Part shown: piece after piece, positions 1-64,000 of the stretch | How the letters are laid out: the number at the start of each line of letters is the position of its first letter | Position numbering within the stretch: position 1 is the first letter of the stretch | Assembly: GCA_025602905.1 (NCBI GenBank) | Contig: JAHLKI010000001.1 | Location: 434,001-498,000, forward strand | Direction of reading: 5' to 3' | DNA length: 64,000 nt | From: Phlyctochytrium arcticum | Taxonomy: Eukaryota > Chytridiomycota > Chytridiomycetes > Chytridiales > Chytridiaceae | The notes under the pieces: model-generated | Told to the model about the DNA's origin: nothing | The model's database searches: none | What the model saw: only the letters and a program-made list of their open reading frames with translations | Position numbers and translations under genes: made by a program

Positions 1-2329
1 TCCGCATTAATCGTGCCCAAACTCGCAAAACAAGTTGCGGCCAGGTTTCGTTCAAACGCATGACCCGTTTGCAACATGTGCTGTAAAACGCGTTTAAACG
101 CAATTCCTTCCCATCGGCCCAGCTTCTGATAGGCGTTGAGCGTGATGAGCAACCTGCACGCTTCGAATCTGAGGGCAATGTCATCCGCCTTTTCGGCAGC
201 CGGTTGACCTGACCCTCCTTCTTCGGTATCCACTATTCCGACTTCGAGAGCCAGAGTCAGCGTCTTGATGACCGCGTCCCACCCTGGCGAATCTCGCACT
301 GGCGCATCAATCATGTGGACAAAAGGAGTGGTCAGGAAATCCGTCACATGGGTGATGGACCACTGGGGTGGAGAGATTTCAGCACTGGAGCCTTTTGGCT
401 TGATGGATACTGAAGCGCTAGGTGGCTCAGGGGCGTGCATATAATGGACATCCTTTGAGAGGCGTTTGACTGTGCGTGAAACCCTAGTTAGTCAAAGTGG
501 AGAATCTTGGATTGAAAAAAAAACTTACGCATGGTAACAAGCCTGGCTAAATTGAACGCGTAAAGGTCGATTTTGACCGGTGCACTCCTCGGAACATGCG
601 GATCCTGCCGAATCATTTGCGCAATTGATGTATGTCGCTTGGTGGGCTATTTTCATCATCAATAAAAGTGTTTGGTTACGAGCCAAAAAAAAATGATGGT
701 GCATACCTTTCCCAGAGCTTGTAAAAACCGAGTTGCGTCCGTCGAGAGGGAGTGTAGCATGCCGCTAGCGGTAGCTGGCCTGGATGCCGTATCTTCAGCC
801 GAACCAGTCCCACCGCCGGGCTCAATACTCTGACTATTGATCCCAGCAACGTCTTCCTCAGGCTCTACCCCAACCTCCTCATCAACTACTTCCTTCACTT
901 CAGGTATCACCAATGCAAGATCATAATCATCTGCGTTGGATTCAGCGGATGAAGGCATTCCAGTTCGTGATCGCATTTCTGCCGCCTTGATGGCTTTTCG
1001 CATATCTCCTCCCGGGGTATAGGCACCCCGCCGCTTGCGCCGCGGGACAACTTGGCCGCCGGCTCGACCGGTGGCCAGCGGCTGGTCGATTTGGGACCCG
1101 GTACCGGTAAGCGTTACCCGGATGAGCGAGGTGATGGATGCGTCGGTCAGAGCGGTAGCCTCTGGGTCGAGCGTGTCCTTGGTTAGTTTTTTCAGAAAGC
1201 GGACGGTGGAGCGAGACAGCGTTTTGGGAGATTTAGGACGCGGGGGTGTTGCCGGGTGAGATGGTAGAGCAGGTTGTCGGGCAAGAAGAACGGCTTTCGA
1301 AAGTTGGACTGCCGGTGTACCCGGTCGGGATGGGCTTCCAGCGTCACTCGCCAAGGGAATGGTCATGGACGCAAACCGTGTTGAAGGTTTTGATCCGGTA
1401 GTGGGACGTGATCGGGTCGGTGACCCTCGCCCACTCCTCCGCCCCTCGTCTCCCCCATTCATCATTTGTTTCAAGTCCACTCCTTCGGCTCGCTGCCATA
1501 CCTCGAGCATAAAGGGCACGTTGCGAGTGGAGAAACTTTCGGCGGGTTTGCCAGCATACCGTCCTCCAGGTGTGTTTGGGCGTGTGCCGTCCTGCTCGCC
1601 GCCCGGGGTCATGCTCCCGTTGGCGGCAATAGCTTCGGCAGCTAGGGAGTGTGCTGAAGGTAGTACGTCGATCGGTCGTATAAAGGCGTGATCAGATGAG
1701 CCGGCATGTATGCGTTTCGGTGGAAAACTAGCCTGTAGCCACATTGATTTGTGAGGCTGGGATATCTCTGGAACAGTTGAATGTCCACCAGTGATTGTTG
1801 GCGGATGATCTTGCCCACGCCCTCCCTGCCCCACTTCCTCAAATAAACCCCCCGAGCTCAACAGATCACCCATTTCTCGTCGCAGATCTGCTTCCACCCT
1901 CAACTGCAATCGCTCTTCCCCGCCGCTCTGCCGTTGTCGCCGGTTCCGCTTCAGTCGGCCCATCGCAACCCGACACCCCTCCACCAATTTATGCGCTTCC
2001 TCCATTGCCGGCGGAACATGTGGCGGCCGGCGCACTGCCTGTATCTGGGACCGCGAGACAAACGGTAGATCCATGGCCGCTGCCACGGGATTGGAATGTC
2101 GTTTGGAAACGAGCTGTACTGAGCCTGCCAAACTGATCCGGTGCGCAGGAGATGCAGCATGCTTTTGGGATTGGAACAGTGATGGCATCAACGCTTTCCG
2201 GTGCGGACGGGGGTAGTTTGTTGTTTGTACTGCCGGGAGCTGGGAGAAGAGATTGCTGTACCGCTTGCCAGAGTTTGACGCGTCAGGCTCGGCGGCATAT
2301 GGCCGAGGTATGAGAATGGCCTCCCTCAT
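1..2329 (-). CDS. Hypothetical protein, disordered N-terminus then helical (HEAT/ARM-like) region; 3' end outside window
   Basis: Three exons are visible on the minus strand: 707-2329 (start ATG at 2329), 530-637 and about 469 down past base 1. The first roughly 540 residues are low complexity, rich in Ser/Pro/Gly/Arg with repeated SPSRPGTP-like stretches, and end with a donor GTATGC. The second exon reads RQDPHVPRSAPVKIDLYAF and the third continues with amphipathic helices (ALRFEACRLLITL, FERNLAATCFASLG) that look like HEAT/ARM repeats. The third exon joins in frame only if the acceptor is the CACAG just before TCAAACGCC. I do not recognise the family with certainty. A cilium-associated HEAT-repeat protein such as HEATR4 is a possibility given the flagellar neighbour, but this is a guess. 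The gene is incomplete here. Confidence 0.55.
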
Positions 2330-2870
2330 CTTCCCAGGTCGGCGATCGCGCGCAAGTGACGGAGATTAATTTTTTATGACGGGCCGTAGAGATTAGGACT
2401 CAACCTTCTTCTGAAGTTAAAGTGCGGTAAGTGCATGTAAGGTTCTGATGTAAGCTACTCGCACGTGAAATCGAACAAGCCTGTGAGATAAATAAACCCT
2501 CGCAAATAGTGCTAGAAAAAACACATTACAGCATTGAGATCCAACTATAACAACGTTTTAGCAGATATAAAACCCCATGCTCGCGAGGGAGTAAACTACT
2601 CACGACGTGCTGCGCACTATCCAGTTACCTAGCTTACGAGTTTTCAGCGGACGTCAAACATCTCACAACCCTTTTCAGGGGAATATGTTCTTTATTCTCG
2701 CAAATAGGATATTTCATTGTTTTACAAAACAAACCCTTTCTACTTATTATACCATCCTTTTTGCAAAAATATTACACTACACGCTCGCGCGTGGAGGTAA
2801 AAGCCCAAACCTACTATATGTGCCGCGCAGCTCTGTTCAATTTTGTGTTATGGCGCGTTCAGTAGGACCA
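2330..2870. other. Intergenic, about 540 bp
   Basis: This spacer lies between the start of the HEAT/ARM-like gene and the stop of the EFHC2-like gene, both on the minus strand. It is AT-rich with several short A/T runs. It should hold the promoter of the first gene and the 3' end of the second. I see no coding exon or repeat in it. Confidence 0.5.
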
Positions 2871-5430
2871 CTAAGCAGCCATGGTCATCCGCTCAACTCC
2901 ACCCCTCAACCGATCCAACGCATTCGACGGATCATACTGCTCCGTATCCCTCTGTTGCTCCTCCTGCTCTTCCACCATCCGCAAAAGCGACTGGTTGATC
3001 TCGTCCTGGGTCGGGTTGACGTTATTTAGCGGCTGCCCGATCCGTTTTTCGAGAATGTAGTTTTTGGCGACAGAGTTGTATTCGGCTTGGTCTTTTGGGT
3101 CTAGGATCGAGACGCGTTTGCGGTCGGCGTTGGCGCTGCGGGGCGGAGTGGCCAAATGGTAACTTTGGGAGTGGGCGGTGTGGTTGTTCAAGTAGGGAGC
3201 AGGCGTGGGCGGGTGATCGACTCCACTGGCCTCGTACTGTTGCAACTGGTTGAACAGTTGCGCGGTCGTGGGGGGTAAGTTGTTATCACGCGTCGTGGTG
3301 ACTTGCGCAGCTGGGGCGATTTGCGCGGCAGCAGAGTGAGGGCGGGCAGCTGCAACTAGGGGGGCCATCTGGGTAGCGGCTGCAGTGTCGGACCGGTGGT
3401 TGGGGAAAATGGCAGGATGGGCCGCCATAAACTTGATGGCGTACTCGTCTGCGCCCGTAATCACAAACGGGTGGTGAAAGAATACGAGTTGGGCGCCTAA
3501 AAACAATGATTAGTCCAAATGGGGTTGAAGGAGGGGAAGAGAACGGAAGCATACCAATAAAGAAATCCTCTGAAACATAAAACCCAACTCCATCCGGTTT
3601 CCGAATCCGCTGCTTTTCCAAAAATTTGCCGCCCACAATCCCCGTATTCCGGGCTTTGGGCTCAAAAACACTGACCGTATCATCGGCCACATACAGCGAG
3701 ACCACAAACCGGCGGTCCCGGTCTACTTGCCGGTTGGACCGGAGCACAGCCGCAAACCGGAGCACAACGCTATCGTACAACATTAATTTCTTGAAATCCT
3801 TTTTGGGAGGTGCTGATGCGCCAATCATGGTCACGGCCGTAGGAGTGACGGGTGCGGCGGCTCCACCCATAGGTGCAGGCGTCAACGGCGACGGCGGCAA
3901 AAGCAGTTCGTAGTTGGCCTGCACAACGGCTTTGGGCAACAAGTCCGCGGCGACGGGGTCCGCATCCGTTGTTTCAAAATCCTCCAGGCGGACGGGATCA
4001 AACGTCTCCACCCCATACTTTTCGTAATAATACTCTTTGGTAAACTCGTCACAGTCACAGACCACAAACGGGCGCCCGTACAAATGCAGTACAGCTCCCA
4101 GCACGAAATCCCGCTCGGTATAGTAGCTCTGGTCCGTATTATGCCCATAAAGCCAGGACGGCATGCGTTTGGGGAGTTTACTTCGACGCAGAAAAAGAGT
4201 GTTGGAGTCCCGCCCCGAGTTGGCCGGAATATGCTCGCGAATCTCAATCGTGTCGTCGCAGAGGTAGTAGTGAACGACCATCTGCCGTAAATCACCAAAG
4301 ACGCTGTTGGTGTCATCCCAGACGCAGTAGAAGCGGAGCACCCGGCGATCGTTTTCGAGAAACTTTTTGAGTGAGGTTTGGGGTGGGCGGGGGCGGGTCG
4401 CTCGCATCCGGGATTTTAACTCATCGCGGACTACCGTGTAGGGGTCCAGAGGGAATCCGCCGTTCGGGGGTACGTGAAAGGACAGAGACTGGAGAAAGTC
4501 CTGTATAATTCATACCGTTGAGTAAACCCGCTTTGCATCCCCTGTGCGCTCCAACAAACTCACCCGTGTAAACTTATCACACCCAACAATCTTGAACGTC
4601 CGCGAATAAAACGTCACTTCTTGCCCCACATTAAAATCCGAGACAATATAATGCTGTCCCAACTCGGATTCCGCCTTGGGGATCCGGTGACGACGAATCA
4701 GTGTCCCTAAAAGAATACATCCCGTTACTCCAAAATCATCTTGGGGTTACTTGCAGCATTCCATACCTTGCGGAATGCCACTGTTGACCAATCGCGGTTC
4801 GCTGACGTGGACCGAGTCGTCCTCAAGGTAAAAGTAAATGTTGACCCTATTCCACAAAATCAATCTCCCGGTCCGCCAATAAAATTCCCAGGACGACTAG
4901 AAACGTACTTGCGCACCCGGTATTGTTCATCGCGGCGTTCATGCACGGCTTCCTGAAAATACGCATAAAACCTCAAAACCTAACAAATCATCAGTTCACG
5001 TCCAATCCATCCACATTATCAGAAATACCCTACCTTGCGATCAAACGCAACCCAAGCCGGTACACCCTCCCCCGCTGAATCACTATGGGGATACAGATCC
5101 ATCGATGTCTTTACTTTGGATTTCTCCTGGCCGTGGACTGGGACGCCTCCTACAAAAATCAGATTCAGATACGATGTTGAAGAGTGATTGTAACGTAAAA
5201 TGGAGTACCGATTCCGGGAACTTGCTTGAATACGGGCACGCCATTACAGTAATCAAACGTATGGGATTTGCGCTGATGGCGTAGATCCTGCGTCGCAAAG
5301 AGAGGATTAAATCATTGGTTGGGGAAAACCGTTCCGTGAAATATATGCAAACCTTTCCGAAATCAAAATTATATCCTGGTAAAAGCGGCAACTGTCTCTG
5401 CAATTCCTTGACGATGGGATCGGACGGCAT
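2871..5430 (-). CDS. EFHC2: EFHC2-like axonemal protein with three DM10 domains
   Basis: EFHC proteins are microtubule inner proteins of ciliary doublets. This gene has at least eight exons from ATG 5428-5430 (MPSDPIVKEL, then LPLLPGYNF) to the stop at 2871, about 720 aa against 749 for human EFHC2. The first DM10 domain is split over short exons between 5050 and 4560 (VPAWVAFDRK, YFYLEDDSV, FYSRTFKIVGCDKFT). The second ([42 protein letters not shown]) and the third (DKRDRRFVV-like strand, ADDTVSVFEPKARNTGIVGG) lie in the long exon about 4525-3555. GRD followed by FLRRSKLPK favours EFHC2 over EFHC1. The last exon (about 3500-2871) is Ala/Pro/Gln-rich and ends in a charged helix; I see no EF-hand there. 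A second paralogue (EFHC1) lies at 51-54 kb. The assignment is firm and the exact small-exon limits are less so. Confidence 0.9.
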
Positions 5431-6173
5431 GGTTGCCGAAGAGAGCGCTGTACGAAGCAAAGTTTTGGGAGTGTCGTTTGGTCAAAGATCTACCGCTTTT
5501 AATTTTTGCTGACCGAAAAATATCTCCGATAGAGTTGTTTTTTTGGCCCTGGATAGTCATCCTTGGGACATTATCTAATTCGATAACTTTTTTCGGTATA
5601 AAATTCTGGACTTTCTGCGGGACGGCATCTCTATTCTTTTCACATATACATATTCATTTCCTTTTGGTCGTGAATTTATCTATTTTCCTGTACGCATGGT
5701 GGTGGGAAATTGTTGGGAGGTTATCGTATGGATACAGTCTGCGCGACCCCGCTTTATGGAAAAATCATAAAGATTCTGGTCCCTGCTGTACATGATACAC
5801 CCCTCGACTTGGGTAGGTCCAGCAGATACATTCGTATTTTATAGGAGTTCTAATGGGAAGTCGGTTCAGATCTGCGAGCGGAGAATGGCTGTCAAATGCT
5901 TACGTCAAATTTAACTTTAGTTGTTTGAGTCATGATAGCCAAATCCAACAATTTCCCAGTTTCGCAAGCTGGCAAACCTTGGAATCGTTTCTTGGCAAAG
6001 TCTGCCATAACCACATACCAAATCACTCAACCAAACCCCGTCACCTCACACTCTACTGCGATACCACTCCACTTCCCGTCTGTCCATTCCGCCCCACCGA
6101 CTCCCTGAGTGATCTCCCCTTCGAAACCGCGTCCAACTTCCACACAGGGGAGGTGTGATCTGGCCGCGGAAGA
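5431..6173. other. Divergent intergenic region, 743 bp
   Basis: This spacer separates the start of the EFHC2-like gene (minus) from the start of the UBE2W gene (plus), so both promoters must lie here. It is T-rich around 5500-5700. One open frame covers most of 5853-6158, but it shows no recognisable domain and directly abuts the UBE2W start, so I do not call it. Confidence 0.45.
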
Positions 6174-6932
<759 letters not shown>

Positions 6933-7366
6933 GGTGGATCAAATCTCGATACTCCTGAATTTTAGGTGACGAAGTCAAACATCCTTTGCGTGGAAGGAGA
7001 TTGTACAAGATAGAGACGAGATGGAGAAGTGGTCGATTCATCATCGGAACGACCACTCTCCTCTTTTCACGCACATCTTGTGCCAAAACCGTAGCTGACG
7101 TAATCAAGTTCCAAATTTCAAGTCCCGCAAAACGCCAAACGTTGCTTCAACTCACACAAAGTACCGCATGGGAGGGGGCAACTTGTGTGTAATTCAATCT
7201 CTCTTGCTGTCATTTTTGTAATATACCGTCGTCTCGTACACTGTTGAAAGTCCATCTAAATCAAAGAAAGCTTTTTTACCTTTACCCTGAAATTTTGACA
7301 TGAGAAAAATGTATGCAAAAGTGGGCACCACCCGATCCAACCTGCTCAACTCTCAAAAAACACATC

Positions 7367-8264
7367 ATGACACGAACCCCCATCCCATCAATCATCACAA
7401 GCACAACATCAGCCCTCCTCTCCAGCTTTCCCCTTCCACCGACACACATCCCCACCCACCGCAAACCCCAAACCAGCTCACCCCGATCCCGCAAATCCTC
7501 CCGACATGAAAGTCACACGATTTCCCTCTTGATCGAAAAAGAGCTACCGCCATTACCGTACTTATCCCCCCTGGTTGGATTCATGGGATCCACAGAGGGA
7601 GTAGCCGATGGACGGATTGAGGATATCGTTCTGGATATACCATACCGGTAAATTCTTTCCGCGTGTTTTCTTTCTTCTTATAAAGCAGGTGTGATTGATG
7701 CAATTTTTCTTTTCGCATAGAGTTCCAACTGTCCTCCGAGATTTACGACAGCGCCTCGTGAGTTTGAATGGATACCACACCGAAACCCTCTTTCGCGTTT
7801 CGAGCGATCCGGACCGGGTCCGGCAAGTACTGGATCATCCCCAAGACGGAATAAGGGATTGTCAGGATGTTCATGTCCTCGCATCTGCCATTCAGGTATA
7901 TACGGGGTTTCCCCCAATCATATCCTCGGAGTAAAACCAATGCTAATTCAAAATTGAACAGTATACGTTAGGAACTTTTCCGATCCTGGCAGGTGTCCAA
8001 CTTCCCAGCAATCCAACCCCCGAGGCCATCGCTGCCCTCCCATCGTCACCCGAATGGGAAAACGCTGAGCTGTTCAAATGGACAGTAGATCTGATCGTGG
8101 CGGTCGCCAAGGGTTGTGGGCAGTTACGAAGCGGCGGGTTCGTTTCCGGGATGGTTAGAGCGCTGGCTACGGGGTTGAGTAGTGGGGTAAGCGATGAGCG
8201 GTATGTCGCGGTTGTGGAAGTGGCGGTTAGAGGACGGATCAAGCAGGTTTTGGCGGTTGGGTAA
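7367..8264 (+). CDS. Divergent RhoGAP-like domain protein
   Basis: Three exons: 7367-7647, 7721-7895 and 7962-8264. An in-frame ATG at 7313 is an alternative start. The first exon is basic and Ser/Thr/Pro-rich. The RhoGAP similarity begins with IPYRVPTVLRDLRQRL and continues through TLFRVSSDPDRVRQVL, which keeps the arginine-finger residue, and CQDVHVLASAIQ, equivalent to DVHVVASLLK. The usual LRELPEPL that follows is replaced by YTLGTFPILAGVQLP, and the NKM-containing helix is not obvious (LIVAVAKGCGQLRSGGF). RhoGAP proteins speed GTP hydrolysis by Rho-family GTPases and so act on actin and polarity. Given the lost second-half motifs, activity is uncertain. The protein is small (about 250 aa), with no second domain seen. 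Confidence 0.6.
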
Positions 8265-8462
8265 AGGTTGCAATGTGTTGTAAAAAATGTGTATAAAATT
8301 TACACTGCAAAACCCTCGCGATTCTGCCCAACTACGAGTATATCTCTTCCCCGAATCGCTCTTGTGATCGAAGCCATAGGAAAGCGCCGAGATGCATACA
8401 TGGCCGTAGATCTAATTGGGGTGGTACGCCGAGGGGTGTAGCCTGTTATGGCGCACCGGGTA

Positions 8463-10156
8463 TCATAACCAGAAGCGATCTGCAGCAGCTCTAAAGGCGA
8501 CGGGAATCTATTGCATTCTACTCAGTATTTGGGCAGCTCAAACGCGTGTTAAATACTTACAGTCAGGCAGTCAGAAGCAGCACGAGCCTTGAGTGCTTCC
8601 GGCATCCATTCTCTTATTTTCTCGATCCGTTGATCTTGATAGAGTCAGTTAGTTCATATATCTAATTATGCCGAATACAAAATATGTTCTACAATACCTG
8701 AACTTGGGTGGGTACTGAGGTACTGGGGAACTTTCTGTCTGTCCGCTGCTGCCATGCGCTGTTGGGATATAAGGGGTTAAAAAATATAGCTGCAGGCTTG
8801 GTGAACGGACTTGGGCACAAACCTGCCACATGCCAATGGCGGCTTCGGGGTTATAACATGCTTGAGCCATCAGAATCAATCCTTTCCGATAAATAATGCG
8901 GATTAATGACAAGTCAAACACCAAATGGGTCGGGTAACGCCTTACCAATGTAATCCGCCTCAGACTCCATCTTTCTCGAGAAAGGCATCAGAATGCCGTA
9001 CTCGAGGAAAATGCGGCTCAACAGCATTCCCGGATCAAAGACGGTTGCGATGACCAGCTGCGCAATCACTGAGATTTTGGTCCAGGAGAGTTTTTCGGCA
9101 GCATGACGGGCTATTTGATGGGCCATCTAACGCGTTCAAGATCAGACACCCAATTAGCATGGGTAGAAGATTGACGGGCACGTACTTCGTGTCCAAGAAC
9201 GGCTGCCATTCCATCGGCATCTCTGACAATGGGTAAGAGGCCAGTAAACACAAAGATCTTGCCGTCTGTCAGACTCGCAAAGTGAGTAATTGTCACCTCT
9301 ACACAGTAGCTTTGATGGTCGTACCTGGAAGGACAAAAGCATTCTTCTGTGGATCGTCGATAACATAGACATCCCAGTCCCTATTCCGCACCCCAGGCGT
9401 GACTAAAAAGTGCGGTTGTCGTGAGCATCCTGTAAGGGGCCAAGCACAGACACTCCAAGTTTACCGGTAATCAAGCGATCTGCAATCTCGCGGACAAACT
9501 TGGAGTAGGGATGCCATGAAGGAAGGATTTGCCCTCGATACTGTGCAATGACCTGACCGAATGCCTTTTGGACGTAATGAATGATCAGATCGCTATCCCG
9601 ATTGTGCCATCGTGTTTTCGATTGGTCCTACCATTTCTGCCATCGCCCGTTCTTGCTTTGGCGAAACATCAACGAAACGCTTTCGGCCAGTAATCGGGAC
9701 TGACTCCAGATGGCTGTTATACATCTTGTAAATGTCCATACGCCATTGATCACTGGAAAGTTCTCATGTACCTGACATAGTAGAGTCCAAAGATCGATCC
9801 CCCCACTCCGGTCCAGACCCACACCCGTTTATTCTGCCAAAATGGTGGCGGGCCTACAGAGCATTATGATTTTTTTCACAAATTCTTGAATATAAGCAAA
9901 GAAATGACTGACGATTTTCAAAGTACTCGTATTCATAGCTTCCCTGGCGTGGCAGAGGGCGCTGTTGGACTTCCCATTGGACTGGACGCCGGGGGAGCTG
10001 CTGTCGCAGAAGTGGGATGGTGGTGGATAACCGACTGGTGGGGACCAGAGTACTGGGAATGCGACGGAGAGGTGGCAAACGCAATGCTGCCCGCCGCATG
10101 GGTACTAGTAAAGGAAGAGACATGGCGGGGATTCTGTTTCCTACAAAGTTGCTCAC
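8463..10156 (-). CDS. OMA1: Mitochondrial metalloendopeptidase OMA1 (M48 family)
   Basis: OMA1 is the stress-activated inner-membrane protease that cleaves OPA1/Mgm1-type substrates. The start is ATG 10156 (alternative 10123). The first exon is Arg/Ser/Leu-rich with no acidic residues, a typical mitochondrial presequence. A later exon carries the membrane segment WVWTGVGGSIFGLYYV. Then follow the family signatures: VPITGRKRFVDVSP, WDVYVIDDPQKNAFVLPG, KIFVFTGLLPIV, the zinc site HEMAH (split by an intron after HE, acceptor before 9126), the third ligand in SRKMESEADYIG, LMAQACYNPEAA, and LSTHPSS followed by RIEKIREWMPEALKAR. The stop at 8463-8465 follows a last short exon. At least nine exons are needed. 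It is convergent with the RhoGAP-like gene and divergent from ALE1. The identification is strong; the first intron limits are approximate. Confidence 0.92.
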
Positions 10157-11173
10157 TCTCCAAGAGCAAACATGCAGAAGTTGCAGCGTCGCAGTTATGG
10201 ACGTTCACATTCCGCACATTCCGACAACGCTGTTGACACATCACTCTTTCGTTGACACATCATTTTCATGCACGAACAGACGAACTGCTCGGCATTCGGC
10301 AATCTCCGACATGGAAATGGTCAATGATTTGGGGTGATTTGGTCGTGATTGTCCATCTCAAACATTTTGTAGTCTAGGCCTTTTTACATTGCTGTTGAAA
10401 CCCATGCAGGGACCCAAACAGTGATAAATACGCAATCGTACGTCTGTAATGCACATGTACTTTTGGAAAACCCCTCAGAAATGAAGAAGTGAGTATCAAC
10501 ACAGATGATTCAGTCTGTTGAGCTTGATATGTTGTAGACATCAGCGGGGGATTCCAAAAAAAGTAGCGACATTCACACCCGGGCACATGAAATATAGACA
10601 TCGTCCGTACTGGTCGAAGGAGAGGGTGATCATAGTGCTGAGCACACTGGCAGACAAGGGTGCCGTGGTGCAGTCTCAGGACTACTCTTCAACGCAACTC
10701 GCCCAGGCGGACCGACCAGATTCTGAATTGAAAGTGAACGGTTGAGGCAGAAATTTTCGGCGGTGAATATAAGGCAGATCTATTGTCATGGTAACAGTGC
10801 ACCAAGCCACGCCTGCTTGTGTGTCAGGTAAGTGGTTGCACAGCCGCCGGATCAAAGCACGCTCGCATTTTTGCCGTCCTCGGGCGGTGTAAAAGCCGTG
10901 AGGTGAAAAGCAGGTGCGTTGTGTTTCCTTGAATATGCCTGCAATTTGCCAGCGCTGAAACTTGGTGCCACGCTCCATAGGAACTTTGAAGCACGAATCG
11001 TTGCTCGAAACCAGTGAGACGCGAGCATTCGAGCTTATGGTAGAGATTCTTCTCCGTAGTGGGATTTGGTCTTTAGTTCGGTGACGACGACGACGAGGAT
11101 CTTTGGAATATATCACATTAGCCACCTCCAGTGCTCACGACGAGCTACTTCCTATTTTATTCGCGGCGGCAAG
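10157..11173. other. Divergent intergenic region, about 1 kb
   Basis: This region lies between OMA1 (minus) and ALE1 (plus). Open frames exist here, for example on the minus strand around 10682-11125, but none shows a domain, biased composition or consistent splice signals. A short direct repeat GTTGACACATCA occurs twice near 10230-10260. It presumably holds both promoters. Confidence 0.4.
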
Positions 11174-12941
11174 ATGCTGGAATCCCTTCAGATCCCGGGG
11201 CTGGCCCCAGACTTGATCAAGGCTGCAGTCATGCTAGCAAGCTCATTCCCTGCCGCTTTACTGTTCCGACTGATACCCGCAAAACACCAGACGTTGAAGC
11301 ACCTCTTTTCCATTGCAGTTTCGGGAACCCTCTTCGTTGCATTGTTCGATAAGTTCGGATTTGCACAATTGGTTGGCAATGCCCTCGTGGTCTATGCCAT
11401 TACTGCTAGCATGCGAGACACCAAGAAAGGTCCTGTTTTGGCCTTTTTGGTCTCTATGGGGCAACTGTCCATAAAGTAAGATGTGGGATCATTTTTTGCA
11501 CTTTGTTTATACTGACCGATTTCCCCTTAGCCATGTCGTGAGTCAACTCATCTACCAAACAAACGTGAGCTTCGATCACTCGGCTCCAATGATGGTGTTG
11601 GTGATCAAATTGACGTCTTTTGCATGGGCCGCTCATGATGGCACGAAACCGCTAAAGGTTTGCTTCAATCAAATAGGCTCGTTACCAGCATCATGTTGAC
11701 CTTGTCATAAATATCAGGAACTTTCAGACGACCAGCGACAGTTGGCAATCCGAGAAATGCCAGGGATAATAGAGTTCTTTGGATATGTCTTCTACTTTCC
11801 CGCCTTTTTGGTTGGTCCATCATTTGAGTTTCGAGACTATCAAAAATTCATCCGTCGAGAGGTAAGCCATTCTTTGCAATAGTTTGAGACTTCTACTAAA
11901 TTGTTTTCCTTACAGGCACCTTATGACAACGTTCCTAGCTGCTTCGTTCCGACCGTGAGAGCCGTTGGGGCAGCGCTAATTTGCTTTTTCCTCTTCTTCA
12001 AATTCGGATCTCAATGGTCTTACATGTACTGCTTGACCGACGAATACCAGCAGAGTTCATTCCTTTACAGGTTACATCACAATTGTTTTACATTGCTATC
12101 CACCGCTAACGTGGCCATTCCCTTCAGGCTATTCTATTTGCAAATTGCCGGAGGATTGGCGCGGACCAAGTATTACATTGCTTGGAAGCTATCGGAAGGT
12201 GCATGCGACTTGACCGGTATCGGATACAATGGACGGGATCCAAAGACAGGGGAGGAACGATGGGATCGCATTCAAAACATTCCCATCCGAAAGTTCGAGC
12301 TCGCTGAAAATCCTAAAAAGGCCTTGGAGTATTGGAACAAGAATACTGGATTGTGGCTTCGCCGATACGTGTACCTGCGAATTACCCCGCCAGGAACCAA
12401 ACCAACTGCTGCTACCGCTATCGCTACGTACACCACAAGTGCCTTCTGGCACGGATTCCGACCAGGCTTCTATCTCACCTTTATCACTGGAAGTTTCCTC
12501 AACATTGGCGCAAGAACACTCCGTCGCAATGTTCGACCTCTATTTATTGCCCCGAGTAAGCTGGCACCCTTTAAGCCAGTTTATGACATCCTGGGTTGGG
12601 CCGGCACCATTGGCGCCATCAACTACCTCGTCGCGCCCTTCATTGTTCATTCGGTGCACAACTCCCTCACTGTCTGGAAATCAAACTTTTTCCTATTGCA
12701 CGTGTTCCTCTTGGTGACAGAGGTTGGATATTCTACTCCATTACTGAGGTCCTTGACCAAGAAGCTTGCAGCCGCAGTAGGAGCGCCAAGCACCACCACT
12801 CGTCCGGCAAGCAAGGCAGCCGGAAAAGTAACCCCCTCTGAATCAGTCACTCCTTTAGTAAAGGATGCCATGGATGGAGGGGCTATTGCCGGATTCAAGT
12901 TGGAAAGTCCTGCCAGTCCTGCCAGTCCCAAGATCGAATAA
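11174..12941 (+). CDS. ALE1: Membrane-bound O-acyltransferase, Ale1/LPCAT (MBOAT) family
   Basis: MBOAT lysophospholipid acyltransferases re-acylate lysophospholipids in the ER. Exons: 11174-11475, 11531-11657, 11718-11861, 11916-12070 and 12128-12941. Start MLESLQIPG. The chain is a series of hydrophobic segments. Family markers are SINHVVSQL, MPGIIEFFGYVFYFPAFLVG, SQWSYMYC, FYLQIAGGLARTKYY, WKLSEGACDLTGIGYNG, EYWNKNTGLWLRRYVY, and TSAFWHGFRPGFY with the catalytic His. The C-terminal roughly 50 residues are a polar cytosolic tail. The fourth intron (57 nt, 12071-12127) has no stop and keeps the frame, so the sequence reads through it; family alignment (FLYR then LFYLQIAGG) argues it is removed. 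The MULE begins about 120 bp after the stop. Confidence 0.9.
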
Positions 12942-13057
12942 TTATTATACTTTATTGCACATTGCACATTAATCTCACTGAATATACTACACCTGCATCT
13001 GTACACTTTTCATGTTCGTATAAAGCTCCGCTGCAGGCTCCGACGAGTAGTACGGTT

Positions 13058-13294
13058 TTTGCCCACACTTTTGAATTCGAACCAAACTGCCTCGAACCTC
13101 CCTCCATCTTACGTCAGGATAATCCTTTGTTATGTAATCTTCGAGTGCGATGGGGCGATTGCCAAATCTCCAGGGGTCTTATACCCCTCGAAAACCCGTA
13201 AACATGGGCATATAGCCTCTTTTTGCCGAATTTCCACCCCCTGTCATGGTGACTCACAAGGCCCTTGTGTAAAGTGGGTACACAGCCACTCGCC
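13058..13294. repeat. Left terminal inverted repeat of the MULE
   Basis: The segment runs from GGTTTTTGCCCACAC through CACCATGACAGGG-type sequence (complement) to CACAGCCACTCGC. It matches the right end with only scattered mismatches. Relative to the right copy it has about 40 extra bases at about 13186-13226 (starting TATACCCCTCG), so the ends have diverged since insertion. Confidence 0.8.
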
Positions 13295-14201
13295 CGGACA
13301 AAAGTCCGACATTTCTTGGCTCAGATCCATTTTGCCCTCCCTTGCGCGCAAAAAGACCTAAATACAACGTCCCACCACGTCCACACAAACTCAATAAAAG
13401 ACATGTCCTCCAACGGCACCCAGTCTGAGGATGTCTATAATGCAATACATACATTAGTAGAGGAGCATAATGAAGCCAGCAGAAAGCTATCACAAAAGAT
13501 GGCAGACTTGATGGCATTAACCCCGGTTACTCCAACTCTCATGCAAACAGCGTTGCGGGCAGTACAGCCTGTGGGTCATAGGGCTCCCAATTTGTCTGAG
13601 GGTAATTCTACACCCTTGAAGCAAATGATGAATCATGGAAAATCTCATGCGCATTGTTTATTCTTAGCAGAAATCAGTATTAGATCGAACGCGACCGACG
13701 AGACTCATAACGACTCGACCTATACACAGAGTAGTGGTCAAGTTCAGCTTGAAGGTAAAGTATTCCTCTCTATTGTTCAATTGATAAAAAATCCAATGCT
13801 CATTATCATCTTTAGAAACCATGGTTGGGTTGAACGTGAGCAATAAGGATGACACCGCAACCGATGCTGAAGATGTCACTCAATTGCAAGATCAATCAGA
13901 GTCAAACGCCCCTGACGATGCTACAGTCTCCGATGGTATGATTACCCAAAGGTGGAAAATGTTCGATAGCTGAATAATTTCTTTGCGCAGCATGGACCCC
14001 GCCTGTTCCCCCTTCCGGTCCCTTTGCTACATCTGAAGAAGCTGACCGTGCGTTAAAGCAGTTTGCAACGGAAAATGGATTCGCCATTTCCAACCTGAGA
14101 GAGGAGCGTGTTGCCGGGCGAGGAACTCCGGTCCACAAGATCTGGCGCCCCTGTGCATGTGGCGGACAATGTCACAGTGCATACTGACATTCCCCTTAAC
14201 A

Positions 14202-14520
14202 CTGGCCGCCATTGATATTCTATCTTCACCAATCGCCCGTCAATGTCACCTTCTGCTAATGATATTGCATCTTCACCATTTGCCCTTCCTCACTGGCCGC
14301 CAATGATATTCTATCTTCACCATTCGCCCGTCAATGTCACCTTCTGCTAATGATATTGCATCTTCACCATTTGCCCTTCCTCACTGGCCGCCAATGATAT
14401 TCTATCTTCACCATTCGCCCGTTAATGTCACCTTCTGCCAATGATATTGCATCTTCACCATTTGCCCGTCAATCCTCACCGGCCGCCAATGATAATTTAT
14501 CTTCACCATGCGCGGACGAT
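14202..14520 (+). repeat. Tandem repeat, about 91-bp unit, roughly 3.5 copies
   Basis: The unit begins CACTGGCCGCCAATGATATT and contains two related halves of about 45 bp (AATGATATTCTATCTTCACC and AATGATATTGCATCTTCACC). The last copy and a half are translated as the Ser/Ala/Asn-rich N-terminus of the RRM protein (ANDIASSPF, ANDNLSSPC), so the coding start was built from the repeat. Confidence 0.85.
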
Positions 14521-15303
14521 AGGTTGCCAAGATACCCGTCCAAATCATGTTGTGGTTCCGCCGAGCGTTCGGTACTCATTGGCGGGGACGGTCCACTGTC
14601 GGCGCTTGCGGTGCATGAGTTTCTGAAGAAAATGGACCACAATACGGAATATGTCCATTGTATTATTCAACCGGGCAAGAACTATGGCTTTGCACACTTT
14701 ACGTCCTTTCGGGGTTCGTCGGCCTTTTATTGGCTACATCACGAGATTGGGTTAGATAGCCCTCTCGGTCGACTCAGAGTAAATGCAGCCAAGTACACCA
14801 GGACGGGAAGCTATGTTCACTATGTAAGATACCATGCATTGGTCTTTTGCATTCACCAACATGTCGCTCACTCCCTATCTTTCTCGTTTTGTTAGCTTCG
14901 ACCGATGGAAGACAAGGACAAGGCACGCGCTAATGCTGCTGACGACAGGACACCCATATACGTGGAAGAGAAAGAGAAGGCACCACAGGCACCACAGGCA
15001 CCTCAGACACCTCGGACACCACAGGCACCTCAAACACCACAGGCACCTCATACACCACAAGCACAGGCACCTTCTATGGAGGACAATGACCGCAAGCGGA
15101 AAAGGCTGGACGACTCAAGGAATGTCATGTTCCTCATTCAGCAGCGACGGCGTCAGTTCGATGAATTATTGTCGGAATCGCTGGAGAGTGTTAAGGCCGA
15201 CATTGCTACCGCTCCTGCAGAGCTCACCAGAGTTTCTGCTGCTTTAACCAAGCTTATCCAAACTGTCGTTAAAGTTGCGGAACTGGAGGATCTTGGCATG
15301 TGA
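14425..15303 (+). CDS. RRM-like protein with APQTP repeats, carried by the nested element
   Basis: Two exons, 14425-14823 and 14896-15303 (donor GTAAGA, acceptor GTTAG), give about 268 aa. Residues 1-35 come from the tandem repeat. Residues about 50-125 look like an RNA-recognition motif: a first strand SVLIGGD, helix LSALAVHEFLKKM, and an RNP1-like KNYGFAHFTSF. After the intron comes a charged stretch (MEDKDKARANAADD), then about ten APQ/TPQ repeats (14978-15070), then a basic segment DRKRKRLDD and a C-terminal helix likely to form a coiled coil (QQRRRQFDELLSESL). The frame is intact although the element sits in a dead transposase, so it may be recent or selected. RNA binding is inferred from the fold only. 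Confidence 0.6.
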
Positions 15304-15511
15304 TGTTGGAGGAGGTCGGGCGTTGTCACCCGGTTTGGGCCGTAACTTTTGTTTTCTTATATCATATTTGTCTTCGTGTTTTTAAACATGCAAATGTACA
15401 AACCGCTTCTATTTGTCAAGTGTCCGTCGGCAACTCTGCTTTACTCTCCTTTGACTTTTGCATGCCTCCCGAAACGCCTTGTCATCGAAAAGTGATCAAC
15501 TCAGTGCATGG

Positions 15512-15660
15512 CCTCGTCTAATACTGGACAAACGTGAGGACAATGGAAGTTCAGAGTATCTTGTGAAATGGGGTAACCTGGAAGGAGACGACATGGGAGT
15601 CCAGACAGGATATTATACTATTGGGAGGCGAAGATGACATTCTTGCCTATGAGAGAACAC
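15512..15660 (+). pseudogene. Chromodomain remnant with one frameshift
   Basis: The plus strand reads ILDKREDNGSSEYLVKW, a chromodomain core, then shifts frame at about 15592 and continues WESRQDIILLGGEDDIL, matching the TWE-xxx-DI end of the fold. Such chromodomains occur at the C-terminus of Ty3-type retroelement integrases and in host chromatin proteins. No integrase core is present beside it. It lies between the RRM gene and the helicase remnant inside the nested element. Confidence 0.55.
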
Positions 15661-16027
15661 ATCATTAGATCTCGTTCTTCTTACCGGGTAGCGGCGGTGA
15701 TCTTACCGTACCGGTATTGTGAACCTGCTTACGGCTATATTTCAGAGTTCTTCTGTAGCGGTTGGCGAGCCTCGCTTCGCGACGGAATCTGGCGTGACGA
15801 CGCATGTAATATGGCATTTGATTTTTCATCCTTTAATTATGATTATGATTCGAAAATGCAAAAGAGCAAAATCCTTTCAAATTGGGGGATAGGCCATCCA
15901 TTCGCACATTGTGTCGGGCGTTGTATAGTTGCTGGGGGACGTCGAGTGCATGAACCCCAAACATGCAGAGTACTAACTTTTGCAGCTATACAGCCCAATA
16001 TGAACGAAGACCCACTTCGTATTAAGT

Positions 16028-16390
16028 TCAAAGAACCTCAGAGAACGCGACGTTGCGAACACCATCGGCTGCACCTTCTGAACCGGTAACAACTTTCATT
16101 TGGTCAGGGTGTCGCCCTCGCGAAAGAGCCACATACAGCTGGCCATGAGTAAAGACCTGAGTGCCCAAGTATACTCCCACATCAACGTTCAAACTGTCAA
16201 CAAGCTGAGCGATGTCGTTCTCTTGGTCATGGTAGTCTTGAGGGAATTCAATAATATCCTCAATATCAGTTGGTTTGTATTCGTCAGTACACTTATTGCA
16301 GTACTCTCTCCAACATGAAGTGCATTGCCCTACATGGTCAACCATGATATGTTCACCACATCCACTGCAATTCCAAATGTCTATGCCCAT
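16028..16390 (-). pseudogene. Helitron/Pif1-type helicase C-terminal fragment
   Basis: The reverse strand encodes about 120 aa. The C-terminal half contains VFTHGQLYVALSRGRH preceded by a GVYLGTQ strand, the conserved end of Pif1-like helicases in Helitron transposons. The N-terminal half has paired cysteines (CSGCGEH, CTSCWREYCNKC), a zinc-ribbon-like pattern. Earlier helicase motifs are absent, so this is a fragment, perhaps captured or left by an older insertion. Confidence 0.6.
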
Positions 16391-17050
16391 TGTTGTTTAA
16401 ATAATGTACCAAAAAATTAATCTTATATGATTGTAAATATAAGAATGTTGCAACTGGACACTAATAACATCTCACAGTGTATCACAAAGAAAAAAGAGTT
16501 CTTTGAATTATAACTATATGATTGCTCGAGTCGACGAGTTGACGGAATACAGAATATTCTGTTTTTGTTTTTCTTCCAGTCAAAGGAGAGGAAGAAATTC
16601 GAATCAATAAAGAATCATGCTCGAATCATCCCCGAATAGAGATTGTGCGGGGGGTGCGGGGGGGCGGGGGGTATGAATCATCCACGAATCATAGAAGAAT
16701 CACAAAGGAATCAATAAAGAATCGGGTAAGATTCTAGCAATTCTAGCTTTTTAAGAATCGAGTGGGGTGCGTATTCAACAAATAAAACTAAGAGACGCTT
16801 CACTCTAAACAACTTCTATCTTTCTAGCTCAAATTTGAACAAAAAAATTACAAAATGAAAAAAAAAATGAATTTTAAAAAAATTTAACTTTATTTTTCAA
16901 ATTGAAAGTACTTTATGAAAAATTTGGGCTAGGAAACTAGACACTCCACGATTCAGAAGGGGAACTCCAAGCGAGTCATCCCTGCGCGATCTAGAAACTA
17001 GCTAGAATCATGTATGATGTATGTACGATACACATAGATGGGGGATGTTG
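16391..17050. other. Non-coding AT-rich part of nested element
   Basis: No coding signal is seen. AT-rich runs occur around 16850-16920, and GAATCA-type words recur around 16600-16760 (AAGAATC, GAATCAT). A C/G-biased stretch of mostly G lies at 16650-16675. Confidence 0.5.
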
Positions 17051-17062
17051 TGCAAACTCCGA

Positions 17063-17180
17063 TTCTATCGATAGAATCATGTGAGTGGTTGGTTGCGCAG
17101 AATCCGGCCAGATTTCTGGTTAAACGTTCTATTGATAGAATCATGTGAGTGGTTGGTTGCGCAAAATCCGGCCAGATTGA
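17063..17180 (+). repeat. Two direct copies of a 48-bp subterminal repeat
   Basis: GATAGAATCATGTGAGTGG followed by TTGGTTGCGC and AATCCGGCCAGATT occurs at about 17070 and again about 65 bp later, with one or two mismatches. Shorter relatives (ATCGATAG, CCGGCCA) continue toward the right end. Subterminal repeats like these often serve as transposase binding sites; here that is inference. Confidence 0.65.
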
Positions 17181-17263
17181 CAGGTCAAAATGCTATCGAT
17201 AGATCTCTGACCGGCCAAAAAACCTATCAATAGAACCATACCCCGGCCAGTTTATCCGGCCAG

Positions 17264-17319
17264 TGTCACAGTGCATACTGACATTCCCCTTAAGGGGAAT
17301 GTCAGTATGCACTGTGACA
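17264..17319. repeat. 56-bp perfect palindrome at right end of nested element
   Basis: The 30-bp end repeat occurs twice head to head, sharing the central TTAA (17290-17293). The left end has only one copy, followed by CACTGGCC, whose complement GGCCAGTG directly precedes this palindrome. The right terminus has therefore been duplicated as an inverted copy. Confidence 0.85.
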
Positions 17320-17648
17320 GACAATACAAGCCGAAGGATGAAGGTATCCCGTTGCTCAAGAGAGGAAGCAAGAAAGTAGGCTGTAAATATATGGCTATCC
17401 TGAAGGGTACTGTTGCGAAGGGTGTGGTGGGAGAATGGACCATCAAGCTGTCGGACGGGGCCGGAAAAGGCACCCATTCTGGTCATCCACAGCTGACAAA
17501 GGAGGGCTTGATGCCTTATTTCCAGGCACGTCGATTTACTCAGAGTGCCGGCGTCGCCCGTGAGATCAACAACATGATCGAGGCTGGCTCTAAACCTCGG
17601 GAGATCCTAGTTACTATCAAACGTCATACCTCCCAGCCCTTGGTGATG

Positions 17649-17820
17649 TAGCGTTTTCGGTTAAGAGTTGGTATGGACGGTAATGCACCTTCCCAGGGTG
17701 CGAGAGTCGGGGTAGTGTTATTAGCTTTAGCGCAGAGGAAGAGAAAAAGCGTGAAGAGTAAAATGTACAGTGCAAGGGAATGATATACAGAAGAAAACAA
17801 GAAATATACACGTGACGATG
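17649..17820 (+). mobile_element. Small insert with tRNA-Gly(CCC)-like head, possible SINE
   Basis: The transposase frame stops here (after SQPLVM) and similarity resumes near 17880 (KNLEDLLKGRSPLTALLDDL). The insert starts TAGCGTTTTCGG and contains a seven-base loop TTCCCAG between complementary GCACC and GGTGC, an anticodon arm of tRNA-Gly(CCC) type. The D and T arms are degenerate. GATG occurs at both borders (17645-17648, 17817-17820) and could be a target duplication. It is not a functional tRNA gene. Confidence 0.4.
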
Positions 17821-18158
17821 CGCCTTAGCGCAGTCGTGCGGTCAATGCTCATCAAACCACGAGCCCGCCGCAGGTGACCAAAAATCGAAAAATTTGGAAG
17901 ATCTGTTGAAAGGCCGTTCCCCTCTGACAGCTTTACTGGACGACCTGGCCCAATCTGTAGACCAAGGAGTCGTCACAGATGTCATTCAAAATGAACAGAA
18001 GGTCCTCACGCACTTGTTCTTCCAGACCGATGTAAGTTCCGATGACCGAAACCTTTGTGATCCTTTGTTAAAACGCGCACGATATATAGCGGTATATGGC
18101 GGAGCTACTCACCAAGTTCGGCGATGTTTTAATCATGGATTGTACTTATCGCACAAAC

Positions 18159-18438
18159 TGTAGGAGAGTGATGAAGCGTGGCTTCAAGCGCGGGATCAAT
18201 TAGACTTAGATCGTACAGTTGTGTTACGCGAGTTTTTTGGGCGGGATCAGATAGAACCTGTCGGAGATTCAGAACTTAGAACGTTAGGTCGATTGTATAG
18301 AACCCCTATACATTAACGCTTGAATAAACTACTCTAAACAGTCAAAAAAAATGTAGTAGCCGAGACTACGAACTTGAATAAACTACTCTAAACTGTCAGT
18401 TGTTAGTTGCATTCAAGTTCGTAGTCTCGGCTACTACA
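18159..18438 (+). mobile_element. 280-bp solo-LTR-like insertion with 5-bp target duplication
   Basis: The ends are TGTAGG and TACTACA (TG...CA), flanked by CAAAC at 18154-18158 and 18439-18443. Removing it rejoins the transposase catalytic segment YRTN to HHKMPLL in frame. Inside are two direct copies of CTTGAATAAACTACTCTAAA (about 18321 and 18373). A 27-bp inverted repeat lies around 18354-18438 (GTAGTAGCCGAGACTACG and its complement). Size, ends and duplication fit a solitary LTR of a retrotransposon. No matching second LTR is in the window. Confidence 0.7.
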
Positions 18439-20111
18439 CAAACCATCACAAGATGCCCCTACTCCATGTTGTTGGAATCACCGACACTGCCCATTCTTTC
18501 TCAGGGGCATTTATGTTAATGGCAAACGAAACCACAGAAGACTATGAGCTTGCCCTGGACCGCCTCTCAGCGTCCCTACCAAAAGCGCCAGGCATAGTGG
18601 TCATTGATTCTGACGCGGCATTTATTGCAGCGGTGAAGGGCAAATGGCCCAACACTATAATCATTCTTTGCAGATGGCATCTATGGCAAAACATCAAAAA
18701 AAAACTGTCAAAAAAACTTTGTTGATGATGATGAGAAGTATGATGCGCTAGCGTGGTCAGCTTTCAAAATGAATGTTCCTTCTTCAAACCTAGGTCGTCT
18801 TTCGCATTGCTAAGACTTTTTTTATACAGGATATGGATGGACTTGGAACGGGCACCCACTGAGGAAAAGTTTTTAGAACTTTGGGAGCAAATGGAAAAAG
18901 ATGTCGACAAGGATACCTATAACTACCTGGAGAAGAACAAAATCCCTCTAAGACGACACTGGGCGAGTGCATACATTGACAAATACCAGCATTTGAGCGC
19001 CACCGTGACGTCTAGGGTGGAAGGCAAGCGGCATCGATCAAGTCCAATGGTTCTGCCAACTCCACCATCTTCACCCTCTATCGTACTATAAGCCGAAATT
19101 GCGCCCAACAAATGGCCAATTATCGGGCGGCTGTGGGATCGGACGCAAGCACCATCCACCGTTTCCTGACCTGTGATGATATTCAACCTGAAGCTCAAAA
19201 AAGGTTTCGAACTCCCGAAACAATCCGACCTTTCTACGCGAAAGTGAACCAACGCCTTCCACTTCACGTACTAACCATGGTTGACAACGAACGAATTAAG
19301 GCGGACAGGATCACCAAAGCCAATGACACTGCCACAATATTGAGTGAAGGCTCGCTGGTCTTGAAGCCATGCACTTCGTGGCATAGGACAGTAATGGGCG
19401 TGCCGTGTGCCCACGAAATCCTTGCCATGCGGAAGGACGATCGTGCATTGAAAATGTCCGACTTTATCCAAAGGTGGCACTTGCAACCGGTCACAAAATC
19501 CACGGAGGTACTAGAACCTCCAGTTGGTCGATTCAGCAAGGTCACCCACGAGCGTGGGAACAAAAGGCTGCGCACATCAGCAGAGCGCGCGGAAAGCGAA
19601 CTGCAAGCAAGCCAACAGCATTGTGGGGTTTGCCAGGCGCGCGGACATAACAGGACTCAATGCCCATCTGTTGAAGTGGCATCGCAAGACGCCCAGTCAA
19701 TGTTCGATGATATTTCCGAATCCAACACGCCCACCGCAGGAAGCAACTCAGAGCCACCGCGCAAAATTCGGGCCGCACCGCGATGTTCCCGCTGTGGGTC
19801 GTCTGGCCACAATTACAAGAGCTGCGCAGTGAAGAACTAATTTCCTTTTTAACTACTTTTTGCCATCCAATCATATATACGTGTCGGTATTGTCAGCTTG
19901 ACTTGAATGAGCTACGTTCCTCTTGGCCATTTTTAGCAGCTTTCATATAGCGATTGGGTCAAGCGTGTGTAATCTATCAGATTGTGCTAGGTTCGGTTGG
20001 GTGTACCTGTGGAGACAGGGAGCTTGCAGTTTTCTTTATACAATGATGGTGAACAGGGCAACGTGGAAGGGCGCTGCCAGCCCGCCTTGCGGCCAGCCTT
20101 GCGGCCTTGGA

Positions 20112-20213
20112 CCGCGAGTGGCTGTGTACCCACTTTACACAAGGGCCTTGTGAGTCACCATGACAGGGGGTGGAAATTCGGCAAAAAGACCCCTGGAGAT
20201 TTGGCAATCGCCG
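20112..20213. repeat. Right MULE TIR, inner block
   Basis: This is an inverted match to about 13150-13294 of the left end, lacking that copy's extra 40 bases. It ends at GGCAATCGCC, where the foldback insert begins. Confidence 0.8.
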
Positions 20214-20807
20214 TGCGACTGTCATCTGCATCTTTTTGACAGTCGCACCTCCATCAATGTCTCCAGTACGAGGTAAAACATGCATCGCTATCGAGCCACA
20301 TCGAGTCGCACATTTTTTACCACAATTTGAGTTTTGCAACAAAGCCTCAAAAGCCTTCCGAGGCTATGGAGGGATAGATGCGCTGAAAACCAGAGAAATC
20401 GATACATTGCCGAGTGGTATGTAGAGCCGCTCTTCATGGTGAAAAAAGTTTTGAAAAATTCCAAAAACTGAAATCATGGAGTAAGCCAAGTGCAAAAGGG
20501 TCATTCTAAATGTTGCAAAATGAAAAGTGTGAAAACACATGTTTTTAGTACGTTTTCAGTAGGTTTATCGACTTCATACGCTGAAATACGTCAAAACCTA
20601 CTGAATATCATCAAAAACCACATGTAATATGCCGATATACCGCACTTTTCGACTTTAGAAATACCCTGCAAATTCGTGCCCGCACTTTTTTCCCGATTTT
20701 GGTGGTTTGTTCCATAATTACAAATGTTGCAAATCGTTGTGAACTGGGCTGCATGTTTATCAAATGATATCATTGAGACGTAGACAACCTAATTACCTAC
20801 AATGGCC
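20214..20807. mobile_element. About 595-bp foldback insert splitting the right MULE TIR
   Basis: The left TIR is continuous across the point where this insert sits. It begins with a hairpin (GTGCGACTGTC...GACAGTCGCAC). It also contains a larger stem, ACATGTTTTTAGTAC...CAGTAGGTTT near 20540-20575 with its imperfect complement near 20592-20625. CAATCGCC precedes it and CAATGGCC ends it, a possible 8-bp target duplication with one change. I see no coding capacity, so it is a MITE-like element. Confidence 0.55.
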
Positions 20808-20905
20808 TCCATCGGACTCGAAGATTACATAACAAAGGATTATTCTCACGTAAGATGGAGGGAGGTTCGAGGCAGTTTGGTTCGAATTCAAAAGTGTGGG
20901 CAAAG
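20808..20905. repeat. Right MULE TIR, outer block
   Basis: This is an inverted match to 13058-13152, ending in the complement of GGTCTTTGCCCACAC. The block contains ACTCGAAGATTACATAAC and a GTAAGATGG that could act as a splice donor for downstream exons. Confidence 0.8.
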
Positions 20906-21291
20906 ACCGTCCAATCCTATACTACTGAAAGGTAGAGTAGAGTCACTATATTGTATTAAGCCTAGCGACTACTTTACAGGAAGGAGGAGACCGGGTAATC
21001 CCAGGGTGGTATGGCGCAGCCTCACGAGATCTGCCTACGCTAAGCCACATCCCAGACACTGCTCCGACGACGCGGTTCGAACGCATGACAGGGATTGGCA
21101 ATCTTCCTCCTCTAGAAACAAATATTGATATTTCGCACCTCCACGGGAGAGCCATCGCTTGCTAGATTGCCTCAGTCCCATTGATATTGAACTGAGGCGT
21201 GCATTTACAATTTGTCTGAGGATTTCGGAAAGCTGCAAACGCGTCAGCTTGCCGTTGCGGGCATAAACCCAAGTCAAGGAGGTTGCCCGAA
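20906..21291 (+). other. Flank of MULE with possible exon remnants
   Basis: After an acceptor-like CTACTTTACAG (ending 20979) an open frame reads GGDRVIPGWYGAASRDLP and then LSHIPDTAPTTRFERM until a stop at 21163. It is in the same frame as the next hypothetical gene but separated by stops. This could be the damaged 5' part of that gene, cut by the MULE. I cannot connect the pieces with valid splice sites. Confidence 0.3.
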
Positions 21292-21912
21292 ATGGAAACC
21301 AGCAGATCAAAAGTCGGTGCTCCCAGTCCCCTAGAGCTACCCGAAGCTCCCAACGACGGTCCAGAAAGTGAGTTTCACGTCGAGCTACGACCAGTCGGAC
21401 CCCACGAGCGAAGGTCCTTCGACATCGCCACGCTACAACAGTCGACGGCCTCGACCATAATCTCCCCCACACATTCAGAGCCCGCTTCACGCCCGGAAGC
21501 TGTCAGACGATCATCTATATCCGCCATGCTTTCGTGGTTGCCCGGGATGGGTGGGGCTAGCGAGGGGGATGCGCAACCTCACAACAACGAAGGAAGTCCC
21601 ACGCGTGCAGATGCTGGAGCACCAAGATCACCGAGCAAGTCGAGATCGCAAATTGGAGGGCATGGATTGGCGGGATTGCCAGAAGACCGACATGGGGAGG
21701 GGACTATTGGAGCGCATTCGATGCTCACATCGATGCACCCGCGGAAACGCGTCTCAGTGACGGATTTGGTGAATAAGGCTTCCTCGGATGGGCCCGCTGG
21801 ATCAAGACCGAGTAGCCCCAAGAAAACATCAGCAGCAGCCGATGATAGACTTATGCCAGGGTCACCTACGCTTCCAGGCTCTGGCCAGAGTCTTGTGGGG
21901 GTTGGTATTTAA
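21292..21912 (+). CDS. Hypothetical Ser/Pro-rich protein, possibly 5'-truncated
   Basis: An open frame of about 206 aa from ATG 21292 (METSRSKVGAPSP) to the stop at 21912, rich in Ser, Pro, Gly and Arg. Phosphorylation-like clusters (SPSKSR, SRPSSPKK, RRSSIS) and one short hydrophobic patch (ISAMLSWLPGMGG) are visible. No family is recognised. Its 5' side runs into the transposon flank, so it may be the tail of a larger gene. It stops 50 bp before the PDXDC1-like start, on the same strand. Confidence 0.4.
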   Translation: METSRSKVGAPSPLELPEAPNDGPESEFHVELRPVGPHERRSFDIATLQQSTASTIISPTHSEPASRPEAVRRSSISAMLSWLPGMGGASEGDAQPHNNEGSPTRADAGAPRSPSKSRSQIGGHGLAGLPEDRHGEGTIGAHSMLTSMHPRKRVSVTDLVNKASSDGPAGSRPSSPKKTSAAADDRLMPGSPTLPGSGQSLVGVGI

Positions 21913-21962
21913 TGCATTAGACATACACGCGAACAGTGGCTGATTCTGATGAATAGGAAGCC

Positions 21963-24900
21963 ATGGATCAGACAAAGCTTTTTCTGTTGGATATCTTGTC
22001 AAATGCTCCTCCAAATACAAGGCCTGCTTCTGCCTGCTCATCACAACCTGATCCGAGTTACCCATTGCGCCTTGCTCATAACGTATGTGAAACCATGCGA
22101 CAACTGTGCACACCAAATGTGCATGGGTAAGTAGCATTTCGTTAAAACAAAATAGCTGCAGTTTCTATAACGCTCCTGTCAGTCAACAGTTTTTGGATGC
22201 CCACACGTACTTGACATTATTTGGAGCACAATTGGCTGCCGTACTCTCTAATCCAGTGTTGGTGGGTCATAACCAGCGGAAGGCGGTGGAGCGACGAATA
22301 TGGCAAGATGTGTATGTCCAAAGTCTCTTGAAGCTCGCCATACCTTGCTATTGCCCTAACATACCTGAATTGCCGCTGACAGTACCAACTTTCTGACAAC
22401 ATCATTGGGCATTCCACCAAATAGTCAAATACGATTGGCAAAACCCCAGAACAGTGCTATTGGAGGAATTGCGAAAGGTCAGGAATGACTTTTTTTAGAT
22501 ACACAAGCGATTCGACTGAAATCCCTCTCAATAGCGCTACATTACGCACTACAAAACGTTCAGCAACGCGGACAGAATGTGACTCCTGTCATATACCATG
22601 CCGATGACATTCGGGCAGAAGCAGTTGAACTCGAGCTGCTTCAGCAGTGGCCAGATATAGGTGCTAGGCTGGGCTTTTCTGGGGCGCGACTGAGAAGAGG
22701 TGTGTGACTTCTGTAATGACAAACTGGGATTTGGATATGTCTAACCGTGAGACTAGTTCCCAGCTTGGATGGCGGGGAGGCGATGGACTTGATGTCACTT
22801 GATACCATGGTACGAGAAGATCAAGCCGCTGGGAAACTTCCTTTGTTTATCATCAGCCGGGCTGGTGAGTGATGAAATTTTTGGGACAGATGAGCGCGAG
22901 GGACCTGACGGTGGATTGTCTTAAGGTACACCGGTTACTGGTGAAATAGACAGTCTTCCTGGATTACAAAGTCTGTGTGAGAAGTCTCATTTATGGCTGC
23001 ATGTTGAAGGGTGAGGAAATAAGCGGGTCATCGTGATTGAGGAAAAAATCTCATGAAACTTCCTCTTAGCCCTGCCCTGACCAACCTACTGTCTCCGAAA
23101 CTTCGGAACCAGCTATCTCTTATTAAGTCTGCGCATTCTTTCAGTGTAGAGCTGGCGGAATGTCTAGGCGTCATACCCCTCCCTGCCGTGGTACGTTTTG
23201 TGTCAGTCACTTCTCAAAAGCGTCCTAACTCGTATTCCAGGTTGTCATTCGCCACGACATTAATCTCAATATCCAGCATACAGATTTTGCAATCACTCGC
23301 GAAGCCCTCGATAAGGCCGAGCAGCAACTCCGACATTCTGCCTACCCTGTGCGCACGCAACAAGTTAATGACCGTCTACTTGTTACATATGATCCCCATG
23401 TTCCTCAAGATCCGGTTGCACATTTGGACGACGATGAGGGAAGCTCACCGGTTGGCCTAACTGAAACCATTCAGTACTGGTTAGCTATCCAAAAGATTGA
23501 TTATTCGGTAGTTGAGGCGCATGTATTGGGTGTTCGTGACCTGGTAGGCAGACACCATTTATTGCTTTCGGTCGATGTCCTTGGGATGCCAACCCAATTG
23601 TAGGTCCGAGAATTCGCCACGTCCATTAACGCCTCCCCCGATCTCCAAACCTTTTCGGCACCGGACAACCTATCCCCTTACGTCCTATTCCGCGCAGGCC
23701 GGACCGTTTCACGCGACGGCTCACTTTCGTTTGATGAGCTTGACACACGTATGGAATTGGAGAAGCGGTTTACTGAGCATGTAAGGTGCAGCCGCTTCGT
23801 CGCCCAACATGAAAATTGACTTGAGGTACAGATGTTCGCCACGTTTCCGAAGGAATACCAGAAGGTTTTGGACCTGGATTTCGTTTGTGTATCCGGGGCT
23901 TACTTTATTCGGTATCGGCCATCATTTGCCCGTACGTGTAGCGTTGGCTCGATGGATTGAGCATTCAAGGCGAAGAGTTTTATTTTTAACGCACGATTCT
24001 TTAGCATCCGATGTGCGTACCCAGTCCCACACTATTCGTTACGCAGTGCAGCACCTCACCCACACCGTATCCTGTCTCATCTCAACCCACACCCAACGCG
24101 AGACCTTTCAATCTCTCCTCTCCAACCGCCGCGAACTCGTCTACATCCCCCGCGACCAAATCTTGTCATCCGACCACGCCGGTGACGATATTTGGGCCGG
24201 TATGGGGGCGGTCCGGTACACGCCTTTGTATATTGACCCATTTGCGGAGTCCATTGCCCCCGAGGTTGTTGAGAATTTGGATGAATTGAATCACGCTCTG
24301 GCGGACGAGCTGGTCTATGGGGTTGAGAGGGATGAGGGGTGGTTGTTTAGATCGTGCCAGGTGGATCCGGAGGTACTGCCCGGTGCATTGGAACTTGGGA
24401 ATGGAGCATGTCTGAGGGTTGGGATCGTGAGTATCCTTTTTATCGATCCTTGGTCCGGTAGTTTATTTAATGAGATTGTTGCAGGGCTCACAACCACATA
24501 GTCACGAATCTTTGAATGTCTTGATTGACCGAATCGTCAAGGTCGGTCAGAAATTGGAACGAAACCCTGAGGTAATGGCAACACCCTTCTCTTTGGTCAT
24601 CTCTATTCACCTTTTCTTCCACAATCCAGTTTGTAGCTCAGATCGCCGACGTCATCCGCCGCGGAATTGAGGAAGCCGAACGACAGCTGCAAACCGAGTC
24701 GTTTGAAGAGGTAAGGATCCACCTTGTACAAAACCTGCCCCCTGCTTGGTACTAATTTGGGACATAGCAACCGAGTATACTTCGTATGTTACCGATTGTT
24801 GGCTCAGTGCTGAGTTGGTGGAGACCAGAAGTTCCACGGAATCGCGTGCCGGTGGCTAAAAGCTTCTCAATTGCAACTGGTAAGCGCTTGCTGCAATTTT

Positions 24901-25818
24901 GTAATTTGTGGTAGGAGAGAACACGTATATTCATCTGGCTTCCTCGGACAGGATTCACGACTATCCCAATAGGCGGCCCGGGTACGCCACGGGGTAGTTT
25001 CAGTATTGCTCGACAGGACTCTAATATATCTGATCCTGGTCTGGGGGGTATGCTACAACACCCCATTCCTACAACTACAATTAGTGGGAGTAAAACAAGT
25101 AGTCCGGCCACCAGTCCAGCGAAAACGGACCCAGTACGGATTATCGACACTGTTCAGGAAGTATCTGAAAGTACGAGTGATGCTGTAGTTCGGGACGAAC
25201 AGATCCATGCAGAGGCTGTTGACCCGGGTGTTTTGTTTCCGGAGGCGACTCAGCACGGAAATGTGTCACCGGTTGTTATACCCCCTACGACCAAAAGTCC
25301 TATTCCAGCTGAACCTACATCGACCGAGATCCCCAAACCCTCCCCAACAACAACATCACCAACACCCAACCCTGACCACGCCGTGACCCTTCCACCACCG
25401 ACCCCTCCAAAAGACCTAACCACCATCTTATCACTCCTCATCAGCGAGATGGGTCCTGTAGCCACCCCCGACTCTATCCGTGATTTAGCTCAAACCCGCT
25501 ACCCAGAGCTGGACACATCCTCCTCCTCTGATTTTAGCACTACCCTCTCCGCCCTCCTCGACGAACACGCACCAACCGACGCCGAGATTGAGCAAGCGGT
25601 CCGCGAAATACTGCACGCGCATCGTACGTTTTCATGAAAATATTTCTATAACCACAAAAAAAAACTAAATCCTTGATACAGGCTCAAACCTCTCGGAACT
25701 CAATAACCGCAAAGTCCGGCAACTGTTGCAGGACAAGTTCAAGAAGGATCTTAAAGATCGCGTGGGCGCTATCCGCGAATTTATCGATCGGGTATTGGAG
25801 GAAGAGGTGGCGACTTGA
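21963..25818 (+). CDS. PDXDC1: PDXDC1-like PLP-decarboxylase-fold protein with C-terminal DEK_C-like domain
   Basis: A gene of a dozen or more exons starting ATG 21963 (MDQTKLFLLDIL). The second exon begins after TCAG at about 22182 (QQFLDAHTYLTLFG). Group II decarboxylase-fold landmarks follow in PDXDC1 order: KLPLFIISRAG then TPVTGEIDSLPGLQSLC, and SHLWLHVEG. Further on come HAGDDIWAGMGAVRYTPL, VIRRGIEEAERQLQ and RMLPIVGSVLSWW, all close to the vertebrate PDXDC1 C-terminal half. I do not see the canonical PLP-lysine motif, so enzyme activity is unproven, as in the family generally. The end (about 25430-25818) is a Pro/Thr-rich linker and then SELNNRKVRQLLQDKF and DLKDRVGAIREFIDRVL, a DEK_C-like helical domain not known to me in animal PDXDC1. 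Stop at 25816-25818. Confidence 0.8.
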
Positions 25819-26189
25819 ATATATTGATTTTTTGTTGTTGGGTTTTTGAAGTTCCTGTATCGGAGATGTTTTTGTTTGTTGTGACCTCTTTAATTTGATA
25901 TTTTTGTGTATGATTCTTAATTTGATAGTGATTTACTCTTTCCCGCCTTCTGAAATCGCACTCCTATATCAAAATTACCCATACGGGACCTTATTCAAAT
26001 ACCAGTCGCTTTCGCTTTCCGTTCTTGTTGCTCGAATGCTTGCCAATATGATTGAAGTTACAGAAAAAAACTGTTTTCAACAAAATTTTAGCTCGCCAAA
26101 TAACACATATTCGATATCTACGCACTTTCCGTGGTTCAGAGTTCAACTTTTGTTGGAGGAATATCGTGCCCTTCATATAGCTGGTTGTC

Positions 26190-26560
26190 GTCTTCATAAT
26201 GGGCGGGCCGGACGCAGCTGCGCCGACAATAGGACCCGTTTTTGAACTTTTGGGGCTTTTCCCACGTGGCTTAGCAGGCCGCGAAGCCGCCGAATTTATG
26301 GAATTGCGGTTACCCCAGACACACTTTTTCCGGGCCGTTTCACTGTTCAAAGATACCTCACCGTCTGTCTACTTTGGACAAATCGGCGAAAGCACCGGCC
26401 AATACAGCTGATCTAGGCCAGGATGCGCAGAACACCCACGTCTCGGATCTTTAGATTTGGGCAACAGCCAGCAGCACAAATAATGCGGTCCAGTGTCGGA
26501 GAAAGGATGTCTCAACTAGCCATTCCTACCGCACTATGGTTTTCAACACATCCTCGCTGA
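26190..26560 (+). repeat. Dispersed repeat, copy 1 (inverted partner at 40.6-40.9 kb)
   Basis: Shared blocks, in order: CCCGTTTTTGAAC with CTTTTCCCACGTGGCTTAG, TTCCGGGCCGTTTCACTGTTC, GGATGCGCAGAACACCCAC and CTCGGATCTTTAGATTTGGG. All occur in the same order on the opposite strand at 40.6-40.9 kb. Identity is patchy with indels, so the copies are old. The repeat's class is unknown. Confidence 0.7.
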
Positions 26561-26802
26561 GGGTTGCTTCCATTTACCACATCTGGAAAATCAATAACGC
26601 GTATTGGTCCAGGCGTTTTCTTGGTAAAAGTTTCGTAATACAAAAGGAGGGAGGACCTAAAAATTCTTTGAACATCAACCAACTTTCAAGGGATTGCTAA
26701 TTTTGACATCCCCAAAGTTAACTCTTGTCAACAATTGGGAATGGGTTTCTCTAATACAAAAAAATCTTCAAGTTATTCAAAAACCCTAAGCTAACCCCAA
26801 AC

Positions 26803-26842
26803 CGCAGAGTGGGCGCGCTGGGGAGATTGCGCCCACTCTGCG
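26803..26842. terminator. 14-bp perfect hairpin just past the Crinkler-type stop
   Basis: CGCAGAGTGGGCGC (26803-26816) and its exact complement (26829-26842) flank a 12-base loop. It lies 26-65 bp beyond the stop of the minus-strand gene. It could affect RNA 3'-end formation, or be the scar or end of a small element; eukaryotic terminators are not normally hairpins. The feature type is a guess. Confidence 0.3.
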
Positions 26843-26867
26843 CTGGTCCAAACTCCAGATCAGTAGC

Positions 26868-28157
26868 TTACGGCTCGAAAATACATTTATACAACGCAGC
26901 AATATGAGGATGTGCTCTGGAAGCGTCTTGAAGTCTCCCTTGTGCCCACATGCGCCTGGCTGGTTCTCTTTTCATTCGCGCAACTATATTCAGGGCGGTT
27001 GGAGATGCAAAGTCATTGCCCGGATATGGATCTGTATACGGAGGAGTAGATGTAATGTGAATCAAGCGATGAATAACCTTTGATTTTTCCGTTGTTGTAG
27101 TGTTCAAGCCTATTCTCATGATAATGTCCTCCATTTCACAGTCGGTACATGCTGCTTCGAGCATCTTTGTCGGATCTTGTTCCGTGTCTTCCAATACGTA
27201 ACGAGGGATTCCCCCAAGAATTTCGAAACGGTCACGCCACTCATTTGCGTTCGGAAAGAACGGCGCAATCACTTGCAGTTCAGTCTCGGTCCATGTGGGC
27301 ATGTAAAACTTTCGAGGCACAGGAGGTTTTTTGAAATCGTTCACCATTGCTCGTCGTGGGGAGGTGAAGACGATGCAATTGCAATATGGAAAGGGAAAAG
27401 CACCAAGATCGTGCTCCTCCTTCATCTTGGCATCAAATAGAATCCACAGATCGGTATTCCAGAAGGAAAAATAAGTAGTTGGGGGAAGATCGCTCTCTAA
27501 GCAATCAAATACTCCGCCTCGACCATCGTAGTAGATTGTGTGAGGATGATAAATGACGAGAACACGCTTCCCTTCCTTGACCAATTTCCACAAGAGGTAA
27601 ATGAGGAAGAGCGACTTGCCAATGCCTGGGGTACCAGTGACGATTGCTTTCTTGATGCCAGGCTCGATGAGTGTTGATGCAATCGTTTGATAGCATTCGC
27701 GGATGTACAGTCTATTCAAAGAGGTAGACGGAATATCTGTTTCGAACGAAATCCACCCATCACTTTCAGCAGCCTCGCAAATTGTGTTAAAGAATGGGGT
27801 TTCGCAACGTGGGTAAGGCTCGGTTTGGGGAGGCTGGATTGTTGTCGGCTGAACTCGCTCCGGCACCACAATCAGCAGCGGGTCCGCGCTCGTCGTTTTG
27901 GCAAGCGTTTGCACTTCGGTACCCGGGTCTATCCCTGTCAGAGTCTTGTTTGCGGCAATATCGGTGTCAAGTGCTGCCTTATTAGCGTAGACGCGGAGAC
28001 GGTTTAGCGGTACTCCTTGGAGAAGCGGTTCCAACTTGCCCCTCACCGCATCTCGCAAGTCGTCCACATCCTGAATCTCTGCAGTGAGACGAATCGACGA
28101 AGGACCACCCAGTTCTTTGCCCTCCGCATTGACCAACTGAAACCAGATTCGATCCAT
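26868..28157 (-). CDS. Crinkler (CRN)-type protein with P-loop NTPase domain, C-terminus apparently truncated
   Basis: I place the start at ATG 28157 (MDRIWFQLVNAEGKE), giving 429 aa. Upstream in-frame codons to 28454 read as low-complexity leader (LQSSLCSLLQSS). Residues 1-95 resemble the ubiquitin-like CRN N-terminus: a short beta-rich segment, then VDDLRDAVRGKLEPLL and LRVYANK. An RHS/CRN-type NTPase follows with Walker A GTPGIGKS in IVTGTPGIGKSLFLIYLLW and a Walker-B-like LWILFDA. Family members usually continue after a GxLFE-like turn into a nuclease-like domain; here the chain stops at CIFEP. CRN proteins are intracellular effectors or NTPase-nuclease conflict proteins in oomycetes, chytrids and other eukaryotes. 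Its role here is unknown. It has no intron and lies in repeat-rich DNA. Confidence 0.75.
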   Translation of the reverse strand: MDRIWFQLVNAEGKELGGPSSIRLTAEIQDVDDLRDAVRGKLEPLLQGVPLNRLRVYANKAALDTDIAANKTLTGIDPGTEVQTLAKTTSADPLLIVVPERVQPTTIQPPQTEPYPRCETPFFNTICEAAESDGWISFETDIPSTSLNRLYIRECYQTIASTLIEPGIKKAIVTGTPGIGKSLFLIYLLWKLVKEGKRVLVIYHPHTIYYDGRGGVFDCLESDLPPTTYFSFWNTDLWILFDAKMKEEHDLGAFPFPYCNCIVFTSPRRAMVNDFKKPPVPRKFYMPTWTETELQVIAPFFPNANEWRDRFEILGGIPRYVLEDTEQDPTKMLEAACTDCEMEDIIMRIGLNTTTTEKSKVIHRLIHITSTPPYTDPYPGNDFASPTALNIVARMKREPARRMWAQGRLQDASRAHPHIAALYKCIFEP

Positions 28158-28733
28158 GGTGAGGCTGGTCATTGCTGCAAAGTATGTACTGTTGATTGAT
28201 TGTCCGGTGTGTCGGTCCGTCATGAGAGAACTCTGGAGAAGAGAACAGAGAGAACTTTGAAGAGAACTGCATGCAGGCCTGCAGGTGGCTGGCACACTGA
28301 TGTGTGGCATAGTTTTCTTATTCGGAGTCATTCCAGTCATTCCAGATAACAAAACTATGCCCCTTCTACCGCCCTGTGTGAATGTGGGTGCTCCGCAGTG
28401 GCACAGCCAGGCTTTGTTCCTCCTGACCTGAATCATCATATCACAAGCAAGCATCGTCTATAGCTGCGCCCTCTCGGCAGCATACCCAAATCCTAAAGAT
28501 TGGCCGCCCCCGCTTGTCGTTTGATCGGGGTTCGTACAAGATGAACAGAATCATACCAACGGACGAAATTATTAAAGCAAGATCGATGTTTCATTGTTTC
28601 TCATCAGCAAGGGATCGTACTAATTGCCGGAAGTACATTTCTTTCATGTTACACACGGATATGCAGCTTATATATGCCATCACTATACCTCAACCAGTCG
28701 CCACAACTGTCACGCAAGGAATTGTCCCGGGGG

Positions 28734-29638
28734 CCAAATTGAGTCTGGGCAAAATTCTGTCTCTTAAAATTGAGAAATGTCAAACCTCGGACTTTTTGAT
28801 ATTCCTGGGGAATTTTTTGTCCCATGTTTCAGTGTGGACATATATTTGACTGGATGATTATCCCGGGCATATAACGAATGATATTGATGAAACGACGCAT
28901 ACACATAACGCTGACTAAAGAAGAAAGCACCTGTAATAAAGTGGTTAATGTTCCCGGGAACATTTAAGACCACTTCAACATACTTCAACATACAGACCTG
29001 TTTGGATACCACTTTGCGTTCATCCCAAGGCCGTACCTGTTACAAAGTGGTTCATGTTCCCGGGAATATTAAACACCACTTCAACATACAGACCTTTCAG
29101 ATACCAGCGCCCAAGCATTTGAACTATAAGCAGAGTGTCTGCTATTCAATTTGATGGCCGGTGGGAATTTTAAAACAAAAAGCATTTACTAAATATTCCC
29201 GGGGAACATTGAGAACATGATGCGATTACTCACATTGCTGGAGAGGGGAAAGTTCATGCAGGGCGGTGTGGCTCGATGCCAACCATCAACAATGCGATAC
29301 TGGGGCCATTTCTGTGTGACGGTTGTGGGAGGATTCTGCTCCATGACTGTCAAAGGTTCTTGCCTTACAAACGTACGGCAAAACGGTGTGGCGAAATCAC
29401 GAATGTTCTTAACACCACCTGCTTCAGTTTTCAGATATTGCAGAGTTGTGGAAAGTCATGGGCTACGTAAACAGATTCGCATTCATGTGGCACTTTACAC
29501 CAGCTTGCCCTTACGATACTTTTAGTCCGCATGGGAATATTGGACAAAACTCTTCACGGTTCGTATATCAAATATACAAGTCTGATTTCTGACATTTCTC
29601 AATTTTTTAAAATCAAAATTTGCCCAAACTCAATTTGG
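28734..29638. mobile_element. About 905-bp non-autonomous TIR element
   Basis: The 49-bp ends match in inverted orientation with a few mismatches: CCAAATTGAGTCTGGGCAAA at 28734 and the complement of CCAAATTGAGTTTGGGCAAA at 29638, both continuing to TTGAGAAATGTCA. Inside, a roughly 104-bp unit is tandemly repeated (AAAGTGGTTAATGTTCCCGG near 28938, AAAGTGGTTCATGTTCCCGG near 29042). The palindrome TTCCCGGGAA recurs several times. No transposase and no clear target duplication are seen. Confidence 0.65.
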
Positions 29639-32600
29639 TGACCACCACATGTTGGATTCAAGCATCCATCTCCCCTTTACTGGACAGTATTTCCTCCCAC
29701 GACCCCAGGCGACAATAGTAGCTTACTGCTGGCTACACCAGCGACCTAAAAAGTACCAGCAACCGAAGCGCTCATAAAGCAACAGATATGGCAAATTCTG
29801 AAGCGAACTTTGGGCTTTGTCCCAATATTCTCCCGGCACAGATCACTGGAATGATGCATTCATATTTACGGAAGAAATTGTTTTCTTTGGCGGTATGGAG
29901 CAGGCTTTGAACATACGGATAACGTTCTTAAGCTACCATCACAAAGTTTCTGTCATTCAGCATTGCTCGGAAATAGTATCAAGGTAAGACAAGTATACGC
30001 TTTTTCTCTACACACCATTTCTTTAGATTTTGCAAAACTTGGAATAACGTCCGTTGTTGCGGGTTGGCCTTTTATTCACGAGCTAGCTGGAGGAATCTAC
30101 CTCTTGGGCAACTTTTACCCACAGGAGATGTGACGAGTTTTCTTGCAAAAAATCAGATGGGATGTTGGATGTGACTGCGCTGGACCAAGATTATTCTAGG
30201 GGTCGATGGGGTAGAAGACTTTTTATTTTTGGATATGGTCGGTTGTGCAGGCTGAGACTTTGACACAGATCAAATTTGGAGTCGGAGGATACACTGGCCA
30301 TTTTCAGGGTTCTGCAGACTTTTTTTTTCGAACGGCAGGTCCATAGAAGATATCGTGCGGTTCACATTTCATCAGGCAGATGTTGGAGCATTCATGCGCA
30401 GGAACAAGGTCATTTAGGGAATAGAATATACGGCCCTTTTTTCTCACTATTCAATCGTTACAAACGGAACCATAAAATGCATACTTTGAATGTGAAGAGG
30501 ATGGACTCTTGTGGGATTTTATGAATATTTGATGGAGATAAGTTTTTTGAGAGAGAGCGGTTTTATAGATTTGTTTTTCGCTTCTTAGGGCAATCGGAAA
30601 GTTGCGGGTGACAAAGAACGTAGGGGTTTCGCAAAAACGTCTGGGAAACGATACTTTTTTTTTTTTGCGTTGCGTCAATGAAGGGAATAAGGAACCAGCA
30701 TTATCACGCCTAGCACTTTTTTTTATGAGGTGACCAGACGAAAATTAAGCGTCCATCAAAATATTTTGGGGAGCAAGCGAATTCCCACGACGATATGCGC
30801 AGCAGCAGCGTAACCATTTCAAAGCACATACACACATAGCGTTTGGCCCGAATAAAACTCTTTTGTTTTTTTTGGATGCTTTAGCGGGCGGAATGGATTC
30901 AGAAAGTTGGGTGACGGTTTGCCAACAACAGAGGATAAACCGCCTTTACATGCTTCTCAACAGGATTGCGATGAAATGGGAGAGAGAGAGAGAGAGAGAT
31001 GTGGCTAGTATCATCGTAAATTTGGACAGCCCGCCTCTCTATGATTCTTGTACTGCGCAGGGCGGACCTCTATACTGTGAGAACAATCAGAGGGTTTTCT
31101 TTTGCAGAGAGTATCTTATTATTATTATTATTATGGCAACTCTTTTGCATCTGTGATTTTTAACAACACCTTGTTTCTCCAACCAACCCACCAAAACATG
31201 AAAAATGAATGTTGGGTCCTTGCTCCTTTTTGACCCCGAAAAATGCCAGCAAGCAAGCAAGCACCATTTGAATGGAAAAAAAACCCGTAAACACCCAACA
31301 AAAAAACCCCATGCTTGAGTTGGTTAAAAACAAATGGTGAGAATAAACAACAAACAAGAAGAAAAGGGGGAGGCTCAGTTGTCAGCTGAATGGTTCTTGA
31401 AATGTACACTGTGTGCAATCATCAGAATCATCAGGCCGAGTGATGATGAGATTGGTTACGGTAAGATGGCACATTCTTGGATGGGCTTGGGCTTGGATGG
31501 CTAATTATCATAATCTTTGGGTATAATGGTATCCATACAAAATACTCATCTGATGAGAAAGCCATTGCGCACGATGATTGATTTCCGCTGATGTGATTCC
31601 GCAATCTCCGACTGCGCCACTAGCACTGCGCCGCTCGCCCTGCACCCGCCGCACCAGGAAACGTAAGCGCGCGCGCTCCCAAAACTCAAACCCCCAAAAC
31701 AAACACGTCTCATAGAATTTTGTTGGGGGTGAGAGAAAGAACAAGAACATCAACAACGCGAAGCACAAATCCATAAATATCTACTCGTCAGTGTGTTGAT
31801 GGTTGGTTCGCATGAACGGGAATGGCATCCACGGGGGGGGGGTTATGAAACAGGGTGTTTACTTTCTTTTTGATTGCTTGAATGTTCAAACGAAATATAT
31901 ATAAATGGTCTTGCCTGGGAAAGCCTTTGTCTGAAAGTGCAATTGGGCGTTGGGGGGGTCGGGGTCTATCTACTCAAGCATATATACTCGAGTATACTCT
32001 ACTTTCCGCAAGTCTTGGCTTCTGGCTTTTGGCTCGATCATCCCGTAATCTCCGCGCCCAATCACCCGACACGGGGCTCAAACCTGCGCAGCCATTGCCC
32101 CCCAGCAACAGAGGAACGCGCCGCCGCCAGTCTAAACCAACCAACCAGCTTGCGCCAAGTCTCCCTCGTCTGTCTCCTTACGGCCGTTTTCGTGATCGCC
32201 TCATATCCCTCATATAACCTCACAAACACACAAAAGCCCCGCTGCTGGAAACAATCCTCCGTGCGGTTGACCCGACTTAGGACTGACTTGACTTGCTGCT
32301 GCCACTGACTGACGGGCGTTTCCATCGCTACCGCCAACGGATTCACGGAAGGAACACTTCCCATCACTTGTTCATCCGCATAACAACAGCCACCGCCCGC
32401 GGAAAGCACAGCAGAAGAGACTCACCAACAGCCTCGTATTCATTCGCACCATCTCTCTCTCTGCATTCCCCCCCCCCCAACTTGACTCGGACTTCCGACC
32501 TGCAACAACCTCGGGCATTGCGGAACTTGCACTTGACAACGACACTCCCAGAATCTCGTTTAAAACCACCGCTCGCTCTCTCTGCTCACATCTCGTTTGC

Positions 32601-33547
32601 CAACCAACAAAGAAAAGACTGTGAGCGCAAAGTATACTCGTATCCGGATACATACACGGCCGCCCTTGACTTGGTGAGTATTCCCTATCATCCCCCTTGA
32701 CATTTGACGGACGTGCTGCATTACGGAGGTGTGGACGTACGAGAGAGCCTGCTGACGTGAGTCATGCGGCTCGCCGGGCTAGGGCTGGCGGATCTTGTCG
32801 CGCAAAAGAAGGATTTGGAATCTGTCCCAATTCCAAACGATTATTTCCAAGCACCATAAAACCAGAAACTGACCCTCTTTTTTTTATTTCCATTGCATTC
32901 TTTTTGAACAGAGGCCAGCGCTGTACATATCCCCCCCCCTCCTACTCCCCAGCAGCCAGCCATCCTCACTCTTTCGCCAACCAGATCTCGACCAACAAAC
33001 ATCTTGCTTTAAATATTAGTAGATTGGCGGCAATACCCCCAAAGCACACTTCTCCAACACATACCTAATCCAACACACACACACACACAACACACACATA
33101 CCATTTTATTTTCCTGTTTTTCCCAAGATGGCTTTCTCTTACTAAATGGCAGCCCTTCCCACCGGAAGCGCATCTCACCTCCCAAGCTATGTAATTGGTC
33201 GTTCAAGGATTTCATCTTTGCTTCGTGCCAGGTAAGAGTATTTTTGACTTGTGGTTGGTGCTGGTCGGGAAAAGCTCACCTTTTCCTATTAGTGGGCTCG
33301 TCCCGCCTCTTGTTTCGTCGTCGTCGTCGTCTTCAACATCATCTTCATCATCAACTTTAGTCAGGTCTCGGTTACCACCACCACCACCACCACCACTCAA
33401 CACTAGAACATCCCATACACCTACTACCACATACCAAACACGTCCATTGTTCATACCTTGTTTATCCCCCTCTGCATCTCCATCTTCACCAGTACCAGTA
33501 CCACCCGTACCACTAGTCGTAGTACCACCAAGATCCTCAGCCATAAC
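29639..33547. other. Long non-coding stretch and leader of the kinase gene
   Basis: No convincing gene in about 3.9 kb. Simple repeats include GA at about 30979-30999, TTA at 31117-31134, CA at about 33075-33100 and ACC at about 33376-33396, plus homopolymer runs of T, G and C. From about 31890 (TATATATAAATGG, TATA-like) to 33547 the composition becomes C/A/T-rich, typical of a fungal transcribed leader. Donor-like GTGAGTATT (32673) and GTAAGAGTA (33231) suggest leader introns for the kinase. Confidence 0.45.
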
Positions 33548-35038
33548 ATGACCGCCACGACTACTACCACAAACATGGTCGACTACAACTCGTTCAATCC
33601 CCAGAGCAAGATTGGCGAGGTGATTGATGACGGCCGCCTGACCCTCGTCTCAATCCTTGGCATGGGCTCCTTTGCCGTCGTCTACCTCGCCCAAGACACC
33701 TCGGACCCCGACACAGTCTACGCCGTAAAGTGTCTCTTCAAGCACAACCTCACTCCCACCCAACTCCAGATTCAGCACCGCGAAGCCGCCATCATGGCCC
33801 ACCTCTCGGGTCACCCCAACATTGTCCACTTGTACAAAAAAGTCGAAACCGACGAATGCCTCTACCTCGTCATGGAATACTGCGACACGGACCTATTTGA
33901 CTTGATTGAGCAGCGCGATGGGTTAAATGACCGCATGACGCGTACCGTCTTTAACCAACTCCTCGACGCCCTTGAACACTGCCATCGCCGCGGCATCTAC
34001 CACCGCGATCTCAAACCCGAAAACGTCCTCGTCATCTACGGGGACCACCCTACCGATCTGACTCTAAAACTCACCGATTTCGGTCTCGCCACCTCCCAAA
34101 CTTGGTCGGACGATTTCGGCTGCGGCAGTGTCCGCTACATGGCCCCCGAAACCCTGAATGCCACCAACGACTCGGACGGCTACAACCCCGCCGCCAACGA
34201 TGTCTGGGGTCTCGGCATCATGCTCGTCAACCTCTTGACGGGTCAAAACCCCTGGGCTCAACCCTCCTCGTCGGATGCCCTCTTTGATCAACTCGCCGTC
34301 CACGGTCCTCACGTGGTGGGCAAACAGTTTGGCTTTTCCCGGGACGTGACGCAACTCTTGGCCCGCATCTTTGATTTGGATCCCGTGGCTCGACCCACCA
34401 TCAAGGAACTCCGCCCACTCTTTGCCCAGATTCGGTACTTTTCCGACCAGTCCTTTGACTCGGCGTCTTCTCCCGTCTCCACCGTCCCTGATTCAGATGA
34501 TGAAACCGCCGTCGTTGCTTCCACCACGGTCCAAGCACCCATTCCGGATGTCCAAGACAATGTTAATCATCTCTCGGTCCCCACTACCCCGGCCGCTACC
34601 AAGACCCGATCGCACCTCTCGTGGAGCTCTGACACGGACGAAATGGATTTCGAGGCTGTCCCCGTATTCGAGTCGCCTAAACCCGTTGCCAAGATCGTTG
34701 ATGTTGTCACTGCTCCTCCTCAACAACCTATTGCTGTCATCGCGCCCATCAAGCCCAAACAGATGTCGGTTGCAACAGCTCCTCCTCCTTCTCGCCCCGT
34801 GACCCACCAAGTCAAACCCTCCCACTCTCCCCCCGCCCGCTCCAACAAGCACCAAAAAGGCAAACGCCGCCCCCTCAAAAACCACGATAAAGCTCCACCC
34901 CCAACCCCGCACCTCCCCCGACAACTCTTTGCGGCCCGAGACTTGGTCTCGGCTGCAGTTGACCGGGTCAGTTGTTTACTCGTTGGGTGGACCGAAAAAG
35001 GACAAGGGTCGCAGTGGGTTTGTGTTGTGGGTGGTTGA
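33548..35038 (+). CDS. Serine/threonine protein kinase, Ran1/Vhs1/Sks1-like
   Basis: The start is chosen at ATG 33548 (MTATTTTTNMVDYN), about 496 aa without introns in the kinase core. An upstream in-frame ATG at 33458 adds a Ser/Thr-rich leader. Kinase landmarks: glycine loop LGMGSFAVVYLA (about 37-48), YAVKCLF with the ATP-binding Lys (61), a YHRDLKPEN catalytic loop, TDFGLAT, and GCGSVRYMAPE in the activation segment. The catalytic domain ends near residue 300. The tail is disordered and contains a short SWSSDTDEMDFEAVP motif that also resembles the tails of fungal Ran1/Vhs1-group kinases. In yeasts this group acts in nutrient response, glucose sensing and meiotic entry; the role here is inferred. 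The last roughly 30 codons may be read-through into an intron or 3' UTR. Confidence 0.8.
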   Translation: MTATTTTTNMVDYNSFNPQSKIGEVIDDGRLTLVSILGMGSFAVVYLAQDTSDPDTVYAVKCLFKHNLTPTQLQIQHREAAIMAHLSGHPNIVHLYKKVETDECLYLVMEYCDTDLFDLIEQRDGLNDRMTRTVFNQLLDALEHCHRRGIYHRDLKPENVLVIYGDHPTDLTLKLTDFGLATSQTWSDDFGCGSVRYMAPETLNATNDSDGYNPAANDVWGLGIMLVNLLTGQNPWAQPSSSDALFDQLAVHGPHVVGKQFGFSRDVTQLLARIFDLDPVARPTIKELRPLFAQIRYFSDQSFDSASSPVSTVPDSDDETAVVASTTVQAPIPDVQDNVNHLSVPTTPAATKTRSHLSWSSDTDEMDFEAVPVFESPKPVAKIVDVVTAPPQQPIAVIAPIKPKQMSVATAPPPSRPVTHQVKPSHSPPARSNKHQKGKRRPLKNHDKAPPPTPHLPRQLFAARDLVSAAVDRVSCLLVGWTEKGQGSQWVCVVGG

Positions 35039-35636
35039 TGAAGTTTGTTGGATGAAGTTTGGGATGGTTTTTTTTTTGCCTCTTTTTCTTGTGTCATACT
35101 TTTTTTGCTTTTTCTTTTTGTACTATGTGTAAGAAAGAGACGTTTTTTTTTTGTGTGTGTGTGCGTTTTTGCAAAATTGTGTGTGTGTGTTTGTTGTTTG
35201 GTTGTGCAGTATTATTATGTCGTGGGAATATGGTCTGCGTTTTGGAAGTTGAAGTTGGTAGTAATCATTTTGTTGGAGAGAATGTGAGGGAGAAGCTGAG
35301 GATGGTAAGATGGTTTCAAGACCTCCGAGATATGTACGGGGGTCTAGAGTCAGAATGGATTGTCCAAAGACGATGAGAATGAGTTGAAAAGTCTGCGTGT
35401 GTATGTGTGTGTCAAAAAAAACCCGTGGGATATGTTGGGTGTGGAGCGGGGGATTTTTTTGAGTATAAGACTGATTGTGATGTTGATGTGTAGAGACCGA
35501 GTGAGTGATTTACCGTTTGCGGCGAGGATCGCTATGTAATGTATGTATGTGAGAACCAGTGACATTGGCGGCGGGTAGTCGAGTGTGATATGCCACGTAT
35601 GCCGACCCAGTAATATGTGGGGATGGTAACAGAACA
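35039..35636. other. 3' flank of kinase gene, GT-rich
   Basis: T- and GT-rich sequence with TGTGTG runs (35150-35190, 35395-35410) and T homopolymers. It probably holds the kinase 3' UTR. No gene is seen. Confidence 0.45.
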
Positions 35637-36243
35637 GTGGGTGGTGATCAGAAGATGGGCGAGGGACTCACTAACGCCCTCCTCTCCAGACGTGTCAGAC
35701 TTTTAGGTGGAAATATTCCTGCATTCAAAGATTGAGGAAATGTGTGTGTAATGGTGATGATAGTTGAAACGATATGGAGGGTGGTGCGAGGTAGTTTGGA
35801 ACGAATAAGTATCGGAACGGTTGGTGGGAAAGGGAAAAATAAGGATATATATACTTTTTTTGCTCTGTAGCTGATTGTGTGAGAGAGTGAGTGAGAGAGA
35901 ACCGGTAAAAAAAAAACCCCTGGGAAACTCCTACCAATGTGTTTGGGGATGTGTATGCGATGGGGGGTGGTGGTCAGAAGATGGGCGAGGACTCACTAAC
36001 GCCCTCCTCTCCACACGTGTCAGACTTTTAGCTGAATGCATTCAAAGATTGAGGAAATGTGTGTGTGTAAATGGTGATGATATGAGGTGGTGCGAGGTAG
36101 TTTGGAACGAAACGGTTGGTGGGAAGGGGGAAAAATAAGGATATATACTTTTTTGCTCTGTAGCTGATTGTGTTGAGATTGTGTGAGAACGCGGGTAGGC
36201 AAAAAAAAAACCCCCTGGGAAACCCTACCAATGTGTTTTGTCG
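35637..36243 (+). repeat. Tandem duplication of about 300 bp, two copies
   Basis: Copy 1 (about 35637-35943) and copy 2 (about 35957-36243) share CAGAAGATGGGCGAG, TCACTAACGCCCTCCTCTCC and CATTCAAAGATTGAGGAAAT. They also share GAGGTAGTTTGGAACGAA, TTTTGCTCTGTAGCTGATTG and the A-run followed by CCCTGGGAAA. They differ by small indels. No coding sense is seen. Confidence 0.85.
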
Positions 36244-36279
36244 GAGGGGGACGTTCCCAAAAAAAAAAAACAGTGGAGA

Positions 36280-37360
36280 AATCGTCCAAGACTTGTTTTC
36301 CAAAAAAAGGGTTCAATAGCGACCTGTATATTCCGGGTCTCAACTCGCATTACTGAAACTAGATATCTGATGATATTGGAGCCCCACGTCGTGAGAAAAA
36401 CGTCAAGTCTCCTTCTTTTCATCAGTCACCTAACGTAAAGAAGATACTTGATCTTGGGTGTTTTGTCCCGTACACCTATCTTTTAACCAACAGCCAATCG
36501 AGTGAAAAGGAAGGTGAGTACTAACTGATTTTCAGTCCTCTTAGACAAAAACTCTACGTTGCCTTAGAATCTCAATCCAACAAATGAGGGCAAATGTGTC
36601 ATTTGCGGAAATGTTCAAGGTGTAAGCCAACCCGTGTCCTATGAAAAAAGGGCCGTGAGAAAGTTTCGAGTTTTTGCAAAAAGGTCGGGTGTTGGCCTCA
36701 ACTACAAACACTGGCACTTCCATCACTAAATGACCGGTTCCTGTAAAACTAAAATCCCACATAATCCGTTCCACTGTCTTGAGGAGAAAAATACGGGTAT
36801 AGTTCGTTTTGCCTAAAGCAAGTTCATCGAAAAAAAATATCTGCAAAACCCCGAAAATGTCCTTTCGGAATGGTGTCTCTGATGTGGAGGTACAAGTTTT
36901 CGATGTATGCGTATGAATACGTATCATCCAAACCCACGTCAAAGTAACCCGGGCTGCCCGGGCTGCAGCTTTCGAGATGAAATAGATGTATGCATGACAA
37001 TGGTCGAAGAATTCGACAGTTGATTGATTGTATTTATGGGAAAATGTCAATCTTGAATGAGTCGAGTACGGGTCTTCTTGTCCGGTACACCAAAATCCAG
37101 ATCCAACCACTGATTTTATTTGTTGAGAGGGGGGGCAGATATCCTATAAAACAGAAAAGCCGTGAGAAATTTTTTGTATTTGCCTCTAAAGAGCTTTGAT
37201 GATGTGCGGTTTTCTGCCCATGATGTTCCAGATTCTCTTGCAAAATGGAACCGAAACCCCATTTCGAGATTCCAAACTCTGCCATTGATCTGGAGATACA
37301 AAAGCTTTCGAACGATGCGTAAATCATAGTAGCATTAACTCCAAGTCGCAATCCATGAAT
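36280..37360. repeat. Diverged repeat units, no gene called
   Basis: Three stretches (about 36285-36420, 36640-36960, 37140-37350) share weakly similar words in the same order: GCCGTGAGAAA, a gapped TGATxTGGAGxTACAA, a following TTTCGAxxxATGCGTA, and CCACGTC or AACTCCAAGTC. Open frames over this area differ between units and show no domain. I read them as old copies of one repeat. Confidence 0.35.
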
Positions 37361-37793
37361 ATTCATGCCGGAGATGATGGGAAAGGAGAATTTGTGTATT
37401 GAGTGAGAGACTCATCGGTAACGCCATGCGAATATCAGAACTGTGCGGGTAACTACTAGGAGAAGCCGTCCTGCGAGTAACAGCGGGATTGCTATTTAGT
37501 TGTTTTTGTGAGACAATTCGCAGAACTCGGGGGATCAGTAAAACTCTTTCGACCATGATAGACATTTAGTAGACCGTATACTCGAGATGGGTGATCCCTG
37601 TGTAGCCTTCAAGTTATGCATAGCCTGTAATCTGCGCGGCGGACTTGATTGTTGGGCAACTTGAAATGCTGGTGAGATCATTTGGGCAAATCAGCTGCTG
37701 AATCCGATTTCACCATCAATCATAGACTTGGGCACTTACTTCCTCCGCGGTGTAAAATTTAGCGCAGTACATCTTTTCCTGATTGAAAATCAA

Positions 37794-37925
37794 CTACGGT
37801 AGTGCCGGCATGAATGAGTCGCAAGGATATTGCCAAGTTTGGCGTCCGATGCACGTTGAGGAAGATTTCCAAATGTATCAGCAACGGGATTCAAATCAGG
37901 AGAGTTCGGGCCCAAAGTGGTAGAC
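37794..37925 (-). pseudogene. Tc1/mariner-like transposase scrap
   Basis: The minus strand reads GPNSPDLNPVADTFG, close to the SPDLNPIEN motif around the second catalytic Asp of Tc1/mariner (IS630-type) transposases, and runs about 40 codons before a stop at 37794-37796. Upstream codons contain a stop within 20 residues. Nothing else of the transposase is recognisable. Confidence 0.4.
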
Positions 37926-38904
37926 GAGCGCGTTGATAATCAACATTTCGACGCACGGATACGTAAAAACACTTTATCGCCGAATGTTGTGTGAGGAGAT
38001 CCCGTTCTGTCCAACATGGATGGATCCAATGCCATGACTACTTGATGATGCCCACTCCCATAATTGCAACCGACCACTGTTGTTGTGGTGAGCTTGAATG
38101 TCATAAACAGGAGTCTGCTGTGCGGGCATTCCTCGGCCTGCTTCATTCTGTTCAACTTGGAGGATCAAAACGGGGTTGATAAATTGCGCGAGTTCCGTTC
38201 TGGCCTGATGGTTATGCATTAGCGATCGGTGTTTAAGAAAATCTGGGGAATGGGGTTGACGAAACTGAACGCGTGAAAATGTAGAGTATTGGTGGTGGTG
38301 GTGTGCGCAGGTGATATTGCGAGCGCAACATTCGTCCATAGAGGTTATGATTGGTAGGTATGATGCGTGACTCCAGTGATTGTACTGCGAGGATCAAGCC
38401 TTTGTGGCTGCATTATTGTAGGGTGCGAGGAAATTACATACCATTTCATTTCGGAGAATGTGGGTTCACGGTGATGTCCGTTGATGATCTGTACGGTGGT
38501 CGTATTGCTGGACGCACGTATGGGCTCGATCTTGATTCTTGTGAACGCTGCTACGTGTAGAGTGAGCCAGGTCTCCAGAGTCGTTCTGAACGTGGGAAGT
38601 CGTACCGAGCAGGCATAATGACGGCAAACATCAGTTTAGTTGAACGTGTGGTGTATGATGCTCCTCCTCGGTCGCCGATGATCATCTTGCATCAACTGTC
38701 CGACGGTGACAAGTCTATCGAACTTTCCGGTACTGCCACTGCTCGGGCAGTAATGTTTAGTTTGAAGATTCCAGGCAGATCTGAATGGGTCAGAATGACT
38801 TCGAATACTGGTGAAGAGGGTAATGCAGGTCATCCGATAATCAGCACGGCAGCTTGAGTCGCACTCGCAGGTGATTTTGTTAGTATAAAGGTCCGCCCGA
38901 GCCA
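37926..38904. other. Intergenic, nothing recognised
   Basis: Several overlapping open frames of 60-120 codons occur on both strands, none with a domain or consistent splice signals. No repeat structure stands out before the array at 38.9 kb. Confidence 0.4.
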
Positions 38905-39760
38905 GAGTGTCATCTTGGAGGGTGAGCATGACCTGTAGTGGGTAATTGAGATGATGCGACGAGTAAGTGCAACTTGGGGTGATAGTGAGGATGTTGGATA
39001 TGATAGGCCTGGGTCCTTGCGCAGATTATGCCAATGTGAGGGAAAAGGGTGATGAAGATTATGCGACGAGTAAGATAATTCTGTGCGATGCTGATGCTAG
39101 TGTCGGAGATCATAGGCCTCGGCCCTTGCGCAGATGATGCCGATGTGAGGCAAAAGGGAGTGTGCGGTGAGCGGGAAGGTCCCGTAGACGATGCCGTTTG
39201 TATGGAGTCAGAATCAAACGTTGGAGGGGAAAAATGACCGGTAGTGGGTGATGGAGTTGATGCGATGAGTAAGAGCAATTTGGGTCATGCTAGTGATGTT
39301 GGATATGATAGGCCTGAGTCCTTGTGCAGATGATGCCAATGTGAGGGAACGCGGAGTGTGCGGTAAGCGGGAAGGTCCCTTAGGTGATGCCGTTTGTATG
39401 GACCCAGATTTCAACGTTGGAGGGTAAGAATGACCTGTATCGAGTAATGGAGATGAGGCGACGAGCAAGGGCATTATGGGTACTGCTAATGTCGGAGATC
39501 ATAAACCTAGGTTCTTGCGCAGATGGTGTCGATGAGGGAGTATGCGGTGAGCAGGAAGGTCCCGTAGGCGATGCCGTTTGAATGGCGCCAAAGTCCAACC
39601 AAGCTTCGAGGGTAAAAATGACCTGCATCGAGTGATGGGGATGAGGCGACGAGAAAGAGAATTATGGGTGATGCTGTTGATGGCGGAGGTGACAAGCCTA
39701 GGTCCTTGCGTAGCCGTCGCTGATGTTCGGGGAAAGGTAATAGGTAATGAGCGGGTAAGT
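38905..39760 (+). repeat. Tandem array, about 185-200-bp unit, 4-5 imperfect copies
   Basis: Each unit carries TTGGAGGG(T/G)-AAAAATGACCTG, a GATGCGACGAGTAAG-type segment, GATCATAGGCCT, CCTTGCGCAGATGATGCC and GCGGGAAGGTCCCGTAG. Unit starts are near 38912, 39214, 39414 and 39600; the first interval also holds a partial extra copy (about 39040). Minus-strand frames through the array give Ser/Pro-rich repeats only because the unit is repeated. Confidence 0.8.
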
Positions 39761-40609
39761 TGATCAGTAAGCGAGTTGGTGGGTTTAGTTGATTGAAGCA
39801 AAGGGTTGCAGAAGACGAAGGCACAAGATCGCACTTTGGATGCGCGGATGATGGCGAGGTGATCAGGCGATGAGGGTCTTGAGGTGGCAAAGGAGTTGTC
39901 GGAAAGTAAGATGACGATGGAGGTAGTGCGGTCACGGTGACTGGCGTCCAGAGTCTGGCTGACGAGGACTGTGTTGTCCCAGAGGAAAGCCAGAGAACGC
40001 AGGGCGAAAAAGCGGTTGTCCTGATGGCAATGATTGGATGAGCGCTAGGATATGCCCCGCCCAAAGGCGGCTTATTGCTTGGCATCGATTGGGAGCCCGA
40101 AGGGTTAAGGCAAGTGAGAACGTTTTGCGGGTGGTGATTGGTGTTCAAAGAAGCGCCTGCCGCCAGAGGATACAAGGTGGTCGATGAACGTCGGTATTTT
40201 GGTCGATGATATTTCGTGTCGCCGTTGCTGAAAAAGTCCTATTATGCAGTATGTGTCGGTATATCGATACCAGTTGCTGTGGGCCTGATGCTCGAAAAAA
40301 ACTGCGGGGGGAAAAGGGGGAATGGGCCTTGGACTTATATATTCCCCGAGGTGACCCTTGATTTCGCGCGGGCCAAAAGTCAGATTCCCCCTTCTGCGCG
40401 GACGCGACGCGTAGGATCGCATTTCTGGGTGTGATCAATTGTTTGCGCGCGGCCAAATATAGATTTCAGGATGTGGGGGCGATTGGATTTTGGTTGTTGA
40501 ACGAACGAGGATATGTTGAGGGCCATAATGTCCTCACAATATGGGTGTGGTATGGCAGACCAGGGTAGGAATTAATAGCTGTCTGGGCCGTTCTTGATCC
40601 GACATTGGA
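39761..40609. other. Intergenic, nothing recognised
   Basis: A minus-strand Pro/Ser-rich frame (39830-40175) is contiguous with the array and has no recognisable domain. Words such as GCGCGG with CCAAA occur twice near 40370 and 40448. No gene is called. Confidence 0.4.
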
Positions 40610-40990
40610 CTGCATTACTTGTGCTGCTGGATAATGCCCAAATCTAAAGATCCGAGGCGTGGTGGGTGTTCTGCGCATCCTGGACTAGAACAGCGGTGTT
40701 GGTCGGTAGTTTTGTAAATGGTCCATGTTAGAAGATGAGATATTTTGGAACAGTGAAACGGCCCGGAAAAAGTAAAAAAGGAGGCCGCAAATCATGAGCG
40801 GCCTGTCTAAGCCACGTGGGAAAAGGTCCAAAACGGGTCCAATCATGAAATTGATTTCAGTATCACGTGTCGTGACTTCTAACCAACCATTCAGTCTGTT
40901 TCGCACATGAAGAGGAGCATCTGAAGCTGCCCGTATCAAACATATTGGGATTCTGGGCGCAGCGCAGCACAAGGCAACAATTGTTCAATG
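40610..40990 (-). repeat. Dispersed repeat, copy 2 (inverted relative to 26.2 kb)
   Basis: Read on the minus strand it contains CTTTTCCCACGTGGCTTAG, TTCCGGGCCGTTTCACTGTTC, GGATGCGCAGAACACCCAC and CTCGGATCTTTAGATTTGGG in the same order as the 26.2-kb copy. It extends to the TATGG..TCAACA(T/C)ATCCTCG block beyond. Confidence 0.7.
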
Positions 40991-41123
40991 ATCAAGCATG
41001 GAATTATGTTTTCTTCCAAAATCTGGATATATTCATGCGGAGGACCACAGTACTAACTATTCACGCATCTAGAATTTGGATTAAATATACATTGGTCCAT
41101 TGCACTACTCTACAAAACAGAAT

Positions 41124-42530
41124 CTACTCGAATAATACGTCCATTGCGTTGTCATACAAAAACATTCCGAGCCGATTGGCCTCTGACCGCAAATCTTTCA
41201 AAAATTCGTCCTTCAACTGCATGTCTTGATGTTCGTCAAACATTTCGACCCGGACCGTCCTATTCACCAATTTCCAAGTACCAATGACTCGCCCCTGATG
41301 CAACACTGTAGGCAAAATGATGCCGTTTTTGGTCCAAACCTTGTGCTTTAATTCTGGCGGTAGCCAAAACCCTTTATCTTTGTGCGCTAGCAAAAGTGGA
41401 TCGAATCGGTACAAGAGTCTAGTAGGTATATCTGGCTCATCTACTACGCCGGTGTGGACCAAGGTAGAATCCCACAGCTGCCGACTCACATAAGAGGTTG
41501 TATCAACTTTGCTTTTTGTGCTAGCTTCAACAGCATCCTTTATCGTCACTGGAACAATTTCTCCAGTCCGGACCAGCTCGCTCACTGCAGGTTTAGAATC
41601 TCTCGCGGTCAGGTTGTAATGATACCGAAAGTCCTGTTCATTCGCAGGACCGTTAGCATGGAAATATCGCCCGGCAACTTCCAGAATTGCCTCGGGTTCC
41701 TCCACTGATTCTGGCCAATGGATTGCCGGGGATCTTGCTACCATCTGTACGCGTGACCCCTCTTTAACATCTATGCGGCACCCTACCCCTTCAATGGACG
41801 CACACATAAATACACTGTAGGCGAACCTTCCATCATGCCGGAGATCCTCCAACATTTGACGGGTCAGCGGATTGCCGTTCTCTCTCAAAACCGCCTTTGC
41901 TTCTTCGTACACCGTCTCAAATGCCTTCAAATCATTCTTTCCGGTGACATTCCCACTTTTAATGGAGGACGTTCTTGATGCGCTCACCGGTTTCATAAAT
42001 GCGGCCTTGACTAGATGCCAGTCTTCACTCGCGTAGACGTGAATCGTAGATCTCTGGCCCCATATCCGAACCATTTCTGGACATGTGGTGGCAGCCCGGG
42101 CTATGGAATCTTGTAATTCTTGTATTTGAAAAGAGCCCGCAATCGGAAGCTGGGTCCGGACGGTACGGTTCAGAATGCTCACAAATGCAGGAGTAGGTTC
42201 TTGGGCCTGTACCCCAAATAAGTGCTTGGAAATTATAGCACCCGATGTTGCCGTCATGGGTAAAGTCGAATCAATCAGCAAATTAGATTTCATTCGGAGG
42301 TAGGCCACCTGGTTTCTGGCCAGAGTGAGCGACGGCTTTCCCATGATTTCCTTGTTCAAAGTGGCCGTGGGAAGAGTCGAAGCTGATATGGTGGCTCGTT
42401 GGGGACGCTCTTGTGGGGATTCTTCATCGATCGCAGACTCTGGAGCAGAGGATGTGGCCTTGGGCAACTCGGCAAGTCGTTTTGATGTACGGCGACCCGT
42501 ATCACCAGAAGACGTACGGGTGCGCTTCAT
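41124..42530 (-). CDS. Winged-helix HTH_42 protein, AlkZ-like DNA glycosylase family
   Basis: An intronless 468-aa frame from MKRTRTSSGD. Residues 1-60 are basic and Ser-rich, a possible nuclear-targeting tail. The core starts at LTLARNQVAYLRMKSNLL and continues HLFGVQAQEPTPAFVSIL, then MVRIWGQRSTIHVYASEDWHLV, matching the HTH_42 fold. It ends with ILPTVLHQGRVIGTWKL and a C-terminal helix. In bacterial AlkZ a Gln-x-Gln motif in the same place, here QAQ, is needed to unhook bulky alkyl-DNA adducts and crosslinks; the motif is intact. The function here is inferred from family and motif. The lack of introns among intron-rich neighbours fits horizontal origin but does not prove it. It is divergent from the MDH1B-domain gene. 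Confidence 0.75.
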   Translation of the reverse strand: MKRTRTSSGDTGRRTSKRLAELPKATSSAPESAIDEESPQERPQRATISASTLPTATLNKEIMGKPSLTLARNQVAYLRMKSNLLIDSTLPMTATSGAIISKHLFGVQAQEPTPAFVSILNRTVRTQLPIAGSFQIQELQDSIARAATTCPEMVRIWGQRSTIHVYASEDWHLVKAAFMKPVSASRTSSIKSGNVTGKNDLKAFETVYEEAKAVLRENGNPLTRQMLEDLRHDGRFAYSVFMCASIEGVGCRIDVKEGSRVQMVARSPAIHWPESVEEPEAILEVAGRYFHANGPANEQDFRYHYNLTARDSKPAVSELVRTGEIVPVTIKDAVEASTKSKVDTTSYVSRQLWDSTLVHTGVVDEPDIPTRLLYRFDPLLLAHKDKGFWLPPELKHKVWTKNGIILPTVLHQGRVIGTWKLVNRTVRVEMFDEHQDMQLKDEFLKDLRSEANRLGMFLYDNAMDVLFE

Positions 42531-42867
42531 GAGTGCCTCCTAGTGTGGAGTGCCTTTTGGATCGGTAAAGTGGTCCAGTTTGAAATGTCGGGATTCCCTT
42601 CTTTGAAAATTTGGAGATCCTACGGTGAATGAACTTTAATTCGATTCTTGTTGTCCTCAGGGCACCTTTCTCCAATAGCAACTAATGTTTTCTTTCCAAA
42701 AAGGCCGTCAGATCGAGGAAAATTGGGCTGGTAGGGCAAACATCAACATTTGATGCAAAGCAGCCCTAGCGGAAATTCATTTCCAACCCTCAAAAACTTT
42801 CAGGATCAAGAACTCAAATGAAAGAATGGGTACCATCAACAGTCCGTTTCCACCTTGAATCAAAAAC
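42531..42867. other. Divergent intergenic region, 337 bp
   Basis: It holds the promoters of the HTH_42 gene (minus) and the MDH1B-domain gene (plus). CCAATAGCAAC at about 42671 resembles half of an RFX X-box, but no full palindrome is present. No coding exon is seen. Confidence 0.4.
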
Positions 42868-43515
42868 ATGGCCCATTTTATGATTGCCGGTCGTGCGGAC
42901 GATGTAGAGTATGCGCGCGCCGAACTTCTCGCTCATCATCTTCACCGCAACCTCCCCGACTTTCATGCAACATTTCTCCCTCAACGGGCCGAACAATGTT
43001 CCGATTACATTCGCAAACTGTTTATGAAGAACCGGTGGGACCGACGGATGGCCCGCGACCGCAAGTATAAAGGCACGGAGGATTTACCCCAATGCATTTG
43101 GAGGGAAAGCGGGGAGCTGATAGGTGCGTGGGACGTTCATGATTGATTGAGCTTATAGTCATTGAAGAAAGTAATTGGGCTGTACAGGTAGCACGGCCGA
43201 TTTCTTAAAATTGGTAGGTGATGAAGCACCCGAGGATAGAAAGATGAAAGCTAACGGTATTCCATATAGATCAAGGACACGTATGGACAGGAATATGATG
43301 TGGAGGATTCCGTTTTGGCCGAGATTGCTCAAGAAAACTATAAGCGCCTTCTGGCCAACGAACTTGGGCCTTCCTCTACCTTGACTGTCGCCACAGGAAA
43401 GTCAGACTCCTCAACTCGAGCAACTCCGCACGCGTCGCGCGATGAGCTCAGGCAACCAAGTCGCGTGGGTGTCAAAGTTCCTGCTAGTCCAGTACCAGTT
43501 CGACTGGAAGCCTAG
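42868..43515 (+). CDS. Stand-alone N-terminal domain of MDH1B (cilium-associated)
   Basis: Three exons, 42868-43123, 43188-43213 and 43270-43515, give 175 aa. MAHFMIAGRADDVEYARAEL, HHLHRNLPDF, QCIWRESGELIGGSTADFL and VLAEIAQENYKRL follow the N-terminal roughly 130 residues of animal MDH1B (MAKFVIAGRAD, LQKNLPDF, IIWRELLDRGG, MMVIAQENL) in order. Animal MDH1B then continues into a malate-dehydrogenase fold. Here the chain instead ends in a Ser/Thr/Pro-rich tail and a stop, with the next gene on the other strand 345 bp away. MDH1B is linked to cilia in animals, which fits the other flagellar genes. The domain's own function is not known to me; it has a thioredoxin-like look in its first strand and helix. 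Confidence 0.8.
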
Positions 43516-43859
43516 AGAACAGGTTATCATAGAGATCTAGATCTAGCAAGCTTGAAACTTCATGTAAAATAGAGACAGGCTAGATATTATAGGAATAGCG
43601 TACAGCAGAGGCATGGGAATGACTAGAAGATATACATTTTTGAAACAACGACCAGATCTCAGTAAATACACCCATTCGAGAGGGCTTTCATAAGGTATAA
43701 AGTATTAAACAAGGAAAGATAAAGATAAATATGAGTATGTTGCAGAATAAGGAGAACGTCCAGGGAGTAATAAGTACATGATGCTTGAAGGATGAGAGAC
43801 AGATGGAGATAAGCAAATACAGTACTGTGTCTTGTGAATCTTGAAATGACGTGATGCGA
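43516..43859. other. Convergent intergenic region, 344 bp
   Basis: The tail-to-tail spacer between the MDH1B-domain gene and the GH20 gene. AT-rich, with AGATCTAG words near 43533. No other feature is seen. Confidence 0.45.
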
Positions 43860-45685
43860 CTACTTCCAGACAGCATCGGTCGAGGCAGCAACAATGCCAC
43901 TGTTTGCAATGATTTGCGCTCTAATCTTATCCATTCTGTCGTACGTCACAAGATGGTCCTGACTAGTGCGAGACCACAACGCCTCTGCAACGGCTGCCGC
44001 GCGCGGCCAAACGATCGATTCGACCGAAGCAACGTCTGACAGGTCTTCGGTGAATAGAACAGCTTCACCGCCGAGAACCCGTGGGTCTTTGGGTAAATGT
44101 TGGTTGGCAATCACGTAGGCTGGAGTGAGTTGCTTGCCAGAGTTACAGTATTTCCTGTTATATGAAATGTGAGCGATATAATTTTGTGGGTCGCACGGCA
44201 ATGCAAAACTTACCCGCAATCGAAATACCAAGGCGAAATTAGACTGACGACTACCTCAAGGTCGGGATGATTTTTCAAAATCTTGTCGACATCGGCTGCG
44301 TCTTTCCATATCTGGACAATCGAGTTCTTCGGCACCACATTGCCGCGTAGGTTGTGATCCGTGAGGGGGTCAGCCCAGAGCATGGATCGTTTGTTATTGC
44401 TGCTGGCCTGATTGTGTAGAAAGGAAGCCACCTTGCCGAAAGCGTCCGCGCAATTGTATGCCGCAGGAGCGCCTGAAGCCGTTGCCCAACAATCACAATT
44501 GACTTCATCCAGACCGACATGCAGAACGTCAGTATTGGTCGCAAAAAGCGGAAGTTGAGCTTGGAAAAAGGCACCCAATACAGAATAAGTGTCGGGGCTG
44601 AACGGGTTGATTTGGCCACTTGGTTTGAGACCAGTTGGGTCGGGGTTACAAGACAAAATTTCGGGATACGTCCGGGCCCAGACATCAGCGTGTCCTGGAA
44701 AATCAAACTCTGGGACAACACGGATTCCTCGATCGTACGCGTATTGGATGACTTGTTTAATGTCCGTTTCAGTGTAGACTTGCGGGCGACCATTCGTGTC
44801 GTTAAAGGCGCCTTCGCCGTTGATCATACGGCCAAAGGGAAGAGGCACACTCTGAGCATCAATAACGTGCCAATGAAAGGTGTTGAGTTTGACAACCTCC
44901 ATGGAATCGAGATGACGGAGAATTTGTGCCGCGGGAATAAAAATACGACCAGAGTCGAGCATTAGGCCACGATGGCGATATGATGGGGAATCATCCATGG
45001 TGACAGACTCGGGAAGGCAGAGCTGAGTAGGGGCAACGGCTTGCCCAGGGCAGGTTGTGATGAGCTGGCTTAATGACATGATGCCTCGGAGGGCACCCAA
45101 GGGAGACGGGGCAACAAGCGATATGTCGCGGGTTACGTTACTGATGCTCAGCTTATACGATTCATCTGAATCGAGAGTCCAATCGCAAGCGACGGGATTT
45201 GTCACTTGCACCGTCAGAGTAACAGGCTTCTGTGCAGTGCCTGCCTTGCTCTGATCGTGTATGTTGACCCCCAAAACTCTTCCCACCCGACCCCCCATGC
45301 GGACAAGTGCCGCGTCTAACAATGTAGGAGCGCATGCTCCTTTCTGTGATGATGCCGAAGAGGATGATGTTGGTATCAAACTGATAAAGAGCAGAGTCAT
45401 CAGTGCGAATCAAAAAAAGTAAACAATCAAATGTACCACTTACTTTAGTTTGACAAAATCAAACGATATCTGGTTTCCTGACAGCACACTAGCACTTCGT
45501 GCCGCGGGAAACGTTCCGGTAAAGTAGTCTGGATCCTTTTCCGGCTGCTTTCGGCCCAGAACTATTGCGAGCACCGTCACGACAATAACAACCAGGACAG
45601 TGACAACCATACAGGTATGCAGCCCAACGCGCTTTCGATGCGAGAGACCATGATAGCGCTTACGCCATGGCGACAGACACGCCAT
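43860..45685 (-). CDS. Membrane-anchored beta-N-acetylhexosaminidase (GH20)
   Basis: GH20 enzymes remove terminal GlcNAc/GalNAc, for example from chitin oligomers. Start ATG 45685. The first exon encodes a short basic cytoplasmic tail (SPWRKRYHGLSHRKR) and one membrane helix (VVTVLVVIVVTVLAIVLG), so a type II anchor rather than a cleaved signal peptide. After the intron (donor GTAAGTGG, acceptor TTATCAG) the GH20 N-domain follows, with LVAPSPLGALRGIMSLSQL. The barrel then has YRHRGLMLDSGR, LNTFHWHVIDAQ, RVVPEFDFPGHA and the catalytic pair in HVGLDEVNCDCW. The last exon (from about 44160) has LGGEAVLF, IVWPRAAAVAEALWS and the stop at 43860. Length about 590 aa. A role in wall chitin turnover is inferred. 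Confidence 0.9.
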
Positions 45686-46319
45686 TCAATTCAGAGCAGG
45701 GTTTGCAACTAAGACCAGACCGTACGGAAATGCCCAATGCCCTGTCAAAAGTTGAAGGCCGGTGTCGATCGAGACGAGAGGAAAAGCCCAGGCCGAAAGT
45801 GTCACTGAGGCTGAGCGTTTTTGCCAAACTGCGCTGTCGGAAACGAAACGCCAGAAGCGGGGTTTGGGCGCCTTTACCGAACTTCCGCCGAGAACAAGCG
45901 CTACCGCCAAAAGTCGTTCCTCCAGAACTTCAGACTCATGTTGTTTGACATTTTTGGTGTTTACCGCCAACCTTATTCACTCTTTCCGGGTGGAAAAGAT
46001 TACGATAAAGTAAATCAAACCAGATCAAAAGCGCGCCACCGACCTTCCATTTCTCCAGGCGAGCGTGCTGATGTGCCATGTATCATACTAAATTTAAAGG
46101 CAGCTCAAGGATGTATCGATGATGATTTGACCATGATATTCCGAGCAATACATGTTCAAATACCTAAAGTGCCTGCGAACAAAATGCAACATGGGTGATA
46201 TATGAACTGAGATACCACAAAACTGACGGCGAGGCACAATGGCACACGAGAACTGGCACATCATATGTACTATCAAATTACAATTTGTACGCTTGCGAAC
46301 CAATTTTCTGCTATTCTGC
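45686..46319. other. Intergenic, 634 bp
   Basis: This lies between the PSMA1 stop and the GH20 start, both minus. Overlapping open frames on both strands have no recognisable domain. It should hold the GH20 promoter and the PSMA1 3' end. Confidence 0.4.
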
Positions 46320-47621
46320 TCAATCTGTTTCCATAGGAGTAGGCTCTGTGGTGCTGGACGCATCTGGGGCATCCGCTGCTGTTGGTGTACTACCTGTCGC
46401 TCCGGCAGAACCCCCCGATGCTCCTCGACCACTTCCAGCGTCGGCCTCTGCAAGAAGATCCAGATATCTGAAAAGAAAAAGGCATTAAAAAAGAGAACAT
46501 GAACACCATCATTGCGTTCAAGTACCTCTGCAGTGACTCGCCCTCGACTGTGCAATATTTCGTGCCTTTGCCAACCAGGCTGATTGAGCAGTTGTTTAAG
46601 TTGAGCTCCTTGTCCTGCTGAAGCGTGTCTCGCAAAGCGCGTAGACCGTGCACAACTAGATCATCCAGTGATGCTGTTTATATACGCGTGTTAAGAATAA
46701 TTGATCCGAGATGAAAACGTAATGGATGTTGCATTCACCTTCGGCAAATGACTCAACATGCTTTTCGAGATACGTCTTGGCGGATTGTGATCGTGCGCCA
46801 ATAGAAATGGCATAGTAGTCAAAGAAATTGCCAGATGGGGCAAATTCGTATAGATGTGGACCAGCATCCTACGTGATGGTCAGTACACCGATTTTTCCCC
46901 AGTTGATGAGCAGAACATACATCGTAGCCGGCAACCAGAACGCCTACACCGTATGGACGGCGTCCGTATCTCTGGGTGTTTACTTGGGCCTCTGCGGAAC
47001 AAGCATCAACAATGGGGTTCAATTTTGGATTTGGGTAGCAACATACTGTCTCCGATAGCCGCGACGATTCGGTACGTTGGAAGAGGTCGTCCGAACAGGA
47101 GTTTGGATTTCATAGCTTCAGATCGCATGAACGTGCTACCACTCCGCATAAGCATCATAATTCTATCGTCAGGCCGGCAAGAACCAACCTGAGAACGCGC
47201 GCATCAGATGTGAGGCCAGCAAAGGCCATTCCAATATGATCGTCGACACGGATAAGTTTTTTTTGGTATGATGCGAGTTCGCCGGCAGATCGCTGCAAGA
47301 ATTGTAAATAATTGATGGAAACCCCCGGAATGACGGAAAATGTTACCTTCAATGCCAACAAAACAACATGGCTGTTGGAGCGAACACCAACGCAAGCTGA
47401 TCCCTGTTTCACGGCTTCCATTGCATATTCAACTTGATGCAATCGACCCTATGATCACCCATCTTGTGAGTCAAGTATTGCATCCAGAAATCCTCGTGGG
47501 TAACCCACCTGGGGCGACCAGGTTGTAATATCATTGTCGTATCTGTAGACAGATTGCCTAAAGTTAGCAAAGGCTATCGTGTATCGGCAAAAGCTCGGCT
47601 CGCTTACTGATTTCGGAACAT
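46320..47621 (-). CDS. PSMA1: 20S proteasome subunit alpha, PSMA1/Pre5 type
   Basis: Small exons on the minus strand: MFRNQ (47607-47621), [11 protein letters not shown] (about 47527-47560), then [19 protein letters not shown], and [20 protein letters not shown] with [12 protein letters not shown]. Next come [29 protein letters not shown] sequence, [18 protein letters not shown] and [11 protein letters not shown]. The C-terminal tail is Ala/Ser/Thr-rich and ends in PTPMETD, much like the acidic tail of the animal protein. The subunit sits in the outer alpha ring of the 20S core and helps gate the chamber. The gene is divergent from IFT81 with about 340 bp between starts. At least eight exons; internal limits are approximate. 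Confidence 0.9.
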
Positions 47622-47961
47622 CCTTTCACGATCACCCTCTCGGGAAGAATATTATAGATAAATGGACCTCTCTTGAAGGACAGAAAAGTTCAGAGTCAAG
47701 CTGGACGGTCACAGAGGTCGCTGTAGTCGTTCGTCGTTAGATCAGAAAAGTTCCTCTATTGTCGCGGTTGGCAATTACTCACTGTTTTGCAGGTAAACGG
47801 ACGGCCAAGGAGAGACGACGCGTCACTTGAAATCCGAGTGAACCGGCTAAGCCACGAAAGTCATCTGGTCATGTGACAAACGCGGTTTATGCAATTGAGG
47901 TGAGAGCTGGCTCCGACCGCGATTAGAGAAAGTTGGGGCGACAAAGTCTTGGAAAGTCATC
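47622..47961. other. Divergent promoter region, PSMA1/IFT81
   Basis: A 340-bp spacer between two divergent starts. No TATA box or perfect RFX X-box was found. GGTTGGCAATTAC (about 47768) is at best a weak half-match. GGTCACAG and GTCATGTGAC words are present. Confidence 0.35.
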
Positions 47962-50808
47962 ATGTCGGCCCCCCTCGATTTAAAGCTGGTTGTCTCGGCG
48001 CTCGCGGCTCCCCCGTTCAACCGAAATTTCAGTTCCATTCAGCTTCACGATGAAGTCCCTGTATTCAATTTGTTGCAGCTATTGACAGATGTCATGGCTG
48101 CTGTAGATCAACAAAACGCAAACAGCACCCACAGAGGAGTGGATTTGAGAAATGAGGATCCACAAGAAAGCGTTCTTCGGATGGTTGCCTTTCTGCAGCT
48201 CCTGAAGTGGAAGGAAGCGGCAGATGCGTAAGTCGCTTCAACGCATCACTGAAGGCAGATCGGCTAATACAGTTGCCGATTGAAGAGAAGCATTGAGCCA
48301 AAGGATGTTGGATGGAGACAGAGGAACGATACTAAGGGCGCTGCAGTACTTGCTGAAAGATTTCAACACCCACAAGAAGAGGGCGTACCTGGCTCCCTTT
48401 CTTGCTGCCATTGATGTTCCGTCAGAGTTTACAATGGACGAGGGTACGTTATGCCGTACACGTTATCCTGATGAATAGCTCACATGTCTACTATAGCCAT
48501 GTCTGAGTTGATTCGGCAGGTCGAAGATCTTCAGGGGCAGTTTAAAGAGATTCACAAGACGGTCGACACGGTGCAAAACTCGAGTGCGAACGCTGGGGTT
48601 CTCAAGAAGGAGATACAGCAGTTGGAGGATGAAAAGCAACAAGTGCAGAACAAAATCGCCAAGATTCGAAAACGCGTAGAAGACATTGTTCGTACATACA
48701 TACCTACGAAATGCGCAGTCATTTATGGATCCTTGCTTTTTAGCCTCAACACGAACAATGGCTGGAAGCAGCCCGCAGCCTGCGCAACGAGCAACAAAAC
48801 TCAATTCATATCAATGAGCGGTAGGATAACAGCCTATGTCACACAAATGGATACTTCATCTTTCCTAACGCAGCCCGCAAAAAGTATAAAGGAACAGCGA
48901 CATTTGATCAGCCTTGCAGATACCCGGTATAGCAACGCTTTGACGGCTCTGAAGGATGCAAAAGTATGCAGGCCCTTTCTCCTCCAGAGTTCGCCCGTGC
49001 ATCAATAACAAGGATTTTGCAGTCTGCTATTGCATCCGCCAACCCTGAAGCTCTGCTTCAAAAGCTTGAGGAGGACAGTAAAATGAATCAATATCTCGCA
49101 ACTGAGAACCTGCCAAAGGTAAATAGCGCCTTCATATCACGCTAACAACGCATTGAGCTAACGCCTTTCGTAGCAAATTGAAGAGGCGCGCCAAGCGATT
49201 CGACAACTGAAAAAAGTACTGGCGGAGCCAGCTCTTAGCGACAACGATTTGGTGCAACAAGAGACAGAGATTAGGGAGCTGAACGAGACAGTTGCTCGAT
49301 TGGCCGAAAAAAAGTTGGCAAAGCACACGTATGTTGTACACAAATGTCTATATACGCCAATGGCTCATCTCATGGTAAGCAGCAAAGCAGGAGATGATAA
49401 GTTGGCCTTGTTTCGACAGCAAGCAGCCATCATTGCGCGAAAAAAGGAAGGGACGACTGTTACACTCGCAGCACTTGAGACACAAGTAGAGGAGTTACAA
49501 AAGGAGTTGACGAAGAAGATGGAGTCAGAACAGGCTCAGGGTGCTCGGGTACTGTTCTGTTTCACAAGCACTTACGCCAACATACTTGCTGATGCTGACA
49601 ATTTACGTTTGTAGATACCGAAGGGGGAGGAGTTTAAACGCTACGTTGCGGAGTTGCGTGGAAAATCTACCGTATATAAGAAGAAGAAGGCAGAAATTTC
49701 GGCCATAACTGCGCAGTACGGTATATTGCAGCGCACCGAAGAGGTTCTCCCTGAATGCATTTGCAACCAACCGCTGCACCAGATTATTGACCCTGCCGTG
49801 CCACTAGATTCTAACGACAAAACGAAAGGCCCTCGAAGATGCGCTTTCGCAGCTTGAGAAGCGCCATGGTGTAGCTGGCTTCCATGTTGCCCAAGAAACG
49901 CTTGAAAAAGTCTCAGAGAGGAAAGCGGAAGTGGACGAGCTCAAAGGACGCACCTTGGAGGAGATCAGTGGCATTATTCAAAAGCTGATGGATAATATCA
50001 ATGTGAGTTCTGGTAGAGATAATGCTCTCATCTACTTGACGTTGACCTAGTCTTTCCCTAGGAGAAAAAAAGTTCCTTATCGCCCGTCATTCAAGAGTTG
50101 CGCAATTTGCGACAGCAAGTGCAAGAGACAGAAAGCGAGTATGCAGAGAAAAAGAAGTTATATGATGCCACGATGGTGGGGTTGGAAAGGTATCTATCCT
50201 TTGCCCTTGGGAGGCCATATAGAGTCTCAAATTTGTTGGTCCCAGTGAGGTATCACAGCTTGAGCACGAAACAAAAGGTCACAAGCAAGATATCGCCAAC
50301 GATCAAAGTCGAATTTATTATCTACATACACAAATTCAACAAACGGAGGTTCTGAATGAGCGCGGTAAGTCGAATTTCTTTCATTCAGGTTCCACAGCAA
50401 CTTCGTCTGAAGCTTATCAATTTTTCCAGTCATGCAAGAAATGAAGGCATACATAGGAGGTGATGAAGTGGTTGAGCAAGCACAGAAGGCTCGCGGGTTC
50501 AAAACATATCGGGATCTGTACACCCGACGTTTGTCTGAATTGGAGCATCTGGGAAAAAATTTGCGTGAGCAGCAGAAGGACATAAAAGTAAGGGCGCTAT
50601 TATCATATTGCCTCAACAAGAGAAAAATCCTAACTTACTCTGGCAGACTAAATACGAGCCCAATATGAAGCAAATTATTATGTTTAACAATGTAAAGAAG
50701 TTGTTGATGCTCAAAGCGCGTCATAATGCCAAACTTCTGGCGGGCGAGACCAAGAAGGAAGACAAAGTCGCACATGTAGGTGGTGTTGACAGATCTCATA
50801 TCCACTAA
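47962..50808 (+). CDS. IFT81: Intraflagellar transport protein IFT81
   Basis: IFT81 is an IFT-B core subunit that pairs with IFT74 and binds tubulin cargo for flagellar growth. Start ATG 47962. The N-terminal roughly 120 residues form the calponin-homology domain: LLQLLTDVMAAVD, LRMVAFLQLLKWK, ILRALQYLLKDF, KRAYLAPFLAAIDVPSEF. The rest is coiled coil over about a dozen exons: IRQVEDLQGQFKEIH, SANPEALLQKLEED, LALFRQQAAIIARKKEG, GEEFKRYVAELRGKSTVY, GILQRTEEVL, VDELKGRTLEEISGI, VIQELRNLRQQV, MQEMKAYIGGDE, LGKNLREQQKDIK and YEPNMKQIIMF. All are in the order of animal IFT81. Stop at 50806-50808. About 620-640 aa. It is convergent with EFHC1. Confidence 0.93.
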
Positions 50809-51046
50809 TGGCTAAGACGAAATTTCGCCTTAGGTCACCAAGGATCGTTTGGTTTTGTAAATTAAAAAAGCTTCTGCTTGTATCTATTGCTTTATTTACT
50901 GCACATTTTTTATATGCAATGACTGGTCATTTATTAGATGTCACTTTCCGGTTGGACTGCAGGGATGATGCTGGATATTGCTACAGTGTGTTTACTACAC
51001 AAATATTCCTTCTGACACAACTCTGCATACGCAAATGAAGGAGGTT

Positions 51047-53947
51047 CTAGTACTGTGCGACTTGACCACCACAGTCACCACAGCAATCACAGGATCCTGT
51101 ATCATCAGGGAGCGTGGCGTTATTGTGTGCATATGTGTTGGGTGCATTTTGCCCTTGGAATGAGTAGTTGCCTTGTTCTGGGATAGAAAAAGACACTTGC
51201 GGCTTGCTTTCCGTGTGATCGACTGCCTGCGCAATTGCCCGCTTGGGGTTGGTGTTCATGATGGTGGCGACGGGGGGTGGGAGCGGCGGGCGCTTGTAGG
51301 GGGTGGGAGTGACAGCTCCACGAGCCAGATTCCCTCCAGTTGCTGCAGGAATGGGAACAGGTACATCCGCGGAGTCGGTGATCGCGCCTACTGCTTCATG
51401 TGAAGCCTTTTGTATTCTCCGGCCAGCAGGAGTATATTTGGCAGCTGCTAGCTGCGCATTTTCTTCAGCCGCGGCAGCAGCTTCTACGGCGCGAGTCTGG
51501 GCAGCTGCAAGGATGGATTGAGGGGGTGTAGAGGATTGAAGGGCTTCAACAAGGGAAGGCATGTGTACATGCTTATGAGCGGCGCGCTCGAATGGACGGC
51601 AAAGCGTTATGAGTTGCTAAAGGTCATAGTTGGTGAGCGTTGGGCGACGCTAGGCTTCACAGTGGGTGAAAAAACTTACGTGATCACTGAACAGGTCACC
51701 AAATGCTTGCTTTGCTCGCTGTATCCATACTTGCCGATCGCAGTCCTCGTCTGTTCCCAAAGTGGCTGCCGCCGTACCCAGTGCCGCTCTCGCTGCACCC
51801 AGTACTTTTGCAAAGTCACTTTGCACGAACAAGCCCGGTTCTCCTTCCATGTAGTTGAATACATATTCATCAGCGTCCAGGAGGACAAAGCGGTGGGCAA
51901 AGACAGTGACCGTTGCTCCAACGTACAAGTCTGGAGCAATGTAATAGCGTGGTCCTTGCGGGTCGGATAGAGATGACCCTGGTAGTAAGACACGTGTTCG
52001 CTCCATGAACTTTCCTCCAATGACTCCGGCATTCCTGAACGCAAACATTAGGACACCTCTGGGTTCATAGATACAAAAATGTCACAGTGAAAACGAACCG
52101 TTGAGGGGGCTCATAAATGGTCATCATGTCGTCCGCCAGACGATAACTGATGACGAAGCGGCGATTGTGATCTTCTTTGTGCTTAGAGTCCTAAACCCCG
52201 GGTTATTGCCCTATTCAATAGAGGATGCAACTAAACCAGCTCATACCAAACGCGCAACAAAGCGTAACACTTTTCGTTCATTATCAAGCATTTTGATAAA
52301 GTCTTTTTTGGGGGGTTGCAGGACTAGGTATTTGACGGAACCGAGCGAGTCCTCTACAGAGCCGAACCCATTGTACGGTGGAATTTCCTGCCAATACTTG
52401 TTAACATCTGATACACCATTATTCATGCGAAATCGAAATCATCATTTACCGCTTGTGTGCTTGCAGGCGCTTGGACCGTGACACGTAGAGGCTCAAGTTC
52501 AGTAGGCGGCAGATTGAGATGGACCGTGTAAAAGTTCTTGGTATAATCGTCGCAATCCCGACTATTCGGAAACGCTGCCTTAGATTCCAAATCGAAGCTC
52601 GTCGTGTTAGATCTTACATGAGGAATGGTCGTCCGAGTACGTTGATTACGGCACCAACCCGGAAATCTTTCCAAGTGTAAACGGATGTGTCATTCACGTC
52701 TATATGTCCAATGAATATCGCGATTTAGCGGATCAGCCACTTGCGACGCACCTGACAAATCCTTGAAGGCCTTCGGTAGCTGTTGTCGGCGCAGCAAGAT
52801 GGGGAACGGGTCCCGTCCGTTGTTCGGTTTCTGTACCTCGCGCACTTCAACACTATCATCCACGAGATAATAGTGAAGGACCTAAGATTGATCAAGCATG
52901 AGTCCATGGTTCAGAGCATTGTTTCAATAGACGTGACATACAAACTCTCTTAATTCGCCAAACATGCTTTCGCGATCATCCCATACACAATAGAATCTGA
53001 GAACTTTCCGATCATGTTCCAAGAAGCGTTTGAGCTTGTCCGGACCTTTGGCGCCAGCGGTGGGCACACGGGTAGGACGTGCACGAACAAGTTCATGAGG
53101 GTCAGCGGGCATAAGCTCAGGGGGGTTGAGGTTGATGCGTTCAGTATCACGCAAAAAAGCCTTCATCCAAAGTTAGTCACATGGCCGCTGAACACTGAAA
53201 GGTGGGAATCTCACCTCTGTGAACTTATCGCAGTTCACAATCCGGAAGGTCTTGCCGTAAAATGTGACATTCACAGCACGGTTAAAGTCTCTGATACTGT
53301 AAAAAGAGGTGGTATCTCTGGGCATCTTCTGTCGCTTGATGAGTACTCCTTGTGCAATCCCGCTATTTTCCACTGGGGGTTCTACGACGGCGATCGAGTC
53401 ATCTTCAACGTAGTAGAGAATGCGCACGCGGCGAAGGTGATATTGCTCAATGGACTCGTGCACAGTTTGCTTGAAGTATGCATCAAAGCGCAGGACCTAA
53501 AGGACATTTGAGATTGAGTGTAACGAAAGCATCATGAGTGCAATGAAACCCACCACTTTGTCAAAAGCAACATGCGCTGGCACAAACTTTGACTCTTCCA
53601 CCACTTTTTTTGCCCCTCCACCGCCTGTCTTCATTCGCCGGTCGTCGTGGCCTACATTCTCTTCGCCATATGTTATGCGCGGTTCTGAACCCATAAATTG
53701 TAGCAATTGTTGGGGAGAGCGGAGATCAGGGGGCAGGTCAATGTGTCTAACTGGGTAGCCATTTTTGTATTCTAGGGTGTGTCGAACCCGGAAATCAGTT
53801 TTCTATTGGAATAGGAATAAGATAGTCAGTATGCATCTAAAGATGTAGAAGCAGGATAGATCGTAAAATTACAGCAGCATCCCGAATGGAGTTTCCAGGC
53901 AAAAATGGGATTCGGCTATCCCGCCAGGTTTGCTTGATCTGTGCCAT
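51047..53947 (-). CDS. EFHC1: EFHC1-like axonemal protein with three DM10 domains
   Basis: Start ATG 53947 ([18 protein letters not shown]), then [11 protein letters not shown] and [15 protein letters not shown] as in animal EFHC1. The first DM10 has [29 protein letters not shown] and [16 protein letters not shown]. The second has [20 protein letters not shown] and FHLEQ-like strands. The linker [16 protein letters not shown] leads into the third ([29 protein letters not shown]). The intron after that (about 52034-52106) is removed so that the reading joins to [13 protein letters not shown]. The last exons give [12 protein letters not shown] and an Ala-rich helix, then a Pro-rich tail ending in a cysteine cluster (CDCCGDCGG). 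No EF-hand is visible. It is divergent from ETFBKMT. About 12 exons; the short internal ones are approximate. Confidence 0.9.
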
Positions 53948-54268
53948 ATTCTACCGCTTGATCGTCCTCCGCTCGGAAGACTTGCTGACGGCGACTGATC
54001 GAAACAAAAACTGACTTCTGGTTGAGAACCGGACTGGTTCGGTCTGAGAAAATGCTGATGCCCAAAAATCAGATAATCATCTGACCTGTGATTGTACCGG
54101 AGATTTTTGCTTTGTGTGAAAGTCCGCTGATTACCTAATCAAAATTCCAAGATTCCAGAATATATATATAACCGAGATTCCAAGTTCCAATTTCCACAAA
54201 GTCCAGAAAGCCGCACCCACAACAATTTTAGGACAACTAGGAATCAAGCCGTTATCCGTGGAAGGACG
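53948..54268. other. Divergent promoter region, EFHC1/ETFBKMT
   Basis: A 321-bp spacer. A TATATATATA run lies at about 54162-54171, some 100 bp before the ETFBKMT start, and GATTCCAAG/TTCC words repeat around 54150-54195. No X-box palindrome was found. Confidence 0.4.
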
Positions 54269-55140
54269 ATGCTGAGGAGGCTGTCTCGGAGTGTTCATCT
54301 GAGGAGTCAACCTACAGTCTACTGCCAGTCCTTTACCTCTTTGACCGCCACCAATCCGCTCCAGGAAAACCCGTTAGAACTATTTGTCCGCGCAAATACC
54401 TGTTTGGTCCGTCCGAATCTTACTCCCAGCATTCAATTGCATCTTATAACGCCGACATGTCCGATGTACACTTGGGGTCAAGATGACTTGGACAACAGTG
54501 GCGTGGGAATCCCATATTGGTCTGTGTATTGGCCAGGTACGTTCAAAACCGGCCCACGGACGGTCAGACTTCTGATAGAAGTTCAGGCGGACAAGCTTTA
54601 ACAAAATATATTTTGGAAAGCGACAAGCTCTTTACAGGAAAGAATGTTTTGGATCTTGGTGCAGGTGGTGGCTCCGCATGTATCGCTGCCGTTCTACGTG
54701 GAGCGAAATCTGTCATCGCGAATGATATTGATCCCTACGCACTGGCAGCCACTCGGTTGAATGTGGCAGCAAACTTGAACCAAAATGCGGAGCGAGTCAC
54801 TTTCTCGAATGCCAATTTCTTGACCACGCCCCCGATCCTGCCAGAAGGAAGCGATGGGGAATGGATTGCTTGCATTGGTGATATGTTCTACGACCACGAG
54901 ATGGCAGATTGCATTCGCAGCTGGATCTGCGAGGCTCGAAGGAAAGGCGTGGGTATTCTCATTGGTGACCCGGGTCGCCATGCCCTATCGGCGCAATGTA
55001 CAGAGCACGGTTCTGACATTGTAGAGTACAATGGGATATTTCTGAAGAATTTAGCGAGATACGGTTTGCGGAATGAGACAACGTCGTATTTAGACGAAAA
55101 TGCATTTGATTTGAGCCACGTATGGCAAGTTATAGAGTAG
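54269..55140 (+). CDS. ETFBKMT: Electron-transfer flavoprotein beta-subunit lysine methyltransferase
   Basis: ETFBKMT (METTL20) methylates lysines of ETF-beta in the mitochondrial matrix. Two exons: 54269-54538, and 54579-55140 after an intron with donor GTACGT and acceptor GTTCAG. The N-terminus MLRRLSRSVHLRSQ is a typical mitochondrial presequence. LTPSIQLHLITP and IPYWSVYWPG lead across the junction to GQALTKYIL. The SAM-binding motifs are VLDLGAGGGSACIAA and IANDIDPYA. GDMFYDHEMAD and ILIGDPGRH follow, the D-x-F-Y-D motif being typical of this seven-beta-strand family. Length about 277 aa, as in animals. Stop at 55138-55140. Confidence 0.9.
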
Positions 55141-55292
55141 AGGCAGGAATAGAGGCAGATCCCGTTGTAGATATTATTTAGAGTATCAAGCTCCATATGT
55201 AAATATCTGTCCACAACTCAAATAGTCTTAAGCCAGCTCAGTCTAGATACCTATATACAGGCAGGGAAGTACGGAGCGTCCACCGAGGCACA

Positions 55293-55939
55293 TCAAAGTC
55301 CAAATTCCTTCTTCATTGACCACCATACGCCGATATTGAAGAGTTCAGCGACCCAGCCTGGCACTTTCCCCTGCAGAAGGTAACCGCCTAAACAATTGAC
55401 TGTATACATTGTCACTGAAGGCGACTGCTTTTGCAACGCCCACAGTGTGTTGACTATCAAAATCATCTTGAAATTATTCTCAGGGCTAAAATGTCGATAG
55501 AAAATTCCCGTCGCCAACATCGCAACAGCACGGTTGTCCATATATTGAGCATCTGCTAGTTCGCAAATACGAAGATTAGTCAAGGCACCACTGAGCACGG
55601 CAAGTAGCATCGTCAGATACGAGCTGTGATGCTGAACATATGAAAAGCCCGTGGCATGACGGCGAGAACGGTTATATACACCGGAAATAGCAAGGACGGC
55701 TTGGACTAGAACAAAAAAGTATGAGACAGCATGCGAGAGATAGGTTCAGGCGAGAAGCATACCAGCAGCCTCAGCTAGGAAAAGTGCGCGCACCCATGGA
55801 GCTGTCACGTCGTTGGACCAGTAGAGAAAAAGAGCACTGTTGTTCTCAGTATGAGCGCCACAGAAGGAAGGCTTTCATATCATCCAAATCCGCACCTAGA
55901 GGCTGCTACAATTAGAGCGTGGAATACGTTGGCGTCCAT
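55293..55939 (-). CDS. Hypothetical small membrane protein
   Basis: Start ATG 55939 (MDANVFHALIVAAS). Three exons: a short first one, a second containing TVLFLYWSNDVTAPWV and LFLAEAAG, and a third from about 55710 to 55293 (VQAVLAISGVYNRSR). In all about 175-185 aa with three or four hydrophobic stretches (VLAISGVY, LTMLLAVLSGALTNL, FKMILIVNTLWALQ, LLQGKVPGWVAELFNIGVWW). Residues DAQYMDNRAVAMLATGIFYR lie between them. I do not recognise the family. It is divergent from NMA111 and its 3' end faces that of ETFBKMT. Confidence 0.55.
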
Positions 55940-56161
55940 TTTGCAAGGCGGTTCAGCTGTTTCGATGCCCTGATCCCAGATTTCCGAAGGTCGGCAACTT
56001 TGCTGACTCAGCGCGTGCAAGTCGTTGTTGGCATGGCAAAATCGAGCAGCTGGAGTTGAAGTCAACTTTCGAGATCGGCAACCGGTGAGAATCATATATA
56101 CATCGTCTCGGGAAGGACGAACCAGGTTATCTCACGCTTCAAGCTTTGAACTCTTTACATA

Positions 56162-59100
56162 ATGGAGATCAGCCCCCCACCGGTCGCGACTGAGGGGATG
56201 GACGTTACGCCAAACAGCGACCTATCGCCAAGCCAGAAACGAAAACGATCTCGGTCAGAGGGAATTTCGGCCCCTGGGGCAAAACGTTCGGATATGGAAG
56301 TAGGCACAAATGGAAACTTGGTCACAGGAACGGAAGCGCCGGTTATGGGACTTCCAGTCATCAATGCAGGTCCCGCGTCACAGCAACCACAATGGCAAAA
56401 AACAATCGAGAAGGCTATCCTGTCAATTGTCAGTATCCGCTTTTCTCAGATAGCTGCATTTGATACCGATGCACCGGAAACATCTGAGGCCTCTGGATTC
56501 GTTGTCGATGCTAAAGCTGGGCTAATTTTGACAAACCGTCACGTTGCGTGCTCCGGGCCGTTTGTGGGAGAAGCCGTGTTCCACGACCATGAAGAAGTTG
56601 ATGTGTACCCTGTATACAGAGATCCAGTACACGATTTTGGAATTCTCAAGTTTGATCCCAAGAAGATCCGGTATATGCAGGTCACGGATATCCAACTAGC
56701 GCCGGATTTGGCGCAAGTCGGACTCGACGTTCGTGTTGTGGGAAACGATGCCGGTGAAAAGTTGAGTATCTTGGCGGGCTCCATTTCCCGATTGGATCGG
56801 AATGCACCCGAATATGGAGAAATGTCATATAATGACTTCAATACGTTCTACCTTCAAGCAGCATCAAGCACAAGCGGTGGTTCATCTGGATCGCCCGTTC
56901 TCAACATTGAAGGGAAAGCCGTCGCACTTCAGGCAGGAGGTCATATGCGCGCAGCAACAGACTTTTTCTTCCCCTTAGACCGTGTTGCCCGCGCTCTTAA
57001 ATTTATCCAGGCTGGTGACAATGTACCTCGTGGATCGATTCAAGTGCAGTTCATCCACCGGCCTTTTGACGAAGTTCGACGACTGGGTTTACAAGAAAGC
57101 ACTGAAGCTTATGTTCGCAAGCACTTTCCCGCGGAAGTTGGTCTTTTAGTAGCCGAAGTTGTGGTTCCAAAAGGTCCCGCAGCTGCATTTTTGGAGGAAG
57201 GCGATGTGCTTTTAAGCATCAATGACACATACATCACAAAGTTTGTACCATTGGAGGAAACCTTGGACAGCAATGTCGGCAAGGACATCATAATCAAGAT
57301 TCAGCGTGGGGGAGTGGACATGACATTTACCGTGAACGTGAATGACCTTCACTCCATTACCCCAGATCGCTACGTGGAAGTTGGTGGCGCGAAGGTGAAC
57401 AATGTCTCGTATCAGCTTGCTAGACAATTCTGCGTTCCTGTTGAAGGCGTCTATGTCGCTGAACCAGCAGGAATGTTCCGCCTGGACGGCGCCGATCACG
57501 GGTGGATTATAAGCAGCGTTGACACCAAGCCAACCCCCAACCTAGAAGCATTTATCGACGCTATCAAAACCATCCCAGATCGCGAACGCGTGCCGGTTGA
57601 ATACTATTCGATTTTGGACGTACACACAAAGTCTGTTGCAGTCGTCAGCACCGAAAGGCATTGGTCATCATTCCGATTAGCGGTTCGAAACGACAAGACA
57701 GGATTATGGGATTTCACTGATTTGGGTGCGCCCCCTCCACCGAGACCTCTCCAACCAATGACAGCCACATTCCCGACCCTGGACCAAAGTCTTGGAACTG
57801 CTGCGAGCTTATTCCATTCGTTGGTGAAGGTCAGCATGTACATTCCATGCCGAATTGAGGGCTTCCCCAAATCCCGCAAAATGGGTGCCGGATTAGTGGT
57901 AGATGCAGAGAAAGGATTGGTGGTTGTTGGCCGCAACATTGTACCCTTCACCATGGGCGATATTCTGCTTACATTCGCAGACTCCATCATAATCCCAGGA
58001 AAAGCCGTGTTTTTGCACCCTACCCAAAATTTCGCTATCGTCAGTTACGACCCACGCCTCGCTGGAAAGACTTCCATCAAGAGCGCACCTTTTAGCCCTG
58101 TCCGTATTGGTCAGGGACATCGGGTTTCTCTGGTAGCACTCAATCACAACCAGCGGCCAGTCGCCATTGAAACAACAGTTACAGACATCACCACAGTAAC
58201 CATCCCGTACTCTGGAACCCCCCGGTTCCGCGCAATCAATTTTGACGCGATCACACTGGATACCCCGCTTGCGCAACAGTGTTCTGCTGGCGTTCTGGTC
58301 GATGCTGATGGAGGAGTTCAAGGCCTGTGGCTAAGTTATTTGGGAGAGCGCACCACAAATGGTCACGATACCGAGTATCATTTGGGCATCGGCATTGACT
58401 CTGTCAAACCGGTTCTCAAGCGTCTTCGCGAAGGGCAGTCGCCCAAGCTTCGGGGCTTGGCTGTAGAGATTACTCCTGTCCAAATGTCACAAGCTCGTCA
58501 TATGGGACTTTCAGAAGACTGGGTCAGGAAAGTGGAGGAGTCCAATCCGGAACGCCGGCAGCTCTTCTTACTTCGCCGCACGGAAAATGGATCCGCTACA
58601 GCTACGATGTTGAAAGACCTTGATTTGATTCTGGCCGTCAATGGCAAGACCATCACTCGAGTTCAGGAGCTTGAATTGCATGAGGATTGGGGACTGGATG
58701 TGGAGGTGACAATCCTCCGGAAAAAGGCCGAGATGACGCTACGAGTCCCTACCACCGAGTTCGACAACGAAGGCATCAAACGCGTTGTCTTTTGGGCTGG
58801 TGCATGTCTTCACGAGCCTCACCGTGCGGTGTTGCAACAATCGAAGAACTTGCCATCTCAAATCTACGTCTCTGGGCGTGCAAAGGGGTCACCATCCTAT
58901 ATGTACGGTATCGTTCCAACTCAATGGATCACGGCCGTCAATGGACATCCGGTGACAACTTTGGATGACTTTGTGGAGGCGGTTCGCGGACTTCCGGACA
59001 ACGAATATGTCAGGATCAAAACCATTAGCTTTGATCTTGTTCCATGTGTGTTGAGCATCAAACTCGGTCTCCATTACTGGCCTACATGCGAGGTAATGAC

Positions 59101-59206
59101 TAGTTATGATTATGCCTCGACTTTCCGCTAAAATTCGATATCTCTCCTCTAGATGATTAGGGACCCGGACAGTGATTGTGGATGGCGTAGGGTCGCCATA
59201 CAATAG
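56162..59206 (+). CDS. NMA111: Nuclear HtrA-like serine protease Nma111
   Basis: Exon 1 is 56162-59092, intron GTAATG to CTCTAG, exon 2 59153-59206. Total 994 aa, against 997 for yeast Nma111. The first protease domain has His127 (LTNRHVACSGP), Asp158 (VHDFGILKF) and Ser242 (GGSSGSPV), a full triad. PDZ domains follow each protease unit (VVPKGPAAAFLEEGDVLLSI; VNGKTITRVQELELHEDWG). The second, degenerate protease unit from about residue 545 has GAGLVVDAEKGLVVVGRN in place of the His motif and lacks a GxSG serine. Near the N-terminus a basic KRKRSRSEG likely directs nuclear import. Yeast Nma111 promotes apoptosis-like death and survives heat stress. The family architecture is complete here. It is divergent from the small membrane protein. 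Confidence 0.95.
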
Positions 59207-59414
59207 TTGTAAATTTGTGCATTTTTATTGGAAAAAGAAAGAATATTTGAAAGTACCCGCGAAAGAATCGTTTGCTAGAACATTCATCATGCGTTGTTAC
59301 AGACTTCGAATGTCGATGATGGATCACATGTAGAGTAACAAGAAAACCGTAATATTTATTCATTGGCCGTGGTTATCTACAAGGCTCTTCCTAATGCATG
59401 CTAGCTACGCTGCT

Positions 59415-60303
59415 TCAATTCGAGAGTGGCATCGCGCTAAAGTCGATGTCACTTTCGAACTGATGCTCGTTCTTGAGCGCCCTATACGCCCGCAAGTCGA
59501 ATTTATCGCCTCCCCTCCTCATGTCCTCACCACCGTCGGCGCCACGGCAGTGCTTCCAAACAGATGCTTTGAGGTGGAACCATAAAAGCGCCGCGGGAGG
59601 GAAATCAAAGCTCCATTGGCCGCCATCGCCACGTGCGCCTTTGGGAACTCTAAGTCTCTTCCCGATGATTTCCGCGGGGCAATCGTCAGTGATGGGCACG
59701 ACGACCCATTCCCCTTCTTCAAAATCAGCCAAATCGAATTCGTCCCCGTATTCGGCCCACTGGCCATTTTCCTTCCATCTGAAAACAACCGACCAGCTAC
59801 CGTCGTCAAATGTGTCGTAATATTGACTACTAAGAAGAAATCCATTGCTAATATCGTCCAGTCCTAACCGTGTGGAAGCCAGAGTGCCTCTCACATCCTC
59901 CGGTAATCCCTCCAGACCCCGTTTGCTCCAGGACAAAGGTACAATGTGCGTACCGACGAGGTGAGCGGGGTTTGAATCACCTGTAACAATGCACGACCGA
60001 TCACGCATGGCAACGTGAATAGCAAATCGGGCGTAATTGACGGCGTTGGCAGGTGACAGTTTCGCATCAACATTTACGTTTGCCAAATCGGTTGCAGCAC
60101 TTTCAAGAACTTGCGAAGTTGGGGGGGAAGGAAGACAACTTTCCTTTTCTCGCTTTTTCGACAAGCTCGTAGTTTTCTGTAGTGACTTCGGGTGTGTAAA
60201 GCAGTTGTAAAAAGAAAAACACTTCCTCCAACTGATAGGGCGGGGTAGCATTTAGTTTGGCGAGGACTTGTCCGTCAGGATTCCAGATAGTTGCGATTTT
60301 CAT
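59415..60303 (-). CDS. HNH-endonuclease-like domain protein, apparent frameshift
   Basis: The N-terminal part starts at ATG 60303 (MKIATIWNPDGQVLAKLN, PYQLEEVFFFLQLLY). The HNH part is in another frame: VNYARFAIHVAMRDRSCIVTG, then HLVGTHIVPLSW, and DISNGFLLSSQYYDTFDDG. The frames meet at the G7 run 60121-60127: one more or fewer base would fuse KARKGKLSSFPP to SQVLESAATDLANV. The second frame alone could start at 60251, but that would discard a plausible N-terminus. The HNH_2-type fold (cysteine, HI, NGxxL) occurs in many fungal proteins of unknown role. The C-terminal region is acidic. It is divergent from the SET-MYND gene (about 160 bp). Confidence 0.65.
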
Positions 60304-60462
60304 GGCAGGCAGTTGAGAAAGAGGGTGAAAGTGAGGCGACTGACTTTGGTAGAGGTCTCTTTCCGTTCGCGGAGGTGTAGCTGCGGAGAATGCTTACGTT
60401 ATGGAGTATCAACAAGTAAACATGGAATTTTCGGCAAACAAGCTTGAACAGCGGTGTGATCA

Positions 60463-61941
60463 ATGGAGGATTATCTGCACAAGAATAAACTGAAATTAGT
60501 TCCCGACCGAATCAAAGGCCGCAATGTCGTAACAACCGTCGACTTGCCAGCGGGCACCCTGGTTTTTGCTTCATCACCTCTCGCCACTGTTTCCGTCGCC
60601 AAAAACGTTTGCAATTCGTGTCTCCGTGCAGCAACGCTCGTCCGCTGCTCGGCCTGCAAGCGGGCTAGTTATTGTGGACCACAATGTCAAAAGCAGGACT
60701 GGACAGCTGGCCACTCCAAGCTGTGTAAACTTTGGAAAGGACGTTCCGAAGCAATACCTTTGGAACAGGAGAAGGACGAAGAGATGCTGGTCAAGATCCG
60801 TACGGCACTGGCTAGGCCTCATCCTGATATAAATGGAGTACAGGAAGCATATCAAACGCTCGGTGGACATGACGAAATTCTATCAGATAGGGACCGAGCT
60901 GGTTGGAAAACATTAGCAGACAGGATCGGCTCATTGATGGGTGTCGACGGCTCGATATTGTTTGCCGATCTACTCCGCTTTCGATCAAACAACTTTTCAA
61001 TTCACACTGGAGAGCTTTTTGTGGTGGGGGAAGGTACGTATCCCTTGGGAGCGCTCCTTAACCATTCCTGCCATCCAAACTGCTCCGTTCTTTACGACGC
61101 AAAGAATCGACAGGTCGTCCGTACTACACGGGATGTCAAGGCTGGTGAAGAGCTATGTGGCACTTATGTAGATGGGATGGAAAGTCGGGAAGGGCGAAAG
61201 GCATTGTTGCAGGAGCGATATGGCTTTGCGTGCAGGTGTGAACGGTGCAATAATGATGGCAGTTTCGGACGGGTGGATTCTTTATTGGGGGCCGCACAGG
61301 AGGCATCGACCCCAGATGAGCAAAAGGTGATAGAAACTTGGCTGTCGTCAGCATCACAGATACCCAAAGTTCAGCTGGCGAATAGCTTGCAAAGGATAAT
61401 TGCGCAATCATTGGTTAGTGAACTTGCAGATCCAGAGGCTCCTTCTCTTGTTCGTGGAGAATTTGTCCTTCTGACGTTCATTCGCTGCACCCTCTCGCAC
61501 ATGTCCCCTTCCCTCTACATTCAACGCCACCCTCCAGCGACATACCAGACTCGGCATTCAGCGCTCGTGCAAGCTCTCAGCCAATGGACAGCTGGGCCCA
61601 AACCATTCTCCCGCTCTGTTTACTCATATCTATCTCGACATTTCAATGCCACTCTGGACTCCACCCCCTCGCCTCTCCTCGCGCTGTACATACTGTCCAT
61701 ATATCTGCTAGCTTACGAGCAGTTTCATCCCATGATTGGTATCCAAGCGCTCCTCGCCGCGAAGCTTTGCTGGAATTCGGAGGAGGATGCGTCCTTGGTC
61801 CGGGTTCTCGTTCAAATGGCACTCGAGATTGTGAGAAACAGCCATGGGGACGTAGGACATTTGTTGGAGGATGCTACAGAACTGTGGCGAATCGTAGATT
61901 CGGCAACCAGTAAACAGGGAAGTAGATATACATACAAGTAA
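60463..61941 (+). CDS. SET and MYND domain protein (SMYD-type lysine methyltransferase)
   Basis: A single exon of 492 aa. The SET domain begins at residues 16-45 (DRIKGRNVVTTVDLPAGT) and is split by a MYND zinc finger at about 50-88 (CNSCLRAATLVRCSACKRA, YCGPQCQKQDW, HSKLC). It resumes with PLGALLNHSCHPNCSVLYD (about 195-212) and GEELCGTYVD. A post-SET zinc site follows, CRCERC near 260. The usual ISYID is here CGTYVD, keeping the Tyr. The C-terminal 200 residues are helical, as in SMYD proteins. Family members methylate histones or cytosolic proteins; the substrate cannot be told from sequence. Confidence 0.88.
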   Translation: MEDYLHKNKLKLVPDRIKGRNVVTTVDLPAGTLVFASSPLATVSVAKNVCNSCLRAATLVRCSACKRASYCGPQCQKQDWTAGHSKLCKLWKGRSEAIPLEQEKDEEMLVKIRTALARPHPDINGVQEAYQTLGGHDEILSDRDRAGWKTLADRIGSLMGVDGSILFADLLRFRSNNFSIHTGELFVVGEGTYPLGALLNHSCHPNCSVLYDAKNRQVVRTTRDVKAGEELCGTYVDGMESREGRKALLQERYGFACRCERCNNDGSFGRVDSLLGAAQEASTPDEQKVIETWLSSASQIPKVQLANSLQRIIAQSLVSELADPEAPSLVRGEFVLLTFIRCTLSHMSPSLYIQRHPPATYQTRHSALVQALSQWTAGPKPFSRSVYSYLSRHFNATLDSTPSPLLALYILSIYLLAYEQFHPMIGIQALLAAKLCWNSEEDASLVRVLVQMALEIVRNSHGDVGHLLEDATELWRIVDSATSKQGSRYTYK

Positions 61942-62064
61942 AATAGAGTTAATCTACGCTTATGCAGAGTAAGACTATCTTAATGACAATAAATGAGCAA
62001 GCCCTCCCAAGCATTTCATTGCGTGTAGGCAAATATACAGTGTGAAAGAGTAGTGTCAACAACA

Positions 62065-64000
62065 CTAGAATTCTGGACCGGCTGCTCGGGAAGCAGGGCG
62101 GGATTCTCGCCGTTCAGATAGTGGTTTCGCTTGCTCCTCCTCATTCGTTTGACCGTCAGCCTGCGGAAGCTCTGAGACTGAAGAATTCTCGGCTCGAACT
62201 GGTGCGTCCAGAGGTGGTAATGGGGATGATTGAGGTCTATTCTGAGGAGTTGCCTCGCGGCGCAGCTGGCGATTTGACGCGCGCTCCACGGCAGGAAGGG
62301 TATTGTAAACGGACTCGTGGGCAGCTTGCAAATACTTTCTTTGCTCGTTTTTGACTGTATGTACGATTAGTCGGAGGGTCAGAATTAAAGGAAACAATTG
62401 CTACTCACGTCGGCTTTTCAGTGTTTGGCGCTCAACCTCTGGAATCAAGAATGAATTGACCAAATCTCGGACAATTCTGGGGTCTCCTCCCTCTTGATCT
62501 TGCTCCATAGACCCAATCACATCACTCATTCGACTAGCATAGTCTCGTACTGCCCTGCGACTTTCGATGCTGGCACTGCGATCGACACTCCCACAGACCA
62601 CGTTCTCCAGGAAGGAGTCCACCGTGCTTTGATGGACCTGCATGACTTGGCGAAACACTTCATCCTCAATCATGCGGCGGTGAATCTCGGCTTGTCGGCG
62701 GCCACTCTCTTCTGCCTCGCGCATGCGACGCGTGCGCAGGGCCAGGCGTACCATGGCCGATATCCGTCGGGCCTCGCGCAGCCGTGTGAGCTCAGCCGTC
62801 AGATAGTGGAGAGTTGTTGTAGTGTAAGTAGCTTGGAGTTCGTCAAGGTTGTTTTGGAGGGTGGGGCGCAGAGGTTCACGCTCGGCGTCGCTGACAACAG
62901 GGGTAAAAATGATTTCCTCGTCTACTTTATCGGTCAAAATGTCTCCGGGACCGCCTACTGTACTGCCGACACTTCGCTCTGCAATCATGGCCTTTTCCCG
63001 TTCAATGGCTTCTTGAACGGCTTCCGGCATGGAAAGACCATTTTCGAGAGCTTGCGAAGCAGCCGCGTCGCCAGCCGCGGTGGCGATTTGTGGGACGGGA
63101 ACGTCTGGCAGCGCCAAAAGGGACGAGAAGGTTGCTTTTGCTGTGGCAGCAGAAACTGGACGACTGGCGATACTCTTCCCGGTAGGGGTCTCGATAACGA
63201 CAGCAGTAACCGCTGCCTGCACAGTTTGCCGCGTTCGTAGTTCGTTGATGAGGTTCAGACGACGTTCCTTTCCTGGATACGAACGCCATTAGGTACACAT
63301 ATGTCCACTTGTCAGCTTCCGAGTACATACCTTGATACATGGCGTTCTGGACAACACGTCCGCGAATAATTCTCTGCAAGAATATAGCGGCGATATCCAA
63401 TTCCTCGTCCTCGGGAGACCTGCAAGAATCACTTTTTAGAACACAGGCCTATCTCTGCATCTGAATAACTTACGGGTCTTGGATATGCGGAGTGGGCGGC
63501 CGCACTGGGGGCTTCTCGATACGCTGCGCAAAGCGCAGCGGCCGAGGCTCTTCGCTTGGCTTTTGTTTCAATTTTTGATCCATGAGTTCCAGTTGGTTCT
63601 GAATATGCTGATCCTAATTCCTTCCGTTAGCCAGTAGCTCATGTTATTTGCGGCAAAAGAAATTACAAACGTACCCGTCGAGCCGGTAGACTGCGCTGTT
63701 GCAAACGGGACTGACTGGGCAAAGCAAAGTCTGGAACAAGATAACGCGGGGGCAAACTCGCTTCCAGTTCTTGTATACCTAGGTGTTTTGGGTCATAAAT
63801 TCAGCCCCACTGCTGATAATTGTAAGGAGATTTCCTGCTTACCATTGAAATCGTCAATCTGCACCCGGACCACCACGTCCTCTGGCTTGTCCCAAAAGAC
63901 GCCATCCCTCGTTTTGGGTGCATATACGACGGAACCGTAATCTGCATAGTCGTTGATGATGTCCCGGCGGTAAATCATGGGTTCGACATGGGCCCGTTTC
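62065..64000 (-). CDS. CFAP91: Cilia- and flagella-associated protein 91 (CFAP91), 5' end outside window
   Basis: CFAP91 (AAT1/MAATS1) is a scaffold at the base of radial spokes and the calmodulin-spoke complex of the axoneme. Visible exons, upstream to downstream: DYADYGSVVYAPKTRDGVFW (63850-64000), LPPRYLVPDF, and QKPSEEPRPLRFAQRIEKPP. Then LDIAAIFLQRIIRGRVVQNA, an IQ-like segment, and VEEIIFTPVV-type acidic sequence. Next is a long helical exon about 63250-62410 with RRMREAEESGRRQAEIHRR, MIEDEVFRQVMQVHQSTVD and LVNSFLIPEVERQTL. The last exon (to the stop at 62065) has QRKYLQAAHESVYNTLP and a polar tail. These match animal CFAP91 in order. The N-terminal domain lies beyond base 64000. Confidence 0.9.

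Follow-up and report, generated by a model that had tools for sequence, protein, structure and literature searches.

The window analysed here is a stretch of 64,000 nucleotides from the genome of the chytrid Phlyctochytrium arcticum. Within it, a 3,150-bp element (positions 14170–17319) raises the question of what kind of unit has exact inverted ends and, as its sole intact gene, one coding for an RRM-like protein. The element is very probably derived from a family of polinton-like viruses in this genome, being non-autonomous and having undergone internal deletion and rearrangement.

Boundaries and contents of the element

The exact ends and the 5-bp target-site duplication (TSD) given in the preliminary description are borne out. 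The inverted ends (14170–14199 and 17290–17319; TGTCA...ACA) are 100% identical over 30 bp, and GACAA is present on both sides; the chance of a 5-bp match between random position pairs is 0.0011. The element interrupts a MULE transposase gene that extends at least from 14020 to 19837 and whose reading frame runs through once the element is removed. Joined in this way, the flanks match a MULE protein on C13 (31% over 151 residues). The description of the ends as plain terminal inverted repeats (TIRs) holds in so far as inverted ends exist, but the right end is actually a perfect 56-bp palindrome (−31.6 kcal/mol and z −12.5 on DNA folding), and the 30-bp TIR is therefore half of a palindrome. 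The left end corresponds to the same palindrome truncated 2 bases beyond its centre. The features of the element and its site are as follows.

14165–14169, no strand: left copy of the TSD (GACAA), from flank comparison
14170–14199, + strand: left end, outer half of the palindrome plus 2 bases, from sequence comparison
14200–14513, no strand: 91-bp tandem repeat, 3.4 copies, no genome match elsewhere reported
14425–14823, + strand: exon 1 of the passenger gene, with the RRM-like motif KNYGFAHF (RRM unproven), gene model
14896–15303, + strand: exon 2 of the passenger gene, with AP/TP repeats, stop included, gene model
15521–15665, + strand: frame-broken chromodomain remnant in two pieces (E 8e-5)
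15756–16182, − strand: 3' fragment of a Helitron including the helicase end (69–73% in DNA and 78–86% in amino acids over 50 residues against Helitron loci)
16220–16390, − strand: 57 initial codons of a RING-like ORF belonging to the capsid-coding family, which now read on into the Helitron fragment (75% in amino acids against L029:2032-2202)
16430–16646, no strand: family intergenic DNA from between the CheY-like and p112 genes (82–91% against C41, C16, C26, C18, C46 and C23)
16670–17274, no strand: subterminal repeats also present at C86:396-1089, extending 11 bases into the tip (84 and 94%)
17264–17319, no strand: right end, complete perfect 56-bp palindrome, from sequence comparison and DNA folding
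17320–17324, no strand: right copy of the TSD (GACAA), from flank comparison
18453–18722, + strand: MULE domain of the transposase gene into which the element is inserted, beyond its right end (PF10551, 2.4e-15)

No intact transposase is present in the ORF list of the element, as noted earlier. An integrase, ATPase or capsid gene of its own is likewise absent, only the broken chromodomain and the 57-codon fragment of another ORF being found, and the element is therefore described as a derivative rather than as an autonomous member. The first piece of the chromodomain remnant matches PF00385 just short of the family cut-off (E 7.8e-5) and the second gives no profile match; the closest of the five queries tried was the C-terminus of the rve integrase on C13. 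The Helitron fragment matches locus L033, where Helitron_like_N (8.6e-67) and PIF1 are found. DNA of the capsid-coding family spans 16220–17319, and this right arm is 82–94% identical to family or family-like DNA.

Palindromic ends and the capsid-coding family

The tip of the family, TGNNACNGTGCAT, is conserved, while the palindrome core is lineage-specific. A search for other copies of the ends, as proposed in the preliminary description, was productive: the 13-bp tip has 48 matches in the host genome, compared with one for a reversed control. Forty of these pair up as 20 facing pairs (checked by reading the sequence, C39 excepted), mostly forming palindromes with different cores. The core of the window palindrome is shared with C13 only, with one change per arm. 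Smaller forms also occur. A second small derivative on C25 (1,747 bp) has palindromes at both ends, the TSD GAGAG and one family gene; a solo palindrome of 61 bp lies at C8:569203-569263 with the TSD AGCTG; and on C18 a half palindrome stands alone with a TSD, so halves can occur as insertions.

The same type of terminus and the same TSD length are found on large elements. The element on C40 (24.9 kb) has palindromes at both ends, the TSD CCCTG, a capsid candidate and an A32/FtsK-type packaging ATPase (PF04665, 5.9e-9; a homologue is present on C13), and its inverted repeats of 7.1 kb differ by one mismatch until they diverge at offset 7,120. Three further capsid-gene loci, on C13, C17 and C19, have terminal palindromes. 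The insertion on C13 codes for an rve integrase with a chromodomain (PF00665, 8e-15; PF00385, 1e-14), and an rve integrase is also found at the C26 locus (E 6.5e-15). As the C13 insertion contains unrelated inserts, the integrase is linked to the palindrome at this locus but may not form one unit with it. Across the genome the family thus shows an rve integrase, a packaging ATPase and TIRs with a short TSD, as in polintons and polinton-like viruses.

The capsid candidate (416 residues), a putative double jelly-roll major capsid protein, has 60 genomic matches, 30 of them over at least 400 residues. It gives 0.029 with Pfam Capsid_N, under the cut-off, and no match in the PDB, PHROGs or 5.8 billion proteins. 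Homologues of the integrase amount to four distant proteins (26–29% identity) among 2,924 candidates, and no free-virus relatives of the capsid candidate, the integrase or the palindrome pattern were found in IMG/VR. A candidate for a protein-primed PolB is L032:7325-8761, which resembles the N-terminal part of such a polymerase but gives no match in Pfam or PHROGs. As a separate observation, there is no inverted repeat of at least 60 bp at the GC-skew peaks at 32–34 and 38–40 kb.

Origin of the element and of its gene

Several lines of evidence argue for a derivative of this family: the TSD with the continuous target frame, the tip counts, the palindromes on capsid-gene loci, the rve chromo-integrase in the C13 insertion, the family DNA in the right arm, the chromodomain remnant and the existence of the second small derivative. 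The earlier suggestion of a non-autonomous cargo element is supported by the end type shared with capsid-coding elements and by the retained family pieces. In such a derivative, the rve chromo-integrase, nowadays supplied by other copies, would bind the tip and make a 5-bp staggered cut. The left arm may have disappeared when the DNA broke or the template was switched at the centre of the palindrome; the piece joined there would have carried the RRM-like gene as a passenger. Joining could have preceded integration, so that the 3.15-kb unit moved, or followed it. Counting against the derivative reading, no complete sister element combining this core with this internal order was found, the capsid protein is only a candidate, C40 has no integrase match, C1:1341274 has no palindrome within the 2.5 kb examined and the window element is a single copy.

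Alternatively, a full-length polinton-like element may have entered the MULE gene and been stripped of its interior there, with the Helitron fragment and the DNA that bears the gene added on site, the 3.15-kb unit never having moved. This history, to which we give a little less than an even chance, has the same ancestry as the derivative reading and differs from it on the status of cargo element. The single copy in the genome favours it, the Helitron fragment and the broken chromodomain indicate decay or later insertions, and C13 offers an example of a decayed large insertion. However, the cut lies at most 2 bases from the palindrome centre with the outer half and the TSD intact, the lone half palindrome on C18 is itself flanked by a TSD, and the absence of mismatches in the right palindrome (28/28) and the left half (30/30) speaks against long decay.

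The ends had been thought to fit no nameable family, but they match the TGTNR ends described, together with rve-integrase chemistry, for Ginger, Gypsy and relatives (PMC2836005), and belong to the polinton-like family of this genome. A Ginger-like cut-and-paste family independent of the capsid elements would agree with these ends and this chemistry, with the Gypsy-type integrase and the 4–5-bp TSDs of Ginger/TDD elements, and with the 5-bp TSDs of TDD-4/5 of the Ginger group (same paper). It is nonetheless improbable. The same termini are present on capsid-gene loci, the window and C25 elements contain family genes and DNA, and the tips of two capsid loci begin with TGA and TGC instead of TGT. 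The TSDs (GACAA, CCCTG and GAGAG) are not the 4-bp CCGG/CCGT to which Ginger1 is specific, and Ginger/TDD elements are without capsid genes and have longer TIRs (PMC2836005).

The passenger gene, annotated as DFS34DRAFT_6667, is a single spliced gene coding for 268 residues with AP/TP repeats. In this respect the preliminary description stands; its assignment of an RRM does not, as an RRM profile gave no match to the protein at E ≤ 1. The locus is also absent among the PF00076 matches listed for its own genome (to about E 0.7), so the protein is not placed in PF00076 by profile. An AlphaFold prediction from the single sequence of the piece 14551–14832, which includes three intron codons, has a pLDDT of 43.6, too poor to judge the fold. 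Relatives of the gene in the genome are limited to three other matching stretches, all diverged, at two loci on C28 and C2; no capsid-gene match occurs on C28 or less than 260 kb from the C2 locus. It had been proposed that the protein might have a role in mobility. That the protein assists movement or replication would fit its position as the sole intact gene, but is very unlikely, because its relatives are confined to these two loci away from capsid-gene matches; the ORF list of the C25 derivative, moreover, contains no RRM-like gene. As to the proposed search for relatives with an integrase or transposase, capsid-coding relatives and rve integrases on C13 and C26 were found, and the other RRM-like stretches lie away from capsid-gene matches. 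Judged from sequence, the gene looks like a passenger and not the engine of the element, and its few relatives make it a one-off, the outcome that the preliminary description had named as evidence against its own proposal.

That the palindromes are assembly artefacts is hardly credible: long-read libraries may produce false inverted repeats, but the cores here vary from locus to locus yet remain self-complementary, with one common tip and 5-bp TSDs outside. The tip also contains CACAGTG, which we take to be a resemblance to Transib/RAG; this affiliation was rejected because the TSD places TGT inside the element.

Comparison with known elements and a wider model

Polinton-like viruses of early fungi are already known, from a Spizellomyces punctatus group and Allomyces integrations, with TIRs, 5–7-bp TSDs and rve or tyrosine recombinases (PMC7805220). 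The present family resembles them in consisting of integrated capsid-coding elements in a chytrid, and differs in its short palindromic ends with a common tip and in its mini, solo and half forms; the words 'palindrom' and 'hairpin' are absent from that paper. The expansions in cryptophytes (PMC12220804) are similar in their many endogenous copies, rve integrase and TSDs of about 4–6 bp, whereas their TIRs measure hundreds to thousands of base pairs, and neither 'palindrom' nor 'non-autonomous' occurs there. No description of palindromic ends accompanied by solo and half palindromes was found in the open-access literature, including passages of PMC11071308, PMC7805220, PMC12220804 and PMC2836005.

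With the derivative reading, an orphan TIR element becomes a derivative within a large chytrid family of virus-like elements, the family gains a terminal signature that can be used for searches, and the locus provides an example of how a gene from outside a family becomes joined to viral termini. Solo LTRs and MITEs are ends or mini-elements that remain in a genome with a TSD; in the present family, what stands alone is a single terminal palindrome. A tentative wider model, which in our estimate falls clearly short of an even chance, is that of a fungal polinton-like lineage with copied-out hairpin telomeres. Each end would be a full palindrome with the integrase tip on both halves, and the rve integrase with its chromodomain would carry out integration. 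Palindromes that break at their centre or recombine with one another would give rise to mini-elements with captured genes, of which the window element would be one, as well as to solo palindromes and to half palindromes of 31 bp, each type having a 5-bp TSD. Should the palindromes prove to be hairpin ends, capsid-coding polinton-like elements would be tied to hairpin-ended replication, and former integrations could be read in the genome simply from solo and half palindromes.

Ends and target gene of the window element

The preliminary description had placed the element correctly: its ends (14170-14199 and 17290-17319) are inverted and complementary at 30 of 30 positions, and the reported 5-bp target duplication (TSD), GACAA, is present at both the left and the right flank, the chance rate of a 5-bp match being 0.0011 for random position pairs. 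Fusing the flanks with a single GACAA gives an unbroken frame, running from ...KIWRPCACGG into QYKPKDEGIP..., which shares 31% identity with an intact MULE protein of contig C13 along 151 aa; the MULE domain of the interrupted gene lies at 18453-18722 (PF10551, 2.4e-15). The right end, 17264-17319, is a perfect, complete 56-bp palindrome that had previously been missed (DNA folding at -31.6 kcal/mol, z -12.5), and the left end comprises just the outer half of it and two further bases. The element's 30-bp TIR is a half palindrome opposite a whole palindrome.

Palindromes across the genome

The element ends recur elsewhere in the genome. The 13-bp tip TGTMACMGTGCAT, the conserved outer sequence of the palindromes, has 48 occurrences in 31.5 Mb compared with one for the reversed control (sites were read from sequence, C39:30728 excepted). 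Forty of the 48 form 20 facing pairs that span 41-132 bp; the eight unpaired tips include the left end of the window element. Nineteen of the pairs are palindromes with 0-5 mismatches (ungapped count); the remaining pair, which covers 132 bp on C26, is longer and irregular in structure. At the unpaired tips C3:484908 and C36:185306 a diverged second half comes next, and C17:289145 may be a chance match. The palindrome cores, the central parts, are family-specific yet self-complementary throughout.

Palindrome cores by type
AGATAGCCTC type: C25, C4:1443608, C5, C8
CATAAACC type: C3:1207491, C27 (two), C29, C45, C84, C86
CCCCTTAAGGGG type: window, C13, C4:361613, C40

For the CATAAACC type, the DNA inside the tip is 93-99% similar at several sites and the outer flanks are different, and palindrome-ended elements have therefore dispersed. 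The flanks of C4:1443608/C5 and of C45/C84 are identical on both sides, and these look like duplicated regions. A perfect 46-bp palindrome on C58 (50292-50337) adjoins a tandem repeat, resembling the left end of the window element.

Several palindromes lie at ends of loci with capsid-candidate genes. The 24.9-kb insertion C40:7173-32114 has a perfect 56-bp palindrome at both ends and the TSD CCCTG, and its target frame is unbroken without it; its long inverted repeats show one mismatch up to their divergence at 7,120 bp. It encodes a 416-aa capsid candidate, an A32-type ATPase (5.9e-9), a 1,117-aa protein weakly matching a replication family and a 214-aa protein that we read as a second structural candidate; no integrase match was found on it. 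A degraded second capsid gene, 42% identical, lies mid-element. A gene on C13 is cut short at a palindrome, and about 22 kb past this palindrome a truncated capsid gene is followed by the resumption of a chloride-channel-like frame (CBS 1.3e-8, Voltage_CLC 0.009). Genes for an rve integrase with a chromodomain, for an ATPase and for a D5 helicase lie in the interval, as do seemingly unrelated inserts, among them a MULE gene. At 340-343 and 371-376 kb this insertion is flanked by near-identical genes, comprising a 637-aa frame and part of a separate FtsH-like frame, which points to a segmental duplication. Behind the capsid genes on C19 and C17 come palindromes of 68 bp (tip TGACACGGTGCAT) and 63 bp (tip TGCTACGGTGCAT), respectively. 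A palindrome is thus present at four of the five capsid loci with an end region available (C40, C13, C17 and C19); at the fifth, C1:1341274, none was found within 2.5 kb.

The genome contains 60 matches to the capsid candidate, and 30 span at least 400 of the 416 residues. No significant relative is present in the PDB, PHROGs or a collection of 5.8 billion proteins, so the label 'capsid' rests on gene company and a Pfam Capsid_N match at 0.029. The family also includes a CheY-like response-regulator gene (L032:3767-4165, Response_reg 2.5e-8; L031:4283-4678; matches in L030 and L018), which we find surprising in a polinton-like element. Very long repetitive frames of 1,295 and 1,095 aa (L031:24-3911 and L032:104-3391) look like fibre proteins; a Pfam scan of L032 gave no match for the latter.

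Small forms also occur. C25:139557-141303 is a 1,747-bp element with a 62-bp palindrome at both ends and the TSD GAGAG; it encodes the family gene p112 (67.5% identity), which on C17, C1 and C19 lies close to capsid-gene termini. An isolated 61-bp palindrome with the TSD AGCTG stands at C8:569203-569263, and GAAGA repeats flank an isolated 31-bp half palindrome on C18; both cases were picked up by way of their TSDs. Among 15 lone palindromes, a direct TSD of 5 bp occurs at C8 only and one of 4 bp (GGGG) at C45 and C84, which have identical flanks; the remaining 12 have 0-1 bp. This is as expected if most of them mark one end of a longer element. Where both ends are known (window, C40 and C25), the TSD is exactly 5 bp in three of three.

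The window and C17 insertions lie inside MULE transposase genes; the C40 target has a weak SWIM/RNaseH-like match (PF21056, E 0.002, below cut-off), the C18 half palindrome lies within a weakly MULE-like frame (35% over 40 aa) and the C13 insertion lies outside such genes. With these few sites a MULE-gene bias is a lead only; if real, it would be compatible with a chromodomain reading silenced repeats.

Interior of the window element

Pieces inside the window element
Right arm: RING-like ORF piece of 57 codons, 75% to the family in amino acids
Right arm: intergenic DNA, 82-91% to the family or its like
Right arm: subterminal repeats, 84 and 94% to the family or its like
Middle: Helitron fragment, its relatives confirmed by Pfam
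Left part (14200 to about 15748), grouped with the middle: broken chromodomain

When two family integrases and three Gypsy elements of the genome were used as queries, the C13 integrase was the best of the five for the chromodomain remnant (E 8e-5), and the two end together. The first piece of the remnant matches Pfam Chromo (7.8e-5) and the second does not. The stretch from 14200 to about 15748, which contains a tandem repeat, the passenger gene and this remnant, matches only itself in a DNA search of the genome (simple repeats skipped).

The identification of the passenger gene, a spliced 268-aa gene, as an RRM protein is not borne out. Among 1,397 candidates from 5.8 billion proteins, the sole match of its product is itself, DFS34DRAFT_6667 of the chytrid Phlyctochytrium arcticum. 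Three diverged matches (41-57%) occur at two loci in the genome, with no DNA-level similarity found, and the gene was therefore not recently copied from these relatives. On C2 (about 722.0-722.5 kb), its paralogous domain occurs twice in tandem, with a frame break in the second copy, adjoining minisatellite-like DNA.

Proposed mechanism

For an element whose ends, TSD, relatedness and decay are established, we propose that an integrase from the family would act in trans on the tip. The tip is present at the outer and inner edge of every palindrome, so that a half palindrome keeps a complete outer tip, which fits the intact left junction of the window element. Both the left break, at most two bases from the centre, and the C18 half suggest that palindrome centres are acted on, perhaps through template switching, hairpin opening or the cleavage of a cruciform. 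Capture may have preceded integration; alternatively, the element was reduced where it stands and the 3.15-kb unit itself never moved, a history that we consider plausible if somewhat less likely than not.

Polinton-like viruses (PLVs) in chytrid and other early fungi, and TSDs of 5-7 bp, have been described (PMC7805220), and so have large PLV expansions (PMC12220804). Palindromic termini, solo or half palindromes and mini-PLVs were not found in the open-access literature searched.

Elsewhere in the window, degenerate repeats spaced about 184-196 bp apart (38910-39733) lie under a GC-skew peak at 38-40 kb.
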